Source: Muribaculaceae bacterium (GTDB taxonomy: Bacteria; Bacteroidota; Bacteroidia; Bacteroidales; Muribaculaceae). Taken from it: DNA of 64,000 nt. The translations under genes and the position numbers were made by a program. Below, one piece after another: positions 1 through 64,000 of this stretch. The stretch is from the NCBI GenBank assembly GCA_017620635.1, contig JAGAUV010000022.1:34842-98841 (forward strand), written 5' to 3'. How positions within the stretch are numbered: the first letter of the stretch is position 1; each line of letters opens with the position of its first letter. The notes under the pieces were generated by a model, which worked only from the letters and a program-made list of their open reading frames with translations, was not told where the DNA came from and did not search any database.

Positions 1-17
1 TTATTAACATTAAAAGT

Positions 18-48
18 CTTGCAATCGGCAAAATCGTGTGTAATTTTG
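18..48 (+). promoter_or_regulatory. Bacteroidota-type promoter of the first ECF sigma gene
   Basis: CTTG at 18-21 and TAATTTTG at 41-48 are separated by 19 bp, matching the phylum consensus (TTTG, 19-21 bp, TAnnTTTG). Transcription should begin near 55. This rules out the ATG at 36 as the start codon, because it lies inside the promoter, and supports the ATG at 96. Confidence 0.7.
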
Positions 49-95
49 GAGTGTCGAACAAAAAGACAACGAAAAAACTTAAAAAATTTATTGCT

Positions 96-599
96 ATGAC
101 ATCATCAACATTCCAAACGAACCTCATGAATCTTCAGGCAAATCTCTTGAACTTTGCATTCATGCTTACTTCAAATCGTGATGATGCCTATGATCTGTTA
201 CAGGACACCACACTCAAAGCTCTCGATAATGAAGACAAATATGCAGAGGGTACCAACTTCAAGGGTTGGGCGTTTACGATCATGCGTAATATCTTCATCA
301 ATAATTATCGTCGCGGTGTGCGCGCTGCAACAATAGTCGATACCACCGACAACCTCTATCATCTCAATCTGAGCCAGGACAGCGGTATCGATTCTCCCGA
401 AGACAGCTATAGCGTGACCGAGATCACAGCGGCTATCAACGAGCTCCCTGACGAGTCTCGCGAACCGTTCTCGATGCACGTGGCCGGATATAAGTACGAA
501 GAGATCGCCGAAAAGCTTGATCTCCCCATCGGTACTGTAAAGAGCCGCATCTACTACGCTCGTAAAAGACTACAGGAAAGATTTGTAGATTACAGGTAA
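96..599 (+). CDS. ECF-type RNA polymerase sigma-70 factor
   Basis: A 167-residue sigma factor of the extracytoplasmic-function type, which directs RNA polymerase to a special promoter set. Region 2 (about residues 15-80) carries the DAYDLLQDTTLKAL and NFKGWAFTIMRN segments. Region 4 (about 113-165) has the helix-turn-helix YEEIAEKLDLPIGTVKSRIYYARKRL. The start at 96 is chosen because the promoter lies at 18-48 and because the paralogue at 7214-7723 aligns from exactly this methionine. No anti-sigma gene is adjacent; the next gene is convergent. The two paralogues share most of region 2 almost word for word, so they arose by duplication. The target regulon cannot be told from sequence. Confidence 0.92.
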   Translation: MTSSTFQTNLMNLQANLLNFAFMLTSNRDDAYDLLQDTTLKALDNEDKYAEGTNFKGWAFTIMRNIFINNYRRGVRAATIVDTTDNLYHLNLSQDSGIDSPEDSYSVTEITAAINELPDESREPFSMHVAGYKYEEIAEKLDLPIGTVKSRIYYARKRLQERFVDYR

Positions 600-645
600 A
601 TGTAATTGAATGGTATATATTGGTTTATTATTTGGTTAATGAAAT

Positions 646-679
646 TGCCATGGTCTCGGAGTGATCCGGGACCATGGCA
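646..679. terminator. Long palindromic hairpin between convergent genes
   Basis: Arms 646-659 and 666-679 pair over 14 bp (one G-T pair) with a 6-nt loop. It sits between the convergent sigma factor and DUF1846 genes and probably ends both transcripts, though neither side has a clear T-run. Confidence 0.6.
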
Positions 680-723
680 GTATATATACCTTTCCTATTG
701 CGACGCAGGAAGTATCTGTGGGG

Positions 724-2187
724 TCAGAATTTTTTAGCCGGGTCGCATGTGAGGCCTACTCCCAGCTTGTTATATATCTTGCGGTCTACCTCGCCCAGCA
801 TTACCGTGGAGTGCATCTGGCAGCCGCGCAACTGAGGCAGGCATTCAAGGGCGCGACGGCAGTTCTCGTCGTGGGTGGAGAGTACCGACAATGCTATTAT
901 CACTTCATCGGTATGCAGCCGGGGGTTCTTCGATCTCAGATAATGGGTCTTGGTGTGCTGCACAGGTTCGATCAGAGCCTGTGGTATGAGCTTGATGTCG
1001 TGGTCGATGCCGGCAAGATACTTGAGCGCGTTGAGCAGGAGGGCCGAGCTTGTGCCGAGCAGTGTGCCGGTTTCCGATGTTATTATTTTGCCGTCGGACA
1101 GTTCGATGGCAGAGCAGGGCACTCCGCTGATCTCCGCTCTCTGACGGGCGAAGGCTATCGGCTTACGGTCGGCAGGACCTATCTTGGCCTGTTTGAGCAG
1201 CAGGGCTATCTTGTTTACCTCGTTTTCGTTTCCGTCGCCTACGGCAAGCTTGTTGAGCGCGGTATAATAGCGTCGGATGATCTCGTCCTTCGATGCGCGG
1301 CAGCACACATCGTCGTCGCTTATGCAGAAGCCCACCATGTTTACACCCATGTCGGTCGGTGACTTATAGGGGTTGCGGCCACTGATGCCCTCGAAGAGAG
1401 CGTTGAGCACCGGGAATATCTCTATGTCGCGGTTGTAGTTGACGGCTGTCTTGCCGTAAGCCTCGAGGTGGAAGGGATCGATCATGTTCACATCGTTGAG
1501 GTCGGCGGTGGCTGCCTCGTAGGCGATGTTGACCGGATGTTTGAGCGGAAGGTTCCATACCGGGAAGGTCTCGAATTTGGCGTAGCCGGCCTCTATGCCG
1601 CGCTTGTGCTCATTGTAGAGCTGGCTGAGGCACACTGCCATTTTGCCGCTGCCCGGGCCGGGAGCTGTCACGATGACAAGCGGGCGGCTGGTGCGCACAT
1701 ATTCATTACGTCCGAAACCCTCGTCGGAGGCTATCAGATCCACATTGGTTGGATATCCGTCGATAAGATAGTGCACGTAGGTAGGTATGCCGAGGCGTGC
1801 AAGCTTGGCGCGGAAAGCGTCGGCACTGCTCTGGCCGTTGTAATGGGTAATGACAACCGAGCTTACCATGAATCCGCGCTGCTCGAACTCTGTGCGCAGA
1901 CGCAGCACATCCATGTCGTATGTGATGCCGAGGTCATTGCGTACTTTGTTTTTCTCTATGTCGAAAGCGCTGATCACGATCACGATCTCGGCCTTGTCGG
2001 CGAGTTTCGACAGCATCCTGAGTTTGCTGTCGGGCTGGAAACCGGGCAGCACGCGGCTTGCGTGATGGTCGTCGAAAAGCTTGCCCCCCAGCTCGAGATA
2101 TAGCTTGTTGCCAAATTGAGCGATCCGCTCCTGGATATGCTCAGACTGTATTCTGAGATATTTTTCGTTGTCAAAACCGTATTTCAT
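724..2187 (-). CDS. DUF1846 family protein
   Basis: A 487-residue protein recognised as the DUF1846 family, whose function is unknown. The N-terminal half holds a Rossmann-like segment (ADKAEIVIVISAFDIE) and, near residue 190, a P-loop-like stretch TAPGPGSGKMAV suggesting nucleotide binding. The rest is conserved but carries no recognised catalytic motif. The start at 2187 (MKYGFDNEKY) is preferred over the longer open frame because a promoter box lies at 2197-2204, leaving only a very short leader. It is divergent from pheS, with promoters of both genes in the shared 123-bp gap. Family call is confident; function is not known to me. Confidence 0.85.
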   Translation of the reverse strand: MKYGFDNEKYLRIQSEHIQERIAQFGNKLYLELGGKLFDDHHASRVLPGFQPDSKLRMLSKLADKAEIVIVISAFDIEKNKVRNDLGITYDMDVLRLRTEFEQRGFMVSSVVITHYNGQSSADAFRAKLARLGIPTYVHYLIDGYPTNVDLIASDEGFGRNEYVRTSRPLVIVTAPGPGSGKMAVCLSQLYNEHKRGIEAGYAKFETFPVWNLPLKHPVNIAYEAATADLNDVNMIDPFHLEAYGKTAVNYNRDIEIFPVLNALFEGISGRNPYKSPTDMGVNMVGFCISDDDVCCRASKDEIIRRYYTALNKLAVGDGNENEVNKIALLLKQAKIGPADRKPIAFARQRAEISGVPCSAIELSDGKIITSETGTLLGTSSALLLNALKYLAGIDHDIKLIPQALIEPVQHTKTHYLRSKNPRLHTDEVIIALSVLSTHDENCRRALECLPQLRGCQMHSTVMLGEVDRKIYNKLGVGLTCDPAKKF

Positions 2188-2196
2188 AACGGGCAA

Positions 2197-2227
2197 CAAA
2201 ATTAACAATTTTTTTACACTGCCGCAA
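2197..2227 (-). promoter_or_regulatory. Promoter of the DUF1846 gene
   Basis: On the minus strand TTG (2225-2227), 20 bp, then TAATTTTG (2197-2204). The ATG at 2187 lies 9 nt past the -7 box, so the mRNA is nearly leaderless. Confidence 0.65.
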
Positions 2228-2262
2228 CACTTGCTAAAATATTTTTGTATTCTTAAAAGCTT

Positions 2263-2293
2263 TTTGCGGTGTCGTGGATTTTTTGTAATTTTG
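2263..2293 (+). promoter_or_regulatory. pheS promoter
   Basis: TTTG (2263-2266), exactly 19 bp, TAATTTTG (2286-2293): a full match to the Bacteroidota consensus. Initiation near 2299-2301 gives a leader of about 10 nt before the ATG at 2311, leaving no room for a leader-peptide attenuator of the kind known for pheST in enterobacteria. Confidence 0.8.
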
Positions 2294-2310
2294 CGCAAAA
2301 TAGAATGACA

Positions 2311-3330
2311 ATGTTAGAGAAGATAAAAAACATACACGCCGAGCTCGAGGCTGCCGTGGCTGAGGATGCCGCTGCTGTCGAAGCCCTGCGCATAAAATAT
2401 CTGAGCAAAAAAGGTGCTATACCGGCGCTGATGAATGATTTCCGCAATGTCGATCCCTCGCAGAAGCGTGAGCTCGGCCAGGCGCTCAACGAACTCAAGA
2501 CATACGCCGCCGAGCGTATCAATGCTCTGCGCGAGGCTGCCGAGCGTGGTGCCGACAAGGGCTCGGAGATTGACCTTACTCGCACTCCGGCTCCGCTCAA
2601 TATCGGCACTCGTCATCCTCTGTCGCTTGTCCGCGAGCAGATTATCGATATTTTCCGCCGTCTCGGCTTTACCATTGCCGAAGGCCCGGAGATCGAAGAC
2701 GACTGGCATGTGTTCGAATCACTCAATTTCGCGCCTGATCATCCTGCGCGCGACATGCAGGACACGTTTTTTATCAACCGCAATCCCGATGTACTGCTCC
2801 GCACGCACACTTCCTCGGTGCAGACACGTGTCATGACTTCGCAGAAGCCTCCTATCCGCATCATATGCCCCGGACGAGTATATCGCAACGAGGCCATATC
2901 CGCTCGCGCGCACTGCTTCTTCCATCAGGTAGAGGCTCTGTATGTCGACAAGAACGTGACCTATTCCGATTTGCGTCAGACCTTGCTCTATTTCGCTCGC
3001 GAGATGTTCGGCCCCGAGACTCGTATCCGTCTGCGCCCGAGCTACTTCCCCTTTACCGAGCCGTCGGCCGAAATGGATATCAGCTGTAACCTCTGCGGCG
3101 GCAATGGCTGCTCGTTCTGCAAAGGCACAGGCTGGGTGGAGATTCTTGGCTGCGGCATGGTGGATCCTGCCGTGCTCGAGTCGTGCGGCATCGATTCGAA
3201 AGAATACACAGGCTTCGCTCTCGGCATGGGCATAGAGCGCATTACCAACCTCAAGTATCAGGTAAAAGACTTACGGTTGTTCAGCGAGAACGACAAACGT
3301 TTCCTCGACGAATTTGTAGCCGCTCACTGA
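2311..3330 (+). CDS. pheS: Phenylalanine--tRNA ligase alpha subunit
   Basis: Catalytic alpha subunit of the heterotetrameric phenylalanyl-tRNA synthetase, which charges tRNA-Phe in the cytoplasm. The 339 residues equal the usual length in Bacteroidales. The N-terminal coiled-coil (1-85) is followed by the class II core: motif 2 (RIICPGRVYRNEAISARAHCFFHQVEAL), the zinc-like CNLCGGNGCSFCKGTGW cluster, and motif 3 (GFALGMGIERI). Start at 2311 (MLEKIKNIH) is chosen by length and promoter position; an in-frame ATG at 2305 is possible. pheT is not adjacent, as is common in this phylum. A hairpin follows the gene. Confidence 0.97.
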   Translation: MLEKIKNIHAELEAAVAEDAAAVEALRIKYLSKKGAIPALMNDFRNVDPSQKRELGQALNELKTYAAERINALREAAERGADKGSEIDLTRTPAPLNIGTRHPLSLVREQIIDIFRRLGFTIAEGPEIEDDWHVFESLNFAPDHPARDMQDTFFINRNPDVLLRTHTSSVQTRVMTSQKPPIRIICPGRVYRNEAISARAHCFFHQVEALYVDKNVTYSDLRQTLLYFAREMFGPETRIRLRPSYFPFTEPSAEMDISCNLCGGNGCSFCKGTGWVEILGCGMVDPAVLESCGIDSKEYTGFALGMGIERITNLKYQVKDLRLFSENDKRFLDEFVAAH

Positions 3331-3352
3331 TAATATTGTTAAGATACAGAAA

Positions 3353-3382
3353 GGGCCGGTTGATTCATGTCAGCCGGCCCTG
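3353..3382. terminator. Bidirectional terminator after pheS
   Basis: Arms AGGGCCGG and CCGGCCCT (3353-3360, 3375-3382), extended by an inner TGA/TCA pairing. It lies between pheS and the convergent small gene and is followed by an A/T-rich stretch. Confidence 0.7.
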
Positions 3383-3403
3383 AATATTTTATGCCTGTCG
3401 CAC

Positions 3404-3760
3404 TCAGTTGCGACGAAAAAAATTTTTTATCCGTTCCCATATTGTCGGCTCTTCGGTCCGGACGTGTATCGACACTCGCGGCGATTTGCGGTTGAGAAAA
3501 ATTATAGATGAGTGCAGCACTATGGCTACCCATTCTTCAAAAGGTACTATGGCATGTATGCGCTCAAGCGGTATGCGGTGGAATGGCGAGGCCGGGTCGA
3601 TACTGCCGATAACGAGCGAATCTACCGTACTGTCCATATCGATCTTGATATTATGTTTGGCCGCACATTCAAAGAGCAAAGGCATGTCCAGACAATCCGG
3701 ACTTTCGGGTAATTTGCGATATCTCTTGTATAGTGTCTGTATGACTTTGCGTGTAATCAT
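3404..3760 (-). CDS. Small conserved-looking hypothetical protein (118 aa)
   Basis: An 118-residue soluble protein without signal peptide or membrane segment. The N-terminus is basic (MITRKVIQTLYKRYRK), the middle mixed alpha/beta (HAIVPFEEWVAIVLHSSIIFLNRKSPRVSIHVR), and the end basic (WERIKNFFRRN). I do not recognise a characterised family. The coding frame keeps the codon use of its neighbours and is bounded by a shared terminator, so it is probably a real gene. No TAnnTTTG box is visible in the A/T-rich 127 bp upstream. Function unknown. Confidence 0.72.
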   Translation of the reverse strand: MITRKVIQTLYKRYRKLPESPDCLDMPLLFECAAKHNIKIDMDSTVDSLVIGSIDPASPFHRIPLERIHAIVPFEEWVAIVLHSSIIFLNRKSPRVSIHVRTEEPTIWERIKNFFRRN

Positions 3761-3887
3761 ATTGTTGTCGTTTTCTTTTCGTTCATCAATTAGGGATAAT
3801 CTTATTTATAAACTGATGAGAGAGATAATTGTTTAAGGGAAGAGACAAAAAAATCGATACTTTTTAATATGTAACCGTAATGTAATA

Positions 3888-4697
3888 TTATTGGGCTTGA
3901 TTTGTTGCAAATTGCCATTCGAGCTTTTCTCCGGCCTCTCCTGCGCCGAACAGGGCGAAATCGTATATTACCGGATCGTCGGGCCGATATCTGCGCAACA
4001 CTGATGTGAGCTCCTCGGTGGCGCGACGGTCGTTGGCCCGGCGTGTGAGCAGTCCGAGCGCGCGTGCGCTGTTGCCCGAATGCACATCAAGGGGTATGTA
4101 GAGCTGCGACGGCTTGAGCAGCGACCACACACCCATATCCACTATGCCGTCGTCGCGCACGAGCCAGCGCAAAGCCATGTTGAGTCGTTTGAGAGCTGAC
4201 GAATCAGCCTTGTCGGGCAGGCAGCGCGATGGACCCGAGAGCGGTGCCGGACACGCATTGTTGGCATTGTCGAGAACCGCATTGATGGCCTTGGCAAGTT
4301 CCCACGCCGGAGCCTCGGCCTTGTCGGCGCCTATATGCGCGGCGAAAGCCTCCAGGCTGCCGTGGCGGCGATATATATCGCGCAGGCCCCTGAGGGCATA
4401 GCGCAGATGGCGGCCGAAGAAAGTGCGGTGTATATTGTCGTCGCTGATAGCGTCGATATCTCCGCACATCACAAAATCGTATGGCCTGTTCCCGAGTATC
4501 TGTAGCAGACGCTCTCCGTCGCGGAGTATCATCGCCCGGCGGCCCCACGATATTATGGATATAAGGAACGACGCTATCTCGATGTCGCGTTGGTCGTCGT
4601 AGCGTCGGGCGAACTGTACGGGATCATTGGCGACGAACTCGGGCACGTTGTAGCGTGCCGCGAGTTCGTCGATTATTTCTTTGATGTCTTCGCTCAT
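3888..4697 (-). CDS. TIGR02757 family protein (DUF2400)
   Basis: A 269-residue helical protein matching the TIGR02757/DUF2400 family, found mainly in Bacteroidota and of unknown biochemical role. Recognisable stretches are DPVQFARRYDDQRDIEIASFLISIISWGRR near the N-terminus and DDGIVDMGVWSLLKPSQLYIPLDVHSG in the second half, which resembles an HhH-type DNA-glycosylase-like fold. It starts 5 bp after the stop of the nucleoside phosphorylase gene, so the two are cotranscribed. The internal segment near residues 135-165 (ACPAPLSGPSRCLPDKADS) looks like a lineage-specific insertion. Confidence 0.88.
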   Translation of the reverse strand: MSEDIKEIIDELAARYNVPEFVANDPVQFARRYDDQRDIEIASFLISIISWGRRAMILRDGERLLQILGNRPYDFVMCGDIDAISDDNIHRTFFGRHLRYALRGLRDIYRRHGSLEAFAAHIGADKAEAPAWELAKAINAVLDNANNACPAPLSGPSRCLPDKADSSALKRLNMALRWLVRDDGIVDMGVWSLLKPSQLYIPLDVHSGNSARALGLLTRRANDRRATEELTSVLRRYRPDDPVIYDFALFGAGEAGEKLEWQFATNQAQ

Positions 4698-4702
4698 CGG
4701 TG

Positions 4703-5578
4703 TCAGATACGCTCAAGCACAGTGGCCACGAGATCGCGGACGCCTGATTTATAGTTCGGGTTGGCCTCGGTGTTGAAGCGGTTGGCTATGATGGAGCACA
4801 CTGTCATGCACTTGTGGCCCATCAGCCGTCCCATGCCGGCAAGCGGTGCGCTCTCCATCTCATAGTTGGTAATCCGGCGGCCTTTGTATTCGAAACTCTC
4901 GATGCGGCGGTTCAGGTCGGGGTTGGCCAGCGCCAGACGCACCTCGCGGCCTTGCGGTCCGTAAAAGCCCACGGCCGATATGGTGTTGCCGCGCACCATG
5001 TCGTCGCCGCCTATGCGCTCTACGAGCTCATGGTCGGCATCCACGACATAAGGCTTGGCCCATAGGGGATTCCAGTCGGTATGTTTGCAGAGGGCTGCCT
5101 CGAAGTCGAGATCGGCGACCTCGTTGCGGCCGGCGTAATAATTGAGCACCCCGTCGAAGCCTATGGATTTTTCTGCTATCACAGGTGTGCCGAGGCTGAG
5201 TTCGGGCTGGAGTGCTCCCGAGGTGCCGATTCGTACCATGGTAAGCTGTCGCGGAGTCTCGCGCACCTCGCGTGTCCTGAAGTCGACATTGGCCAGGGCG
5301 TCAAGCTCGGTAACGACAATATCTATATTGTCCGGGCCTATGCCGTGGCTGATGCACATGATGGGTTTGCCCTTATAGGTACCGCCGATGGTATGGAACT
5401 CGCGCGACGACACTTCGAAAGTCTTGTTGTCGAAAAATGAGGCCACCATATCTACACGGCCGGGATCGCCGACAAGGATGATATTGTCGGTCAGCTGTTC
5501 GGGATGAAGGTGGATGTGAAATACCGTGCCGTCGGGGTTGATTATAAGCTCGGATTCGGGGATGATCTTGTTTGCCAT
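4703..5578 (-). CDS. Nucleoside phosphorylase, uridine phosphorylase-like
   Basis: A 291-residue cytoplasmic enzyme of the PNP/UDP superfamily that cleaves nucleosides with phosphate to base and pentose-1-phosphate in salvage. The phosphate-binding GDPGR is near residue 37. The purine/uridine phosphorylase core TMVRIGTSGALQPELSLGTPVI is at about 115-140. The nucleoside-binding NYEMESAPLAGMGRL is near 240. The ME-S motif and overall length fit the uridine phosphorylase branch best, but substrate specificity cannot be proven. It heads a two-gene unit with the TIGR02757 gene and lies 61 bp after dprA on the same strand; no promoter box is evident in that gap, so read-through from dprA is plausible. 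Confidence 0.9.
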   Translation of the reverse strand: MANKIIPESELIINPDGTVFHIHLHPEQLTDNIILVGDPGRVDMVASFFDNKTFEVSSREFHTIGGTYKGKPIMCISHGIGPDNIDIVVTELDALANVDFRTREVRETPRQLTMVRIGTSGALQPELSLGTPVIAEKSIGFDGVLNYYAGRNEVADLDFEAALCKHTDWNPLWAKPYVVDADHELVERIGGDDMVRGNTISAVGFYGPQGREVRLALANPDLNRRIESFEYKGRRITNYEMESAPLAGMGRLMGHKCMTVCSIIANRFNTEANPNYKSGVRDLVATVLERI

Positions 5579-5639
5579 TTCGTGTGTGTTTTACGTTATA
5601 TATAGTAATAACAAGCTCGGGGCTCGAAATGATTGGTCT

Positions 5640-6761
5640 TTACCTTGCCGAAACTACCGGGGCGTATCGTCCGCCCGGCAGCGACACTATGCGGTCGTCC
5701 ATCTCAAGGTCGAAGAGTAATGCTGTAAGGTGTTGGACGGGAAGCCCGGTATGCGCGCACAGCTCATTGACCGTCGCGCCGGGATGCGATGTGATGAAGT
5801 CTATGACCGCGCACTGTCCCGGAGTGAGAAACGACAGCTCCTGCTGCTCGCCCGGCGCCGGGCGTCGGGGCCAGTTCATGAGTTCGATAAGGTCGTCGGC
5901 GTCGCGTATTATCGATGCTTCGCTACGTGCTATCAGAGCGTTGCAGCCGCGGCTGTATTGATCTGTCGCGCGCCCGGGAGCGGCCATGACCTCGCGACCG
6001 TAGGCACCGGCGATACGCGCCGTAGTCATGGCGCCGCCTTTGATATCGCTCTCTACCACTACGGTCACATCAGCCATGCCGGCGACTATCCTGTTGCGTG
6101 CCAGGAAATTACCCCGGTGTATGGCCGCGCCGCTCGTGTACTCCGTGGCTATAAAGCCGCCCTCTTTTATTATGTTACGGGCATAGTTGCGGTGTTCGGC
6201 CGGGTATATGGTATTGAGGCCGTGCGCAAGTATGGCACCTGTCGGCACTCCGGCCTTGAGAGCGGCGCAGTGGGCGGCTATGTCTATTCCGTAGGCAAGG
6301 CCGCTGAGTATCACGAGCCCTTCTACGGCGTCGGCGAGATCGGATACAAGGCGTGTGGTAAAATCGAGGCCGTAGCTCGTGCAGTGACGTGTGCCCACTA
6401 TGGCCACGGTGTGTCCGGCGCGCGGATCCATTTCGCCGATATAGAAAAGCATGGCCGGGGCGTCGTCGCATTCGCTCAGGCGAACGGGATATGTCTCCGT
6501 ATGCGCGAGTGCCGTCTTTATGCCCTTGCTCTCAATGTATGCAGCCTCGATACGTGCGGCCTCGAGGGCTTCGAGGCGCCGCTTGTCATCGAAGTATCCC
6601 TCGCGGAGTCCCGTGATGGCTCCGAGCCGGGCCGCATCGCCTTCGATAAATTCCCGTGGTCCTATGCCCAGATCGGCAAAACGCCTCGACGTCCCCACCG
6701 TGATGTTGCGGTAGGTGGCAAATGCTATCTCATATGGCAGCAGATCCTCGTCGCGCTTCAT
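5640..6761 (-). CDS. dprA: DNA-processing protein DprA/Smf
   Basis: Single-strand DNA-binding protein that protects incoming DNA and loads RecA during natural transformation; it is widespread in non-transformable bacteria as well. The Rossmann fold core spans about 95-300 with VAIVGTRHCTSYG, ILSGLAYGIDIAAHCAALKAG, HGLNTIYPAEHRNYA and RNRIVAGMADVTVVVES. The C-terminal winged helix (GATVNELCAHTGLPVQHLTALLFDLEM) ends the 373 residues. Start at 6761 is preferred over a frame opening at 6800 because AAGG lies 8 nt before this ATG and because the longer frame would overlap the upstream thioesterase gene. It is translated 7 bp after that gene and shares its promoter. Confidence 0.95.
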   Translation of the reverse strand: MKRDEDLLPYEIAFATYRNITVGTSRRFADLGIGPREFIEGDAARLGAITGLREGYFDDKRRLEALEAARIEAAYIESKGIKTALAHTETYPVRLSECDDAPAMLFYIGEMDPRAGHTVAIVGTRHCTSYGLDFTTRLVSDLADAVEGLVILSGLAYGIDIAAHCAALKAGVPTGAILAHGLNTIYPAEHRNYARNIIKEGGFIATEYTSGAAIHRGNFLARNRIVAGMADVTVVVESDIKGGAMTTARIAGAYGREVMAAPGRATDQYSRGCNALIARSEASIIRDADDLIELMNWPRRPAPGEQQELSFLTPGQCAVIDFITSHPGATVNELCAHTGLPVQHLTALLFDLEMDDRIVSLPGGRYAPVVSAR

Positions 6762-6768
6762 GTGAGCC

Positions 6769-7173
6769 TTAGGATAAATATTCTGCAAACGCTTCGGCAA
6801 GGCGTTCGCCGCGTGACAGACGTCCGTTTTCGAACGATGCTATCTCCACAACGGCCTTGACCACGGCCTCGCCTTCAGGGGTAAATATATCTTGATGAAA
6901 TACAAACACAGGGCCGCGGCGCGTAAGCCTGAGCTTGCTTACCATCGAATCGCCCAGGCCCAGAGGCCGCAGATAGCGTACCTCTATCCGCGATACTACA
7001 GGGTCGTAGCCCTGCTTGTGCATCTCTCTGAACGACAGGCCGGCCTGCTCGCAGAACTCATGGCGCGTATGCTCCAGGTAATGCAGATAATTGGCATTGT
7101 TCACAATGCCTTCTGCATCTACTTCGTAGTCACGTACCTTGATAGGCAGCTCAAAGATATATGGCGGTGTCAT
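6769..7173 (-). CDS. Acyl-CoA thioesterase, YbgC/FadM hotdog family
   Basis: A 134-residue single hotdog domain that hydrolyses acyl-CoA thioesters. The signature RDYEVDAEGIVNNANYLHYLEHTRHEF (about residues 14-40) has the catalytic Asp followed by G-x-VNNANYxxYxE, the 4-hydroxybenzoyl-CoA thioesterase type. Substrate unknown. It is first in a transcript with dprA and starts from its own promoter, whose -7 box ends 4 bp before the ATG, so the mRNA should be leaderless. Confidence 0.9.
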   Translation of the reverse strand: MTPPYIFELPIKVRDYEVDAEGIVNNANYLHYLEHTRHEFCEQAGLSFREMHKQGYDPVVSRIEVRYLRPLGLGDSMVSKLRLTRRGPVFVFHQDIFTPEGEAVVKAVVEIASFENGRLSRGERLAEAFAEYLS

Positions 7174-7177
7174 AATG

Positions 7178-7209
7178 CAAAGTTAAACCTTTTTCCGCCA
7201 TTATGCAAA
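7178..7209 (-). promoter_or_regulatory. Leaderless promoter of the thioesterase-dprA unit
   Basis: Minus strand: TTTG (7206-7209), 20 bp, TAACTTTG (7178-7185). The ATG begins at 7173, about where transcription should start. Confidence 0.75.
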
Positions 7210-7213
7210 AAAA

Positions 7214-7723
7214 TCAGTCGTAGCGCATATCTTTGAGCAAAGCCTGAAGTCTGATACGGGCCTGATGGATGCGGCTCTTGACAGTGCCGAGCGGCAGGCC
7301 CATTTTGTCGGCGATTTCGGCATAGCGGTAGCCGGCGATGTACAGTGAAAAGGGGCGGCGGTATTCTTCGGCAAACGAATCGATTACCGCGTGGATATCC
7401 TTGGCGTTGATGGCGCCCTCGGGGGTGCTGAGCCCCGAATCCTGGGAGAAATTGAGCTGGTACAGGTCGTCGCTCTGATCTATCACTACCACCGAGCGTG
7501 CGTCCTTGCGGTATTTGTTGATGAAGAGGTTGCGCATTATAGTGAAGATCCACCCCTTGAAGTTGATGTTTTCCACATATTTGTCTTCGCTGTCGAGAGC
7601 CTTGAGTGTTGTATCCTGTAGCAGATCATAGGCATCATCGCGGTTCGATGTCAGCGAATATGCGAAGTTGAGCAGATTGCGTTGTACCGACAATAGTTTA
7701 GCCTGAAATGTATTTGATCCCAT
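7214..7723 (-). CDS. ECF-type RNA polymerase sigma-70 factor (paralogue of the one at 96-599)
   Basis: A 169-residue sigma factor with region 2 (SNRDDAYDLLQDTTLKAL, NFKGWIFTIMRNLFINKYRK) and region 4 (YAEIADKMGLPLGTVKSRIHQARIRL). It is collinear with the protein at 96-599 over the whole length, with near-identical core-binding helices but different spacer and DNA-reading helix, so the two probably read different -35 elements. No anti-sigma gene adjoins it. Its 190-bp upstream gap, shared with the divergent rubrerythrin gene, has no TAnnTTTG box, which suggests activation by another sigma or by itself. Confidence 0.92.
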   Translation of the reverse strand: MGSNTFQAKLLSVQRNLLNFAYSLTSNRDDAYDLLQDTTLKALDSEDKYVENINFKGWIFTIMRNLFINKYRKDARSVVVIDQSDDLYQLNFSQDSGLSTPEGAINAKDIHAVIDSFAEEYRRPFSLYIAGYRYAEIADKMGLPLGTVKSRIHQARIRLQALLKDMRYD

Positions 7724-7913
7724 AATTTATAGTCTTTGCGTTAATCATAAGTTACTTTTAAAACAATATGAACGGCTTATCGTTTAGTGTTTTAGCAAAT
7801 TTTTACGCTTTTAGCACTATTTCGGTTCTTTGTTAAAAATCACGCCGCGTGTGAACATTTCTACGGCCGTATGTGTTAATAATTTACTTAACAACAAAAA
7901 CACATATTCGCAT

Positions 7914-8495
7914 ATGGATCAGAAATCTATCAAAGGCACACGTACCGAACACAACTTGCTGGCCTCATTCGCAGGTGAGAGCCAGGCTCGTTCCAGATAT
8001 ACCCTCTTTGCTGAAAAAGCTAAGGAGGAAGGTTATGAACAGATAGCTGCCGTATTCCTTGAGACCGCCGAGCAGGAGCTCAGCCACGCAAGGATGTTTT
8101 TCTCGCTTCTCGAAGGCGGCACGGTAGAGATTACTGCCGGATATCCTGCCGGCGTGGTTGGCGATACCGCCAAAAATCTTGCCGAGGCGGCTGCCGGCGA
8201 GCGTGAGGAATGGAGCGATCTCTACGAAAGCTTCGCTAAAGTGGCGCAGGAGGAAGGATTCCCCCAGATCGCCAATACCTACAAGCTCATCGCCAAGGTA
8301 GAGCAGATGCACGAGGCTCGCTATCTCAAGCTTCTCGAGCGTATGGAAAACGGCACCGTATTCGAGGATGCCGAACCCGTAGAGTGGATGTGCCGTCAGT
8401 GCGGTTTCACAATTACCGCCAAATCAGCGCCTAAACGCTGCCCTGTGTGCGGACGTCCTCAGGGATGGTTCGAGCGTAAGCCCGATAACTATTAA
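7914..8495 (+). CDS. rbr: Rubrerythrin
   Basis: A 193-residue cytoplasmic peroxide reductase of anaerobes. The ferritin-like four-helix part (1-150) has the diiron ligands in SFAGESQARSRYTLFAEKA, FLETAEQELSHARMF and KVEQMHEARY. The C-terminal rubredoxin domain (about 155-193) has MCRQCGF and CPVCGRPQGWF for one iron. Start at 7914 (MDQKSIKGT) fits the family; a longer frame from 7830 has no support. It is divergent from an ECF sigma gene and is closed by a hairpin at 8516-8557. No standard promoter is evident, as would fit oxidative-stress control. Confidence 0.96.
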   Translation: MDQKSIKGTRTEHNLLASFAGESQARSRYTLFAEKAKEEGYEQIAAVFLETAEQELSHARMFFSLLEGGTVEITAGYPAGVVGDTAKNLAEAAAGEREEWSDLYESFAKVAQEEGFPQIANTYKLIAKVEQMHEARYLKLLERMENGTVFEDAEPVEWMCRQCGFTITAKSAPKRCPVCGRPQGWFERKPDNY

Positions 8496-8515
8496 TTTCG
8501 CAAGTCTACTGAGAT

Positions 8516-8557
8516 CAAGCGGCGACCTAAGCCTGTGGGCGACAAAGTTGCCGCTTG
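8516..8557 (+). terminator. Terminator after rubrerythrin
   Basis: Arms 8516-8526 and 8547-8557 (CAAGCGGC paired with GCCGCTTG plus three more pairs), followed by CTCTTTGTT. Confidence 0.65.
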
Positions 8558-8670
8558 CTCTTTGTTAAACAGCGTTAAAACACAAACCCCGATTAAACTT
8601 TGCGGCGACGGCGAGGTCAAAGTAAACGAAAACGGAAAACATTAACAATTTATAAAAACGTAACCCTATC

Positions 8671-9177
8671 ATGAAAAAGATTCTTTTAGCAGTCCTCGTC
8701 CTCGCAGCAGCATGCGGTAGCGCATTCGCTCAGAACACCAACAACGCACAGCAGCCTCAGGCCGCCGCTTGCGAGCTCAATGGCCAGAAGCCCGGCATGT
8801 GCAACCCCTTTGAGGGCCTCAACCTCACTGCCGACCAGCAGTCGAAGCTCGACGCCTTAAAGGCCGAGTGCAAGGCCCGTTTCGAAAAATCGAAGGCCGA
8901 CCGACAGAAAGAGAAAGCCGACAAGAAGGCCGACAAGATGAAGGCGAAAGCCGAAGCACGTGCAAAGGCTAAGGCAGCTCGCGAGCAGATGCTTGCCAAG
9001 ATCAAAGGCATTCTTACCCCCGAGCAGTACGTGAAATTCCTCGAGAACAACTTCGTAAACGGTGCCGACAAAGGTCCGCGCCCCGGCAAGGACTTCAAGG
9101 CTCAGCGTGGCGATCGTAAAGGCAACGATAAAGCTCCCGGTCGTGACGGCAGAAAAATGAAACGCGACAACCGATAA
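8671..9177 (+). CDS. Spy/CpxP-like periplasmic protein, Lys/Ala-rich
   Basis: A 168-residue exported protein. Residues 1-20 (MKKILLAVLVLAAACGSAFA) are a signal peptide with an AFA-Q cleavage site. The mature part has two LTxxQ-type motifs, LNLTADQQSKL and ILTPEQYVKF, around a highly charged helix made of K, A, E and D (about residues 65-110), and a basic disordered tail. This is the layout of Spy/CpxP-type envelope chaperones, so a role in envelope stress is inferred, not shown. Two Cys in the mature N-terminus could form a disulfide. It precedes the export cassette but is separated from it by a strong terminator. Confidence 0.72.
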   Translation: MKKILLAVLVLAAACGSAFAQNTNNAQQPQAAACELNGQKPGMCNPFEGLNLTADQQSKLDALKAECKARFEKSKADRQKEKADKKADKMKAKAEARAKAKAAREQMLAKIKGILTPEQYVKFLENNFVNGADKGPRPGKDFKAQRGDRKGNDKAPGRDGRKMKRDNR

Positions 9178-9199
9178 CACCGCTCTATAATATCCCCCT

Positions 9200-9236
9200 G
9201 GTCCGGGCCTGTTTTGATACAGCGCCCGGACCTTTT
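9200..9236 (+). terminator. Intrinsic terminator after the Spy-like gene
   Basis: GGTCCGGGC (9200-9208) pairs with GCCCGGACC (9224-9232), with an inner CTG/CAG pairing, followed by TTTT. Confidence 0.8.
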
Positions 9237-9243
9237 GTGTCTA

Positions 9244-9285
9244 TGTCCGATTATGTCCGTACAAGTGTCCGATATCGGACACTTG
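9244..9285. promoter_or_regulatory. TGTCCG repeat cluster with a 24-bp perfect palindrome
   Basis: Three direct copies of TGTCCG(A/T) start at 9244, 9254 and 9266; the third is the left half of a perfect 24-bp palindrome (9262-9285) whose halves are CAAGTGTCCGAT and its complement. It lies 96 bp before the export cassette and is not followed by a T-run, so an operator or enhancer is more likely than a terminator. The response regulator at 15467-16783 is the natural candidate to bind it, by inference only. Confidence 0.45.
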
Positions 9286-9380
9286 CGCTTTTATCTGTCT
9301 GTTGATTATCAGTAATTTATGTAAAAGGTCTGCTTTTTGTACATTAATTGGCATGATAAGATAGCAGATCAGTTTACTCT

Positions 9381-10637
9381 ATGGATACAGAAATACCTTT
9401 GAAAGAACGCCGTCGCCGCCGTATCATAAAAGTGGGCCGCATAGGCATCATCGTAGCCCTTGGCTTGGGCCTGATTGTATGGATTGCCTCGCTGAGCCAT
9501 GCTTCAGTACGCCTCAAGGGTCTGGCAGTGGGCACTGTCGACACCGGCACTATCGAGACTACTGTCGGAGCATCGGGCAGCGTGAAGCCCGGAGCGGAGG
9601 AGATAGTGATATCGCCGATATCGTCGCGCATTATCAAGGCATACAAAAGAGCCGGCGATATGGTGGAGGAGGGGGAGCCCATCCTGCAGCTCGATCTGTC
9701 GACTGTCGAGACTCAGTACAAGCAGATGCTCGACGAGGCTCAGATGAAAGAATATCAGCTCGATCAGCTGAGGATCAACACCGAGTCGTCGCTGCGCGAC
9801 CAGGAGATGCGCATCAAGGTAAAGGAAATGAGCGTGAACAGACTCGCCATGGATCTGCGCAACGAGCGTTACCTCGACAGCATTGGCTCGGGTACGCACG
9901 ATAACGTGCGAAGCGCGCAATATGCCTGGGAGACGGCCGTGCTCGAGCTCGAACAGATGCGTCAGAATCTCCAGGACAGCAGAGCCGTCAAAGAGGCCGA
10001 CCTGCGCGTCAAGGAACTCGATATGGAGATATTCCGTCGCAAACTCGCCGAGGCTCAGCGCACGATGACTGATGCGCGTATCCTTGCGCCGAGGCGTGCT
10101 GTCCTCACTCAGATCAATTCCGAGATAGGCAGCCAGATTGGTGCCGGCAGTCAGGTGGCGGTGCTCAGCGAGCTCGACCATTATAAACTCGACTGCGAGA
10201 TTGCCGACCGCTTCGCCGACAAGGTCTCGATAGGCTCGGGCGTGTCGGTCAAGATAGGCCGCGAAGTGCTCGAAGGCGTGGTCGCCGATCTCTCCCCCGT
10301 CAGCCGCAGCGGCATGATATCTTTCACGGTGCAGCCTCTCGACGACGCCAATCCTCTCCTTCGCTCGGGTGTCAAGGCCGATGTATATGTCAAGACCAAG
10401 GTCATCGACGATGCCGTGCGCATACCCAACGGTTCGTTCTATTCCGCCGGCCCGGGCGCCTACAGGCTCTTTGTCATCAACAGCGAGGGCACCGAGATGG
10501 AGCGCCGCGATGTTGTGCTCGGTCAGTCGAACTACGAGTATGTCGAAGTCGTGTCGGGGCTTGTGCCCGGCGAGACCATCGTGACATCCGACATGACTGC
10601 CTATAAGGACGACAAGATTCTTAAAATTAAAAAATAA
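9381..10637 (+). CDS. Membrane-fusion (HlyD/MacA-like) periplasmic adaptor
   Basis: A 418-residue adaptor that bridges an inner-membrane ABC exporter to a TolC duct. A positively charged N-terminus is followed by one membrane helix (about 21-38). Then come the first half-lipoyl strand (IETTVGASGSVKPGAEEIVISP), a long helical hairpin (about 110-220), the second lipoyl half (DARILAPRRAVLTQI) and beta-barrel/membrane-proximal parts. It is the first gene of a cassette with ATPase, TolC and two FtsX-type permeases, spaced 18, 7, 12 and -4 bp. No standard promoter box precedes it. Confidence 0.9.
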   Translation: MDTEIPLKERRRRRIIKVGRIGIIVALGLGLIVWIASLSHASVRLKGLAVGTVDTGTIETTVGASGSVKPGAEEIVISPISSRIIKAYKRAGDMVEEGEPILQLDLSTVETQYKQMLDEAQMKEYQLDQLRINTESSLRDQEMRIKVKEMSVNRLAMDLRNERYLDSIGSGTHDNVRSAQYAWETAVLELEQMRQNLQDSRAVKEADLRVKELDMEIFRRKLAEAQRTMTDARILAPRRAVLTQINSEIGSQIGAGSQVAVLSELDHYKLDCEIADRFADKVSIGSGVSVKIGREVLEGVVADLSPVSRSGMISFTVQPLDDANPLLRSGVKADVYVKTKVIDDAVRIPNGSFYSAGPGAYRLFVINSEGTEMERRDVVLGQSNYEYVEVVSGLVPGETIVTSDMTAYKDDKILKIKK

Positions 10638-10656
10638 CAATAAACTATATACCATC

Positions 10657-11331
10657 ATGGCTATTATCACGCTTTCAGAAATCAAAAAGATCTATCGTAC
10701 CGACGAGATCGAGACCCTTGCGCTCGAAAATGTCAACATCGATATCGAAAAGGGAGAATTTCTCAGCATCATGGGTCCGTCGGGCTGCGGCAAGTCCACT
10801 CTGCTGAACATCATCGGCCTGCTCGACAATCCCACCTCGGGCAAGGTCGAGATCGACGGCACCGATGTGTCGGGCATGAACGACAAGAAACTGTCGGCTT
10901 TCCGTAACCGCAAGCTCGGATTCGTATTCCAGAGCTTCCATCTCATCAACTCTCTCAATGTGATGGAAAATGTGGAGATACCTCTTCTCTATCGTGGCGG
11001 CGTCAGCGCTTCGGCACGCCATGCCCGGGCCCGTGAGGTGCTCGAGCGCGTAGGGTTGGGCCATCGTCTGCGCCACATGCCCTCGCAGCTCTCCGGCGGC
11101 CAGTGCCAGCGTGTCGCCATCGCCCGTGCCATTGCAGGCAATCCCGAGATAATACTTGCCGACGAACCTACCGGTAACCTCGACTCTAAAATGGGCGCCG
11201 AGGTAATGAACCTCCTCCACCAGCTCAACCGCGAGGACGGTCGCACTATTATCATGGTAACACACAACGAGCAGCAGGCAAAACAGACCGACCGTATTAT
11301 CCGCTTCTTCGACGGCCGTCAGGTTAAATAA
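10657..11331 (+). CDS. ABC exporter ATPase, MacB/LolD type
   Basis: A 224-residue ATPase that powers the two FtsX-type permeases encoded downstream. Walker A GPSGCGKSTLL (about 45), Q-loop FVFQSFHLI, signature LSGGQCQRVAIARAI, Walker B IILADEPTGNLDS and H-loop MVTHN are all intact. The length and the sequence class (LolD/MacB/FtsE group) fit a mechanotransmission-type ABC system that drives periplasmic export rather than substrate passage through the membrane part. Confidence 0.95.
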   Translation: MAIITLSEIKKIYRTDEIETLALENVNIDIEKGEFLSIMGPSGCGKSTLLNIIGLLDNPTSGKVEIDGTDVSGMNDKKLSAFRNRKLGFVFQSFHLINSLNVMENVEIPLLYRGGVSASARHARAREVLERVGLGHRLRHMPSQLSGGQCQRVAIARAIAGNPEIILADEPTGNLDSKMGAEVMNLLHQLNREDGRTIIMVTHNEQQAKQTDRIIRFFDGRQVK

Positions 11332-11338
11332 CAAGCGC

Positions 11339-12829
11339 ATGACACGATATCTGATTCGATCGATACTGCTCCTCTTGCTCCTTCCGCTATGGAATGGGGC
11401 GAGGGCCGAGAAGGTGGAGATGACGCTCGACCAGGTAATCGATGCGGCAAGGCTCAACAGTGTCGACGCCGCCGTGGCGCTCAACAATCTGCGCTCGGCA
11501 TACTGGCAGTATCGGAGCTATCGTGCCGATCTGCTGCCCGAAGTCAATTTCAATGCCGCGCTGCCATCCTACTTCAAGCGTTATTCGTCATACCAGCAGT
11601 CCGACGGCACCTACACCTTCGTTCGGTCGAGCAACCTCAGCCTGTCGGGCACTCTGAGTATGTCGCAGAAGTTGTGGTTTTCCGGCGGTACGATATCTCT
11701 TCAGACTTCCTTCGACATGATGCGACAGCTGGGACGTGGAGCCTACAGCCGCTATATGTCGGTGCCTGCCTTGCTTACGCTTAATCAGCCCCTCTTTGCC
11801 GCCAACAGCGTTAAGTGGAACCGCCGCATTGAGCCACTGCGCTATCGCGAGGCTAAGGCCCAGTTCCTCTCGCAGACCGAGACGGTGGCTATGTCGGCGA
11901 TAAGCAATTTTTTCAATCTCGTTCTCGCTATCGAGAATCTCGAGATTGCGAGGCAGAATCTTGCCAACGACGAGAAGCTCTATGAAGTGGCTGTGGCAAA
12001 GCATAATATGGGCAAGATTTCGGAGAATGACGTAAGGCAGATGCACCTCAATGTACTCAACTCGCGTTCGGCTCTGACCAACGCCGAGACCGACAGGACC
12101 AACTGTCAGTTCCGTTTGCTCTCCTTTCTCGGCATCGAGGAAGAGGATATGGAGATTGTGCCGGTGGTGCCGGACCGCTTTCCTCGTGTCGATCTCAGAT
12201 TCAATTATGTGCTCGAAAAAGCTCTCGAGAACAACCGCTTCGCCTACAACCAGCGCCGCCGGCAGATCGAGGCCGATTATAATGTGGCTCAGGCAAAGGG
12301 TAATCTCCGCAGCATCAACGTATATGCTCAGGTAGGTCTTACCGGCACCGGCGATGTCCCTTCGGCCGCTTATTCTCCGCTTAAGGACAATCAGGTTGTC
12401 GAGATAGGTGTCTCTATTCCACTCATCGACTGGGGCAAGCGGAAAGGACGTGTCAAAGTAGCCGAGAGCAACCGCGAAGTCGTGGAGAACACCTTGAGGC
12501 AGGAAGCTACCGATTTCCGACAGAACCTTTTCGTTCTCGTCGAGCGATTCAATAATCAGCAGCAGCAAGTCGAGATCGCGGCTTTGGCCGATACTATTGC
12601 CGATCAGCGATACAAGACCAATGTGGAGACCTTCATGATCGGTCGTATATCCACCCTCGATCTCAACGACTCGCAGACTTCGCGCGACTCGCAGCATACT
12701 GCCTACTACAACGCGCTTTTTTACTACTGGTACTATTATTACCAGATACGCTCCATAGCCCTTTGGGACTTTATTACCGATTCATCAATCGAAGCTGACT
12801 TCGACCGCCTCATAAAAGGTGGAAAATAA
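11339..12829 (+). CDS. TolC-family outer-membrane efflux protein
   Basis: A 496-residue outer-membrane duct. A signal peptide (about 1-23, ending GARA) is followed by two repeats of the TolC coiled-coil plus strand unit (about 30-250 and 260-470), with the typical heptads EIARQNLANDEKLYEVAVAKHNMGKIS and NRRQIEADYNVAQAKG. It forms the exit of the exporter with the adaptor at 9381 and the ATPase/permease genes on either side. Confidence 0.92.
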   Translation: MTRYLIRSILLLLLLPLWNGARAEKVEMTLDQVIDAARLNSVDAAVALNNLRSAYWQYRSYRADLLPEVNFNAALPSYFKRYSSYQQSDGTYTFVRSSNLSLSGTLSMSQKLWFSGGTISLQTSFDMMRQLGRGAYSRYMSVPALLTLNQPLFAANSVKWNRRIEPLRYREAKAQFLSQTETVAMSAISNFFNLVLAIENLEIARQNLANDEKLYEVAVAKHNMGKISENDVRQMHLNVLNSRSALTNAETDRTNCQFRLLSFLGIEEEDMEIVPVVPDRFPRVDLRFNYVLEKALENNRFAYNQRRRQIEADYNVAQAKGNLRSINVYAQVGLTGTGDVPSAAYSPLKDNQVVEIGVSIPLIDWGKRKGRVKVAESNREVVENTLRQEATDFRQNLFVLVERFNNQQQQVEIAALADTIADQRYKTNVETFMIGRISTLDLNDSQTSRDSQHTAYYNALFYYWYYYYQIRSIALWDFITDSSIEADFDRLIKGGK

Positions 12830-12841
12830 CAAAAGATACCA

Positions 12842-14131
12842 ATGCAGATAATACAACGAATAAAACAGAACCGTCTCTTCTCTGCCATATATATCCTTGG
12901 CTCGGCGCTGTCGATAGCCTCGGTCATGATCGTGGTGGTGTTCCTCTACGTCAAGCTCGCTGACATCTACCCCGAACGCGACCGGACACATGTCTACGAA
13001 ATTACTGATTGTAAGGTCAAGACTAAAAATGGTTTCACAAGTCATGACGTAGGATGGTATACCTGCGATCTCATTGAGGAGGCTCTTGGCTCGTGCGAAG
13101 GTATCACTGCGATATCTCGTGGTTGCGGAAAGGACATCTATAAGGTTCATCCTGACGATGGCATGAAACCGTTTGAGATTGTTAGAAATGGAGTTGATCA
13201 CAATTTCTTTGATCTCTACGATTTCGAGATACTTGCCGGAAATATATTCAGCAAGGACGATGTGGAGTCGGGAATAGCTAAAGCCGTTATTTCACACCGG
13301 CTTGCCCAACGACTCTATGGTTCGGTTGATGATGCTGTGGGTAAGCCCATAAAAATACATGATGTAGAATACAAAGTCTGTGGAGTGGTGCGTGAACCAA
13401 GTTTTCTGATGCAGAATAGTTTCGGACAGGCTTATGTACCGTGGAAGGTGGCAAGAGGTAATAGCTGGAATGTTTCGTGGTATCGGATTATCGGGCCATA
13501 TACTATCAAGGTCAGAGTCGAAGACGATGAGGCCGGCAAGCGTCTTAAAGAAACGGTTGATGATGTTCTCCGTAGAGTCGATCTTTCAGGAATGCAAGGA
13601 TTTACTGATGATCCTGAGCTTGTGGCCGACGTTCACTCTCTTGCATCCAAGGATTTTTCAATGCCGGCCGAATTCGACTGGGAAGATCTCTTGCGCAAGT
13701 ATGGATTTATGATCCTTATCCTTCTCATAGTTCCGGCTGTAAATCTTGGCGGCATGATATCAGGCAATATGGAGACCCGTATGCCCGAAATGGGAGTCCG
13801 CAAGTCCTTCGGCGCAGGTCGTGGCAGATTGCTCAGATCAGTGCTCAGCGAGAATTTTGCACTGACTTCGATAGGCGCTGTCTTAGGCCTTGTTATCGCG
13901 GTTGTGCTTGTGTGGGGCTGGAAAGACTGGATTTTCTTCCTCGATGATTCCATCATGGCCGATGCTCCTGAGAGCGTGTCGGTAATCATTACAGCCGACA
14001 TGCTGTTCGCTCCCTTGGTCTTTGCGATTGCATTTGTGGTCACATTTATGCTCAATCTCTTCTCCGCAATGCTGCCGGTATGGTGGTCGCTTCGTAATCC
14101 TATTGTTAAATCTCTATCCGAAAAGAAATGA
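12842..14131 (+). CDS. ABC transporter permease, FtsX/MacB type (first of two)
   Basis: A 429-residue permease with one N-terminal membrane helix (about 14-42), a large periplasmic MacB-core-like domain (about 45-280) and three C-terminal helices (FMILILLIVPAVNLGGMIS, a second near 335-360, and a last near 390-415). The segment MPEMGVRKSFGAGRGRLLRSVLSEN between helices 2 and 3 is the usual FtsX cytoplasmic coupling element. Codon use in the periplasmic part is noticeably more A/T-rich than in the ATPase and TolC genes, suggesting faster divergence of the substrate-facing domain. It overlaps the next permease by 4 bp. Confidence 0.9.
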   Translation: MQIIQRIKQNRLFSAIYILGSALSIASVMIVVVFLYVKLADIYPERDRTHVYEITDCKVKTKNGFTSHDVGWYTCDLIEEALGSCEGITAISRGCGKDIYKVHPDDGMKPFEIVRNGVDHNFFDLYDFEILAGNIFSKDDVESGIAKAVISHRLAQRLYGSVDDAVGKPIKIHDVEYKVCGVVREPSFLMQNSFGQAYVPWKVARGNSWNVSWYRIIGPYTIKVRVEDDEAGKRLKETVDDVLRRVDLSGMQGFTDDPELVADVHSLASKDFSMPAEFDWEDLLRKYGFMILILLIVPAVNLGGMISGNMETRMPEMGVRKSFGAGRGRLLRSVLSENFALTSIGAVLGLVIAVVLVWGWKDWIFFLDDSIMADAPESVSVIITADMLFAPLVFAIAFVVTFMLNLFSAMLPVWWSLRNPIVKSLSEKK

Positions 14132-15429
14132 TAAGTCTGGCTTTAAAAAATATATGGCATCGCCGCAAACGCTACGGCTGGCTGTTCATCGAGCTGATAG
14201 CTGTCACATTTATCAGCTGGTATGTGATTGACCGTCTGGTCGTACTTTCCTATCAGTACAATGAACCAGTGGGCTACGATCGCGATCGTTTGTGCATTTT
14301 ATCAACTGCTCTTGATGTTGATCTGGGCACTGATCCTAACCTTGTCGAGAACAAGGATACTGATTTCCGTGGGCTTATAGGACAGATCAGAGCTTTGCCT
14401 CAGGTTGAGCGCGCCACACCGGTAGATCCTTATCAAATGATGGATAGAGGTTTTAATTCGACCAACGGTTGTCAGGCCCCTGACGGCACTTCGTATTATT
14501 ATAACACAATGTTTTATATCTCAGGTCAGGATTTCTTCGAGACTTTCGGTATCACTACTGATGGTGGCGAGGAAGGTCTAAAATATCTTTCCGACCTTGA
14601 CGGCGCTAATATTACTGTGCTTACACGTACGCTTGCTTTTGTTTTATACATAAATAAGAACCCGATGGAGGTTTCAGACTCTTTATATCAGGCGGCAATA
14701 GAGAAGAATCCTGATGCGGAGTCGTGGCAAAAGCCGAATAGAGTAGTGGGCTTAGTTGATGATGTAAAGCCCAAGAGTACAGTCTCCGGCCATTTTGGTC
14801 TTGAATTTAAACCTTTATCGCAGGCAGCTATGGCTGCCGGAAGCTGGGATATAGCGATTCGTCTGAAGCCGGGTGTAAACGTCAACTCTTTTGTGACGCA
14901 GATGAACAGCTCTATCAAAGATTTCAAGTCGGGCAAAGCAATAGCTGTTGATGTAAGATCCTACGACGATATCTCCGAGGAGTTTCAGAATCGTGAGTCT
15001 GGCCCGGAGCGTCGCCTCGATATGATTTTCGCTTTCTTTTTCCTCTTCAACGTCTGCCTCGGCGTGACAGGCACGTTCTGGATGATGACACGCAAACGCT
15101 CCGAGGAGGTCGGTGTGCTCCGTGCCTACGGCTCATCCCGTTCGGGTATATTGGGCTTGCTGATAAGCGAGGCCGTGATCCTTACACTTGTCGCCTGGCT
15201 TGTCGGGTGTGCGTTGTGGCTCTACTACGCCCTTGGCGCAGGCCTCTTTATGGGAGATATTCAGAACGGCGGCCTTGCCAAGAGCTGGGTCGAGATCTTC
15301 CCCCTCCATTTCGCCATTATCAGCGGTATCATATTGGTGCTTCTTATCGTAGCGGTGCTCATTGGCGTTGCCGGCCCCGGCTACAAACTCAGCCGTGTCG
15401 AGCCCGTCGACGCCCTCCGCGACGAATAA
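14128..15429 (+). CDS. ABC transporter permease, FtsX/MacB type (second of two)
   Basis: A 433-residue partner of the preceding permease with the same plan: N-terminal helix (about 15-38), periplasmic domain, and three C-terminal helices beginning LDMIFAFFFLFNVCLGVTGTFWMM, with the coupling element RKRSEEVGVLRAYGSSRSGILGLLISEA. The two presumably form a heterodimer with the ATPase at 10657. Substrate unknown; related Bacteroidota cassettes are annotated as macrolide or peptide exporters, but the sequence does not decide this. Confidence 0.9.
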   Translation: MISLALKNIWHRRKRYGWLFIELIAVTFISWYVIDRLVVLSYQYNEPVGYDRDRLCILSTALDVDLGTDPNLVENKDTDFRGLIGQIRALPQVERATPVDPYQMMDRGFNSTNGCQAPDGTSYYYNTMFYISGQDFFETFGITTDGGEEGLKYLSDLDGANITVLTRTLAFVLYINKNPMEVSDSLYQAAIEKNPDAESWQKPNRVVGLVDDVKPKSTVSGHFGLEFKPLSQAAMAAGSWDIAIRLKPGVNVNSFVTQMNSSIKDFKSGKAIAVDVRSYDDISEEFQNRESGPERRLDMIFAFFFLFNVCLGVTGTFWMMTRKRSEEVGVLRAYGSSRSGILGLLISEAVILTLVAWLVGCALWLYYALGAGLFMGDIQNGGLAKSWVEIFPLHFAIISGIILVLLIVAVLIGVAGPGYKLSRVEPVDALRDE

Positions 15430-15430
15430 C

Positions 15431-15461
15431 TTGTGCCGTTAAGCATTTTTTCTTAACTTTG
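15431..15461 (+). promoter_or_regulatory. Separate promoter of the two-component genes
   Basis: TTG (15431-15433), 20 bp, TAACTTTG (15454-15461). The response regulator ATG at 15467 follows 5 bp later, so the transcript is leaderless. The regulator pair can therefore be made without the export operon. Confidence 0.7.
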
Positions 15462-15466
15462 TATCT

Positions 15467-16783
15467 ATGAAGAAGAAACAGATTCTTGTCGTAGACGATG
15501 ACAAAGCCATACGTTCGTCCTTGACGCTTTTGCTTGAGCATGAAGGCTATGCCGTTACCACAGCTGCCGATCCGGCCGAAGCTATAGCCGTGGTAAGGGT
15601 GTCTGAGCCGGCTCTTGTGCTGCTCGACATGAATTTCAGCCGCTCTACAAGGGGCGACGAGGGTCTGATCCTTCTGCGTCAGATTAAAATATTCCGTCCC
15701 GACACTCCCGTGGTGCTTATGACAGCGTGGGGCAGCATACCCCTGGCGGTGGAAGGCATGAAGCGTGGAGCTTCCGATTTCATTTCTAAGCCATGGAACA
15801 ATTTAGCCCTCGTCGAGCTCGTTGCGGCTCTTGTCGGTAGCGATGCCGACGAGTCCGGCAAGTCCGCGTCCGGCTTCGACCGTTCGCTCATTGTCGGCGA
15901 GAGCCGGGGGATAAACAAGGTCATCGATGTGTTGCGCCGTGTGTCGGCTACCGATGCGTCGGTGCTGATTATGGGCGAGAACGGTACGGGTAAGGAACTC
16001 GTCGCCGAGACAATACATCGTAACTCGTCGCGTGCCGGCAAGCCTTTTGTCAAGGTTAATCTCGGCGGAATATCACAGTCCCTTTTCGAGAGCGAGATGT
16101 TCGGACACCGCAAAGGTGCCTTTACCGACGCCATCGCCGACAGAAAGGGGCGTTTCGAGATCGCCGACGGTGGCACCATTTTCCTCGACGAGATAGGCGA
16201 GTTACCTCTGGCAAGTCAGGTTAAGTTGCTAAGAGTGCTCCAGGAACACACTTTCGAGCCTCTTGGCTCAAGCAATACTGTGAAAGTAGACGTAAGAGTG
16301 GTGTCGGCGACAAATGCACGATTATCTCAGATGGTCGCCGACGGCACTTTTCGCGAGGACCTCTTCTACAGGCTCAATCTTATCACGGTCACACTGCCGC
16401 CTCTGCGCGAGAGGGCGGAGGATATCGATCTGCTGGCACGGCATTTCTCTGCCGGACGTGCCGATTTTACATCCGACGCGCTCGACTATCTGCGTTCTCT
16501 TCAGTACCCCGGCAATATCAGGGAGCTTAAGAACCTGGTGGAGAGGGCTATCCTCATGTGCGGCGAGACCATCGACCTCCGTGGCCTGAAGCGTAGTGTA
16601 GAGTATGCGCCGGTAACGCAGCCCAATCTCTCGTCTTCGTCTACCGTCAGCAATAACGAGAAAAAGCTTGTGCAGGATACACTCGCCGCATGTATGGGCA
16701 ATATAAGCGCCGCTGCGGCGAAGCTTGGCATTACGCGACAGGCGCTATATCGCCGCATCGAGAAATACGGTATCAAGATATGA
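15467..16783 (+). CDS. NtrC-family sigma-54-dependent response regulator
   Basis: A 438-residue activator. The receiver domain (1-120) has the DDD pocket near 10-12, the phosphoacceptor Asp54 (VLLDMNFS) and Lys108. The AAA+ domain has Walker A GENGTGKE (170-177), the loop motif GAFTDA (217-222) and Walker B TIFLDE (237-242). A FIS-type helix-turn-helix (AAAKLGITRQALYRRIEKYGI) ends it. The canonical sigma-54 contact motif is GAFTGA; here Gly is replaced by Asp, a variant I recall from other Bacteroidota members. The stop overlaps the start of the kinase gene (ATGA), so both are one unit. Likely target: the export cassette just upstream. Confidence 0.95.
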   Translation: MKKKQILVVDDDKAIRSSLTLLLEHEGYAVTTAADPAEAIAVVRVSEPALVLLDMNFSRSTRGDEGLILLRQIKIFRPDTPVVLMTAWGSIPLAVEGMKRGASDFISKPWNNLALVELVAALVGSDADESGKSASGFDRSLIVGESRGINKVIDVLRRVSATDASVLIMGENGTGKELVAETIHRNSSRAGKPFVKVNLGGISQSLFESEMFGHRKGAFTDAIADRKGRFEIADGGTIFLDEIGELPLASQVKLLRVLQEHTFEPLGSSNTVKVDVRVVSATNARLSQMVADGTFREDLFYRLNLITVTLPPLRERAEDIDLLARHFSAGRADFTSDALDYLRSLQYPGNIRELKNLVERAILMCGETIDLRGLKRSVEYAPVTQPNLSSSSTVSNNEKKLVQDTLAACMGNISAAAAKLGITRQALYRRIEKYGIKI

Positions 16784-18054
16784 GGTATCATCCGCTCTTC
16801 ATCCTGCTTGGTGCGGTTGTCGTCATTCCTACGGCATGTCTCGTCGCGGTCTGCCCTCTGCCGTGGAACCGTGTCGCCCTCGCCGGCATACTGCTTGAGC
16901 TTATTATCCTTGCAGTGGTATACCGCAGGCTCTTCCGTCCGATAAAAGTAATTGCCGGCGGTATGGACCTCCTGTGCGAGCAGGACTTCTCGAGCCTGCT
17001 CAAGCACGTAGGGCAGAGCGACGCCGACAAAATCGTCGATATGTTCAATGCCATGATGGAGCGGCTCAGATCGCAGAGCCTCAGGATGAGGGAACAGCAC
17101 TCTTTCCTTCAGCTGCTTATCGAAGCCTCCCCTATGGCGGTAATGATTCTCAACGACGACAATACGGTAACCGACGCCAACGAGGCATCGCGCACCATGC
17201 TCGCCTGTGATCCTGTCGGCTCGAAGCTGTCGGACATCGGTTCGCCTCTCGGCCGCGCCATCGCATCTCTCGGGGAGGACGAATTGCGTACAGTAAGAAT
17301 AGGGGGACGCGAGATCTACCGTTGCTCCAGACTGTCGTTCATGGATCGTGGATGGAAGCATCCCTTCATACTCGTGGAGAGCCTGACCGAAGAAGTCCGC
17401 AATGCCGAAAAGATAGCCCTCACACGTGTGATACGCACTATGGCTCATGAGGTCAACAACTCCATGGCCGGAATACTGACCACTATCGACACGGCCACCG
17501 GCATCCTCTCCGCTACCCCGGCCGCGACGGCCATCATCACTCCGCTGCAGGCATGTTCTGAAAGAGCCAATGCCCTTACCGGCTTTGTCAGGCGCTTTGC
17601 CGAGGTGGTAAAGATTCCGGAGCCTAACCGCATCCTTACCGACTTCCAGGAGCTTGTAGAGCCTGTGGCATACTTCCTCGAGAGCCTGTGCTCGCGTTGC
17701 GGTGCCACTCTGAGCATCGATGTGGAGCGCTCGGCACCTCTCCGTTTCGACCCGGTGCTGATGCAGCAGGTACTGATCAATATTGTCAAGAACGCGGCCG
17801 AGAGCGCCTCGCAAGGCGGCAAGGTGGCGATTGTGGCCGACGGCGCCACGCTGACGGTAGAGGACGACGGCCCGGGCATAAGCGCCGAGGATGAAGCGCA
17901 TCTGTTTACCGCTCTTTACACCACCAAACCCGACGGGCAAGGGCTTGGCCTGATGCTCGTTGGAGAGATTCTCTCGCGCCATAACGCCGACTTCTCGCTC
18001 CGTACCATTGCTCCGCGCCGCACGGTCTTTACTGTTGCCTTCCCGTCGCTCTGA
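16780..18054 (+). CDS. Sensor histidine kinase, NtrB-like
   Basis: A 424-residue kinase partner of the preceding regulator. Two N-terminal membrane helices (about 5-27 and 33-53) leave almost no periplasmic loop, so the signal is sensed in the membrane or cytoplasm. A HAMP-like linker (55-110) and a PAS domain (about 115-210) follow. The H-box is MAHEVNNSMAG with His223; the ATPase domain has the N-box LINIVKNAAESA, G1 VEDDGPGIS and G2 GQGLGLMLVGEIL. The start at 16780 overlaps the regulator stop. Confidence 0.93.
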   Translation: MRYHPLFILLGAVVVIPTACLVAVCPLPWNRVALAGILLELIILAVVYRRLFRPIKVIAGGMDLLCEQDFSSLLKHVGQSDADKIVDMFNAMMERLRSQSLRMREQHSFLQLLIEASPMAVMILNDDNTVTDANEASRTMLACDPVGSKLSDIGSPLGRAIASLGEDELRTVRIGGREIYRCSRLSFMDRGWKHPFILVESLTEEVRNAEKIALTRVIRTMAHEVNNSMAGILTTIDTATGILSATPAATAIITPLQACSERANALTGFVRRFAEVVKIPEPNRILTDFQELVEPVAYFLESLCSRCGATLSIDVERSAPLRFDPVLMQQVLINIVKNAAESASQGGKVAIVADGATLTVEDDGPGISAEDEAHLFTALYTTKPDGQGLGLMLVGEILSRHNADFSLRTIAPRRTVFTVAFPSL

Positions 18055-18085
18055 TTTTTTTTGCTCGAATTTAAGACTGTCTGGC

Positions 18086-18115
18086 TTTAAGACTGAAGTT
18101 TTTTTCGTACTTTTG
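18086..18115 (+). promoter_or_regulatory. Probable promoter of the LptD-like gene
   Basis: TACTTTTG at 18108-18115 fits the -7 consensus; upstream only an imperfect TTTA at 18086-18089 (18 bp spacing) serves as the -33 element. Confidence 0.5.
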
Positions 18116-18141
18116 CATGTCAGAAACACTAAAAGGAACTA

Positions 18142-20946
18142 TTGAGATCTCTCATCCTATATATATTCGTCATCTTTGCAGTGGCCTGCTGCCTCTCAGT
18201 GATCGCCCGACCCGGCGCGTTTGCTGCCGCGTCGCTCGACTCGGTTGTAAGCGTTTCTGATTCTCAGGTCGACGCCAACAAGCTGAGAACCAGGCTAAGA
18301 CCTGTCGACAGCCTCAGACAAGCCAAGGAAGAGCTCCCGGCTGTTTTGGGCGCCGATACCGTCGCCGGCGACTCTTTGCTCGTTGTCCCTGCCGCTCCGG
18401 CTCCATCCGGCCGTGTGAGATACGTCAAGACCGACCTCGACGCCGCTGTGGATTTCGCTTCTACCGACTCTATGGTAATCATAGGCCGCGACTCCGCGTT
18501 TATGTACGGCAAGAGCATCGTTAATTATGGCAACATCAGTCTCGAGGCCGCGATAATTCGTATGAATCTCAGGGACAACACCGTATTCGCTGTCGGTCGT
18601 ACCGACTCGGCCGGAACGACTGAAGGTAAGCCGGTATTTCTCGAGAACGGAACGCAGTACGAAGCCGCTTCTATGAGATATAACTTCAAGACCGAGAAGG
18701 GATATATACAGAATGTAGTGACACAGCAGGGCGAAGGTTATCTTACCGGCGGCACTACTAAGAAGGATATCGAAAACGAATTCTACATCAAAGACGGACG
18801 CTACACAACCTGCGACCACCACGACAATCCTCACTTCTATTTCAATATTACCAAAGGCAAGGTCCGCCCGGGCAAGAATATCGTCGTCGGACCCACCTAC
18901 ATGGTCCTCGCAGGCCTGCCGCTGCCTCTCGCCGTTCCGTTCGGCTACTTCCCCTTTACCGACAAATACGCTTCAGGCATCATCGTGCCTACCTTCGGCG
19001 ACGACTACAACCGGGGCTTCTATCTCCGCGACGGCGGCTATTACCTCGCTATCAGCGATAATATCGACCTCGCCCTTACCGGCGAAGTCTACACCAAAGG
19101 CTCGTGGGGCATAAGGGCTACTTCCACCTACGCCAAGCGATACAAATACAACGGTAACTTCAACCTCAGTTACCTCAAGACGATTACCGGAGAGAAAGGC
19201 TCGCCCGACTATTCCACACAGACCAACTTCCAGATCCTGTGGAATCACAGCCAGGACTCGAAAGCCAACCCCAACATGTCGCTCTCGGCGAGCGTAAACT
19301 TCACTACTTCAGGATATTCGCGAAACGACCTCAACTCATATTACTCGCCTACATTTACAGAGAACACAAAGAGTTCTACAATCAACATGACATACCGTGT
19401 GCCCAACTCAAAGCTGAGTTTCTCCACCAACTTCAACGTGGCGCAGCGCACACAGGACTCCACTCTCTCTGTTTCCTTCCCGAATGTCACAGTCAATCTG
19501 CAGCAGGTCTACCCCTTCAAGCGCAAGAAGGCGATCGGCAGCGAGAAGTGGTATGAGAAGATCAAGCTTTCTTATACCGGCATGCTGCAGAACTCCCTCA
19601 CGGCCAAGCAGGACGTCTTCTTCAAGAAAAGTCTGATAAAGGACTGGCGCAACGGCATGCAGCACCGCATTCCTGTGTCTGCTACCTTCAATGTCCTCAA
19701 CTACATCAACATAACTCCCTCGCTCAACTTTACCGACCGAATGTACACAAACAAGGTCGACCGCCGTTGGAACGAGGAGGACCGTGTCGAAGAGCTCGAT
19801 ACCGTCCACGGCTTCTACAACGTCTACGATTTTCAGGCTTCTGTGTCGCTCGACACCAAGGTCTACGCCTTCTTCCAGCCTTTGGGCAAGCTCGGCAAGA
19901 AATTAAAGATGATACGCTGGGTACTCACGCCGTCGCTTTCGTTTAGCGGTGCGCCCGACTTCTCGAGCCCCTTCTTCGGCTATTACGGCAACTATTCCTA
20001 CGTCGACAGCCGTGGCAACCAGCAGGTCAAGAAGTTCTCGAAGTTCCCCAACGCACTCTTCGGCGTCCCGGGCCAGGGCAAGACCGGTTCCATATCCTTC
20101 TCTCTTTCAAACAACCTCGAGATGAAGGTCAAGACCGACGACGATTCGATCGGCGAGAAAAAGATATCTCTCATCGAGAACCTCAACATACAACAGAGCT
20201 ACAATTTGGCCGCCGACTCGCTGCGATGGAGCGACATCTCCACGTCGATTCTTCTCCGACTGGCCAAGAACTTCAACCTCAACCTCTCGGCCACATGGGA
20301 CCCCTATACCTATCAGCTCAACTCAAGCGGTACTCCCGTGAAGGTCGACCGTACACGTCTTCAGGCCGGTAAAGGTTTCGCTAAGCTCATGCGTACGGGT
20401 ACTTCGTTCTCTTACACCTTCAACAACGACACCTTCAAGCGCAAGGAGAAGAATAAGGACAACGACAAAAAGAAAGATGCTGAATCGGGCGCCGAGCAGA
20501 ACCGCGACCGTGAGGATCAGCAGAACGACTACGACACCGGCGGCAGCGAAAACCTTGAAATGGGCTCCGACGGCTATGCCAAGTGGTCTGTCCCGTGGAG
20601 CCTGTCGGTCAACTATTCCATCAGCTACGCCTATGGCGCATTCAATAAAGAGAAAATGGAGTTTGACGGAAGGTTTACCCAGAATCTGTCGTTCAGCGGA
20701 AACCTGCGCCCCACGCCTAACTGGAACTTCTCTTTCTCGGCATCTTACGACTTCAACCTCCACAAGATCGCATACATGAACTGCAACATCTCGCGCGATC
20801 TGCACTGCTTTACCATGATGGCAAGCTTTGTCCCTGTCGGACCTTACAAAAGCTACAACTTCCATATATCGGTAAAATCCTCGCTCCTGAGCGACCTCAA
20901 ATACGACAAACGCTCGTCGTACTCCAACGGTATAAAGTGGTATTGA
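18142..20946 (+). CDS. LptD-like LPS-assembly outer-membrane protein
   Basis: A 934-residue outer-membrane protein of the Bacteroidota LptD family, which inserts lipopolysaccharide into the outer leaflet. A signal peptide (about 1-29) is followed by an OstA/LptA-like jelly-roll (about 90-240: IGRDSAFMYGKSIVNYGNISLEAAIIRMNLRDNTVFA and so on), then a large C-terminal barrel rich in alternating aromatic strands. A charged low-complexity insert (KRKEKNKDNDKKKDAESGAEQ region, about 770-810) lies in the barrel and is probably an extracellular or periplasmic loop. The start codon is TTG at 18142, with AAAAGGAAC just before it; no ATG is in frame nearby. Confidence 0.85.
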   Translation: MRSLILYIFVIFAVACCLSVIARPGAFAAASLDSVVSVSDSQVDANKLRTRLRPVDSLRQAKEELPAVLGADTVAGDSLLVVPAAPAPSGRVRYVKTDLDAAVDFASTDSMVIIGRDSAFMYGKSIVNYGNISLEAAIIRMNLRDNTVFAVGRTDSAGTTEGKPVFLENGTQYEAASMRYNFKTEKGYIQNVVTQQGEGYLTGGTTKKDIENEFYIKDGRYTTCDHHDNPHFYFNITKGKVRPGKNIVVGPTYMVLAGLPLPLAVPFGYFPFTDKYASGIIVPTFGDDYNRGFYLRDGGYYLAISDNIDLALTGEVYTKGSWGIRATSTYAKRYKYNGNFNLSYLKTITGEKGSPDYSTQTNFQILWNHSQDSKANPNMSLSASVNFTTSGYSRNDLNSYYSPTFTENTKSSTINMTYRVPNSKLSFSTNFNVAQRTQDSTLSVSFPNVTVNLQQVYPFKRKKAIGSEKWYEKIKLSYTGMLQNSLTAKQDVFFKKSLIKDWRNGMQHRIPVSATFNVLNYINITPSLNFTDRMYTNKVDRRWNEEDRVEELDTVHGFYNVYDFQASVSLDTKVYAFFQPLGKLGKKLKMIRWVLTPSLSFSGAPDFSSPFFGYYGNYSYVDSRGNQQVKKFSKFPNALFGVPGQGKTGSISFSLSNNLEMKVKTDDDSIGEKKISLIENLNIQQSYNLAADSLRWSDISTSILLRLAKNFNLNLSATWDPYTYQLNSSGTPVKVDRTRLQAGKGFAKLMRTGTSFSYTFNNDTFKRKEKNKDNDKKKDAESGAEQNRDREDQQNDYDTGGSENLEMGSDGYAKWSVPWSLSVNYSISYAYGAFNKEKMEFDGRFTQNLSFSGNLRPTPNWNFSFSASYDFNLHKIAYMNCNISRDLHCFTMMASFVPVGPYKSYNFHISVKSSLLSDLKYDKRSSYSNGIKWY

Positions 20947-20990
20947 TACCCACGCCGTCAATCCTTGTCCGAACTAAAAACCTAATACCA

Positions 20991-22421
20991 ATGAAAAAAG
21001 AAAAGACCTACCATCTCGCAATAGACCTCGGCGCAACGAGCGGTCGTACGATCCTCGCTGCCTTCGACGGCACTAAGGTGGAGATGGAAGAGCTCACACG
21101 TTTCTCTCATCCCATGCTGCCGGTCGGCGGACTGCTGTTCTGGAACTTTTCAGAGCTGTATCATCAGGTCCTTCTCGGCCTCAGGGCAGCCGCCGAAAAG
21201 GTGGCTGAGTATGGTGCCGGGCTTGCCTCGGTCGGCATAGATTCATGGGGTTGCGACGTGGCCTATTTCCGCTCCGACGGCACTCTGTCGGGCCTCCCCT
21301 TGTGCTACCGCAACAGCTCTACCGATGGCGCCGTTGCCCGTTTTGCCGAGAAGATGCCTCTCGATGAGGTATATTCGCGCACAGGCATACAGTTTATGGA
21401 CTTCAACACCCTCTTCCAGCTCGACACTGTGCGCCGCAACAACCCTGCCATACTCGACAGCGCCGATAAGATACTTTTCATCCCCGACGCCCTCGCCTAC
21501 ATGCTCACAGGCAATGCCGTGACAGAGTTTACCGTCGCCTCTACATCGCAGATGCTCAACCAGGCTACCGGCGATTTCGATGAGGAACTCCTTGCTCTTA
21601 TCGGTCTCGACCGCGACAAGTTCGGCCCTATGGTGCAGCCCGGCACGGTCATCGGCACACTCTCTGCTCAGGCCCGTGAGTTTACCGGCCTCGGAGCCAT
21701 ACCTGTGGTTGCTGTCGCCGGACACGACACGGCATCGGCCGTTGTCGGAATACCGGTTGAAGGCGACGACTACGCTTATCTCAGCTGCGGCACATGGTCG
21801 CTCCTGGGCATCGAGTCGCCCACACCCATCGTCAACGCAAAAAGCCGCGAGTACAATTTCACGAACGAAGGCGGCATCGACGGCACCACACGCTTCCTCA
21901 AGAACATATGCGGACTATGGCTCCTCGAGGGTTGCCGCAGGGAATGGGGCTCGAAAGCGCCGGGCATCGCCGACCTCGCGGCGGCTTCTCTCGAGTCGAC
22001 ATGCGACAGCATAATCGACCCCGACGATGCTTCCTTCGCTCATCCCGACTCAATGACTGCCGCTATCTGCGCCTTCTGCGAGCGCACATCTCAGCCTGTG
22101 CCCGTGTCCTACGGCGATTTTGTGCGCGTCATATATCGCAGCCTCGCACGGCGCTACAAGGCCGTTGTCGACATGCTTGCCGAAATGTCCGGCAAGGACA
22201 TCTCACGTCTCCATGTGATAGGCGGTGGCTCGCAGAGCGCGCCTCTGATGCAGTTTGCCGCCGACGAACTTGGCATTCCCGTTATTGCCGGACCGGCAGA
22301 GTCTACTGTAATGGGGAATGTCCTCCTCCAGCTCCGTGCATGCGGAGAGGCCGATTCTCTGGCCGACATGCGCAAAATATCTATAGCTTCAAACGAAACA
22401 AAAACTTATAAATCTGAATAA
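20991..22421 (+). CDS. rhaB: L-rhamnulokinase
   Basis: A 476-residue FGGY-family kinase that phosphorylates L-rhamnulose, second step of rhamnose catabolism. N-terminal phosphate loop HLAIDLGATSGRTILA (about 8-23), VGIDSWGCDVAYF, and the C-terminal adenosine site LHVIGGGSQSAPLMQFAADELGIPV mark RhaB. Start at 20991 (MKKEKTYHLAID) is chosen by family alignment. It is the first of four contiguous rha genes, 44 bp after the LptD-like gene; neither a terminator nor a standard promoter is visible in that gap. Confidence 0.95.
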   Translation: MKKEKTYHLAIDLGATSGRTILAAFDGTKVEMEELTRFSHPMLPVGGLLFWNFSELYHQVLLGLRAAAEKVAEYGAGLASVGIDSWGCDVAYFRSDGTLSGLPLCYRNSSTDGAVARFAEKMPLDEVYSRTGIQFMDFNTLFQLDTVRRNNPAILDSADKILFIPDALAYMLTGNAVTEFTVASTSQMLNQATGDFDEELLALIGLDRDKFGPMVQPGTVIGTLSAQAREFTGLGAIPVVAVAGHDTASAVVGIPVEGDDYAYLSCGTWSLLGIESPTPIVNAKSREYNFTNEGGIDGTTRFLKNICGLWLLEGCRREWGSKAPGIADLAAASLESTCDSIIDPDDASFAHPDSMTAAICAFCERTSQPVPVSYGDFVRVIYRSLARRYKAVVDMLAEMSGKDISRLHVIGGGSQSAPLMQFAADELGIPVIAGPAESTVMGNVLLQLRACGEADSLADMRKISIASNETKTYKSE

Positions 22422-22422
22422 C

Positions 22423-23673
22423 ATGAAAGAATCCCAGATCAAGCAGGCTTACGAAATCGCGCGCGAGCGGTCTGCCGAGCTCGGTGTCGACACCGAAAAA
22501 GCATTAGAAACTCTTCAGAACGTACACATCTCCCTCCACTGCTGGCAGGCCGACGATGTACAGGGATTCGAATCCACTGGCAGCCTCTCAGGCGGCATAC
22601 AGGCTACAGGCAACTATCCCGGCAAGGCCCGTAATATCGAGGAGCTCCGCGCCGATATCCTGAAGGCTATGTCGCTCATCGGTGGTTCGCACCGTCTCAA
22701 CCTCCACGAGATCTACGGCGAGTTCGGCGGCAAGAAGGTTGACCGCGACGAAGTGACTGTCGAGTACTTCCAGGGTTGGATCGATTGGGCGAAGGCAAAC
22801 GGCATCAAGCTCGACTTCAACTCCACTTCGTTCTCGCATCCCAAATCGGGCTCGCTCACTCTGAGCAATCCCGACGACGGCATCCGCAACTTCTGGATCG
22901 AGCACACAAAGCGTTGCCGTGCTATCGCCGACGAGATGGGCCGTCAGCTCGACGACCAGTGTATCCTCAACATCTGGATACACGACGGTCAGAAAGAGAT
23001 GTCGGTTAACCGCATGCTCTACCGTCAGACCCTCAAGAACAGTCTCGACGAGATTTTCGCTACCAAATACGACCACATGAAGGACTGCCTCGAGTCGAAG
23101 GTATTCGGCATCGGTCTCGAAGCCATGACTGTTGGCAGCAGCGACTTCTACACTGCATATTGCTCGAAGAACAACAAGATCGTGACTCTCGACACCGGCC
23201 ACTTCCATCCCACCGAGGTCGTTGGCGACAAGCTCTCGTCGCTTCTCCTCTTCTGCCCCGAGATCATGCTCCACGTTTCGCGCCCCATGCGTTGGGACAG
23301 CGACCACGTTACTCTCATGGACGAGTCTACTCTCGAGCTCTGCATGGAGATCACTCGCTGCAATGCCCTCGACCGTGTTCACATCGGCCTCGACTACTTC
23401 GACGGTTCCATCAACCGCATCGGTGCATATGTGCTCGGCACACGCGCCACTCAGAAGTCTGTCCTTCGCGGCCTTCTCGAGCCCGTAGCTACTCTTTCCG
23501 ACATGGAGCTCTCCAACCGTGGCTTCCAGAAGCTCACTCTCATGGAAGAAGCCAAGTCTATGCCCTTCGGCGACGTTTGGAATATGTTCTGCCTCCGCAA
23601 CAACATCCCGGCCGGACACGATTTCATCGCCGAGATAGAGAAGTACGAAACTGAAGTAACTTCGAAACGATGA
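22423..23673 (+). CDS. rhaA: L-rhamnose isomerase
   Basis: A 416-residue metal-dependent aldose-ketose isomerase converting L-rhamnose to L-rhamnulose. Family stretches are visible throughout: NVHISLHCWQADDVQGFE, GGIQATGNYPGKARN, CILNIWIHDGQKEMSVNR (metal ligands), TLDTGHFHPTEVVGDKLSSLLLF and HVSRPMRWDSDHVTLMDE. Length matches the enterobacterial enzyme (419). It overlaps rhaT by 4 bp. Confidence 0.98.
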   Translation: MKESQIKQAYEIARERSAELGVDTEKALETLQNVHISLHCWQADDVQGFESTGSLSGGIQATGNYPGKARNIEELRADILKAMSLIGGSHRLNLHEIYGEFGGKKVDRDEVTVEYFQGWIDWAKANGIKLDFNSTSFSHPKSGSLTLSNPDDGIRNFWIEHTKRCRAIADEMGRQLDDQCILNIWIHDGQKEMSVNRMLYRQTLKNSLDEIFATKYDHMKDCLESKVFGIGLEAMTVGSSDFYTAYCSKNNKIVTLDTGHFHPTEVVGDKLSSLLLFCPEIMLHVSRPMRWDSDHVTLMDESTLELCMEITRCNALDRVHIGLDYFDGSINRIGAYVLGTRATQKSVLRGLLEPVATLSDMELSNRGFQKLTLMEEAKSMPFGDVWNMFCLRNNIPAGHDFIAEIEKYETEVTSKR

Positions 23674-24701
23674 TCCTTATCGGTCTTCTCATTATTGCCA
23701 TAGGAGCTTTCTGTCAGAGTAGCTCCTATGTGCCTATAAACAAAATTAAATCATGGTCATGGGAGAGCTACTGGATCGTCCAGGGCCTCTTCGCATGGCT
23801 TGTGCTGCCTTTGCTCGGTGCTCTTCTCGCTGTGCCCGAAGGCCATTCTCTGGGCGAGCTGTTTGCTTCGGCTTCGTCGTTCAATATCTGGATGACCATA
23901 CTCTTCGGTGTCCTCTGGGGCGTCGGTGGTCTCACATTCGGCCTCTCGATGCGTTATCTTGGCGTTGCCCTCGGTCAGTCTATCGCTCTCGGCACTTGCG
24001 CGGCCCTCGGCACTGTCATGGGCCCCGTTCTCCTCAATATTTTCTTCCCCGAGAATGATCCGCTGTCGCAGCTTACTGCGGCTGTGATAATAGGTGTGCT
24101 CGTCACTCTCGTCGGCATCGCCATTATAGGCGTCGCCGGTTCTATGAAGGCGGCATCTCTGAGCGAGGAAGAGAAGAAGGCGGCTGTCAAGGACTTCAAC
24201 TTCCCCAAAGGCATTGTCATAGCGTTGCTCGCAGGCTTTATGAGCGGTTGCTTCAACGTCGGCCTCGAGTTTGGCAGCGGCATCAACTTCGGCGATCTTA
24301 CCCCCGATATCTATAAGACCCTCCCGGCGACTCTGCTTGTTACCCTCGGCGGTTTTGTGACAAATGCCGTATACTGCTTCTATCAGAATCAGAAGAATCA
24401 CACATGGGGTGACTATGCAAAAGGAGGCGTCCTCCTCAACAATGTCCTCTTCTGCTTCCTGGCAGGTGCTCTGTGGTACAGCCAGTTCTTCGGTCTCGCT
24501 CTCGGCAAGGGATTCCTGTCTTCTTCGCCGACGCTGATGACTCTGTCGTTCTGTATCCTCATGGCGCTCAACGTGATATTCTCGAACGTATGGGGTATCA
24601 TTCTCAAAGAATGGAAGGGCTGCTCTTCCAAGACCATTATGGTACTCGTTACCGGTATTGTCGTGTTGATACTGTCTTGTTTCATACCTCAACTGATTTA
24701 A
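23670..24701 (+). CDS. rhaT: L-rhamnose/H+ symporter
   Basis: A 343-residue inner-membrane protein with about ten hydrophobic helices, of the drug/metabolite transporter-like RhaT family (E. coli RhaT has 344). The opening LLIIAIGAFCQSSSYVPINKIKSWSWESYW and the central FMSGCFNVGLEFGSGIN are typical. It imports L-rhamnose with protons. Start codon overlaps the rhaA stop (ATGA). Confidence 0.96.
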   Translation: MILIGLLIIAIGAFCQSSSYVPINKIKSWSWESYWIVQGLFAWLVLPLLGALLAVPEGHSLGELFASASSFNIWMTILFGVLWGVGGLTFGLSMRYLGVALGQSIALGTCAALGTVMGPVLLNIFFPENDPLSQLTAAVIIGVLVTLVGIAIIGVAGSMKAASLSEEEKKAAVKDFNFPKGIVIALLAGFMSGCFNVGLEFGSGINFGDLTPDIYKTLPATLLVTLGGFVTNAVYCFYQNQKNHTWGDYAKGGVLLNNVLFCFLAGALWYSQFFGLALGKGFLSSSPTLMTLSFCILMALNVIFSNVWGIILKEWKGCSSKTIMVLVTGIVVLILSCFIPQLI

Positions 24702-24705
24702 AATC

Positions 24706-25515
24706 ATGTCTATATTAGATAATAACGAAAAGCTCGCCTATACTGTCGCTCAGGTTGCCGAAGTGGCCTCTTACCTGTGGCAGAAAGGCTGGGCGGAGCG
24801 TAACGGCGGCAACATTACTGTCAATGTTACCGACTGCGCCGACGATGCTATGAAAGCCGCTCCGGCTATTGCCGGACCCTTTCCTATCGGCGAGACGCTG
24901 CCTAATCTGAAAGGATGCTATTTCTTCTGCAAAGGTACTCAGAAGCGCATGCGCGATCTGGCCCGATGGCCCATGGACAACGGTTCGGTAATTCGTATTT
25001 GCGACGACTGCGCATCCTATGTCATCATTGCCGACAATCCCGTGAAGCCTACCTCGGAGCTGCCTTCACACCTCGCCGTCCACAACTACCTCATCGGTAA
25101 AGGCTCGCCCTACAAGGCTTCGCTCCACACTCATCCCATCGAGCTTGTTGCCATGAGCCACAACCCCGAATATCTTCAGAAGGACGTGCTCACGAAGCTG
25201 CTGTGGTCAATGATTCCCGAGACAAAGGCTTTCGCGCCTCGTGGACTCGGTATCGTCCCCTACATGATGCCCTCGTCGGTAGAGCTGGCTAAGGCTACTA
25301 TCGACACTATCGCCGACGACTACGATGTGGTTATGTGGGAGAAGCACGGTGTTTTCGCTGTCGAGACCGATATCATGAATGCCTTCGACCAGGTCGATGT
25401 GCTCAACAAATCCGCAAACATCTATATGTGCGCACGCTCGATGGGCTTTGTCCCCGACGGAATGTCCGACACCCAGATGCAGGAAATCTCCACAGCTTTC
25501 AACCTGCCCAAATAA
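24706..25515 (+). CDS. rhaD: Rhamnulose-1-phosphate aldolase
   Basis: A 269-residue zinc class II aldolase that splits L-rhamnulose 1-phosphate into dihydroxyacetone phosphate and L-lactaldehyde. WQKGWAERNGGNITVNV (near 25), SELPSHLAVHNYL, SLHTHPIELVAMSH (zinc His pair), and WEKHGVFAVETDIMNAFDQVD (catalytic and zinc residues) are all present. It is last in rhaBATD; a strong terminator follows. A lactaldehyde reductase and an AraC-type RhaR, present in the Bacteroides locus, are absent here. Confidence 0.96.
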   Translation: MSILDNNEKLAYTVAQVAEVASYLWQKGWAERNGGNITVNVTDCADDAMKAAPAIAGPFPIGETLPNLKGCYFFCKGTQKRMRDLARWPMDNGSVIRICDDCASYVIIADNPVKPTSELPSHLAVHNYLIGKGSPYKASLHTHPIELVAMSHNPEYLQKDVLTKLLWSMIPETKAFAPRGLGIVPYMMPSSVELAKATIDTIADDYDVVMWEKHGVFAVETDIMNAFDQVDVLNKSANIYMCARSMGFVPDGMSDTQMQEISTAFNLPK

Positions 25516-25533
25516 CCCCCTGCAGATAACACT

Positions 25534-25571
25534 AAAAAGGACCGTCCCCCACCCCTGGCCGGTCCTTTTTT
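25534..25571. terminator. Bidirectional terminator between rhaD and the AbiE pair
   Basis: AAAAAGGACCG (25534-25544) pairs perfectly with CGGTCCTTTTT (25560-25570). It gives a T-run on both strands, ending the rha operon and the convergent abiE operon. Confidence 0.9.
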
Positions 25572-25575
25572 ACTG

Positions 25576-26487
25576 TTATTGTAGCTTTAGGTATGCGATG
25601 AGCTTGTTAAGACTCTCTTTATGTTTCGACGGGTTATTGGATTTAAGCTTTGTAATATTCTGTAGTTTCCATTTTACTGAAGGATATTCACTCAAATCCC
25701 CGGCACAACATTTACTCCAATCAGGATTGCCTTCCTCAAATGAGATTATAAATTCCTTGTCCTCAGTTGTCAGACCATGATTGACAACTTCAATCAGTTT
25801 TATCCGCGTATTTTGATAATCGTCATAGCTGAACGGCTCATCCGACATGCCTTTGAATTGGTTATTGAGAGCATCTTGCTGATCAATAGGATTGGGCTGT
25901 AAGGACTCGATTACTGGTTTGTCACTTCCGAGAAGACATAGCATAAAGCCATCTTTTACTGCTTCGAAATCATCGGGGCTTATGCCTCGGCAGTCGAAAA
26001 GATCGCGCGGATGCTGGCGGCTGAGAGCTGCTGCTATTTTGCCTCCGAACAACTGACTCCACGACACAATATTGGCAAAGCAACTAATGCCAAACTCATC
26101 TTTGGCTTTATCGCAAAGCTCTATCTTTTCTGTATTGCCTAAAATTCCTCGTTTAGTCCCATTGACTTCAATCTTGATTGTGGTCCCGTCCTTGCTGCAT
26201 TGTAATTTCCATACATCCGGTTTATGGATGACACGAATACCCGGTACAGCTCTCTCAATTGCCGTCTTCAAATTCGAAAGATGTAAATTTATGCTCTTCA
26301 GACTCGTATTGCGATCCTCAAGAGGTACGTATGTCACATCGATGTCAACAGAGTATCTCGGAAGATTTCGGTGGAATAGGTTTATCGCGGTTCCTCCGTG
26401 CACGGCAAAATCTTTTATTTTGAATACAAGCGGCATAACCCTTATCAAGAGTGCCACCTGGCGGCGATATATGTCATTCATAATCAT
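25576..26487 (-). CDS. abiEii: AbiEii-type nucleotidyltransferase toxin
   Basis: A 303-residue protein of the AbiEii/AbiGii toxin family, the toxic half of a type IV toxin-antitoxin system that also gives abortive infection against phage. The nucleotidyltransferase core is at residues 29-52: HGGTAINLFHRNLPRYSVDIDV, with the GG pair at 31-32 and the acidic pair Asp48/Asp50. A helical C-terminal part follows. It overlaps the antitoxin gene by 14 bp. Base composition is clearly more A/T-rich than the rha and tonB genes on either side, suggesting acquisition by transfer. Related toxins modify tRNA acceptor ends with nucleotides; whether this one does is unknown. Confidence 0.88.
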   Translation of the reverse strand: MIMNDIYRRQVALLIRVMPLVFKIKDFAVHGGTAINLFHRNLPRYSVDIDVTYVPLEDRNTSLKSINLHLSNLKTAIERAVPGIRVIHKPDVWKLQCSKDGTTIKIEVNGTKRGILGNTEKIELCDKAKDEFGISCFANIVSWSQLFGGKIAAALSRQHPRDLFDCRGISPDDFEAVKDGFMLCLLGSDKPVIESLQPNPIDQQDALNNQFKGMSDEPFSYDDYQNTRIKLIEVVNHGLTTEDKEFIISFEEGNPDWSKCCAGDLSEYPSVKWKLQNITKLKSNNPSKHKESLNKLIAYLKLQ

Positions 26488-27238
26488 TTAACTCTTTGGG
26501 AACAGTGATACGATATTTGGATATATAGACTCCCTTATCTGCGAGTTGGAGTTTGGAGGTCGTCAACTCAAATATTTCTTTATCAAGCATATCAAACCAG
26601 TAGTGTCCTGCTTTTTCCGCCATATAAAGAAACATTCTCTTGATGCGTTGGCTCGAAGTGTTTTCGAGCGCAGTCTGAACCTTTTCAGGGTTCAGGGATG
26701 TTAGCTGCTCCATTATGTAGAATAAGTCCATGTAGTTATAATGGTCAGGTACAAGGTGTAGACACTCCAGAAATGCTTGCTCCGGAGAGGATATTATAAG
26801 TGTATAGTTGTTTCTCTCGTAGAATTGCGTCAATGGTTTTTTGAAGATTCCTGTATGAAACGGCACTATTGTCATATCGTACTTCTCACTTCTTACCCAA
26901 TCTTCTACCTTGCATGATTCAAAGGCGACCATAAGTCGGGGTTTACCCATAGGGACATAATGGTTGAAACCCATAAGTTCGAGTGCGGAATGTGCGGCGA
27001 CACGCACTTTATTACCCGTCTGATGGTTGTAACAGTAAACTGCCGTCAATGCGGAAAGCTTATCGTGGCGTCGATACATTACGCCGCGAGCCAGACTTTC
27101 AAACCAACCTGAATCACGATATTTCTTTAATAGCTGTGAAGAATAACCCTCCTTCCTTAGCCAACCTGCAAATAAAAGTCCGCCGGGAGGACTCTCGGAG
27201 AGAAGGTGGTTGATTTTTGAGGACGTTAATACACTCAT
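26474..27238 (-). CDS. abiEi: AbiEi-type antitoxin / transcriptional repressor
   Basis: A 254-residue partner of the preceding toxin. The N-terminal part (about 1-60: LLFAGWLRKEGYSSQLLKKYRDSGWFESLARGVMYRR) is the winged helix seen in AbiEi antitoxins. The middle (SALTAVYCYNHQTG... AAHSALELMGFNHYVPMGKPRLMVAFES) and the C-terminal domain are typical of the longer AbiEi_3-like form. In characterised systems the antitoxin represses its own operon through inverted repeats; such a repeat (27239-27266) abuts the start codon here. It is the first gene of the operon, with a good promoter. Confidence 0.85.
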   Translation of the reverse strand: MSVLTSSKINHLLSESPPGGLLFAGWLRKEGYSSQLLKKYRDSGWFESLARGVMYRRHDKLSALTAVYCYNHQTGNKVRVAAHSALELMGFNHYVPMGKPRLMVAFESCKVEDWVRSEKYDMTIVPFHTGIFKKPLTQFYERNNYTLIISSPEQAFLECLHLVPDHYNYMDLFYIMEQLTSLNPEKVQTALENTSSQRIKRMFLYMAEKAGHYWFDMLDKEIFELTTSKLQLADKGVYISKYRITVPKELNDYE

Positions 27239-27266
27239 GGTTGATTATCTTATTAAAATATCAACC
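27239..27266. promoter_or_regulatory. Inverted repeat, probable AbiEi operator
   Basis: GGTTGAT (27239-27245) and ATCAACC (27260-27266) form a perfect 7-bp inverted repeat, centre-to-centre 21 bp (two helical turns). It lies between the -7 box (27268-27275) and the start codon. Confidence 0.55.
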
Positions 27267-27267
27267 G

Positions 27268-27298
27268 CAAAGTTAGGTAAAATGTTTGACTGCGCAAA
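27268..27298 (-). promoter_or_regulatory. Promoter of the abiE operon
   Basis: Minus strand TTTG (27295-27298), 19 bp, TAACTTTG (27268-27275): full consensus. The remaining bases up to 27420 hold nothing I can identify. Confidence 0.75.
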
Positions 27299-27420
27299 AT
27301 GCGAACATAAAAATTTTAAATTTAGCTTTACAGACACATGGGAATTTGTCGCTTTGTATAGTGCCTGAATCAGTGCTGTTGACAGATATCGGGTGTAACA
27401 GGGATAATGGTATTCGAGAC

Positions 27421-28659
27421 CTATTTCTTCCCCTTCGGTAGATTGCGATCAAGCCATTCCATGTTCGACCGTAGATATTTTTTTATTCTTTCAGCCCTCA
27501 CTCCGGCGCTTTGTGTGGGATCTTCGCCCCAGCGCGTGCAGTCGTTGGCCCATGCCGCCTCGAGTGGCGATATCGTCTCGTCTATATAATTGTAGATCTC
27601 ATTCAGACGGCCGGGATAGACCTCGCTCCATACCTCATTCACGCTACGGCAGAAATCGCCGTACTCTATCAGTTTGCCTATCCAGTGCGGTGTGATTTGG
27701 TAGTGTACAGGCAGTCGGAAAGTGTAGTCCGTCTTTTTACGGAAATAACAGCTCAGATCCCATGCCGGACCGGCAACCCATTTGCACCCTTCCCCGAGAT
27801 CTTTATGGAGATAGAAACTGCCGTGGAAGCCGTCCGGATTGTCCATTACCTCCTGGAGTATGAAGAAACGTGCCATGCTCTCGACATCGATATATCTTTC
27901 CCAGTCGGTCGAGTTTGAATATATGGCTGAATTAATGGCCTTGAACTCGGTTTTGAGCCACGTACTCTGTATCGGCGACAGATCTTTGGGGGAATGGTAT
28001 CTTATATTCATCAGCCACGAGCCGTTCTCTGGTACTACTATCTGGCTTTCATCTGTGTAGTTGTCGATCTCTACAAGCCAGCCGCCGCTGATAAGATCTG
28101 CGTTCGTCTCGCCGTCTTCCTGCTTATAGATATCCACGCGGTTTTTGCCTATGCGTATGGTCTCTGTCAGGAAGTACAGACCTATATAGTCTCCGTTGAG
28201 CACTACCTCCACAGGGCGTATGCTCGGAGTCCGGTCCATTCCAAGCAGTTTGCCCAACTGAAACCCGGCGATGGAGCTTTCCGACGGTTTTAGCAATGCC
28301 CAGTGCTTGTTGGCTGCCATGCCCAGAAGTCCTGTGCTTGTCTCAAGTTTTATCTTGTATGGTTTCTTGTTGCCCTTCCACGACGAGTGACCTCTGCCGC
28401 GTATCTGCATCGGCTCAGGATTTGTTGCCGACCCTATAGCCTCGAAGTTGCCGTCTGCACTTCCTTCAATTCGGTAAAAGGCGTTTATGTACTCCGTCTT
28501 TGATGTTATCGGCCTGTTATGTTCCGTGTCGATATACATTACAGGCAATGTGCCCGACACATTGGCGCTCCCCGGTATTATCGGGGCATGCTCGTCATTC
28601 GCACACGAAGCTGATACCAGTATCAATATCAGGTAAATTACAGCTTTGTATAGCTTCAT
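27421..28659 (-). CDS. CotH kinase-family lipoprotein
   Basis: A 412-residue exported protein with a lipoprotein signal (MKLYKAVIYLILILVSASC, lipidated Cys near residue 19). The CotH domain follows: RGRGHSSWKGNKKPYKIKLE (nucleotide-binding region), HWALLKPSESS, NGDYIGLYFLTETIRIGKNRVDIYK and AGPAWDLSCYF. CotH in Bacillus phosphorylates spore-coat proteins; the function of surface CotH lipoproteins in Bacteroidota is unknown. Start at 28659 is chosen because it gives the clean lipobox; upstream residues in the frame overlap the TonB receptor gene. It is the last gene of the run that begins with the ECF sigma factor at 35114. Confidence 0.87.
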   Translation of the reverse strand: MKLYKAVIYLILILVSASCANDEHAPIIPGSANVSGTLPVMYIDTEHNRPITSKTEYINAFYRIEGSADGNFEAIGSATNPEPMQIRGRGHSSWKGNKKPYKIKLETSTGLLGMAANKHWALLKPSESSIAGFQLGKLLGMDRTPSIRPVEVVLNGDYIGLYFLTETIRIGKNRVDIYKQEDGETNADLISGGWLVEIDNYTDESQIVVPENGSWLMNIRYHSPKDLSPIQSTWLKTEFKAINSAIYSNSTDWERYIDVESMARFFILQEVMDNPDGFHGSFYLHKDLGEGCKWVAGPAWDLSCYFRKKTDYTFRLPVHYQITPHWIGKLIEYGDFCRSVNEVWSEVYPGRLNEIYNYIDETISPLEAAWANDCTRWGEDPTQSAGVRAERIKKYLRSNMEWLDRNLPKGKK

Positions 28660-28669
28660 GATTCTTGCT

Positions 28670-30874
28670 TCAGATTTTGACCCTGAGCGAAGCCGATAAT
28701 ATACGTGGCAGGCCGCGTTGGAGGAATGCATTGCCTATCGACACGAAATAGAAGGTGTTATAGCGCGTGTCGCTCAGATTCTCGGCATTGAGTCTGAGGC
28801 TCCAGTGTTCGGCCTCGAGACCTAAGGAGAGCGAGGGCAGGCAGTAGAATGGCTGGCTCACGGTATTTGTCTCGTTCCAGTAGATATTGCCGGCGCAGCG
28901 CACTGCCGCAGTGGCTGTCGGTGTGATGCCGTTGAACGACAGCGGCGTGGCTCGCCACGACAATTGGGCAAAGAGCGTGTTCGACGGAGCATACGGCACT
29001 CGTTTGCCGCGATAGTCGTTTCGGCCGTCATTATATTTGCGGAATGTAGCGTTTGTGAAGCCGTACGACACTCGGGCGCTTACATCATCCGATGCTTGCC
29101 ACGTCCCCGATATCTCCACGCCCATGCTGCGTGTGCGTCCGGCATTGGTCATCATGCGTCCTGTCGTCGTACCTTTGGGGAAGACTGTCAGCTGCTGGTT
29201 GCGGCAGTCGATAAGGAATAGCGCCGCATCTACTTTGAGGCGCGCCGACGGTATGCGCCAGTGGGCGCCGAGCTCATAGTTGAAGCTCTTCTCGGGCTTG
29301 TAGGCCACCACCTTGTCGAATGAATACAGTTCGCTCATTCCCATGAGGCCCATGATGCGCTGCTGGAGCACGTCGCTGAACATCTGCGTATTGTAGCCGC
29401 CGGCCTTGTAGCCTTTTGAGAATGTGAAGTATGGCTCGAAGTCGCCGCTGTGTGAGATTGTGAATTTAGGCAGAAGCTCTACATAGGTGTGCGAGATATC
29501 GCCATGGTCGTCTATATCGACAGGCGTATGCGAGTATACCTCTTCACCTCCGTCGGGCAGTATGTGCATGGTAGTGTAGCCGGTGTTGGTAAAGCTGTGA
29601 TATTTGAGCGACGTCTTCTCGATATCAAGGCGCAGGCCGGCCTCTATGCGCCAGTCACCGGCTCTGAATGTACTTTCGTGGTACAGGGCGAAGCCGCCGC
29701 TCGACATGTCGAAATTGCTGCCTAACACAAAGCGCCGGCTGTCCCAGCGGATAGGGTAGTCGGGGTTGTACTCGTTGCGGTGTTTCTCTATCAGCTGGCT
29801 TATGCCGGTGTCCTTGAATGTTACCGGAGCGTCCATGTCCGTACTCTTATAGAAGCCGTACACTCCGCCGAGCCAGCTGTAGTCGCCTCGCGACCCTCGC
29901 GTGAAAAGGTCCTCGGTCACTACCCATTCGCGCCGTGCCTGCTGCAGCGTGAAATAGTCGTCGGGAAGGAAGTCCTGGTCCAGATCCATGCAGTCGTCGA
30001 GATACTGTACCGAACTTATCGATGTCACCACTACGCGCTTGCCGGCCCATGCCACAGTCACAGCGTCGGCAAACGATGTCCGTTTGTAGGCGCATGTATC
30101 GGCATAGCTTATGATGCCGGTTTCGGCCGAGGCATATGGATAGCCGTGCTGTCGGCCGGTAGTCACTACGGCGGTGTTGTTGATCGACAGGCGGTCTAAT
30201 GGTTGCCATGCCGTCTTCCAGCGCAGCGAGCCGCTGTTTTCGCGACCGGTCTTGCTGCCATTATAGACGTTGCGGTAGTAGCCGTCGCTGTGTTTGTACT
30301 GGCCCGACAGGCTCATGCCGAGTGTTTCGCTGAGCTTGCCGTAGTACGATGCCGATGCCTTCACTGTGTTCGCTGTGCCGTATTCGGCCGAGGCTCTGAG
30401 TCCTTTGGCCCTCATGGGCGACAATGTGCGGATATTGATCTGGCCCCCCATCGTGTTGCGTCCGTTGAGTATCGACTGTGCGCCTCTGAGCACCTCTATG
30501 CTTTCGATATCTGTTACGTCGAAGTCATAGTTGTCTTTGTTGAGGTAGGGGATATTGTCTACCGTCAGACCGACAACGGGCTGGTCGATACGCGCGCCGA
30601 GGCCGCGGACATAGATCGACGATGTCATTCTCGAGCCATAGTCGGGCATGAAGAAGTTAGGCGCTACTATGCTCACTCCTTTCGGAGCCTCTATGCCTAA
30701 TTTGCGCGCTTCAGGTCCGCTGATTGTCGTTACAGCCTCTACGGTAGTGCCGCCGTCGGGTATCTGTTTCACGCCCAACACTTCGAGCGGACGGAGGTGG
30801 TGCGCACGGATGCTGTCGTTGGCATTGGATGTGATGCTGATAGAGAGAAGTAATAACAGGTGGATTGCTTTCAT
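28670..30874 (-). CDS. TonB-dependent outer-membrane receptor
   Basis: A 734-residue receptor. A signal peptide (about 1-19) leads into the plug domain (about 45-160: ISGPEARKLGIEAPKGVSIVAPNF, SSIYVRGLGARIDQPVVGLTVDNIPY, IESIEVLRGAQSILNGRNTMGGQINIRT), then a 22-strand barrel ending in the aromatic C-terminus SLRVKI. It lacks the carboxypeptidase-like N-terminal domain of SusC proteins and no SusD gene is near, so it is more like a metal, siderophore or vitamin receptor than a glycan importer. Its start codon overlaps the stop of the ABC-F gene (ATGA), and the CotH gene follows 10 bp later. Confidence 0.93.
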   Translation of the reverse strand: MKAIHLLLLLSISITSNANDSIRAHHLRPLEVLGVKQIPDGGTTVEAVTTISGPEARKLGIEAPKGVSIVAPNFFMPDYGSRMTSSIYVRGLGARIDQPVVGLTVDNIPYLNKDNYDFDVTDIESIEVLRGAQSILNGRNTMGGQINIRTLSPMRAKGLRASAEYGTANTVKASASYYGKLSETLGMSLSGQYKHSDGYYRNVYNGSKTGRENSGSLRWKTAWQPLDRLSINNTAVVTTGRQHGYPYASAETGIISYADTCAYKRTSFADAVTVAWAGKRVVVTSISSVQYLDDCMDLDQDFLPDDYFTLQQARREWVVTEDLFTRGSRGDYSWLGGVYGFYKSTDMDAPVTFKDTGISQLIEKHRNEYNPDYPIRWDSRRFVLGSNFDMSSGGFALYHESTFRAGDWRIEAGLRLDIEKTSLKYHSFTNTGYTTMHILPDGGEEVYSHTPVDIDDHGDISHTYVELLPKFTISHSGDFEPYFTFSKGYKAGGYNTQMFSDVLQQRIMGLMGMSELYSFDKVVAYKPEKSFNYELGAHWRIPSARLKVDAALFLIDCRNQQLTVFPKGTTTGRMMTNAGRTRSMGVEISGTWQASDDVSARVSYGFTNATFRKYNDGRNDYRGKRVPYAPSNTLFAQLSWRATPLSFNGITPTATAAVRCAGNIYWNETNTVSQPFYCLPSLSLGLEAEHWSLRLNAENLSDTRYNTFYFVSIGNAFLQRGLPRILSASLRVKI

Positions 30875-32730
30875 TGCTTTTCTGATAGTTCGAGCCAGCG
30901 CATTTCTTTTTCATCGATAAGAGGACCGAGCTCGGAGTAACGTTGCGAGCGGCGCTTGAACTCGTCGCTGTCGATCTTTTCTCCCGACGCGAAGAATGCT
31001 TCGAGGGTCTCTTTTTCCTTGTTCAGTTCGGCCAGTTCGGCTTCGAGCGATTCGAACTCCTTGCGTTCCTTGAACGTCATTTTGTTGGGGCGCTCGCTGC
31101 GTATGCGTGTATCTTTCTTTTCTGTCTCGCCGGGCTTGCTCTTGGCCGGCAGGGTGTCGAGATAGTTGCGGTAGTCGCTGTAGTTGCCCGGGAAATCGCG
31201 GATAGTGCCATTGCCTTCCATCACAAAGATATGATCGACGATATTGTCGAGGAAGTAACGGTCGTGACTGATCACTATCACACAGCCTTTGAACTCGCTC
31301 AGGTACTCTTCGAGTATACCGAGTGTAACGATATCCAGGTCGTTGGTGGGCTCGTCGAGAATAAGGAAATTGGGCTGGCGCATCAGCACGGTTGCCAGAT
31401 GCAGGCGGCACCTTTCGCCTCCGCTGAGTGTGTGTATGTATTTCTGCTGGTCGGCAGGGCTGAATAGAAAACGCTGCAGATATTGCATCGGCGACAGGTG
31501 TATGCCTTCTTTAAGCTCTATGTCGTCGGCAAGCTCGGTTACGGCATCCACCACTTTTTTGCCCGGATTGAGCTGTATGCCGTCCTGGCTGTAGTAGCCG
31601 AAGCGGAGTGTCTCCCCGAGGTCCCAGCGGCCCGAGTCTATCGGCTCGAGGCCCTGTAGAAGTTTGATGAATGTCGACTTGCCCACACCGTTGACTCCCA
31701 CTATGCCGAGCTTCTCGCCACGGGCGAAGGTATAGGTAAAGTGGTCGAGTATCACCTTGTCGCCGAAGCGCTTGCATACGTCCTCGGCCTCGAAGATTTT
31801 TGAACCTATGCGCGAGCTGCCGTTCTCAAGCCTGACATCCTTTTCGATGTGGCGTTTCTGTGCCCGTTCCTTGAGGTCGTAGAAGTTGTCGATGCGGAAT
31901 TTGGCCTTGCCGGCTCGTGCCTGAGGCTGCCGGCTCATCCATTCCTGCTCGCGCCTGAGTGTGTTGCGTACTCGCGCAAGCTCGGCGGCCATGGCTTCGA
32001 TGCGTTCGGCGCGACGGCGCAGGTACATGTCGTAATTTCCCTTTACGATAAAAATCTCGCGGTCGTCGATTTCGATTATGCTGTTGCATACACGGTCGAG
32101 GAAATAACGGTCGTGCGTTACCATCAGCAGTGTGGCCTTCGAGCGTTTGAGATAGCCCTCGAGCCATTCGATAGTGTTGATGTCGAGGTGGTTGGTGGGC
32201 TCGTCGAGAATGAGCATGTCGGGCTCGGCCATAACAAGCCGGGTTATGGCGAGGCGTTTGCGCTGGCCGCCCGACAGCTTGGTTACATCAGCGTCGAGGT
32301 CGTCGAAGCCGAGCTGTGTCAGTGTCTGGCGGAGGCGGTCCTCATAGTCCCAGACACCAAGCTTCTCCATCTCGCTGTAGGCCTCGTGTGTCTCCTCCTC
32401 ATTGTTTGCCGCAAGGGCCTTGCGGTATCTGATCACGGCGGCGGCTCGGTGATCGCATTCATTGTCGAGTGCCGCCTCGAATACCGTGCTGCCGTTGAGC
32501 CGGGGCTCCTGGGGCAGATAGCCCACGCGCACACCGTTGCGGAAGGTCACTGTGCCGCTGTCGGCTGACTCTATGCCGGCGATTATACGCAGCAGTGTAG
32601 TCTTGCCTGTGCCGTTGCGTGCCACGATGCCGATTTTGTCGCCCTGTTCTACTCCGAATGTAACATCGCCGAACAGCAGACGGTCGCCGTAGCTCTTGCT
32701 TATTTCTTCGAGTGTGAGTATGTTTGCCAT
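30871..32730 (-). CDS. ABC-F family ATPase, Uup-like
   Basis: A 619-residue cytoplasmic protein with two ABC ATPase domains and no membrane part; such proteins act on ribosomes or, for Uup, in DNA stability. Domain 1: GIVARNGTGKTTLL, LSGGQRKRLAI, LILDEPTNHLD. Domain 2: GIVGVNGVGKSTFI, LSGGERCRLHLA, LILDEPTNDLD. The C-terminal coiled coil (about 545-619, TFKERKEFESLEAELAELNKEK...) is the Uup-type tail. Start at 32730 (MANILTLEEISKSYGD) is one base after the formate-channel stop. Confidence 0.93.
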   Translation of the reverse strand: MANILTLEEISKSYGDRLLFGDVTFGVEQGDKIGIVARNGTGKTTLLRIIAGIESADSGTVTFRNGVRVGYLPQEPRLNGSTVFEAALDNECDHRAAAVIRYRKALAANNEEETHEAYSEMEKLGVWDYEDRLRQTLTQLGFDDLDADVTKLSGGQRKRLAITRLVMAEPDMLILDEPTNHLDINTIEWLEGYLKRSKATLLMVTHDRYFLDRVCNSIIEIDDREIFIVKGNYDMYLRRRAERIEAMAAELARVRNTLRREQEWMSRQPQARAGKAKFRIDNFYDLKERAQKRHIEKDVRLENGSSRIGSKIFEAEDVCKRFGDKVILDHFTYTFARGEKLGIVGVNGVGKSTFIKLLQGLEPIDSGRWDLGETLRFGYYSQDGIQLNPGKKVVDAVTELADDIELKEGIHLSPMQYLQRFLFSPADQQKYIHTLSGGERCRLHLATVLMRQPNFLILDEPTNDLDIVTLGILEEYLSEFKGCVIVISHDRYFLDNIVDHIFVMEGNGTIRDFPGNYSDYRNYLDTLPAKSKPGETEKKDTRIRSERPNKMTFKERKEFESLEAELAELNKEKETLEAFFASGEKIDSDEFKRRSQRYSELGPLIDEKEMRWLELSEKQ

Positions 32731-32731
32731 A

Positions 32732-33529
32732 TCAGTTGCGTGGGCGGCAAAGGTACCACTGCACGGCGCCCACAAAAAGTGCGCCGCCGAGGATATTGCC
32801 TATTGTAGCCGGCAGTAGATTGCTGATAAAGAGATCGTACATCGAGATCGGTGCTCCCTGCATCATGGCGAGGGGGATGAAGAACATGTTGGCCACGCAG
32901 TGCTCGAAGCCGAGGGCGACAAATGCGAACACCGGCACCTCGCATGCCATCAGTTTTTCGCCCAGACGGCGGCCGCTGAGAGCGAGCCACACGGCAAGGC
33001 AGACGCACCAGTTGGCCCCTATGCCTTTGAGCAGTACGGCCTGGAAGCTCATGCTTGTCTTGGCTGTGGCGAGCTTGGCGATGGCCTCGGGATAAGGTCC
33101 CGACGACAGTGTGCCCGGGAGGTATATCAGGAAATATGCCACGGCGAGTGCGCCAACGAAGTTGAAGCACCATACGGCTGTCCAGTTGGCAGCTATCTTG
33201 CCTATGCTCAGTCGACGTTCGAACAGCGGCGGCATCAGCAGAGCGTTGTTGCCCGTAAACAGGTCGGCGCCGAGTATTACGACGAGCATAAGGCCGACGG
33301 GGAAAACAAGGCCCGACAGAAATTTCTGTATGCCCGGATTGGAAGCGGCGATCTCGGGAAAGCCCGAGCCTATGGCAAGCGACAGCGCGCCGCCCAGGGC
33401 TATGTAGGCCCCTGCGAGAATGCTGCCTGTTATCAGACGCGAAAAGCCGCTGCGGTCTGTCGTAGCGGCTTTGCTGCAGCCGGCGTTGATTGCGGCCTGC
33501 AGGGTTTCGGTGGGTGTACGTACCGGCAT
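32732..33529 (-). CDS. Formate/nitrite transporter family channel
   Basis: A 265-residue inner-membrane protein with six hydrophobic helices, of the FocA/NirC family that moves small anions such as formate or nitrite. The family stretches GSILAGAYIALGGAL, VILGADLFTGNNALL, GIGANWCVCLAVWLALSG and CEVPVFAFVALGFEHCVANMFFIPLAMM are present, the last holding the central His of the pore. It sits 2 bp after the Spy-like gene in the sigma-led operon. The anion is not determined. Confidence 0.93.
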   Translation of the reverse strand: MPVRTPTETLQAAINAGCSKAATTDRSGFSRLITGSILAGAYIALGGALSLAIGSGFPEIAASNPGIQKFLSGLVFPVGLMLVVILGADLFTGNNALLMPPLFERRLSIGKIAANWTAVWCFNFVGALAVAYFLIYLPGTLSSGPYPEAIAKLATAKTSMSFQAVLLKGIGANWCVCLAVWLALSGRRLGEKLMACEVPVFAFVALGFEHCVANMFFIPLAMMQGAPISMYDLFISNLLPATIGNILGGALFVGAVQWYLCRPRN

Positions 33530-33531
33530 GG

Positions 33532-34023
33532 TTATTTACGTTTCTCGTGTTTGTCGCCCTTGCTGAGCTTGCGGTGCTGGCGTAGCAGCTTTTGTGTGAA
33601 GCGGCGCTCGGCCGATTTGAGCTTCAGCAGCTGGCGTGGTTGCAGTATTTCCTTGAACTTATCGTAATACTCGAGCTCTATCTTGCCCTCTTTCTCTTTC
33701 TGGGCGAATATGGCCTGGGAGGCTGCCTCGATTTCTGTATCGGTGGCTTCTTTGTTTTTAAGTACCTCTTTCTCGAGATCGCGTGTCTCGTTGCCGATTT
33801 TCTGCACTTCCTCGTCCATCTGGTCGTAGATAGGGAAGAACATTCGGGCCTGTTCCTTGCTCAGATCGAGTTCCTTGGTCAGAAATTCATGCAGATAAGG
33901 CCGCAACTGCTGGTAGAATTTGTCGCGGTCGGGGCCGCCCTTGCCTACCGGCTGCGCATACGAGCTGAATGCGAGCACAAAGCTGAGGCTGAGTAGCAAT
34001 ATGCGTGTAAATACTGTGTTCAT
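33532..34023 (-). CDS. Exported Spy/LTxxQ-like helical protein
   Basis: A 163-residue exported protein with a signal peptide (MNTVFTRILLLSLSFVLAFSSYAQ). The mature part is almost wholly helical and charged: KELDLSKEQARMFFPIYDQMDEEVQKI and then a long coiled coil to ILQPRQLLKLKSAERRFTQKLL. The SKEQ and QPRQ turns resemble the LTxxQ repeats of Spy/CpxP chaperones. It is the third gene behind an ECF sigma factor and a membrane protein, so a role in envelope homeostasis is likely but inferred. Confidence 0.75.
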   Translation of the reverse strand: MNTVFTRILLLSLSFVLAFSSYAQPVGKGGPDRDKFYQQLRPYLHEFLTKELDLSKEQARMFFPIYDQMDEEVQKIGNETRDLEKEVLKNKEATDTEIEAASQAIFAQKEKEGKIELEYYDKFKEILQPRQLLKLKSAERRFTQKLLRQHRKLSKGDKHEKRK

Positions 34024-34025
34024 AA

Positions 34026-34508
34026 CTATTGGGGTAGTATTTGCTTGGTCTCGTTGTCGTATAAGGATTCTTCAAAGAGGGTGTTCATGTCGAGATCTTC
34101 GTCGGTCAGGCCGTCGTCTACCATATCGTCCAGGATATCGCGCGACGATACTCCGCCGATCACATAGTCGTACATGAAGTCGTCCGTCGAAAGACCCTGT
34201 GCCAGCACCGGGTTGCTGTCCATCGGCGCCAGGTCATTGTTGCCCGACATCATGTGGAACATCTGCAGCATGCACCATACGCCGGCAAACATCGCAGCCA
34301 TGTACACGTAGGGGCGTACGGCTGCCCAGAAAGTACGTGGGCGCTCTTCGGCTTTGTCCTCCTGAAGCTCCGGCCGGTCGGGAAGGAGGGCCGACATCTG
34401 TGCCGCAAAGTTGTCGAAATAGCCCTCAGGCACACGCATGCCGCCGTCCGGTCGGGCTAAACCGGATTCTCGGGCTTCGCTGAGTATGTTTTTACTTTTC
34501 GTTGCCAT
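34026..34508 (-). CDS. Probable anti-sigma factor, single-pass membrane protein
   Basis: A 160-residue protein with a cytoplasmic N-terminus (about 1-75, including VPEGYFDNFAAQMSALLPDRPE), one membrane helix (about 78-98, YVYMAAMFAGVWCMLQMFHMM) and an acidic periplasmic tail. It follows the sigma gene by 45 bp. The GYFDNF motif and layout are common for the gene paired with RpoE-like sigma factors in Bacteroidota. Anti-sigma function is inferred from position and topology only; no zinc anti-sigma motif (HxxxCxxC) is present. Start at 34508 (MATKSKNILSE) is preferred over an upstream in-frame codon. Confidence 0.65.
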   Translation of the reverse strand: MATKSKNILSEARESGLARPDGGMRVPEGYFDNFAAQMSALLPDRPELQEDKAEERPRTFWAAVRPYVYMAAMFAGVWCMLQMFHMMSGNNDLAPMDSNPVLAQGLSTDDFMYDYVIGGVSSRDILDDMVDDGLTDEDLDMNTLFEESLYDNETKQILPQ

Positions 34509-34553
34509 TGGTCTTACGCTTTTCTTTCTTTGACTGATAAGATGCCTCAAAGT

Positions 34554-35114
34554 TTAATCGTGCTCCTCAAAGAATTGCTCTATTTTTTTTGTCGCCAGGT
34601 GGTAGGATGCTTTCAGTGCGCCTACTGATGTGCCTAAGATCTCCGACATGTCTTCGTACTTCATGTCGTCGAAGTACTTCATGTTGAATACAATCCTCTG
34701 TTTCTCAGGTAGAAGCGTGATTGCCTGCTGCAGTTTACGGGCGAGCTCGTCGCCGTCGAAGTCGGGTGCCGACGCTATCTGGCTCGCCATAGCAGCTTCC
34801 TGATCGTCGAGCGACATGTGATTGCGTTTGCGCTCGCGGTCGAGGAAGCTGATACTTTCGTTGATAGCGATTTTGTAGAGCCATGTACTGAGCTTGGCGT
34901 CGCCTCGGAAATTCTCTATCGACATCCACGCCTTCATGAAGGTGTTCTGCAATATGTCGTTGGCATCGTCGTGGCTCTGTACAAGGCGGCGTATCTGCCA
35001 GTAAAGGGGTTCCGTATAGCGGCGTATCGCTTCTTCGAAGGCTGCACGCACGGTGTCCGGGTCGCGCAGTCGCGCGGCCAGAGCTGCATCTTCTATCGGT
35101 TTGCGTGTTCCCAT
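34554..35114 (-). CDS. RpoE-like ECF sigma-70 factor
   Basis: A 186-residue ECF sigma factor. Region 2: RRYTEPLYWQIRRLVQSHDDANDILQNTFMKAWMSIENFRGDAKLSTWLYKIAINESISFLDRERKR. Region 4: LPEKQRIVFNMKYFDDMKYEDMSEILGTSVGALKASYHLATKKIEQF. Start at 35114 (MGTRKPIED) is forced because the longer frame's TTG at 35141 is part of the promoter. It heads a run of seven minus-strand genes with gaps of 45, 2, 2, 1, -4 and 10 bp. It is unrelated in detail to the twin sigma factors at 96 and 7214. Confidence 0.95.
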   Translation of the reverse strand: MGTRKPIEDAALAARLRDPDTVRAAFEEAIRRYTEPLYWQIRRLVQSHDDANDILQNTFMKAWMSIENFRGDAKLSTWLYKIAINESISFLDRERKRNHMSLDDQEAAMASQIASAPDFDGDELARKLQQAITLLPEKQRIVFNMKYFDDMKYEDMSEILGTSVGALKASYHLATKKIEQFFEEHD

Positions 35115-35138
35115 TTCAAAGTTAAGCGCTTTGCTTGT

Positions 35139-35169
35139 CAAAATTACGAAAAAATCCCTTTACGGCAAA
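35139..35169 (-). promoter_or_regulatory. Promoter of the seven-gene sigma-led operon
   Basis: Minus strand TTTG (35166-35169), 19 bp, TAATTTTG (35139-35146): perfect consensus, giving a leader of about 18 nt before the ATG at 35114. It lies directly behind the end of the ADP-ribosylglycohydrolase gene. Confidence 0.8.
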
Positions 35170-35171
35170 AC

Positions 35172-36743
35172 TTACTTGCTGCCCAGGTCCTGGACAAAGG
35201 GTGTGTCGGTGTAGGGTATTACCTTGCCCGGCCATATCTGCGCGCCCTCTTCGGGGTTGAGCCAACGGAAGGTAATGGTGTGTTTGCCCTTGGGCAGACC
35301 GTACTTCCAGTACACATCGTAGCAGCGTGTGCGGAAGTCGACAGGCAGTGTGAACTTGCCGGCAGGCTGGCCGTCGATTATGGCTTCGAACTCGCCCACA
35401 TAGGCATTGTTGGGATGTCCCATGCCGCCGCAGAGCGATATGCCGGTGCCTTCGAACTCTATTGTCTTGGCTGTCTCCTGGCCCGGACGGGCGAAGAACT
35501 GGTCGATGTTGTTGCCCGTCTCGATAGGTACACCGGGGTATACTCCCTCGAAGGATTGCTCAAGGCGTACGGGTTCGGGGCGCTGTGTCTTGATAGTCAC
35601 ATCGTCGCCCTCTGTCGAACCGCCGTTGAGGTCTATTACCTGCAGTGCCTGGCGGTAGCTCATGTCGTAGGTCTTGTTGAGCGATATGTCGGTGTAGGTA
35701 AAGGGAATGTCCTCGGCTTCCTTCACATTGTCGAGCCAGAAGGCCGGTATATTGCTGTAGCCTATCATCGTGCCGAGCACACCGCCGGCTGATGCCGGGT
35801 TGCAGTCTGAGTCGGAGCCGCAACGGGTGGAGATATCTACGGTCTTGCCGAAGTCGCCGTGGCCGTAGAGAAGGCCGATAACCACGTATGCGCTGTTGTA
35901 GGCCGCGTCGATATTCACGGTATGATAGATGCCCTCGGGGCAGTGCTTGGCCACGTTGGCGTAGATTTTCTCTACCTCCGCCCAGGCCTGACGCCAGTCG
36001 TTGGGATCGGCCTTGTAGGTCTCGATTACTTTCGAGATCACCCTGTAGTAGTGGCTCTTCTCGGGGATTGTCTTGAGCGCTTCGGTAACGATGTACTCGA
36101 TATCGTCACTTACGAATGCGAGCGAGTACATGGCGCCGATGTAGACACCGCCGTACCAGCCGTCGCCATAGTTCATGATATGGCCTACCTTGTCGGATAT
36201 CTCCGATGCAGTGTTGGGCATGCCCGGGCTCATCAGACCGGCATAGTCGGCCTCGATCTGGTAGTCGATATCGTCGGCGTGAGGATTGTTGATCCAGTGG
36301 CCCGACTCGGGGGGCATGATGCCGCGAAGGATATTGTAGCGTGCAGCCTGGTTGGCATGCCACAGTGGGTACTCCGCATTGGCGAAGGCAAGAGCCATTG
36401 TGTCGGCGGATACGTCGAGGCCGTGCTGCTCGAAGGCGTTCACGAAGGTCAGGTCCATGTAGATATCGTCGTAGAGACCGCCGTTGTTGATCATGAGATT
36501 CTTGATGCAGCCGTCCGAATAATCGATAGGCATATTGTCGGGGATGATCGCTCCCGGGAACTTGAACTCGGTCAGGGCGCCGTATGACACGCCTATGACC
36601 TGTCCGGCCCAGCCGCCTTTGATCTTGTCCATGAGTGTATCCTTGCTCATGGTCACTTCGGCCGGTATGCTCTCGGTCTGTGTGCCGCACGACGGCAGGA
36701 GCAGTACCACGCCGGCCAATAATGTGTTCAGTAGTTTTTTCAT
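35172..36743 (-). CDS. ADP-ribosylglycohydrolase-family lipoprotein
   Basis: A 523-residue exported protein. The signal MKKLLNTLLAGVVLLLPSC has a lipobox Cys near residue 19. The ADP-ribosylglycohydrolase (DraG-like) fold covers about 35-370, with KIKGGWAGQVIGVSYG at its start, the metal-site pair near DDIYMDLTFVNAFE, and the C-terminal metal motif TRCGSDSDCNPASAGGVLGTMIGY. A C-terminal beta-sandwich (about 400-523) resembles a carbohydrate-binding module. Cytoplasmic family members remove ADP-ribose, but exported forms next to glycosidases, as here, more probably act on a sugar; this is inference. It is third in the ROK-GH43 operon, 11 bp after GH43. Confidence 0.85.
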   Translation of the reverse strand: MKKLLNTLLAGVVLLLPSCGTQTESIPAEVTMSKDTLMDKIKGGWAGQVIGVSYGALTEFKFPGAIIPDNMPIDYSDGCIKNLMINNGGLYDDIYMDLTFVNAFEQHGLDVSADTMALAFANAEYPLWHANQAARYNILRGIMPPESGHWINNPHADDIDYQIEADYAGLMSPGMPNTASEISDKVGHIMNYGDGWYGGVYIGAMYSLAFVSDDIEYIVTEALKTIPEKSHYYRVISKVIETYKADPNDWRQAWAEVEKIYANVAKHCPEGIYHTVNIDAAYNSAYVVIGLLYGHGDFGKTVDISTRCGSDSDCNPASAGGVLGTMIGYSNIPAFWLDNVKEAEDIPFTYTDISLNKTYDMSYRQALQVIDLNGGSTEGDDVTIKTQRPEPVRLEQSFEGVYPGVPIETGNNIDQFFARPGQETAKTIEFEGTGISLCGGMGHPNNAYVGEFEAIIDGQPAGKFTLPVDFRTRCYDVYWKYGLPKGKHTITFRWLNPEEGAQIWPGKVIPYTDTPFVQDLGSK

Positions 36744-36754
36744 TGTGCTAAGGT

Positions 36755-37786
36755 TTATTCTGCGCTTTTGATTCTCTTGGGGACGATGATATTGTCGCTG
36801 TCTACGCTGATACGGTATATGCCCGACACTGAATCGAGCTCCATGTTCAGCGGAGCTATGCGTACCATGCGCGGATGTATCGTGCTGTCGTTGTGGTGCA
36901 CATGATACACGTAGTACGGTCTGCCGTCCTTGCCGACGAAATAGTCGCCGTGGCCGGCTCCGTTCTCGCCTACGATGCTGCGGTGGATGATCGGGTTGCC
37001 TTCATAGCGTGTCCACGGGCCGTAAGGATTGTCGGAGGTGGCATAGCCTACGGAATAGTCGATGCTCTGGTAGTCGTTTGCGGAATAGAACAGATAGTAT
37101 TTGCCGTCGAGCTTTATCACGGTAGGTCCTTCGAGTGTACGGTTGATGAATTTCTTGCCGTCCTCGGTCAGCTCCCACGGCTCGCTCACTTTGGCGCACA
37201 GTGTGAGGGTGCCGGGCACGAGCCGGTTGTTGTCGAAGTCGTATTCGGCCACCTGTATGGTGTTGCCGCCGGCCTCGCCCTGCATCACATAACGGGCGTG
37301 GTACATGTAGTATTTGCCGTCGTCGTCGCGGAAGAGGTATGTGTCGATGTTCATCTCCTCACAGTCGTCGATGGGCCGGAGCTCGGTCTGGCGGTACAGG
37401 CCGTCTATGCTGTCGCACTGGGCGACGCACATCTTGCCCTGGGCCGAGTAGGTAAGGTAATATTTGCCGTTCTCCTTGTAGACCTGAGGTGCCCAGAACG
37501 CATGTTCGCCGTAGGTGCCGTTGCCGAGCTGGAGTATCCTGCCTCCAAGGCCGTTGTCTACCTCTTTCCAGGTCTCGAGGTCGTCGGATTCGAGCATGAA
37601 GAACCCGTCCTCGGCTGATGTGCCGGTAAGGTAATACTTGCCGTTTTCAAACACTATGGTGGGGTCGGCATAGGCGATTTCCTCTGTCTCGGGGGCTGCG
37701 GCCTCTGTGTTGCTGTTGTTGTTACGGCATCCGATAGTTGCTATAGCTAATGCGATGGTAGCTGTAATTAGGATTTGCTTTTTCAC
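36755..37786 (-). CDS. Glycoside hydrolase family 43 lipoprotein
   Basis: A 343-residue five-bladed beta-propeller enzyme, typically an arabinofuranosidase or xylosidase. The start is GTG at 37786, which gives a proper lipoprotein signal (KKQILITATIALAIATIGC). Catalytic candidates are the base Asp in EIAYADPTIVFENGKYYL, the pKa-tuning Asp in EEMNIDTYLFRDDDGKYY and the acid Glu in NRTLEGPTVIKLDGKYYLFYSAN. No extra domain is attached. It lies between a ROK-family sugar kinase and the ADP-ribosylglycohydrolase lipoprotein. Sugar specificity cannot be read from sequence. Confidence 0.9.
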   Translation of the reverse strand: MKKQILITATIALAIATIGCRNNNSNTEAAAPETEEIAYADPTIVFENGKYYLTGTSAEDGFFMLESDDLETWKEVDNGLGGRILQLGNGTYGEHAFWAPQVYKENGKYYLTYSAQGKMCVAQCDSIDGLYRQTELRPIDDCEEMNIDTYLFRDDDGKYYMYHARYVMQGEAGGNTIQVAEYDFDNNRLVPGTLTLCAKVSEPWELTEDGKKFINRTLEGPTVIKLDGKYYLFYSANDYQSIDYSVGYATSDNPYGPWTRYEGNPIIHRSIVGENGAGHGDYFVGKDGRPYYVYHVHHNDSTIHPRMVRIAPLNMELDSVSGIYRISVDSDNIIVPKRIKSAE

Positions 37787-37866
37787 TTCAGGATTGTCAG
37801 ATAAGAGGCAGGAGACAAGTACTTTGTTCGTGCTTACCTCCTGCCTGATAAAAATTGTGATGCGGA

Positions 37867-38820
37867 TTATTTGGCTTCCCAACCGAGAGCAGAAGCGCCG
37901 AGTACTGCGGCATCGGCTTCCTTGAGCTCGCTCAGGAGTACCTTGGCTTTGCCCTTGAAGATTGAAAGCATGTTGCGCTCCATGGCTTCCTTGAGGGGCT
38001 TCATGATCAGATCGCCGCTCTTTGCAAGACCGCCGAAGAGGATGAAGGCGGCAGGCGACGAGAATACCATCATGTCGGCCATTGCCTCGCCAAGTATGGT
38101 GCCGGTGTAGTCGAAGATCTCTTTTGCGAGTGCGTCGCCCTGGATGGCGGCATCATATACGTCCTTCGATGTGATGGTGTCGATATCGAGGTTGCGCAGC
38201 AGCGACGGATCCTGACGGATCTCGAGGAACTCGCGTGCTGTGCGTGCTACGCCTGTTGCCGAGCAGTAGGTCTCGAGACAGCCGGTGCGGCCGCAGTTGC
38301 ACTGACGGCCGTTGTTGCGTTTTGCTGTCATGTGGCCGAGCTCGCCGGCAAAGCCGTCGTGACCGTATACCACCTGGCCGTTGATTACAATACCCGAGCC
38401 TACGCCGGTACCGAGTGTGATCATGATGAAGTCGCGCAGACCGCGTGCGGCGCCGTATGTCATTTCGCCGAGAGCGGCTGCGTTGGCGTCGTTGGTAACG
38501 GCTACAGGTATGCCGAATTTCTCGCTTACGAGCTGTGCCAGAGGCATGTCGGGCCAAGGCAGGTTAACTGCATTGTCGATGCGGCCGGTGTAGTAGTTGG
38601 CGTTGGGGGCGCCGATGCCTATACCCTGTATTTTGTCGGTGGCATCGTTTGCGGAGATCAGACGCGAAGCTTCGGTATAGAGTTCGTCGAGGTAGTCCTC
38701 GAATTTATGATGCTTGCCTGTTTTGATAGATGAGCTGGCGATGACATTGCCACGGGCATCTACGATACCGAACACGGTGTTGGTGCCGCCTATATCGATG
38801 CCAAGTACGTAAGGTTTCAT
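37867..38820 (-). CDS. ROK-family sugar kinase (glucokinase-like)
   Basis: A 317-residue kinase of the ROK family without a DNA-binding domain, so an enzyme rather than a repressor. N-terminal phosphate loop GIDIGGTNTVFGIVD; ATP/sugar site VTNDANAAALGEMTYGAARG and ITLGTGVGSGIVING; the zinc motif GHMTAKRNNGRQCNCGRTGCLETYCS (about 155-180) with its CxCGxxGCxE cysteines. It probably phosphorylates glucose or a related hexose released by the operon's glycosidase. First gene of the ROK-GH43-ADPRG unit. Confidence 0.93.
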   Translation of the reverse strand: MKPYVLGIDIGGTNTVFGIVDARGNVIASSSIKTGKHHKFEDYLDELYTEASRLISANDATDKIQGIGIGAPNANYYTGRIDNAVNLPWPDMPLAQLVSEKFGIPVAVTNDANAAALGEMTYGAARGLRDFIMITLGTGVGSGIVINGQVVYGHDGFAGELGHMTAKRNNGRQCNCGRTGCLETYCSATGVARTAREFLEIRQDPSLLRNLDIDTITSKDVYDAAIQGDALAKEIFDYTGTILGEAMADMMVFSSPAAFILFGGLAKSGDLIMKPLKEAMERNMLSIFKGKAKVLLSELKEADAAVLGASALGWEAK

Positions 38821-38864
38821 GGGTTCGAAATATGATTAATGTTGGTTTATATGAATTCTGCCTT

Positions 38865-38872
38865 CAAAGTTA
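38865..38872 (-). promoter_or_regulatory. -7 box of the ROK operon
   Basis: Minus strand TAACTTTG, 44 bp before the ATG. No TTTG is found at the right distance upstream, so the promoter may need an activator. Confidence 0.45.
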
Positions 38873-38921
38873 CGCTTTTTTTGTTACATTCTATCTATGT
38901 TTTTTCAAATATGTTGACTTT

Positions 38922-40136
38922 TTAGTCGAGATGCTCAAAAAAAGTTGAGGTATTCGCGATAAAAATGTCGTTTGCGGCAAGCTGCGGGCGACGGGCGATG
39001 AGTTCGCTCAGCAGTATGTCGCCTATCACATAGCACGAGTCGTCGGATATGTATTGCTCGTGTATCTTGCTGAATGGCAGTATGTCGAGCACCGGTGTGG
39101 TACGGTAGCGCACGTAGATTCGCAGTGTTATGTCGGTGGTGTATGACGGACGGTCGAGATAGTGCATCTTTTTATACTCGTAGCGGTAGTCGTGGCGGCG
39201 TGCCATGATGTCGCTAAGTATCGACGAGGCAGTAGGAAGCGATCCGGCGCCTTTGCCGAACATGAACTGACGGTCGTAGCATTCGCCGCGGACAACCACG
39301 CCGTTGTACTCGTCGTCGACGCTGTAGATATACTTGTTCGACCGCACGAACTCGGGCATCACAAACATGGTAAAACAACCGTTGCCCACCTTGGCCACTT
39401 GCGCCACGAGCTTGATCTTGACACGTTTCTCCCGTGCATAGCGTATGTCGGAATCGTGTATCGAAGATATTCCGTAGGTAAAGATATCGTCGGGGCTGAC
39501 ATATACTCCGAGGGCGTGAACGGTAATTATTACGAGTTTGAAGAGCGAGTCGAAGCCTTCGATATCGAATGTCGGATCGCTTTCGGCAAAGCCGAGCGCC
39601 TGTGCCTTGGCAAGAGCGTCGCTGTAGCTCTCGCCATGGTCGAATACACGTGAGAGTATATAGTTCGACGATCCGTTGAGTATGCCTTTTACCTCGAGCA
39701 GCAGGTCGTTGTCGTAGTACTCCTCGAGGTTTCTGATCACGGGTATCGAGCCGCACGACGAGGCGTCGTAGAGCAGGGCGGTGTCGTGCCGGCGCTGAAG
39801 CTCGATAAGTTCGGGCAGATGTCGGGCTATCATGGCCTTGTTGCCCGACACTACGGGTATGCCGCGGCGTAGCGCCGAGCTTACTATCCTGTAGGATGCC
39901 TCGGCATTGTCGATGACCTCTACTATGAGGTCGATGTCGTCGGCATGCAGTATCTCGTCGGCATTGTCGGTAAGCAGTCCGGCCGGTATTTCTACAGATC
40001 GGGGCTTGTTGATGTCGCGGACGCATATGCGGCGGATCTCGGCGTGAGCGTTGGGGGCTTTCTTTATTACCTGATATATGCCTTGGCCAACAACGCCAAA
40101 GCCGAACAGGCCTATTCGTATCTTGTTATTATCCAT
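38922..40136 (-). CDS. hom: Homoserine dehydrogenase
   Basis: A 404-residue NAD(P)-dependent enzyme reducing aspartate semialdehyde to homoserine. The nucleotide site is IGLFGFGVVGQGIYQVI (residues 6-22). The catalytic domain has SGNKAMIARHLPEL, YDASSCGSIPVIRNLEEY and LKGILNGSSNYILSRVF-type stretches (GILNGSSNYIL is the family signature). No aspartokinase domain is fused and the C-terminus is a short extension, not a full ACT domain. It is third in metY-metX-hom, overlapping metX by 8 bp, so homoserine supply is tied to methionine synthesis here. Confidence 0.95.
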   Translation of the reverse strand: MDNNKIRIGLFGFGVVGQGIYQVIKKAPNAHAEIRRICVRDINKPRSVEIPAGLLTDNADEILHADDIDLIVEVIDNAEASYRIVSSALRRGIPVVSGNKAMIARHLPELIELQRRHDTALLYDASSCGSIPVIRNLEEYYDNDLLLEVKGILNGSSNYILSRVFDHGESYSDALAKAQALGFAESDPTFDIEGFDSLFKLVIITVHALGVYVSPDDIFTYGISSIHDSDIRYAREKRVKIKLVAQVAKVGNGCFTMFVMPEFVRSNKYIYSVDDEYNGVVVRGECYDRQFMFGKGAGSLPTASSILSDIMARRHDYRYEYKKMHYLDRPSYTTDITLRIYVRYRTTPVLDILPFSKIHEQYISDDSCYVIGDILLSELIARRPQLAANDIFIANTSTFFEHLD

Positions 40137-41154
40137 TTATGAAGGGTGTCAGTATTTCGTTCAGTTGTCGGTGCTCGACCAGGAAACCGTCGTGGCCGAA
40201 GGGGCTTGTTATCTCTCTGTACTCTGCGCCCGGTATCTTCGATGCCAGCTCTTTCATCTCTGCCGGGGTAAAGATGATGTCGGTCGATATGCCGACGACC
40301 GTTGTCGGGCACGGGATGGCTGCGAGTACCTTGTCTACGCCGCCGCGATTGCGCCCGATGTCGTGTGTGTCGAAGGCATCGAGAATGGCGACATAGGAGT
40401 ATGCGTTGTAGCGGCGCACAAGTTTCTCGCCCTGATACTGCTGGTATGTGCAGGCGCGGTGTGTCATGAACGTCTCGCCGCTCTCCTTGTCCTGCTGGCT
40501 CAGATTATAGCCTTCCGGTCCGCGGTATGTCAGCAGCCCTATGGCACGTGCCGCCGCGAGGCCGGCCTGTGCGGCGTCGGGTCGTGGCTCGCCCCAGCTG
40601 CTGTCGCTCTTGATCGCCATGCGCTGCGTCTCGTCTATGGCTATGGTCCATGGCGATGCCTTGGCGTCGGTGGCTATGAGTATGAGCCTGTCGAAGCGCT
40701 GAGGCTCGCGCGCTATCCACTCCAGAGCCTGGAAACCGCCCACCGAGCTGCCTACGAGCGCATGTATGCCCTTGATGCCGAGCATGCCGGCCAGCAGTCG
40801 GTGGCCCTCCACGATGTCGCCTATCGTATAGCGCGGAAACTTATCGTAATATGGCCGCCCCGTCGCCGGATTGTTGTGTAGCGGACCTGTGGTGCCGTAG
40901 TGCGACCCGAGGATGTTGGCGCATACCACATACCATTTCTCCGGATCGAGAAAAGCGCCTTCTTCCACGGTGTGCGGCCACCAGTCGGCCACATCGCTGT
41001 TGGCGGTAAGGGCATGGCATACCCACACCACATTGTCGCGTGCCTCGTTGAGCTTTCCGTAGCTGTGGTAGGCTATAGTCAGTTCGGGCAGCACCTCGCC
41101 CGATTCGAGGCGGAAGGGCTGATGGCTGCGTATTATGACCGGTTCACTCGACAT
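40129..41154 (-). CDS. metX: Homoserine O-acetyltransferase
   Basis: A 341-residue alpha/beta-hydrolase that acetylates homoserine from acetyl-CoA, activating it for sulfhydrylation. Nucleophile Ser137 lies in HALVGSSVGGFQALEW. The oxyanion segment is VCHALTANSD (about 45-54). The acid and His are in VGISTDIIFTPAEMKELA and EITSPFGHDGFL. The family stretch NILGSHYGTTGPLHNNPATGRPY is clear. It overlaps metY by 11 bp and hom by 8 bp. No C-terminal MetW or CBS extension. Confidence 0.95.
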   Translation of the reverse strand: MSSEPVIIRSHQPFRLESGEVLPELTIAYHSYGKLNEARDNVVWVCHALTANSDVADWWPHTVEEGAFLDPEKWYVVCANILGSHYGTTGPLHNNPATGRPYYDKFPRYTIGDIVEGHRLLAGMLGIKGIHALVGSSVGGFQALEWIAREPQRFDRLILIATDAKASPWTIAIDETQRMAIKSDSSWGEPRPDAAQAGLAAARAIGLLTYRGPEGYNLSQQDKESGETFMTHRACTYQQYQGEKLVRRYNAYSYVAILDAFDTHDIGRNRGGVDKVLAAIPCPTTVVGISTDIIFTPAEMKELASKIPGAEYREITSPFGHDGFLVEHRQLNEILTPFING

Positions 41155-42430
41155 GGCTGAATGCTTGTTCGAAATCGTCGATTATGTCTTCCACGTCCTC
41201 GAGGCCGAGCGATATGCGCAGCAGGGTAGGTGTCACGCCGGCGGCCTCGAGGTCGGCCTCGCTGAGCTGTTTGTGTGTGGTCGACGCCGGATGTGTGACA
41301 ACGGTTATCGAGTCGCCTATCATGGTCATGTGGGCGGCGAGCTCGAGGGCTTCGACAAAGCGTACGGTAGTGTCGATGTTGCCTTTGAGCTCTACGTTGA
41401 GCACTGCAGAGGCGCCGAAACGATAGTATTTTTTCGCTGTTTCGTGGCTCGGATGGTCCTCAAAACCTACATAGCTGACTTTCTTGACCTTGGGATGAGC
41501 CTTGAGGTATTCGGCAAGCCGGCGCGTCGATTCTACCTCATGGCGTACGCGCAGCGACAGTGTCTCCAGACCAAGCATCATCAGATAGGAGTCGAAGGGA
41601 GAGGGGCAGCAGCCGAAGTCGCGCAGACCGCCTGTGCGGCATTTGGCGATAAAGGCTGCCGGGCCGAAGGCATCAGTGTACACCAGGCCGTGATAGCTCT
41701 CGTCGGGTGTCGACAGCTGAAGGAATTTGCCGTTGGCCCAGTCGAATCTGCCGCCGTCGACTATTATACCGCCCATGGCGGTGCCGTGGCCGTTGATCCA
41801 TTTTGTTGCCGAGTCGACAATTATATCCGCGCCCCAGTCGAAAGGATTGCACAGATAGCCGGCCGCGCCGAATGTGTTGTCGACGATAAACGGCACCCCG
41901 TGGCGGTGGGCTACAGCGGCTATAGGCTCGAGATCGGGCACGTTGCATGTGGGGTTGCCCATGCTTTCTACGTACACCGCGCGAGTGTTGTCGTCGATAA
42001 GCTTTTCGATGTCGGCTGCCGACTCGGTGGCGGCTATGCGCACGTCGATGCCGAGCTTGCGCAGCGAGTGGCGGAACTGGTTGTACGTGCCGCCGTAGAG
42101 GAACGGCGAGGCCACTATGTTCTGTCTTTTTTCCACAAGGGCTGTGACAGTGATCAGTATCGAGCTCATGCCCGAGGCTACGGCGAGAGCGCCGACACCG
42201 CCGTAGAGCGCCGCGATGCGTTCCTCGTAGGCCGAGTTGGTCGGGTTCTGCAGACGGGTGTATATGTTGCCGGCCTCGCTGAGCTCGAAGAGCCGGGCGG
42301 CATGGTCGCAGGTCTTGAAGCGGTAGGCGGCGGTGGGGTAGATAGCCGCGCCACGGGCGCCGGTTTCGGGAGTGTGGTCGAGGCCGGCGTGTATCTGTCG
42401 GGTAGAGAATCGTAGTTTGCTGTAGTCCAT
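41144..42430 (-). CDS. metY: O-acetylhomoserine sulfhydrylase
   Basis: A 428-residue PLP enzyme that makes homocysteine from O-acetylhomoserine and sulfide. PLP-binding Lys210 is in IIVDSATKWINGHGTAMGG. Substrate loops YTRLQNPTNSAYEERIAALYGG and ASGMSSILITV, and the C-terminal SLGLEDVEDIIDDFEQAF, are family-typical. The length (about 430) and the long insert after Lys separate MetY from the shorter cystathionine gamma-synthase. First structural gene of metY-metX-hom, 35 bp after the U-tract of an attenuator; it therefore carries the main control point. Confidence 0.95.
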   Translation of the reverse strand: MDYSKLRFSTRQIHAGLDHTPETGARGAAIYPTAAYRFKTCDHAARLFELSEAGNIYTRLQNPTNSAYEERIAALYGGVGALAVASGMSSILITVTALVEKRQNIVASPFLYGGTYNQFRHSLRKLGIDVRIAATESAADIEKLIDDNTRAVYVESMGNPTCNVPDLEPIAAVAHRHGVPFIVDNTFGAAGYLCNPFDWGADIIVDSATKWINGHGTAMGGIIVDGGRFDWANGKFLQLSTPDESYHGLVYTDAFGPAAFIAKCRTGGLRDFGCCPSPFDSYLMMLGLETLSLRVRHEVESTRRLAEYLKAHPKVKKVSYVGFEDHPSHETAKKYYRFGASAVLNVELKGNIDTTVRFVEALELAAHMTMIGDSITVVTHPASTTHKQLSEADLEAAGVTPTLLRISLGLEDVEDIIDDFEQAFSHVE

Positions 42431-42464
42431 ATCTGTTTATAGTTTTGTTTTCTATCGTGGGTAT

Positions 42465-42535
42465 AAAAAAACCGGCCCCATGACGGAGCCGGATTCTATT
42501 GAATAAGCATGTCAATATTCACACCCGGCTCCGTC
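42465..42535 (-). promoter_or_regulatory. Methionine-responsive transcription attenuator (terminator/antiterminator pair)
   Basis: Minus-strand RNA can form two exclusive structures. Antiterminator: GACGGAGCCGG (42525-42535) with CCGGCTCCGTC (42482-42492), 11 perfect pairs. Terminator: CCGGCTCC (42485-42492) with GGGGCCGG (42472-42479), 8 pairs including one U-G, 5-nt loop, followed by seven U (42465-42471). The 5' antiterminator arm is also the Arg-Arg-Ser-Arg codons of the leader peptide, so a ribosome finishing that peptide masks it and permits termination. A ribosome stalled at the Met codons exposes it. The structures are read directly from the sequence; the regulation is inferred. Confidence 0.8.
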
Positions 42536-42620
42536 GGTTGCACATACGCATCATACCCATCATAGTCACGCTCATCAAGGGCGTGGCCGACATAAGATAA
42601 TATGAAGCGGATAAAGTCAT
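42519..42620 (-). CDS. Met-rich leader peptide of the metYX-hom operon
   Basis: A short ORF of 33 codons from the first ATG of the transcript (42620); in-frame ATGs at 42593 (24 codons) and 42575 (18 codons) are alternatives. The last 18 residues are MSVTMMGMMRMCNRRSRV, so six Met occur in eleven codons, far above chance. The stop TGA (42519-42521) falls just after the 5' arm of the antiterminator, the spacing expected of a control peptide such as TrpL. No Shine-Dalgarno is seen, as usual in this phylum. The peptide itself need have no function. Conservation in relatives would confirm the start. Confidence 0.75.
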   Translation of the reverse strand: MTLSASYYLMSATPLMSVTMMGMMRMCNRRSRV

Positions 42621-42649
42621 CGCTAAGCAGAGTGCTATGTTTTCGTCTG

Positions 42650-42680
42650 CAAAATTAGACACAAATTTTGTATTTGCAAA
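42650..42680 (-). promoter_or_regulatory. Promoter of the met operon leader
   Basis: Minus strand TTTG (42677-42680), 19 bp, TAATTTTG (42650-42657): perfect consensus. Transcription should start near 42644, giving a leader of about 210 nt before metY and about 23 nt before the leader peptide. Confidence 0.85.
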
Positions 42681-42730
42681 CTTATCGCGAGAAAAAATTG
42701 CGCGTAAGCGACGAAATAATAGATTTTTTA

Positions 42731-42769
42731 TAAAAAACGGTGCCCCGTCTGTCGAGAGGGGGCACCGTT
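42731..42769 (-). terminator. Terminator of the etf/acyl-CoA dehydrogenase operon
   Basis: On the minus strand AACGGTGCCCC (42759-42769) pairs with GGGGCACCGTT (42736-42746), followed by TTTT. It separates this operon from the met promoter immediately downstream. Confidence 0.88.
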
Positions 42770-42792
42770 CATTATGCTGATGATATAATTTA

Positions 42793-44493
42793 TCAGATAC
42801 CGTAGGCTGCGAGATCGGCGGTAGTGCAGTTGTCGATAAACTCGCAGTGGCGTGTTACTTCTGCGTCGATCATGCGTGTGTATACCTTGACTGTGTTGAC
42901 AAAGCTTTCGTTTGTCTTTGCGCTTACCAGCAGGAGGTATGCCATGATGATGTCGCCGGCCATTTCTACAAGGCGACGGGCGTTGAAGTCGAGATAAGCC
43001 TGGTCGTTGGCGTCGCTTACCTTCTTCACGGCAGCCTCATACTTGCCTGCCAGTACGGCGAGGCGCTCGGCCAGAGGCTCGAGCTCGCCGCTGAAGCCTT
43101 CGGCGGCATAGCTCTTCATCATGTCGAGATAGAGTCCGGTGGTAACGTAGCGGATAGCGGCTACAACCTGGAGCTGTGTGGTGCCTTCATAGATCGATGT
43201 GATGCGAGCGTCGCGGTAGAGGCGTTCGCAGGCGTAATCTTTCATGAAGCCCGAGCCGCCGTGGATCTGGATGCAGTCGTAGGCGTTCTGGTTGCAGTAT
43301 TCGCTGCCAAGACCTTTGGCAAGGGGAGTGAGGGCGTCGGCCAGACGGCTGTAGTGCTTCATCTCGGCGCGTTCGTCGGCTGTGAGGCTGCGTTCGCGTG
43401 CGATATCCTCGTAGATCTTGTACATGTCCACGAAGCGTGAGCATTCGTAGAGGAGGGCGCGGCTGGCGTCGAGTTTGGCCTTCATGGTGGCGAGCATCTC
43501 GCTTACGGCCGGGAACTCGATGATAGCTTTGCCGAACTGGCGGCGTTCGAGGGCGTACTGGTGTGCCTCGCGGTAGGCGAGTTCGCTGACGCCGACGCTC
43601 TGGGCGGCGATGCCGAGGCGTGCGCCGTTCATGAGTGCCATCACATATTTGATGAGGCCGAGACGGCGGTTGCCGCAAAGCTCGGCGGGAGCGTTCTTGT
43701 ACACGAGCTCGCATGTGGGCGAGCCCTTGATACCCATCTTGTTCTCGATGCGGCGTACGGTAACACCGCCGTTGCGCTTGTCGTAGATGAACATAGAGAG
43801 GCCGCGGCCGTCCTTTGTGCCTTCCTCACTACGGGCGAGGACGAGGTGTATGTCGCTGTCGCCGTTGGTAATGAAGCGTTTTACACCGTTGAGCACCCAT
43901 GTGCCGTCTTCCTTCTGTGTGGCCTTGAGCATCACGCTCTGGAGGTCGGAACCGGCGTCGGGCTCGGTAAGGTCCATCGACATGGTCTCGCCTTCGCATA
44001 CACGGGGTATGTACTTCTGGCGCTGCTCTTCGTTGCCGAACTCATAGAGTGTTTCGGCGCAGTCCTGCAGGCCCCAGAGGTTCTCGAAGCCGGTGTCGGC
44101 GCGGCTTACGATCTCGGCTGCCATGATGTAGGGTGTGATGGGGAAGTTCAGGCCGCCGAAACGACGGGGCATGGCCATACCCATCAGGCCGGCCTTGCGG
44201 CATACGTCGAGGTTCTCGACAGTAGCGTCGGCATAGTGTGCGCGGCCGTCGGAGCACGATGCGCCCTGATGGTCTACAGCCTCTGCGTTGCCGGCGATGG
44301 TGTTGCCGCAGATGTCGCCTACGATATCGAGCACACGCTCGTAGTTGTCCATCGCGTCGTTGTAGTCGGTGGGAGCGTAGTCGTATTTTTCAGCTTCGGT
44401 AAAGTTTCTTTCGCGTAACGCTACGATCTTCTCCATCAGGGGGTGGTGGAGATGGTGCTTGAGATCGGCGTTGTCTGTATAGAAGTTAGCCAT
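42793..44493 (-). CDS. Acyl-CoA dehydrogenase family protein
   Basis: A 566-residue FAD enzyme that desaturates an acyl-CoA and passes electrons to ETF, encoded just upstream. The N-terminal helical domain, the FAD/substrate strands (SMDLTEPDAGSDLQSVMLKA, GVKRFITNGDSDIHLVLARS) and the C-terminal helices (ERRQFGKAIIEFPAVSEML, CIQIHGGSGFMKDYACERLYRDARITSIYEGTTQLQ) are intact. The Glu of IYEGT is the usual catalytic base. A C-terminal extension of about 130 residues beyond the core makes it longer than butyryl-CoA dehydrogenase (about 380), resembling the long FadE-like forms of Bacteroidota. Substrate unknown. It starts 3 bp after etfA. Confidence 0.92.
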   Translation of the reverse strand: MANFYTDNADLKHHLHHPLMEKIVALRERNFTEAEKYDYAPTDYNDAMDNYERVLDIVGDICGNTIAGNAEAVDHQGASCSDGRAHYADATVENLDVCRKAGLMGMAMPRRFGGLNFPITPYIMAAEIVSRADTGFENLWGLQDCAETLYEFGNEEQRQKYIPRVCEGETMSMDLTEPDAGSDLQSVMLKATQKEDGTWVLNGVKRFITNGDSDIHLVLARSEEGTKDGRGLSMFIYDKRNGGVTVRRIENKMGIKGSPTCELVYKNAPAELCGNRRLGLIKYVMALMNGARLGIAAQSVGVSELAYREAHQYALERRQFGKAIIEFPAVSEMLATMKAKLDASRALLYECSRFVDMYKIYEDIARERSLTADERAEMKHYSRLADALTPLAKGLGSEYCNQNAYDCIQIHGGSGFMKDYACERLYRDARITSIYEGTTQLQVVAAIRYVTTGLYLDMMKSYAAEGFSGELEPLAERLAVLAGKYEAAVKKVSDANDQAYLDFNARRLVEMAGDIIMAYLLLVSAKTNESFVNTVKVYTRMIDAEVTRHCEFIDNCTTADLAAYGI

Positions 44494-44496
44494 GGC

Positions 44497-45525
44497 TTAC
44501 TTGGAGTTTTTCTTGTAATACTTGATGAGTTTGGGCACGATCTCTTCCATGTCGCCTGTTATCACATAGTCGGCGATGGTGTTGATAGGCGCGTTGGGGT
44601 CGTTGTTGATCGATATGATTATCGAGCTCTCCTGCATGCCTGCGATGTGCTGTATCTGGCCCGAGATGCCACATGCTATGTACAGCTTGGGTCGTACTGT
44701 GACACCTGTCTGGCCGATCTGACGCTCATGCTCGATAAAGCCGGCATCGACAGCGGCGCGTGAGGCGCCTACTTCTGCGCCGAGAGTCTTGGCCAGGTCG
44801 AAGAGGAGCTGGAAATTCTCCTTGCTGCCTACGCCGTAGCCGCCGGCCACGATGATGGGAGCGTTCTTGATGTTGACTTTCGATTTCTCGATTTGACGGT
44901 CGATGATCTCTACGGCGAAGTCGGTGTCGTCGACATATTTCTTTGCGTCGAGATTCACTACCTCGCCTTTGTGGGCTGCATCGAAGATCTCTTTCTTCAT
45001 CACGCCCTCGCGCACGGTCGCCATCTGCGGACGGCACTCGGGGTTGACGATGGTGGCTACGATGTTGCCACCGAAAGCCGGACGGATCTGATAGAGGAGG
45101 TCGGTATATTCCTTGCCTGTCTTGACATCCTTGTGGTCGCCGATCTCGAGAGCCGTACAGTCGGCTGTGAGGCCGCTGTGGAGGCACGAGCTTACACGGG
45201 GACCGAGGTCACGGCCGATGCAGGTGGCGCCCATGAGGCATACCTGGGGTTTGATCTCCTTGAAGAGATTGATCAGCACGGCTGCGTGGGGATTGGAGGT
45301 GTAGGGGTAGAGGCGTTTGTCTTCTACTTTGTACACGCGGTCGGCGCCATAGGGGAAAATCTGGTCTTCGACACCGTCGAGCTTGTCGCCTATTACGAGG
45401 GCTTCGAGTTTGACGCCTAATTTGTCGGCGAGTACGCGACCTTTTGTAAGGAGCTCGAGGCTCACATCGGCTACATGGCCTTCGTCGTATTCGCAGTATA
45501 CTATAAGGTTGTTGTTATCTGCCAT
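44497..45525 (-). CDS. etfA: Electron transfer flavoprotein alpha subunit
   Basis: A 342-residue subunit that carries FAD and, with EtfB, takes electrons from acyl-CoA dehydrogenase. The C-terminal FAD domain has the signature YIACGISGQIQHIAGMQESSIIISINNDPNAPINTIADYVI, preceded by VGASRAAVDAGFIEHERQIGQTGVTV. The N-terminal half is the ETF alpha/beta fold. Start at 45525 (MADNNNLIVYCEY) is chosen because the longer frame begins on the etfB stop. Order etfB-etfA-dehydrogenase, with gaps of 26 and 3 bp. Confidence 0.96.
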   Translation of the reverse strand: MADNNNLIVYCEYDEGHVADVSLELLTKGRVLADKLGVKLEALVIGDKLDGVEDQIFPYGADRVYKVEDKRLYPYTSNPHAAVLINLFKEIKPQVCLMGATCIGRDLGPRVSSCLHSGLTADCTALEIGDHKDVKTGKEYTDLLYQIRPAFGGNIVATIVNPECRPQMATVREGVMKKEIFDAAHKGEVVNLDAKKYVDDTDFAVEIIDRQIEKSKVNIKNAPIIVAGGYGVGSKENFQLLFDLAKTLGAEVGASRAAVDAGFIEHERQIGQTGVTVRPKLYIACGISGQIQHIAGMQESSIIISINNDPNAPINTIADYVITGDMEEIVPKLIKYYKKNSK

Positions 45526-45551
45526 ATGTATGTATGATTGGTCGGGCTGCA

Positions 45552-46424
45552 TCAGCCGATGGTGTGGTTGGCAATAAGTTCCTGAATGAGCTCTTCGATC
45601 TGGCTGTCGTTGTTTTCGAGTCTTCTGCTTTCTTTTGCTGTGAAGACTACATTCTCGATAGCTTTAACCTTTGTGGGCGAACCGGCGAGACCGATCTGTT
45701 CGGGATCGGCTTCGACGTAGGCGGCGCCCCATTCGGCGATGTTGAGTTCGGGATGTGCTGCGAGGAAAGCCTTGGCGCTGTCGCTGAGACCGTTGGCTTC
45801 GCTTGCCGATGCGGCACGTTTGTATTTCATCACTCGTTTGGCGTTGCGCGGACGGCACTCTGCTGCGCTGCCGTTGACGGTAACGACGCAGGGCAGAGGT
45901 GCCTTTACGGTCTCTACACCATGCTCGAGACGGCGCTTTACGGTAATCTTGCCGTCGGCGACGTCGATAATTTCTTCTGCGTATGTAACCTGGGGCAGAC
46001 CGAGCTTCTCGGCGATCTGGGGGCCGACCTGGGCGGTGTCGCCGTCGATAGCCTGACGGCCGCCGAGGATGAGGTCATAGTTTCCGTGTTTTTTAACTGC
46101 CTGAGCCAGCGAATAAGAAGTGGCGAGGGTGTCGGCGCCGCCTAATGCGCGGTCGGTAAGAACGATACCCTTGTCGGCACCACGATACATAGCCTCACGC
46201 ACAATCTCGGCGGCACGGGGGAGACCCATGGTAAGCAAGGTCACGGTGCTGCCGGGATGAGTTTCTTTCAGTCGGAGGGCCTGCTCGAGTGCATTAAGGT
46301 CTTCGGGATTGAAGATTGCAGGCAGAGCGGCGCGGTTGATGGTGCCGTCTTCCTTCATGGCATCTTTGCCTACGTTGCGGGTGTCGGGCACCTGCTTGGC
46401 AAGCACAATGATGTTCAAACTCAT
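45552..46424 (-). CDS. etfB: Electron transfer flavoprotein beta subunit
   Basis: A 290-residue partner of EtfA. The N-terminus LNIIVLAKQVPDTRNV and the AMP/FAD-adjacent signature DLILGGRQAIDGDTAQVGPQIAEKLGLPQVTYAEEI are typical. It is longer than E. coli-type EtfB (about 250) and has the form found in anaerobes whose ETF can bifurcate electrons, but whether this pair bifurcates cannot be decided here. First gene of its operon. Confidence 0.96.
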   Translation of the reverse strand: MSLNIIVLAKQVPDTRNVGKDAMKEDGTINRAALPAIFNPEDLNALEQALRLKETHPGSTVTLLTMGLPRAAEIVREAMYRGADKGIVLTDRALGGADTLATSYSLAQAVKKHGNYDLILGGRQAIDGDTAQVGPQIAEKLGLPQVTYAEEIIDVADGKITVKRRLEHGVETVKAPLPCVVTVNGSAAECRPRNAKRVMKYKRAASASEANGLSDSAKAFLAAHPELNIAEWGAAYVEADPEQIGLAGSPTKVKAIENVVFTAKESRRLENNDSQIEELIQELIANHTIG

Positions 46425-46469
46425 AGTTATATATATTTGTGTTTTTGTAAAAATCTATTTTTCAGCCTA

Positions 46470-46477
46470 CAAAAGTA
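46470..46477 (-). promoter_or_regulatory. -7 box of the etfB operon
   Basis: Minus strand TACTTTTG, 45 bp before the etfB start. No TTTG at the standard distance; the upstream stretch is T-rich. Confidence 0.5.
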
Positions 46478-46561
46478 GTGAAAAATTGCCAAAAAAACCG
46501 ACGGAAAGGCACAAAACGCCTCGGCGACAGCGTTAAAATTTCTTATCGGGGCTTCTGCGCA

Positions 46562-47191
46562 CTATTTTCCGAAGCGTCGGCCGATATAGTCTATCACGAT
46601 ATCGGCAAGCTCGTCCATCGAAAGTTTCGACGAGTCGAGGCACAGGTCGTAGCTCGATGCCGCACCCCAGCGCTTGTCGGTGTAGAAGTTGTAGAAGTTG
46701 GCACGCAGTTTGTTTGTGCGCTCGGCGAGCGACCGGGCTTCGTCGAGTGTCTTGGTGTCGCAGCGCTCCACTATGCGCTTGGCGCATTCGTCGATAGGAG
46801 CGTGCACGAATATGTTGATCACATTGGGCACGTCGCGCAGCACATAGTCGGCGCTGCGGCCGACGATGACACATGGCTCGCCCTCGGCGAGTTCGTGCAT
46901 GAAGTCGCACTGCGCCTTGTACACCCGGTCGGAACTGCCGGCGGTGTCGCCTACCCACGACATAGGGTAGAAGCCCATAGAGAAGGGTATGATGCTTCCC
47001 ATGATCTTGGGCACACGCTCGTCGCCCTGCTCGAAATATTCGATATTGTAGCCGGCCTTTTCGGCGGCCTTGACCAGCAGCATCTTGTCGTAGAACGCTA
47101 TGCCGAGGCGGTCAGCTATCAGGCGGCCAAGGGCGCGTCCGCCGCTGCCGAAGCTGCGGCCTATGGTTATCACATATTTGGGGGGTAACAT
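46562..47191 (-). CDS. Cytidylate kinase-like family protein
   Basis: A 209-residue P-loop kinase annotated in this phylum as cytidylate kinase-like. The nucleotide loop is ITIGRSFGSGGRALGRLIADRLGIAFYDK (residues 8-36), and CVIVGRSADYVLRDVPNVINIFVHAP is the second conserved block. The lid-like part carries Arg and Lys residues (AERTNKLRANFYNFYTDKRWG). It is not the housekeeping Cmk, whose insert domain is missing; substrate unknown. A single gene, with no clear promoter box in the 136 bp upstream. Confidence 0.87.
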   Translation of the reverse strand: MLPPKYVITIGRSFGSGGRALGRLIADRLGIAFYDKMLLVKAAEKAGYNIEYFEQGDERVPKIMGSIIPFSMGFYPMSWVGDTAGSSDRVYKAQCDFMHELAEGEPCVIVGRSADYVLRDVPNVINIFVHAPIDECAKRIVERCDTKTLDEARSLAERTNKLRANFYNFYTDKRWGAASSYDLCLDSSKLSMDELADIVIDYIGRRFGK

Positions 47192-47271
47192 ATTGTTTAC
47201 AGTCGTTTTGATGTGTTGCGGCAGATCTGTCGGCGGATATTTGCTCGGATCTGACGGCCCGGATTAAAATG

Positions 47272-47311
47272 TGTATCAGAATCAAGTCTGACTTGGCTTG
47301 ATTCTGATACA
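47272..47311. terminator. Perfect hairpin at the end of the glycogen operon
   Basis: TGTATCAGAATCAAG (47272-47286) and its exact complement (47297-47311) make a 15-bp stem with a 10-nt loop, followed on the minus strand by CATTTTAAT. It ends the GH57 gene. Confidence 0.8.
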
Positions 47312-47327
47312 TATAGGCATCTGTAGT

Positions 47328-48746
47328 TTATTCTGATTTCTTGCTTGCGCGTTTTTTGGGAGCGACTTTTTTTGTTTCTGCGGTTTTGGGCGCAGTCTCT
47401 TTCTTAGCCTTGGCCTTTGCCGGCTTAGGCTCTTCGCATGCTTCCTCGCGCTTGCGGTGCTCGATGTTGTACTGCTCGATGTTCTTGCGCATCGACGACA
47501 GCTCTTTGTTCAACGCTTCGATTTCGGCGCCCTGGTTGGCGATGGTCAGCAGCAGGGGGTTGAGCTCTTCGTTGTCGACCTGCGAGGGGAACTCTTCTTC
47601 GACGCGCATGAGGAAGTCGGCAAGCACGTTCATGTAGTTGGTAAATGCCGCGAAGTTGGTCTCGTAGGGGCTGAAGGCTGCCTGGCTGCCCATATAGTAG
47701 AAGTGGTCGCAGCTCTGCAGATATTGCCAGTCGCGCTTGAGGGCTCTGTTCTGGCACTGACGCACGCGCTCTGAAGCCGAGTAGAGTTTTTCGAATGCCT
47801 CGTTCTGCAGTCTGTTGCCCAGCCATGCCGAGGTGTCGCGTGTCTCTGCGGCGCTCGATATGGGGTGCATCACGCTCAGCTCGCCTACGGGCTTGATCTT
47901 GGCGATGGCCTCGGACGGCGTGAGGAAGTCGATGCCGTGTTCGGCGGCGAATCGCGGCAGAGCCTCGAGGAACTGGAAGATGCCGGTGGTGGCAGGGTGC
48001 AGGTCGCCGAAGGTCTCCATGTTGAGGTAGATGTTGATTATCTGCTCCTCCTGCGGTGTGGATGCTATCCAGTCGACATATCTGTCGGCGGTAAGCGGAA
48101 ATTCGTTCCACGACGAGTCGCTGAAGCGGTATGCGATGTCGTCGCTCAGCTTGGAGTTGCGCAGCAGCAGGCGCAGCTTGGGCGCCGATGCGGCGGTGTA
48201 GATGTAGTTGGGCGATTTCCAGCCGAGTATGTGCTTGGCGCCTTCGGTAAGGGCGCCTTTGAATCCCATGGCAACGAGCTGGGGAGCCAGGTCGTCGTCG
48301 TAGATGAGCTCGGTGTTGCGTATCACTTTGGGAGTGACGCCGAAGCGGTTGCGCAGTATGCTGCATGTGTCGGCCACCTGCTGGGCAAAGTCCTCGGGGT
48401 CGGCGAGCGATGCCAGCGAGTAGGCGAAAGGCTGGGCGACAAACTCAACGCATCCCGTGTCGGCGAGTTTCTTGAGCACGTCGAGAAATTCGGGCACATA
48501 GTGTTCGAATTGCTCCAGTGCCACGCCCGATATCGCTATAGAGCAACGGAATCGCCCTTGGTTGGCCTCCACCATGCGCAGAAGTGTCTCGGCAGTGGGT
48601 ATGTAGCTGTTGTGAGCGATACGAGTCACGATATCGTCGTTGGTAAAATCGTCGAAATAGTAGTGGTCGCGGCCGATGTCGAAGAAACGGTAACGTTTCA
48701 GGCGGAACGGCTGATGTATCTCGAAATTAAAACAAATAGCTTTCAT
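47328..48746 (-). CDS. Glycoside hydrolase family 57 alpha-glucanase with charged C-terminal tail
   Basis: A 472-residue enzyme of the GH57 alpha-amylase type. Conserved region 1 is FNFEIHQPFRLK (residues 5-16). The nucleophile candidate Glu is in VIRNTELIYDDDL and another conserved acid stretch is NMETFGDLHPATTG. After the catalytic part a coiled coil (about 385-425) leads to a low-complexity tail of about 45 residues rich in K, A, E and P (AKAKAKKETAPKTAETKK). Start at 48746 (MKAICFNFEIHQPF) fits the family. Third gene of the debranching-synthase-GH57 operon; it probably acts on intracellular glycogen or maltodextrin. Confidence 0.92.
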   Translation of the reverse strand: MKAICFNFEIHQPFRLKRYRFFDIGRDHYYFDDFTNDDIVTRIAHNSYIPTAETLLRMVEANQGRFRCSIAISGVALEQFEHYVPEFLDVLKKLADTGCVEFVAQPFAYSLASLADPEDFAQQVADTCSILRNRFGVTPKVIRNTELIYDDDLAPQLVAMGFKGALTEGAKHILGWKSPNYIYTAASAPKLRLLLRNSKLSDDIAYRFSDSSWNEFPLTADRYVDWIASTPQEEQIINIYLNMETFGDLHPATTGIFQFLEALPRFAAEHGIDFLTPSEAIAKIKPVGELSVMHPISSAAETRDTSAWLGNRLQNEAFEKLYSASERVRQCQNRALKRDWQYLQSCDHFYYMGSQAAFSPYETNFAAFTNYMNVLADFLMRVEEEFPSQVDNEELNPLLLTIANQGAEIEALNKELSSMRKNIEQYNIEHRKREEACEEPKPAKAKAKKETAPKTAETKKVAPKKRASKKSE

Positions 48747-48778
48747 TGGTTGATATTGTTTGAAGAGGCCGTCTTGCA

Positions 48779-50041
48779 TCAGCGACCCAGTACTTTATTA
48801 TAAATGTCGATAACCTTTTTGCCTGCCTTGTCCCATGTTATCTGAGCCACTTCGGCAAGGCCGTCCTCGCGCATCTGGCGGTAGAGGGCCGGGTAAGAGA
48901 TGATGGCGTGTATGGCGTCGGCCATGGCGTCGATGTCCCAGTAGTCGGTCTTTATTACGTTGTCGAGGATTTCGGCGCAGCCGCTCTGTTTCGATATTAT
49001 GGAGGGCACTCCCATCTGCATGGCCTCGAGGGGCGATATGCCGAAGGGCTCGGATACCGAGGGCATGATGTACACGTCGCTGGCCTTCAGCATCTCATAG
49101 ACCTGACGCCCTTTCTGGAAGCCCGGGAAGTGGAATCGGTCGGCTATGCCTCGCTCGGCGGCAAGTGAGATCATCTTGTTCATCATGTCGCCTGAGCCGG
49201 CCATGACGAAACGCACGTTCTTGCAGTTGCGCAGCACCTTGGCGGCGGCTTCAACGAAGTACTCGGGGCCTTTCTGCATCGTGATGCGGCCCAGGAATGT
49301 CACTATCTTCTCTTTTGTGGCGCGCGGCATCTCGATGTCGAGCAGATCCTGACTCAGAGGCACCACGGCGTTGTGTACGGTGGTTACCTTGGCCGGGTCG
49401 ATGCCGTAGTGGTCGATGACGGTCTGCCGGGTAAGGTTGCTCACTGTTATCACATGGTCGGCATGTGTCATGCCGTCGCGTTCGATGCCGTAGACCGTGG
49501 GGTTGGGCTTTCCTCGCGAGCGGTCGTACTCGGTGGCGTGGACATGTACCACAAGAGGTTTGCCGGTCACTTGCTTGGCGTGTATGCCGGCAGGGTAGGT
49601 AAGCCAGTCGTGGCTGTGGATTATGTCGAAGTCGAGTGTGCGTGCGATCACGCCGGCGGTTATCGAGTAGTTGTTTATCTCCTCGAGGATATTGTCGGGG
49701 TATCGGCCCGAGAACTCTATACATCCCAGGTCGTTGGTGCGCATGTAGTTGAAATCGGCGTAGATATGGTCGCGGAGCTTATAGTAGAGCTCGGGGTCCA
49801 TGACCTTGCCTATGCGCGATTCCACATAGTCGCGGTTGACGTCTCTCCAGGCGACGGGCACCTGTGATGTGCCGATGATATTGGCGAAACTCTTGTCCTC
49901 GTCGCCGAAAGGCTTGGGGATGACAAAAGTTATGTCCATATCGCCACACTCCCACATGCCACGGGTAAGGCCATAGCTTGCCGTGCCGAGACCTCCTAAG
50001 ATGTGAGGGGGAAACTCCCAACCGAACATTAATGCTTTCAT
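48779..50041 (-). CDS. Glycogen synthase-like glycosyltransferase
   Basis: A 420-residue GT-B glycosyltransferase. The opening MFGWEFPPHILGGLGTASYGLTRGM has the KxGGL-like substrate loop of glycogen/starch synthases in the form GGLG. VVHVHATEYDRSRGKPNPTVYGIERDGMTHADHVITVSN and the C-terminal sugar-nucleotide site EPFGISPLEAMQMGVPSIISKQSGCAEIL are clear. It probably elongates glycogen from a nucleotide-glucose donor. Second gene of the operon, 27 bp after the debranching gene, and followed 32 bp later by GH57. Confidence 0.9.
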   Translation of the reverse strand: MKALMFGWEFPPHILGGLGTASYGLTRGMWECGDMDITFVIPKPFGDEDKSFANIIGTSQVPVAWRDVNRDYVESRIGKVMDPELYYKLRDHIYADFNYMRTNDLGCIEFSGRYPDNILEEINNYSITAGVIARTLDFDIIHSHDWLTYPAGIHAKQVTGKPLVVHVHATEYDRSRGKPNPTVYGIERDGMTHADHVITVSNLTRQTVIDHYGIDPAKVTTVHNAVVPLSQDLLDIEMPRATKEKIVTFLGRITMQKGPEYFVEAAAKVLRNCKNVRFVMAGSGDMMNKMISLAAERGIADRFHFPGFQKGRQVYEMLKASDVYIMPSVSEPFGISPLEAMQMGVPSIISKQSGCAEILDNVIKTDYWDIDAMADAIHAIISYPALYRQMREDGLAEVAQITWDKAGKKVIDIYNKVLGR

Positions 50042-50068
50042 AGTGATGATATTTATATAAGATTGGGA

Positions 50069-52021
50069 TTAATTATTCTGGTCGAAGCGCTTGAGTGTGC
50101 GGTAGGCTCGCAGTACTTCCGCCACGTTTGTGGCATGGCTCACGGCGCCGCGTCCGGTGTAGGGGGGATTGCCGTCGTAGAGCTGGCTCAGCGAGGCTAT
50201 GCAGCCTTCGGTCATCTCGTCCTCGAATCCGATGAGGAGACGGTCGAGATAGCCCACACCGCTTAAGCCGAACACGCGCAGATAGGCGTCGGCATAGAAT
50301 CCGGCAAGCCAGGGACGGGACGGGCCGTTGTGCATGGCAAATTCGCGTTCGTCGGGAGAGCCGAGGTAGTTGGGACGATAGCCGTAGCTCTTGGGCGAGA
50401 GTGTGCGCAGACCTTTGGGCGTGAGGAGCTCGCGTGTGACAACGTCGAGCACGCCCTTGCGCTGTCGGCGGTCGAGAGGCGAGTAGTCGAGGCCTATCGC
50501 GATAGCCATGTTGGGGCGTACCGACGGGTCGGCATATGTGCCGTCGACAAAGTCGTAGAGGTAGCCGCTTTCGTTGAGGAAGGTGTCGATAAACGGTTTC
50601 TTCATCAGTTCGGCGGCATCGAGCCATTTGCGGCGTTCTTTCTCGAGGCCCTCGTCGCCTTCGGCGAGCGATGCGGCAAACATGAGCGCGTTGTACCACA
50701 GGGCGTTGAACTCTACGAGCATGCCTGTGCGGCGCACTACGGGGGCGCCGTTGAGCATGGAGTTCATCCACGAGGCCGGACGCAGGTGGCCGTCGGTGCT
50801 CAGCAGGCCTGTGTCGGGGTCGACGAACAGGTTGGGGTAGCCGCCGCGAAGTATGTCGTCGACGAGCTGTGCCACCGGCTCGAAATATTTTTTACGGCAC
50901 TCTTCTGTTCCGACTGTACGGGCGTATTGCTGTATGGCCCATATCGCCCATAGTGGTATGTCGGGGAGATCTATGCCGTGGATGTGCTTCGACAGCTGGC
51001 CGGTGTCGGCGAAGCGTATCAGCGATTTGAGCGCTGTGTCGCATATCGCCTCGAAGTCGGCGCGGTGGTCGATGGCGAGGGTAAGGCCCGGCAGCGCCAT
51101 GAAGGTGTTTCGGGCGAGCACCACGCCCCAGGGGAAGCCCGAGAGTATGTAGGTGCCTTCGCCTCGGCGTATGTAGAATTGCTTGGCGCTGTTCTTGAGG
51201 CAGTTGAAGAACGACGAGCGCGGTGTGCGGCTTGCCACCTCGGCTTCGTACATCTTGTGCAGCTTGCGTGTGTCGATAGGGCTTACGCCGGCCGAGAATA
51301 TTATCGACTCGCCTTTCTTAATAGGTATTTCAAAGTATCCGGGCACCCAGAGGTCCTCGCAGTAGGGTACTCCGCGCTCCAGATCTTTCACGTACTCTAT
51401 GCCGTTGTACCAGTTGGGTTCGTCTATCCATGTGGGCTTGCGGTTGAACTGCATGTAGAGTGTGGGATAGCCGTCGTAGAGGCATGTGGCCACACCGTTG
51501 TTGACGGGCTTGATCTCGCGGTTCAGGGCGTCGTTTGCCACGCAGAGGCTGTTGACCTCGCGGAAAGCAAGGAAAGGCCTGAAGCGCAGGGTCGTCGCCG
51601 AGTGCGCCTCCTGAAGTGTGTAGCGGATCAGGATTCGGTTCTCCTGGCTGATGAAGATTTTTTCTTTGGTTAGTATCACTCCGCCTACACGATATGTCAT
51701 CCGCGGCACTTCCTCGCAGTCGAACTCGCGTATGTACTTGTGTCCGGCAGGGCTGTACACGCCGCCGTGGTAGCGGTGTATTCCAAGATTGAAAGGCGCG
51801 CCGTGCTGTATGACGGTCTCGTCGAGGCTCGACAGCAATACGTGCGGCTTGTAGTCTTTCTCCTCTATAGGTATTACCAGCAGTCCGTGTTGCTTTCGGG
51901 TGTTGCATCCCACCAGCGATGTGCAGTGATACGCCCCGGCCTGATTGGTGCGGAGCATCTCCTTGGGGAGCGACTGGTCCAGATTTATGAGCAGATTCTT
52001 ATCGAATTTAAGATAACTCAT
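50069..52021 (-). CDS. Glycogen debranching enzyme (amylo-alpha-1,6-glucosidase type)
   Basis: A 650-residue cytoplasmic enzyme that removes alpha-1,6 branches. The N-terminal beta-sandwich (about 1-250: TNQAGAYHCTSLVGCNTRKQHGLLVIP) precedes the (alpha/alpha)6 barrel with ILSGFPWGVVLARNTFMALPGLTLAI, IPLWAIWAIQQYARTVG, DPDTGLLSTDGHLRPASWMNSMLNGAPVVRRTGMLVEFNALWYNAL and HNGPSRPWLAGFYADAYL. This is the GDE family C-terminal domain. First gene of the glycogen operon and divergent from the receiver/PEP-synthase-like gene across 258 bp. Confidence 0.94.
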   Translation of the reverse strand: MSYLKFDKNLLINLDQSLPKEMLRTNQAGAYHCTSLVGCNTRKQHGLLVIPIEEKDYKPHVLLSSLDETVIQHGAPFNLGIHRYHGGVYSPAGHKYIREFDCEEVPRMTYRVGGVILTKEKIFISQENRILIRYTLQEAHSATTLRFRPFLAFREVNSLCVANDALNREIKPVNNGVATCLYDGYPTLYMQFNRKPTWIDEPNWYNGIEYVKDLERGVPYCEDLWVPGYFEIPIKKGESIIFSAGVSPIDTRKLHKMYEAEVASRTPRSSFFNCLKNSAKQFYIRRGEGTYILSGFPWGVVLARNTFMALPGLTLAIDHRADFEAICDTALKSLIRFADTGQLSKHIHGIDLPDIPLWAIWAIQQYARTVGTEECRKKYFEPVAQLVDDILRGGYPNLFVDPDTGLLSTDGHLRPASWMNSMLNGAPVVRRTGMLVEFNALWYNALMFAASLAEGDEGLEKERRKWLDAAELMKKPFIDTFLNESGYLYDFVDGTYADPSVRPNMAIAIGLDYSPLDRRQRKGVLDVVTRELLTPKGLRTLSPKSYGYRPNYLGSPDEREFAMHNGPSRPWLAGFYADAYLRVFGLSGVGYLDRLLIGFEDEMTEGCIASLSQLYDGNPPYTGRGAVSHATNVAEVLRAYRTLKRFDQNN

Positions 52022-52101
52022 TTCGGTTTTAGGATATTATTACAGTGTATTTATATTCTATGATGTCAGAGTCGGGAAATCGGTATTCTCCCAACGATGT
52101 G

Positions 52102-52132
52102 CGAATTTAAGTCAAAAAGTCAATAAAAGCAA
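52102..52132 (-). promoter_or_regulatory. Possible promoter of the glycogen operon
   Basis: Minus strand TTG (52130-52132), 20 bp, TAAATTCG (52102-52109), one mismatch in the -7 box. Leader of about 75 nt. Confidence 0.4.
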
Positions 52133-52227
52133 GGAAATATGTCCTTAAACATGTTTTTGCGTCTTGCCGGCCTCTTTGCATGTGCCGGTAAAAAGCGCGC
52201 TACTTCTACTATTAATATATGTATATA

Positions 52228-52259
52228 CTTGCGGAGTTTGAGTAAATTTGCTAAATTTG
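52228..52259 (+). promoter_or_regulatory. Promoter of the receiver/PEP-synthase-like gene
   Basis: CTTG (52228-52231), 20 bp, TAAATTTG (52252-52259). A second identical TAAATTTG (52243-52250) lies in tandem 9 bp upstream. The ATG at 52280 follows 20 bp after the box. Confidence 0.6.
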
Positions 52260-52279
52260 CTGCGTAAAAGATAAGGCAT

Positions 52280-55200
52280 ATGAATGAGGAAGCGCTTAGT
52301 CGCATGTACTTGAAGGAAACGTCTTTTCAGGCTTTGATGCAGCACCGTATTTTTAATGTGCTGCTCGTGGCCTCGCCTTACGACGCCTTTATGATGGAGG
52401 AAGACGGCCGTGTGGAGGAGCAACTCTACAATGAATATGTAGCTCTCAACCTTAGCTCGCCTCCCCGAGTGACTCGCGTCTCTACCATGACCGAGGCGCT
52501 CGAGGCGCTCGAAGTGAAGCCCTTCGACCTCATCATAGCCATGCCCGGAAGCGACATAACCGATACTTTCGACGGCGCGGCGGCGATTAAGACCATCTAT
52601 CCGCATGTGCCTATAGTCGTGCTCACGCCGTTCAGCAAGGAGGTGTCGCGCCGTCTGGCCCTGCAGGATCTTTCGCATGTCGACTATGTGTTCTCGTGGC
52701 TCGGCAACATGGACCTTCTCCTGGCTATCATCAAATTGCTTGAGGACAAGCTTAATGCCGACGATGTGACCAATGTCGGGGTGCAGATGATAATGCTCGT
52801 GGAGGACTCTGTGCGTTTCTACTCGTCGGTACTGCCGCATATCTATAAGTTCCTGCTCAAACAGTCGATGCTTTTCTCGACCGAGGCCCTCAACCAGCAC
52901 GAGCAGATGCTGCGCATGCGCGGACGCCCCAAGGTAATGCTTGCCCGCAACTATGAGGAAGCGGTGGAGCTCTACAGCCGTTACGGCGGCAAGATGCTCG
53001 GTGTGATCAGCGATGTCTCGTTTGCCCGTGAAGGCGTCAAGGACCGTCATGCCGGCATACGCCTTGCCAAGTGGCTCCGCGAGCAGGATCCGTATCTGCC
53101 GCTTATCATAGAGTCGTCGGAGAGTGCGAACGCTGATGCCGTGACCGAGTTTGGCGGCACATTCATCGACAAGAACTCCAAGAAGCTGCCTGTCGACCTC
53201 GGCGAAGCCATCATGGATAATTTCGGCTTCGGCGATTTTATCATACGCAACCCGGCCGACAAGAGCCCTATAATGACTATCCGCAATCTCAAGGATATGC
53301 AGGAAAACATATTCAAGATACCTGCGGACTCATTGCTCTATCATGCCTCACACAATGATATCTCGCGCTGGCTCTATTCACGCGCCCTCTTCCCTATCGC
53401 CGATGTCGTGAAGCGCCACCACTTCACTTCGCTGTCGGAGGCGCCGGCCGTAAAGCAGCTCTTCTTCGATCTGATCATCAAGTACCGCAAGATGAAAAAC
53501 CGCGGCGTGGTGGCTGTGTTCAAGAAGGACCGCTTCGACCATTACTCCAACTTTGCCCGTATAGGGCAGGGCAGTCTCGGCGGCAAGGGCCGTGGCCTGG
53601 CTTTTATCGATTCCATCATCAAGAGGAATCCTATATGCGATAATTTCTATGGCGTGACCATATCCATACCGCGTACGGTGGTGCTGTGTACCGACGTCTT
53701 CGACGAGTTCATGAGCACCAACGGTCTCTATCCTCTCGCGCTGAGCGATGCCTCCGACCAGACGATACTCGACGCTTTCCTCGCGGCCAGACTGCCCGAA
53801 AGACTCAAGGAAGACTTTATCGCGCTGTTCGATGTGGTGGACCGCCCGTTCGCCGTGCGCAGCTCGAGCCTTCTCGAAGACTCGCATTATCAGCCGTTTG
53901 CCGGTATATATGCCACGTACATGGTGCCGTATACCGCCGACCAGGAGATGCGTCTGCGCTGGCTCGAGGATGCCATCAAGGGCGTGTATGCCTCGGTGTT
54001 CTATTCGGCGAGCAAGACATATATGACCGCGACAAGCAATGTGATCGACCAGGAGAAAATGGCCGTGATCATACAGGAGGTCGTAGGCGAAGACCGCGGC
54101 GGATACTACTTCCCGTCCTTCTCGGGTGTCGGACGCTCGCTCAACTATTACCCCCTCGGCGACGAGCAGCCCGAGGACGGCGTGGTAGAGTTAGCTGTCG
54201 GTCTGGGCAAATATATCGTCGACGGTGGCCGCGGACTGCGTTTCTCGCCGCTCCATGCCGACCATGCCCTGCAGACCTCGACTCTCGATCTTGCCTTGCG
54301 CGACACCCAGACAAAACTGTTTGCCATCAAACCGGCTGAGCCGGGCAATGCCGACGCTTTTTCTGTGAGGCTCGACGAGGACGACAACCTCGTGCGCAAG
54401 AACGTACAGGACTTCGCCAATACGGGAGTGCTGCGCTATATGGTGTCGACATTCGATCCGATGGACGGCATGCTCAAGGATTTCGAGGAAGGCCGTGGCC
54501 GCAGGGTCGTTACTTTCTCCAACATCCTTCGCGACAAAGCCCTGCCGGTGGCCGAAGCTCTCGATTTCATGCTCAAGCAAGGTCAGATGGCCATGCAGCG
54601 CCCCGTCGAGATCGAGTTTGCCGCCAACATCGCGCCTAAAACCGGCGAAAACGGCATCAAGGGACATCTCTACTGGTTGCAGATAAGGCCTATAGTGGAC
54701 AAGAAGACCCTGATAAGCGATACTGTGGTCGACCGTCCCGACGATGAACTTATACTCCGCAGCACGACGGCCATGGGCAACGGCATGATAGAAGGTGTGA
54801 AGAGCGTAGTATATGTCCGTCCCGATAAATTTGACTCTTTCAACAACACTGCGACAGTAGATATAATACGTCGCATCAACGATGAATTTAGCGCCCGTGG
54901 CGAAGGATATGTCCTTATCGGCCCCGGCCGCTGGGGATCTTCCGATCCGGCGCTCGGCATACCTGTGCGCTGGACCGATATTTCCGCAGCGCGTCTTATT
55001 GCCGAGGCTTCGCTGCCGGGATACCGTATAGAGCCCAGCCAGGGCACACATTTCTTTCAGAACCTTACTTCGTTCGGCGTAGCCTACTTTACCGTAGACG
55101 CCGGTGCCGGAGAAGGATTGTTCGACAGTTCCTATCTCGACAGTCAGGAGGCGGTCTACGACGACGGCACCGTGAGAATAGTCACATTCGACCGGGCGCT

Positions 55201-55285
55201 TCCGATAGCCGTAAACGGCCGCTCGGGCCTGGGAACAGTAGCAAAACCTTATATCGATAACAATTCAGACAATACCATACAATGA
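52280..55285 (+). CDS. Double-receiver fusion to a PEP/pyruvate-binding (ATP-grasp) domain
   Basis: A 1001-residue cytoplasmic protein. Residues 22-150 form a receiver-like fold that lost its phosphoacceptor (FDLIIAMPGSD). Residues 168-300 form a second receiver with the acidic pair (LVEDS, 173-177), a candidate phospho-Asp245 (GVISDVSF) and the IIESSE strand. From about 425 the PPDK/PEP-synthase N-terminal ATP-grasp domain follows: GQGSLGGKGRGL, FAVRSSSLLEDSHYQPFAGIYATYM, VIIQEVVGEDRGGYYFPSFSG and, near 800, HLYWLQIRPI. It lacks the swivelling phosphohistidine domain and the PEP-binding barrel; instead a C-terminal region with GPGRWGSSDPALGIPVRW follows. The reaction is unknown. It overlaps the next gene by 4 bp. 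Confidence 0.85.
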   Translation: MNEEALSRMYLKETSFQALMQHRIFNVLLVASPYDAFMMEEDGRVEEQLYNEYVALNLSSPPRVTRVSTMTEALEALEVKPFDLIIAMPGSDITDTFDGAAAIKTIYPHVPIVVLTPFSKEVSRRLALQDLSHVDYVFSWLGNMDLLLAIIKLLEDKLNADDVTNVGVQMIMLVEDSVRFYSSVLPHIYKFLLKQSMLFSTEALNQHEQMLRMRGRPKVMLARNYEEAVELYSRYGGKMLGVISDVSFAREGVKDRHAGIRLAKWLREQDPYLPLIIESSESANADAVTEFGGTFIDKNSKKLPVDLGEAIMDNFGFGDFIIRNPADKSPIMTIRNLKDMQENIFKIPADSLLYHASHNDISRWLYSRALFPIADVVKRHHFTSLSEAPAVKQLFFDLIIKYRKMKNRGVVAVFKKDRFDHYSNFARIGQGSLGGKGRGLAFIDSIIKRNPICDNFYGVTISIPRTVVLCTDVFDEFMSTNGLYPLALSDASDQTILDAFLAARLPERLKEDFIALFDVVDRPFAVRSSSLLEDSHYQPFAGIYATYMVPYTADQEMRLRWLEDAIKGVYASVFYSASKTYMTATSNVIDQEKMAVIIQEVVGEDRGGYYFPSFSGVGRSLNYYPLGDEQPEDGVVELAVGLGKYIVDGGRGLRFSPLHADHALQTSTLDLALRDTQTKLFAIKPAEPGNADAFSVRLDEDDNLVRKNVQDFANTGVLRYMVSTFDPMDGMLKDFEEGRGRRVVTFSNILRDKALPVAEALDFMLKQGQMAMQRPVEIEFAANIAPKTGENGIKGHLYWLQIRPIVDKKTLISDTVVDRPDDELILRSTTAMGNGMIEGVKSVVYVRPDKFDSFNNTATVDIIRRINDEFSARGEGYVLIGPGRWGSSDPALGIPVRWTDISAARLIAEASLPGYRIEPSQGTHFFQNLTSFGVAYFTVDAGAGEGLFDSSYLDSQEAVYDDGTVRIVTFDRALPIAVNGRSGLGTVAKPYIDNNSDNTIQ

Positions 55286-56562
55286 GCTTTATATCAGCAT
55301 TCAAGCGGGCATTCGGCTTCGGCGATGACGACACCATATACGAACGCGACGAAAACATATCGGATGATGATGTGCAGATACACACCGGCAATGATTCACA
55401 CGCGACGGAAACACCGGTAAACATGCCTGCCGCCCCTGTCGCTTCCGCTGAGATGAAAGCCAGGATTTTCGAGGGCGTGGTGGCCGTATTCAATCAGGCA
55501 TTGCCCGATTTCCTCGGCAAAAGCGTCGACCCGGTTGCTCAGCAGCGCATTCTGGCAGAATCTATCGATAAGTCGGTCGATGCATATCTCGACAGTCTGT
55601 TGATCGAATCACACAAATATGCCGAGGCTAAACTCCGTCAGTCGGTGGAGGCTTCCAGACGCGATGCCGAGCAACTGCGCTCGGAGATGCAGCACCTCGA
55701 GCAGCAGCGCTCCTCGATACGCGAGCAGCAGCTCAGTGCCGACCGCCGTCGCCGTGCAATGGCCGACAGGGTTACAGATCTCGAGGCTCAGGTGCAGCGG
55801 CTCGAGGCTGAGCGCGAGCAGTTCGAGCTCGAAAACAAAAGCCTCCTCAACAAGCTCAAGGTGGCCGACATACAGCCCGGTGTGGTAGACGAGATGTCGA
55901 AAGAGATCGAAGAGCTGAAGGCCCGTCTGGCGCAGAATGCGCCGGCCGAAGTGCCGGAGGCCATGGTCAAGGAGTATGAGGACAAGATCGCCGAGATAAA
56001 CCGGCAGGCCGAGGAGACCCGTGCCGAGCTCACTCAGAATGTAAGCGACCTCAAACAGCAGGCCGAACTGATGCAGGCCATGTACAACGACATGCAGAAG
56101 GATTATGCGCAGGAGAAAGAAGCGCGTGAGACTGCCGAGACCGAGCTCGCCAAAGCACGTACACTGCTCGAGGAGGTAGACAATATGCAGCGTCAGTTCG
56201 CCCAGGTGGAAGAAGTGATACGCAAACGCGACGAACGCATCGAAAAGCTCAAGACTTCGAACAAACGCCTGCGCGACGAGTTGTCTGTTGTCAAAGAGCA
56301 GCTTGCCGCGGCCGAGAGTCCCAACCTCTTCGGCTATGAGGAAGCATCGGGCCGTGCCGAGCGCCGCGCCGAGAATATGATAGACTCTGTGGCCACAGAG
56401 ATGGCCGCCATTGAGGATGATTTCGAGTGCCCCGACTGGTTCGTTTCCGAGCCCGGCCCCAATGTGGCTCCCTTGCGTTCCGCCGACAATGAATTCGGCT
56501 ACTCCGAGCCTCCCCGGAAGCCTCACAAACCCGATTCGGACGCTCAGCTGTCGCTCTTCTGA
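55282..56562 (+). CDS. Large coiled-coil protein of unknown function
   Basis: A 426-residue soluble protein with no signal peptide. An acidic N-terminus (about 1-55) and a short conserved-looking helix region (MKARIFEGVVAVFNQALPDFLGKSVDP, about 57-85) precede a coiled coil of nearly 280 residues (about 100-365) with repeated heptads rich in E, Q, R and L. The acidic C-terminus contains DDFECPDWFVSEPGPN. I do not recognise a family. It is translationally coupled (ATGA) to the receiver/ATP-grasp fusion, so the two products probably work together. Confidence 0.82.
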   Translation: MSFISAFKRAFGFGDDDTIYERDENISDDDVQIHTGNDSHATETPVNMPAAPVASAEMKARIFEGVVAVFNQALPDFLGKSVDPVAQQRILAESIDKSVDAYLDSLLIESHKYAEAKLRQSVEASRRDAEQLRSEMQHLEQQRSSIREQQLSADRRRRAMADRVTDLEAQVQRLEAEREQFELENKSLLNKLKVADIQPGVVDEMSKEIEELKARLAQNAPAEVPEAMVKEYEDKIAEINRQAEETRAELTQNVSDLKQQAELMQAMYNDMQKDYAQEKEARETAETELAKARTLLEEVDNMQRQFAQVEEVIRKRDERIEKLKTSNKRLRDELSVVKEQLAAAESPNLFGYEEASGRAERRAENMIDSVATEMAAIEDDFECPDWFVSEPGPNVAPLRSADNEFGYSEPPRKPHKPDSDAQLSLF

Positions 56563-56614
56563 TTTTTTGTCTCATAACCAAAACATTTTGAATAAACTCG
56601 CGTTCTACTGATAG

Positions 56615-57922
56615 ATGCGATACGTAAGTACAAATTCACATTCAGAACCGGTAGGTCTCATCGAGGCCATCAACCGATGCGTGGCGGCCGATGGCGGACT
56701 TTTCATGCCGTCCGAGCTGCCGCGTATACCAAAAGCTTTCTTCAACAATATAGGAGAAATGAGCTTCCGCGACATAGCTTATGTTGTGGCCAACTCTTAT
56801 TTCGGCGAGGACATCGACAGTGCCGCCCTCAAGGAGATAGTAGACAGTTCCTTCTCTTTCGATATACAGATGGTAGACCTTGGCGACAACTGTTATGTGC
56901 TCGAGCTCTTCCACGGCCCCACGCTGACATTCAAGGACTATGGCGCCCGTTTCATGGCCCGTCTCATGAAGTATATCGACGGAAAAGGCTCCCGACGCCG
57001 CAATGTGCTTGTGGCAACCACCGGCAACACCGGCGCGGCAGCGGCGAACGGTCTCTTCAATATCGAGGGTATCAGCGTGTCGGTGCTCTATCCCAAAGGC
57101 CAGCTGTCGAGGTGGCAGGCCGCTCAGCTCACAGCTCTTGGCGAGAACATACATCCCATAGAAATCGTGGGCACTGTGGAAGACTGCAAGCGCCTTGTGC
57201 AGAAGGCTATCGCCGATCAGTCGCTCTCCGACTTCCATCTTACCGGCGCCAACTCGATCAATATAGCGCGTCTGATACCGCAGATCACATTCACGCTCTA
57301 TGCCTATGCCCGTCTCAAGGCTCTCGGTGTCGACTATGCCGAGCAGGCCATGTACGCCATGCCGGCCGGCAACATAAGCAATATCGTGGCGTCTGCAATG
57401 GCCAAGCGCCTCGGCTGTCCTACCGGTCCGATAGTCGGCGGTACGGCGGCCAACAACCAGCTTGCTCCGCTCCTTGTCGACGGCGATGGCCGGCGGTGCA
57501 AACCGCTGCGCACGCTCGCGCCCTCGATCGACATGTCGTATCCGTCGGGCTGGCCCCGTCTGCTTCATCTCTACGGTGGCGATCTCGAGGCCATGCGCCG
57601 TGATATCATCGCTCCCGAGGGTATTGCCGACGATGTGATAGCGTCGACAATCGTAAAGCTGCGAGAGCAGAAAGGATATGTGATCGACACACACGGCGCC
57701 GTGGCCTATGCCTCGGCGGCCGCCGTGCACAACGGCCCGGCCCCGAGGGTAGTATTCGCCACCGGCCACCCGGCGAAACAGCACGACACCATAAGCCGCA
57801 TAACAGGCGTGTCGGTGGATATCCCTCATCAGCTGGCGCGCTTCATGTCGGTAAAACGTAATCCGACAATCATACCGCCGACGCTGCCGGCGCTCAGGAA
57901 ACATCTCGATTCGATAAACTGA
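56615..57922 (+). CDS. thrC: Threonine synthase
   Basis: A 435-residue PLP enzyme converting O-phosphohomoserine to threonine. The N-terminus MRYVSTNSHSEPVGLIEAINRCVAADGGLFMP is the class typical of E. coli ThrC. PLP-binding Lys107 lies in FHGPTLTFKDYGARFM, and the phosphate-binding loop is VLVATTGNTGAAAANGLF. It stands apart from hom, which is in the met operon, and from thrA/thrB, which are not in the window. It follows the coiled-coil gene by 52 bp with no terminator in between. Confidence 0.96.
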   Translation: MRYVSTNSHSEPVGLIEAINRCVAADGGLFMPSELPRIPKAFFNNIGEMSFRDIAYVVANSYFGEDIDSAALKEIVDSSFSFDIQMVDLGDNCYVLELFHGPTLTFKDYGARFMARLMKYIDGKGSRRRNVLVATTGNTGAAAANGLFNIEGISVSVLYPKGQLSRWQAAQLTALGENIHPIEIVGTVEDCKRLVQKAIADQSLSDFHLTGANSINIARLIPQITFTLYAYARLKALGVDYAEQAMYAMPAGNISNIVASAMAKRLGCPTGPIVGGTAANNQLAPLLVDGDGRRCKPLRTLAPSIDMSYPSGWPRLLHLYGGDLEAMRRDIIAPEGIADDVIASTIVKLREQKGYVIDTHGAVAYASAAAVHNGPAPRVVFATGHPAKQHDTISRITGVSVDIPHQLARFMSVKRNPTIIPPTLPALRKHLDSIN

Positions 57923-57946
57923 CTAACATTTAATACCGTCAAGAAT

Positions 57947-58309
57947 ATGGCAAACAAACGCGACCTCAAAAAGTTTATACGCAACACCTGCGGTAACATC
58001 GCACTCGATATGGTAATCGTAGGCGAGCACTTCTCCCAGATCGACAAGAAGGATGTGGAGAAGATCGTCATGGACTGCGCAGTGCTGCAGACAACTACAA
58101 TCAGCCGTTTAGGCATAGCCTTCGACCGTTCGGAAGCCGACTTTGCCACAAAGGGCGAGTACACCGCCGCACGCCGCAAATATTTCCGCCGTGCCTACAA
58201 GGCTCTTGTCGGTCAGTTCGACAAGGATGTCGCCGAACTGGTAAAAGACATGAACCGGGCGCTCCCCGACGAAGTTCGACAGAGCCTCAAAAAAGCTGTA
58301 AATGAGTAA
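57947..58309 (+). CDS. Small helical hypothetical protein (120 aa)
   Basis: A 120-residue helical, charged protein (MANKRDLKKFIRNTCGNIALDMVIVGEHF ... ADFATKGEYTAARRKYFRRAYKALVGQFDKDVAELVKDMNRALPDEV). No signal peptide or membrane helix. I do not recognise a named family. It begins 24 bp after thrC and overlaps the acyltransferase start by 8 bp, so it is part of the run from thrC to the nitrilase gene. Confidence 0.78.
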   Translation: MANKRDLKKFIRNTCGNIALDMVIVGEHFSQIDKKDVEKIVMDCAVLQTTTISRLGIAFDRSEADFATKGEYTAARRKYFRRAYKALVGQFDKDVAELVKDMNRALPDEVRQSLKKAVNE

Positions 58310-58850
58310 TCTGTCGGCAGCAATACTGCGTCTTTTCGGGTGGAGGGTATCGGTAACGGTGCCCGACTACCCGAAATGTATCGTCTGTGTGGCGCCACAC
58401 ACGAGCAACTGGGACTTTATCCTCGGCGAGCTGGCTTATACCTCGGTAGGCCGCAAGGCCGGCTTCCTGATGAAAGACACATGGTTTTTCTGGCCCTTAG
58501 GATGCTTTTTCCGTGCTATAGGTGGTATTGCCGTGCCCCGTCGGCGTAAAGGCGCGAGATCGGTAACGGAGACTGTCGTGGAGAAGTTCGACAGCACCGA
58601 CCGGCTAACCATTGCCATCACGCCCGAGGGAACGCGCAGCCGCACGAGCCAGTGGCATACGGGCTTCCTCCGTATAGCCCGGCAGGCCGGCGTGCGTATA
58701 GTGCTCGGTGTCATAGATGCTCCGACGCGCCGTATCATGATAGAGCACACCTTCGAGCCTACCGACGATATCGACGCCGACATGCGCCGTATCAAAGATT
58801 TCTACAGCCCCTACAAAGGCATACATCCCGACAAATTCACAGCCGAATGA
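58302..58850 (+). CDS. 1-acylglycerol-3-phosphate acyltransferase (PlsC-like), short form
   Basis: A 182-residue membrane-associated acyltransferase. The HX4D motif is HTSNWD (His33, Asp38). The substrate stretch is GGIAVPRRRKG, and ITPEGTRSRTSQWHTGFLRIA holds the EGTR block. It is shorter than PlsC (about 245) because it lacks the N-terminal membrane helices, a form common in Bacteroidota. It could act on lysophosphatidic acid or an ornithine/glycine lipid. It overlaps its neighbours on both sides (8 and 4 bp). Confidence 0.9.
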   Translation: MSNLSAAILRLFGWRVSVTVPDYPKCIVCVAPHTSNWDFILGELAYTSVGRKAGFLMKDTWFFWPLGCFFRAIGGIAVPRRRKGARSVTETVVEKFDSTDRLTIAITPEGTRSRTSQWHTGFLRIARQAGVRIVLGVIDAPTRRIMIEHTFEPTDDIDADMRRIKDFYSPYKGIHPDKFTAE

Positions 58851-59638
58851 ATACATTTACCGATTATATCCGCATCGCCGCCCTGCCTCTCGACATAGAG
58901 TGGGGCGAGAAGAAGATCAACTGCGACGCTGTAGCCCGAGCATGTGGGTCGCTGCCGGCCGGCACTGACATACTGGTGCTCCCTGAGCTTTTCTCGACCG
59001 GCTATGCCGACGACTACGATGCCATGAACGAGCTTGCCGAGGCTGTGAACGGGCCGACCATGACATTTATCCGAGAACTTGCCCGGCGCCATTCGATGGC
59101 TGTCGCAGGCAGTTTCCTCGCTTCGGAGGACGGGAAGCTGTACAACCGAGGTTTTTTCGTAGAACCCAACGGCGACACAGCCTTCTATGACAAGCGTCAT
59201 CTCTTTTCGGTCAGCGCCGAGGCCAGGATACTGACAGCCGGAGAGGAGCGTATGCCTGTTGTCCGTTTCCGCGGCTGGAATGTGTCGATGATCATATGCT
59301 ATGACCTTCGTTTCCCCGTGTGGTGCAGATGCCACCGCAACGAGTACGATATACTGCTCGTGCCTGCCAACTGGCCCCAGGCCCGGGGCTATGCCTTCAC
59401 ACATCTGGCTATTGCACGTGCGATTGAGAACCAGTGCTGTGTGGTGGCGGCAGACCGCGGCGGCAGCGATGTATACGGCACTTATGACGGGCTCACACAG
59501 ATTTTCGACGGCCGCGGCATGCCTGCAGGCAATCAGTCAGGGCCTTTCGTGGTGGCTGATCTGAGCCGCAAGAAACAGGACGATTACCGTGCCGGTTTCC
59601 CTGCCGCCAACGATGCCGACGATTTCAGATTTCTTTAG
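58847..59638 (+). CDS. Nitrilase-superfamily amidohydrolase (omega-amidase-like)
   Basis: A 263-residue carbon-nitrogen hydrolase with the Glu-Lys-Cys triad: Glu47 (LVLPELFSTGY), Lys116 (AFYDKRHLF) and Cys151 (MIICYDLRFPVWCR). The sequence class resembles omega-amidase/YafV enzymes, which clear 2-oxoglutaramate or 2-oxosuccinamate; exact substrate is inferred. Start at 58847 overlaps the acyltransferase stop (ATGA). Its last 14 bp overlap the end of the convergent cysK. Confidence 0.92.
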   Translation: MNTFTDYIRIAALPLDIEWGEKKINCDAVARACGSLPAGTDILVLPELFSTGYADDYDAMNELAEAVNGPTMTFIRELARRHSMAVAGSFLASEDGKLYNRGFFVEPNGDTAFYDKRHLFSVSAEARILTAGEERMPVVRFRGWNVSMIICYDLRFPVWCRCHRNEYDILLVPANWPQARGYAFTHLAIARAIENQCCVVAADRGGSDVYGTYDGLTQIFDGRGMPAGNQSGPFVVADLSRKKQDDYRAGFPAANDADDFRFL

Positions 59639-60545
59639 TCCTGAACGGCTCGAACATTATTGTAGACAGATATTTCTCGGCACGGTCGGGGAAGACCACG
59701 ACTATATTTGACCCTTTCGGTGCCGATTGGGCCGTGCGAAGAGCGGCGAGCATTGCCGCGCCCGAACTCATTCCGGCGAAGATGCCTTCTGTCCTTATCA
59801 GCTGCCGGGCCATGTCGATGGCCTCTTCGCTCGACACCATTTCCTGAATATCGATCTTTGAGGGGTCGTATATTTCAGGCACAATGGCCTCTTCCATGTT
59901 TTTGAGTCCCTGGATATAATGCCCTTTTACCGGGTGTGCGCATACGATCTTGATTTCGGGCTTGAGGGCCTTGAGGAATCTCGAGATACCCATTATTGTG
60001 CCTGAAGTGCCGAGCGCGCACACAAGAAAATCGATCTTGCCGCCAGTCTGTGCCCATATCTCGAGCGCGGTGTTTTCGTAGTGCGCCTGATAGTTTGAGG
60101 CGTTGCCGAACTGGTCGGGCATGAAGTATTTGCCCGGATTTTCATCCACAAGTCTGTGAGCGAGGCGAATGGCGCCGTCGGTGCCCTGATCGGCAGGCGT
60201 CAGAGTCACTTTGGCGCCGTAGCTGCGTATTATAGTACGCCGCTCTTCCGACACGCCGGCCGACATCACAATCTCGACGTCGTATCCTTTGATCACACCG
60301 AGCATGGCGAGTCCTATGCCGGTGTTGCCCGATGTCGGTTCGATGATGGTCATGCCTTTGCGTAGCCGTCCGGCCGCCTCGGCATCCTCTATCATCTTGA
60401 GGGCTATGCGGTCCTTGATACTTCCTGTAGGGTTGAATCCTTCGACCTTTGCGAATATGTTTACATCCGCCACATTGTTGATGCGGCTGAGCCGTACCAT
60501 CGGAGTGGAGCCTATAGTGTCGAGTATACTGTCTTTGATGTCCAT
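59625..60545 (-). CDS. cysK: Cysteine synthase A (O-acetylserine sulfhydrylase)
   Basis: A 306-residue PLP enzyme making cysteine from O-acetylserine and sulfide. PLP Lys44 is in NPTGSIKDRIALKMIEDAE. The Asn/Thr substrate loop is EPTSGNTGIGLAMLG, and the phosphate cup GTSGTIMGISRFLK is intact. The C-terminal Ser loop is GMSSGAAMLAALR. It follows the DUF2130 gene by 4 bp on the same strand. The overlap of its 3' end with the nitrilase gene leaves no room for a separate terminator. Confidence 0.96.
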   Translation of the reverse strand: MDIKDSILDTIGSTPMVRLSRINNVADVNIFAKVEGFNPTGSIKDRIALKMIEDAEAAGRLRKGMTIIEPTSGNTGIGLAMLGVIKGYDVEIVMSAGVSEERRTIIRSYGAKVTLTPADQGTDGAIRLAHRLVDENPGKYFMPDQFGNASNYQAHYENTALEIWAQTGGKIDFLVCALGTSGTIMGISRFLKALKPEIKIVCAHPVKGHYIQGLKNMEEAIVPEIYDPSKIDIQEMVSSEEAIDMARQLIRTEGIFAGMSSGAAMLAALRTAQSAPKGSNIVVVFPDRAEKYLSTIMFEPFRTKEI

Positions 60546-60549
60546 TTTG

Positions 60550-61860
60550 TCATTCAGATATGCCGGAATCCTTACGAGCCTGCTCGAAACGAGCCTTCAT
60601 GCCAGGGTTGCCATATGTAAGTTTCTTAATAGTCAGGTCTTTCTCTACAGTCTCGTCGGCTTTAAGAAGTTTCTCTTCGGAGGTCTGGAAGTTGGCCTGT
60701 ACGGCTCTGAGAGCCTTAATCTGTTTTTCGAGATCGTCGATGATCTTGTCGATGCCTGTAATGGCAGCTTCGTATTTTGAACGCGCGGCGGCTACATTTC
60801 GTTCGAATCCGGTGCGGAATTTCAGTAACTTTTCTTCAAATCTGGCCAGATCTACCGACTGTTCGCGAGATACGGCCAGCTCTTCCTTGAGCGAGATAAT
60901 CTCATCGAGGTTCTTCTTCGCCGCCTCGGTGAGTATGCGCATGAGCGGAATGAAGAACTGAGGGCGTATCACGTACATTTTGGAGTAGAGGTGCGACATG
61001 TCCACAATACCGTTGTCGTACACCTCGTTGTTCTGCTCGAGCATTGTTACCAGTACGGCGTACTCGCAGCCTTTGTTGCGGCGGTCCTTGTCGAGCTTTT
61101 CGAGGAAGTCGGTGTTGCGGTGCTTGACAGCTGTGGCGTCGGCCTCGTTTTTCATCTCGAACATAATTGAGATGTATTCGGTGCCGTCGACAAAGTCGCG
61201 GAAAATGAAGTCGCCTTTAGACCCGAGGCGAGCGTCGTTGTCCTTTCCGAACTCGGCATAAGGAAACAGACCGTAGCTCTGCATCTGCATGAACTGGGTG
61301 GAGCAGTGAGTCTCGAGGCTCTCGCCTATCATTTTTGTAGACAGTCTCAGCTTATAGTCTTTGAGCCTGTCGATTTCCTGCTGTTTGTCGGCCAGCTGCA
61401 TGTTGTGACGGTTGATTAGTTCCTGTTCGCGCGTCCTTGCGGCGGCGTGGTCGGCCTTCAGCTGTGAATTGAGCTCGATAATGGTCTGCTGCCGCCTGTT
61501 CAGCTCCTCGCTGCATGAATTGCGCTCGTTGAGTATATCGACCTGATGCCGGGCCCTGATGGCCTCGAGTTCGGCTTTTTTCTCGTTGTTATAGTTGTCA
61601 ATGAGCGCTTTGAGACGTTCGATTTCCTGTCGCATTGTCGACGCTTCACGGTCTTTGTCGGCAAGTCGCCTGTCGAAGTTGCGCTCGGCGCTGAGGGCGT
61701 TCGCTCTTTCGTCGGCTTTGTGCTTCTGTTCGACTTCGGCAATGCGGCGGTTTATCTCTTTCTCAAATTCGGTGTTTCGCACCTGCGCCACGATGGCAGC
61801 ATAGTCGCTTTCATCGACTTTAAATGTGGTGCCGCACTTGGGGCATATAATTTCTTTCAT
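60550..61860 (-). CDS. DUF2130 family coiled-coil protein
   Basis: A 436-residue cytoplasmic protein of the DUF2130 family, function unknown. The N-terminus has a short zinc-ribbon-like CPKCGTTFKVDES, then a long coiled coil (about 30-165). The DUF2130 core (about 190-340) contains STQFMQMQSYGLFPYAEFGKDNDARLGSKGDFIFRD and SIMFEMKNEADAT, which resembles a PD-(D/E)xK nuclease-like fold. A second coiled coil ends the protein. The EMKNE and GDFIFRD stretches are the nuclease-like parts; activity is not established. It heads a unit with cysK. Confidence 0.88.
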   Translation of the reverse strand: MKEIICPKCGTTFKVDESDYAAIVAQVRNTEFEKEINRRIAEVEQKHKADERANALSAERNFDRRLADKDREASTMRQEIERLKALIDNYNNEKKAELEAIRARHQVDILNERNSCSEELNRRQQTIIELNSQLKADHAAARTREQELINRHNMQLADKQQEIDRLKDYKLRLSTKMIGESLETHCSTQFMQMQSYGLFPYAEFGKDNDARLGSKGDFIFRDFVDGTEYISIMFEMKNEADATAVKHRNTDFLEKLDKDRRNKGCEYAVLVTMLEQNNEVYDNGIVDMSHLYSKMYVIRPQFFIPLMRILTEAAKKNLDEIISLKEELAVSREQSVDLARFEEKLLKFRTGFERNVAAARSKYEAAITGIDKIIDDLEKQIKALRAVQANFQTSEEKLLKADETVEKDLTIKKLTYGNPGMKARFEQARKDSGISE

Positions 61861-61880
61861 CGCTGTCTTGTTTCTGACGG

Positions 61881-61888
61881 CAAAATTA
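61881..61888 (-). promoter_or_regulatory. -7 box of the DUF2130-cysK unit
   Basis: Minus strand TAATTTTG, 20 bp before the ATG at 61860; no clear TTTG at the standard distance. Confidence 0.5.
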
Positions 61889-61983
61889 CATCATAAAATC
61901 GGGATATATTCGTAAATTTGCATAATCTTGATATTTGAGTGGGGTCTTAGAGCGTGTGAGGTGTGTTAAATATTATTAATGCT

Positions 61984-62015
61984 CTTGCGCGGTTCGACTA
62001 TAGTTACTAATTTTG
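61984..62015 (+). promoter_or_regulatory. tRNA promoter
   Basis: CTTG (61984-61987), 20 bp, TAATTTTG (62008-62015), ending 14 bp before the mature tRNA 5' end. Confidence 0.65.
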
Positions 62016-62029
62016 CAGCATCAAAACAG

Positions 62030-62101
<72 letters not shown>

Positions 62102-62107
62102 CAAAAT

Positions 62108-62139
62108 AAACCGTCTCGATGTTGTCGCGGCGGTTTTTT
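62108..62139 (+). terminator. Terminator of the initiator tRNA gene
   Basis: AAACCGTC (62108-62115) pairs with GGCGGTTT (62129-62136, one U-G pair), ending in a run of six T. Confidence 0.8.
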
Positions 62140-62164
62140 GTTTACGGAACAACTGTTTTTTATT

Positions 62165-63577
62165 ATGGCGGCAAATAAAGAATCACATCTTATTTCGACG
62201 GCAAGCACAGATGGCCTCGGCAACAGGCCGATAGGAAAGCTATTGCTTCAATATTCGCTTCCGGCGATCATAGCGAGCCTTGCCACGTCGCTCTATAATA
62301 TTGTCGACAGTATATTTATCGGTCGCGGCGTCGGAGCTATGGCCATTACCGGCCTCGCCATCACATTTCCGCTAATGAACCTTGTGGTGGCATTCTGCGT
62401 GCTCGTTGCCGTAGGCGGCTCCACCATCTCGTCGATATTTCTGGGCCAGGGCAATATGGCCAAGGCCTCGCGCGTGGTGGGCAATGTGACCGTGCTGTGC
62501 CTTATCCATGCAGTAATGATCATGACAGTGGGTCTGGTGTGGCTCGACCCGATATTGTATTTCTTCGGCGCCACCGCCGAGACCATACCCTATGCCCGTG
62601 AGTTTATGTACATCATCCTTGCCGGCACACCGATAGCATATGTCTTCCTCGGGCTCAACAACCTGATGCGAGCCACCGGCTATCCGCGCAAGGCCATGAT
62701 CTCGGCCTTGCTGTCGGTGGCAGTCAATATCGTGGCCGCGCCGCTGTTTATCTTTGTGTTCGACTGGGGTATTGCCGGCGCCGCTGTCGCTACGGTACTG
62801 GGTCAGACGGCCGCTTTCGTGTGGGTTCTTGCTCATTTTATCTCGTGCAAGAGCGAGATACACTTTACGCGCAGCTCATGGCGGATCGATATGTCGGTGG
62901 TACGTAAGGTGTACGCCATAGGCATGTCGCCCTTCCTGATGAACTGCTGCGCCTGCCTTGTGGTGGTGTTTATCAACAAGGCCCTGCTCGACAGTGCCGG
63001 CGCCGACGGTAATCTCGCCGTGGGAGCCTACGGTATCATCAACCGAACGTCGATGTTCTTTGTAATGATCATCTTCGGCATCACACAGGGTATGCAGCCC
63101 ATACTCGGCTACAATTACGGCGCGGCAAGCTGGGCGAGAATACGCGAGACCTTGAAGAAGGGCATCATAATAGCATCACTCATATCGCTCGTGGGATGGC
63201 TCGCAACCGAAATCATCCCCGATAAGATAAGCGAGATGTTCACTATCGACGCCTCGATGATAGCGATAGCCCGCGACGGCTTCAGAATATTTTTCCTCTT
63301 CTATCCGCTTGTCGGCTCACAGATAGTGATACAGAATTATTTTCAGTCGATAGGCATGCCCAAGCTGTCGATATTCCTCTCGCTGACCCGACAGCTCATA
63401 TTCCTGTTGCCGCTTCTCTGGATTCTACCACCGCGCTACGGCGTAGACGGCGTGTGGATTGCAATGTGCTCGAGCGACCTTATAGCTTTTGTCCTGGCCG
63501 CTGTCACGGTCGTGATAATGAACCGTAAGATCGCCGCTAAACTTAACTCAATGAAAAATTATGGTCGAAATTCTTGA
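62165..63577 (+). CDS. MATE-family multidrug/Na+ antiporter
   Basis: A 470-residue inner-membrane exporter with twelve hydrophobic helices in two repeats: first PIGKLLLQYSLPAIIASLATSLYNIVDSIFIGRGVG, second VRKVYAIGMSPFLMNCCACLVVVFINKALL. GITQGMQPILGYNYGAASWARI is characteristic of the MepA-like MATE branch. It probably exports cationic drugs against Na+ or H+; the substrate is not determined. Start at 62165 (MAANKES) is the first ATG; an upstream TTG in frame lies just behind the tRNA terminator. It overlaps the next gene by 17 bp. Confidence 0.93.
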   Translation: MAANKESHLISTASTDGLGNRPIGKLLLQYSLPAIIASLATSLYNIVDSIFIGRGVGAMAITGLAITFPLMNLVVAFCVLVAVGGSTISSIFLGQGNMAKASRVVGNVTVLCLIHAVMIMTVGLVWLDPILYFFGATAETIPYAREFMYIILAGTPIAYVFLGLNNLMRATGYPRKAMISALLSVAVNIVAAPLFIFVFDWGIAGAAVATVLGQTAAFVWVLAHFISCKSEIHFTRSSWRIDMSVVRKVYAIGMSPFLMNCCACLVVVFINKALLDSAGADGNLAVGAYGIINRTSMFFVMIIFGITQGMQPILGYNYGAASWARIRETLKKGIIIASLISLVGWLATEIIPDKISEMFTIDASMIAIARDGFRIFFLFYPLVGSQIVIQNYFQSIGMPKLSIFLSLTRQLIFLLPLLWILPPRYGVDGVWIAMCSSDLIAFVLAAVTVVIMNRKIAAKLNSMKNYGRNS

Positions 63578-64000
63578 TCTGCGTGTCGACCCGGCGACAG
63601 CGGCTATCGAAAGCCGTCTTGTGTCGGAGTGTGCCGGCCGTCTTCGCATAGCTCCTGCCCGAATAGCGCGTGTGGATATAACACGCCGGTCTATCGATGC
63701 CCGTCAGCGTAAGGTGGCGGTAAACCTACAGGTAAAAGTGCATGTCGACACGATAGATGAAGATGCAGTGGCGATAGAGTCTGTCGAATACGGCAATGTG
63801 GCGGAATCGAAGCCGGTAATAGTGGTAGGAGCAGGTCCGGCCGGCCTTTTTGCGGCACTCGAGCTTATAGAGCTTGGCCTTAAGCCAGTCGTGTTGGAGC
63901 GAGGCAAGGATGTTGACAGCCGCCGCCTCGACATGGTGGCCATAAACCGCGAGGGGCGCGTCGATCCTGACTCCAATTATTGCTTCGGCGAGGGTGGTGC
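63561..64000 (+). CDS. FAD-dependent dehydrogenase-like protein (3' end outside the window)
   Basis: The first 146 residues of a flavoprotein cut off by the window edge. After an N-terminal domain of about 90 residues (VEILDLRVDPATAAIESRL... with ARIARVDITRRSIDARQRKVAVNLQVKV) comes the FAD-binding dinucleotide motif VIVVGAGPAGLFAALELIELGLKPVVLERG. The segment then ends in DSNYCFGEGGA, typical of the COG2509-type FAD-dependent dehydrogenases, whose reaction is unknown. Start ATG at 63561 lies within the MATE gene end. Confidence 0.88.
   Translation, partial: MVEILDLRVDPATAAIESRLVSECAGRLRIAPARIARVDITRRSIDARQRKVAVNLQVKVHVDTIDEDAVAIESVEYGNVAESKPVIVVGAGPAGLFAALELIELGLKPVVLERGKDVDSRRLDMVAINREGRVDPDSNYCFGEGG

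Follow-up and report, generated by a model that had tools for sequence, protein, structure and literature searches.

The trp, his, thr, leu, ilv, and phe attenuators of enterobacteria share a common plan. A leader ORF carries control codons for the amino acid made by the biosynthetic operon downstream, its stop codon lies beside segment 2, and the RNA segments can pair as 1:2, 2:3, or 3:4. Bacterial methionine genes are usually described as being controlled by SAM riboswitches, T-boxes, or repressors. Methionine seems the most awkward amino acid for leader-peptide attenuation, because the Met codon also starts proteins. Our searches of an open-access library turned up no description of leader-peptide attenuation by Met. 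One study records no conserved RNA structure 5' of methionine operons in Actinobacteria (PMC1262725), and another mentions leader-peptide-like small ORFs in B. thetaiotaomicron in general terms (PMC7366714).

Here, we describe a leader that follows the enterobacterial plan in front of a metY-metX-hom operon. It lies in a 64,000-nt stretch of Muribaculaceae DNA (the window). Judged from its sequence and those of relatives, it is very probably a ribosome-mediated transcription attenuator that reads methionine via elongator Met-tRNA.

The leader of the metY-metX-hom operon

A sequence-only reading of the window had described a promoter at 42650-42680, a leader ORF that packs six Met into eleven codons, and two mutually exclusive hairpins: an antiterminator with an 11-bp arm in Arg-Arg-Ser-Arg codons and a terminator followed by seven T. 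All were present on the minus strand as described (Table 1). The promoter element at 42650..42680 fits the Bacteroidetes-type consensus (TTTG/TAnnTTTG). The leader peptide ends in TMMGMMRMCNRRSRV, followed by the stop codon. Arm 2 (42535-42525) is complementary to arm 3 (42492-42482) over 11 bp, and the terminator stem pairs CCGGCTCC (42492-42485) with GGGGCCGG (42479-42472), including one G-U pair. The first eight bases of arm 3 are also the 5' arm of the terminator, and the hairpins are mutually exclusive. We also found a third, more weakly supported helix, 1:2, which was absent from the earlier description. It pairs UGCA-N-CCG with CGG-N-UGUA and would compete with helix 2:3.

Table 1. Features of the leader and its operon in the window
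Feature	Position	Strand	Details
Bacteroidetes-type promoter	42650..42680	-	TTTG 42680-42677, 19-nt spacer, TAATTTTG 42657-42650
Met-rich leader ORF, 33 codons + TGA	42519..42620	-	ATG 42620, peptide MTLSASYYLMSATPLMSVTMMGMMRMCNRRSRV, then stop
Control codons	42543..42575	-	six Met in eleven codons, M-S-V-T-M-M-G-M-M-R-M
Segment 1, TGCA-A-CCG	42535..42542	-	5' side of helix 1:2
Segment 2 (arm 2), GACGGAGCCGG	42525..42535	-	antiterminator 5' arm, within the Arg-Arg-Ser-Arg codons, among the last of the leader
Segment 3 (arm 3), CCGGCTCCGTC	42482..42492	-	common to antiterminator and terminator
Segment 4, GGGGCCGG (42479-42472) + seven T (42471-42465)	42465..42479	-	intrinsic terminator 3' arm
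metY, O-acetylhomoserine sulfhydrylase	41144..42430	-	TIGR01326, 571 bits (cut-off 495.1)
metX, homoserine O-acetyltransferase	40129..41154	-	best family TIGR01392, 335 bits (below curated cut-off of 500)
hom, homoserine dehydrogenase	38922..40136	-	NF004976, 310.2 bits (cut-off 205)

The metY ORF starts at 42430. It overlaps metX by 11 nt, and metX overlaps hom by 8 nt. Protein family matches back the names given in the sequence-only reading, with a metX score below its curated cut-off. On the other side of the leader, at 42769-42732 on the minus strand, AACGGTGCCCC / GGGGCACCGTT and a T run lie 3' of the ORF at 42793-44493. This repeat looks like the terminator of that ORF, setting that gene apart from the leader promoter.

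Met-rich leaders in relatives

We compared 65 upstream regions of metY homologues (identity of about 65% or more), taken from genomes of the family, genomes of the order, and named genomes. Thirty-four had a leader of the window's design (type A), 8 had a leader ending in MRMCR and a stop codon with another structure (type B), and 23 had neither; in several of these 23, metY lies directly behind another gene, as judged by eye. Within the family (43 loci), there were 31 type-A leaders, 1 type-B leader, and 11 loci with neither. Two type-A leaders, L065 and L066, came from Alistipes records. Because the sample contains one duplicate (L083/L146, identical) and one pair that is 99% alike (L070/L071), 63 of the 65 regions are independent; all four of these loci are in the "neither" class, and none is Met-rich. 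No pair among the 34 type-A leaders is 90% alike over 120 nt.

An upstream ORF was scored as Met-rich if it had at least four internal Met within a 12-codon window. Such ORFs preceded metY in 40 of the 65 loci (33 type A and 7 type B). By the same criterion, 6 of 604 upstream regions of other long ORFs scored, as did 5 of the 1950 dinucleotide-shuffled sequences and 1 of the 65 reverse strands. Three of the six Met-rich control regions (L093, L103, and L111) turned out to be upstream of distant metY genes. L067, which is cut by a contig end, was placed in type A by hand despite a score of 3, and L086 (MMRMCR, then stop), which scored 2, was assigned to type B by eye.

Within the type-A leaders, codons -14, -10, and -8, counted back from the stop, are each Met in 30 of the 34. 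Met makes up 220 of the 1060 internal residues, with 3 to 10 internal Met in every one of the 34, and leader length is 30 to 36 amino acids in 25. Of the 32 leaders whose upstream sequence is long enough, 27 have TAnnTTTG no more than 110 nt 5' of the ATG, compared with about 5% of shuffles. Three leader peptides were searched against the NCBIfam models, with no match.

Gene neighbors were checked in 52 of the 65 loci (30 type A and 22 others; the short loci L140-L152 were left out). In 29 of the 30 type-A loci, metX follows metY. Leaders of the window's design also lie directly 5' of metX in 4 of 14 metX loci that have no metY match (L202, L208, L213, and L218, in genomes G419, G458, G665, and G690), and a hom ORF follows metX in G419 and G458. 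Therefore, the leader can accompany the Met operon rather than metY itself. The other 10 of these 14 loci had no Met leader, and one of them (L223) ends early at a contig end. The genes downstream make the amino acid that would be sensed, metY-metX-hom in the window and metX in the metX-only loci. Locus L197 (1067-1481) has a strong type-A leader at 93.5 bits and, behind it, only a partial metY match (50% identical) and then metX; this metY may be decaying, or the contig may be misassembled.

The sequence-only reading had named relatives with the hairpins but no Met codons as evidence against it. None was seen, and all 34 hairpin leaders have internal Met. Because the leaders had been selected by their Met content, hairpin-bearing relatives lacking Met could have escaped this comparison. 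A model search, in which Met is not a condition, had no hairpins lacking Met codons among its strong matches. It matched 28 of 247 genomes of the family (24 judged real) and 9 of 237 genomes of the order (2 judged real), and the window's own genome had one convincing copy. Five weak matches elsewhere in that genome (L161-L165, E of 0.28 to 0.88) were rejected, with no metY or metX nearby. Two further groups, L225-L231 outside the family (E of 1e-5 to 1e-3) and the weak matches L189-L193 inside it, had no type-A leader, although some are ATG-rich. There was no metY or metX in the stretch examined, and so they were not counted as real.

Alternative helices and ribosome position

The 34 type-A leaders were aligned by MAFFT, with the alignment not fitted to any structure, and three helices were counted. 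In the antiterminator (2:3), 76.3% of the cells are paired and 41 are double-changed, compared with 19.4 ± 3.4 after shuffling; none of 500 shuffles reached this count, and sliding the arms gave at most 21. Roughly half or more of the sequences do not form its outer pairs (columns 63-66). In the terminator (3:4), 91.1% of the cells are paired and 26 are double-changed, compared with 8.8 ± 2.2 after shuffling (0 of 500 shuffles) and at most 10 when slid. Covariation in both helices supports a mutually exclusive antiterminator and intrinsic terminator with one common segment. Helix 1:2 is paired in 86.9% of cells and has 13 double-changed cells, compared with 6.6 ± 2.1 after shuffling (0 of 500). 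It exceeded all 500 shuffles in three of five measures and was not above them in the other two, and slides of +2 and +3 also gave 13 double-changed cells (with pairing of just 41.4 and 36.6%, compared with 86.9%). Therefore, it is the weakest of the three.

Six leaders have changed arm sequences with pairing kept (L038, L040 [weakly], L044, L047, L056, and L140). When scored against shuffled versions of arm 2, the arm 2 duplex was weak (z above -1) in 7 of 34 leaders (L003, L040, L043, L049, L051, L055, and L057). A separate table of arm cores differed from the alignment for L040, L053, and L152 and was not used for the counts. A stable fold of the leader before arm 3 was no commoner than chance (mean z of -0.19 in 34 leaders). 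The sequence-only reading had predicted that relatives would keep the Met runs and paired arms with compensatory changes as the peptide otherwise drifts, and the 34 aligned leaders behave in this way. Comparison of relatives' sequences shows the leader ORF, the Met positions, the alternative helices, and the gene context.

A ligand-binding riboswitch or T-box, with the ATG-rich stretch incidental, would be an alternative, and one study places methionine genes of other species under S-box control (PMC1262725). However, RNAalifold predicted only the terminator as the consensus fold of the alignment, and ORF length and Met positions are conserved. When all 4227 Rfam families, presumably including T-box, were searched against the leader, none reached its gathering score, and there was no match to RF00162, T-box, or RF01692. 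The sole two matches at E of 1 or less were to unrelated sRNA/snoRNA families, far below the cut-off. No Rfam family covers the leader in this search, which the sequence-only reading had called for, and the known SAM-riboswitch fold that would have spoken against it was not seen. The S-box SAM riboswitch was found in 0 of 119 family genomes by a search that was positive in 3 of 14 control genomes, including Bacillus subtilis. We regard a riboswitch or T-box as scarcely credible here.

Another explanation is ribosome arrest by a nascent peptide that itself senses methionine or SAM; what is read would then be the peptide sequence and not the Met codons. Ribosome arrest with peptide sensing in TnaC and plant CGS1 is the model for this. 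Many leaders do have a conserved C-terminal tail (S/N-R-x-S-R-V) after the Met run. However, the tail overlaps the helix arms and varies with them, and the choice at codon -7 between Cys (TGC) and Arg (CGC) goes in part with the base opposite it in the stop region (columns 47/78 are T-A in 14 leaders, C-G in 7, T-G in 5, C-A in 5, and something else in 3). Furthermore, L047, L048, L056, and L140 retain the Met run and the paired arms with quite different tails. We regard peptide sensing as very unlikely.

We also examined where ribosomes would lie on these leaders. In 29 of the 34 leaders, the end of arm 2 lies 1 to 7 nt ahead of that of the stop codon (the exceptions are L042, L048, L053, L057, and L152). 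Ribosome positions were modelled in 26 of the 34, with a footprint assumed to reach back 14 nt and forward 12 nt from the first A-site base; L042, L048, L056, L057, L066, and L140 were excluded by hand (arms shifted in the alignment or truncated), and L044 and L152 were skipped by the script. With a ribosome at the stop codon, the probability of helix 2:3 was 0.00 in all 26. With a ribosome at the last Met, its median was 0.90 before arm 4 is made. In the model, then, the stop codon is placed so that a finishing ribosome would cover segment 2 and a Met-stalled one would not.

The footprint also bears on the possibility that the leader senses cysteine, or sulfur amino acids in general, through Cys codons beside the Met codons. 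Cys is at -7 in 17 of 34 leaders and at -9 in 13 of 34, and distant metY leaders have Cys runs. However, L038, L040, and L047 have no Cys at these positions, internal Met is in every leader, and a ribosome at codon -7 would extend into arm 2 with the assumed footprint. This makes a Cys sensor very unlikely.

For the Met attenuator, placing a ribosome on the last Met did not keep the full-length equilibrium folds of most leaders from favoring the terminator (median of 0.85). Therefore, antitermination must be kinetic and decided during RNA synthesis. In the trp attenuator, antitermination is likewise decided while the RNA is being made. Free, untranslated leaders preferred helix 2:3 in most of the 26 (medians of 0.87 for 2:3 and 0.00 for 1:2), and so the model predicts read-through without translation. 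This is unlike the trp attenuator, which does not read through when its leader is not translated. The window's own leader behaves as a clean switch in the model, with terminator probabilities of 0.06 for a Met stall and 0.99 once the ribosome is at the stop, but in the free state it is antiterminated as well (0.95). The prediction for the window is that repression requires leader translation through to the stop codon.

We propose the following mechanism, in which leader translation, stalling on uncharged tRNA-Met, and regulated termination are what we infer from the sequences. Under a shortage of Met-tRNA, a ribosome on the leader would halt within the Met codons, 8 to 14 codons short of the stop. 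It would cover segment 1 and leave segment 2 free, and segment 2 would pair with segment 3 before segment 4 is made, so that the terminator could not form and transcription would continue into metY-metX-hom. With Met in good supply, the ribosome would reach the stop codon adjoining segment 2 and cover that segment. Segments 3 and 4 would then form the terminator, and the RNA would end near 42465. Covariation, Met positions, and gene context support the Met attenuator of the sequence-only reading, which is refined by helix 1:2 and by the need for kinetic antitermination.

Distant leaders and known systems

Other Met- or Cys-rich ORFs precede metY outside the family. Melioribacter record L103 (2600-2950) has two tandem Met leaders, MNLFVKNNISQKNLRSVMMCMMLFITKG with its stop codon and one ending in FFCIMMAMMCMSDLMREGII and a stop codon. 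Behind them are metY and two ORFs named from sequence, one aspartokinase-like and one metX-like. Close to its end, each leader has GAAGGG, which is complementary to the 5' arm of that leader's terminator, and the second leader matches model R1 (E of 1.6e-6 in a 22-locus search). This is a putative independent case with the same arm logic and two stacked Met attenuators. In a Draconibacterium record (L112, 1287-1464), an ORF ending in AMFMSSMYMSMR and a stop codon precedes an aspartokinase-like ORF (named from sequence) and then metY, and there is an inverted repeat at its stop codon.

Among distant metY loci (49 to 54% identical), 22 of 78 have an upstream ORF with at least four Cys plus Met in its last nine codons, compared with 2 of 226 controls. 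Of these 22, 21 (all but L027) were scanned with Rfam, and 20 have a SAM riboswitch (RF00162) 5' of metY (the exception is L017). In these RNAs (L091-L094, L096, L097, L102, L110, L111, L118, L123, L125, L129, L134, L136, L138, L139, and L020-L022), the Cys/Met run, for example CMCMCCCCC or MPLMPMCMR, belongs to the end of a short ORF that sits between RF00162 and metY. L089 and L012 have the riboswitch without a Cys/Met ORF. No terminators were clearly evident by eye behind the distant Cys/Met ORFs. Serial reading of SAM and of charged Cys/Met-tRNA on one RNA is possible.

The type-B leaders (L063, L077, L079, L081, L085, L086, L088, and L144) also lie before metY. Their end, ATGCGAATGTGCCGNTAGGCAC (MRMCR, then stop), is a tight hairpin whose loop holds the stop codon, and it hardly varies among the records, which are from Alistipes, Rikenellaceae, Tidjanibacter, and Prevotella. 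In several, a second hairpin with a UACG-like loop comes next (by eye), and these leaders have no consistent terminator. The exact pattern was found in 0 of 237 genomes of the order and in 1 of 61 in one genus, an already known genome.

We tentatively suggest, at somewhat less than even chance, that Met/Cys-rich leaders are a general control layer of direct-sulfhydrylation Met synthesis in Bacteroidota and neighboring phyla. Its forms would be a pure Met-codon attenuator without S-box in Muribaculaceae, a SAM riboswitch and then a Cys/Met ORF in series in many Sphingobacteriales/Cytophagales, and two stacked Met attenuators in Melioribacter. For a gut family whose searched genomes showed no S-box, a Met attenuator would fill a gap and give a direct readout of elongator Met-tRNA charging.

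T-box leaders also read tRNA-Met charging and control Met synthesis by premature termination. However, they bind the tRNA directly and have no leader peptide, and the leader described here has no T-box match. The staphylococcal met T-box leader reads initiator tRNA. The S-box (RF00162) also controls methionine genes and lies 5' of metY in other Bacteroidota, but its ligand is SAM, it does not need translation, and it was in none of the 119 family genomes. Bacteroid-trp RNA (RF01692) is presumably a trp leader. Like the Met leader, it is a conserved structured RNA of the Bacteroidetes phylum (listed in PMC2864571), but its gene set differs by its name, and our leader had no Rfam match. The cysS leader uORFC-8-2 of Rhodobacterales likewise combines an upstream ORF containing sulfur amino acid codons with an intrinsic terminator behind it, and ribosome-mediated attenuation is predicted for it; it differs in having two Cys codons, an aminoacyl-tRNA synthetase gene, and an alphaproteobacterial host (PMC8632094). 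The closest likeness in plan is to the enterobacterial attenuators. Here, the control codon is also the start codon, the phylum is different, and helix 1:2 is weaker. Even so, from its sequence features, the mechanism looks like attenuation of the trp type in which methionine is the amino acid being sensed.
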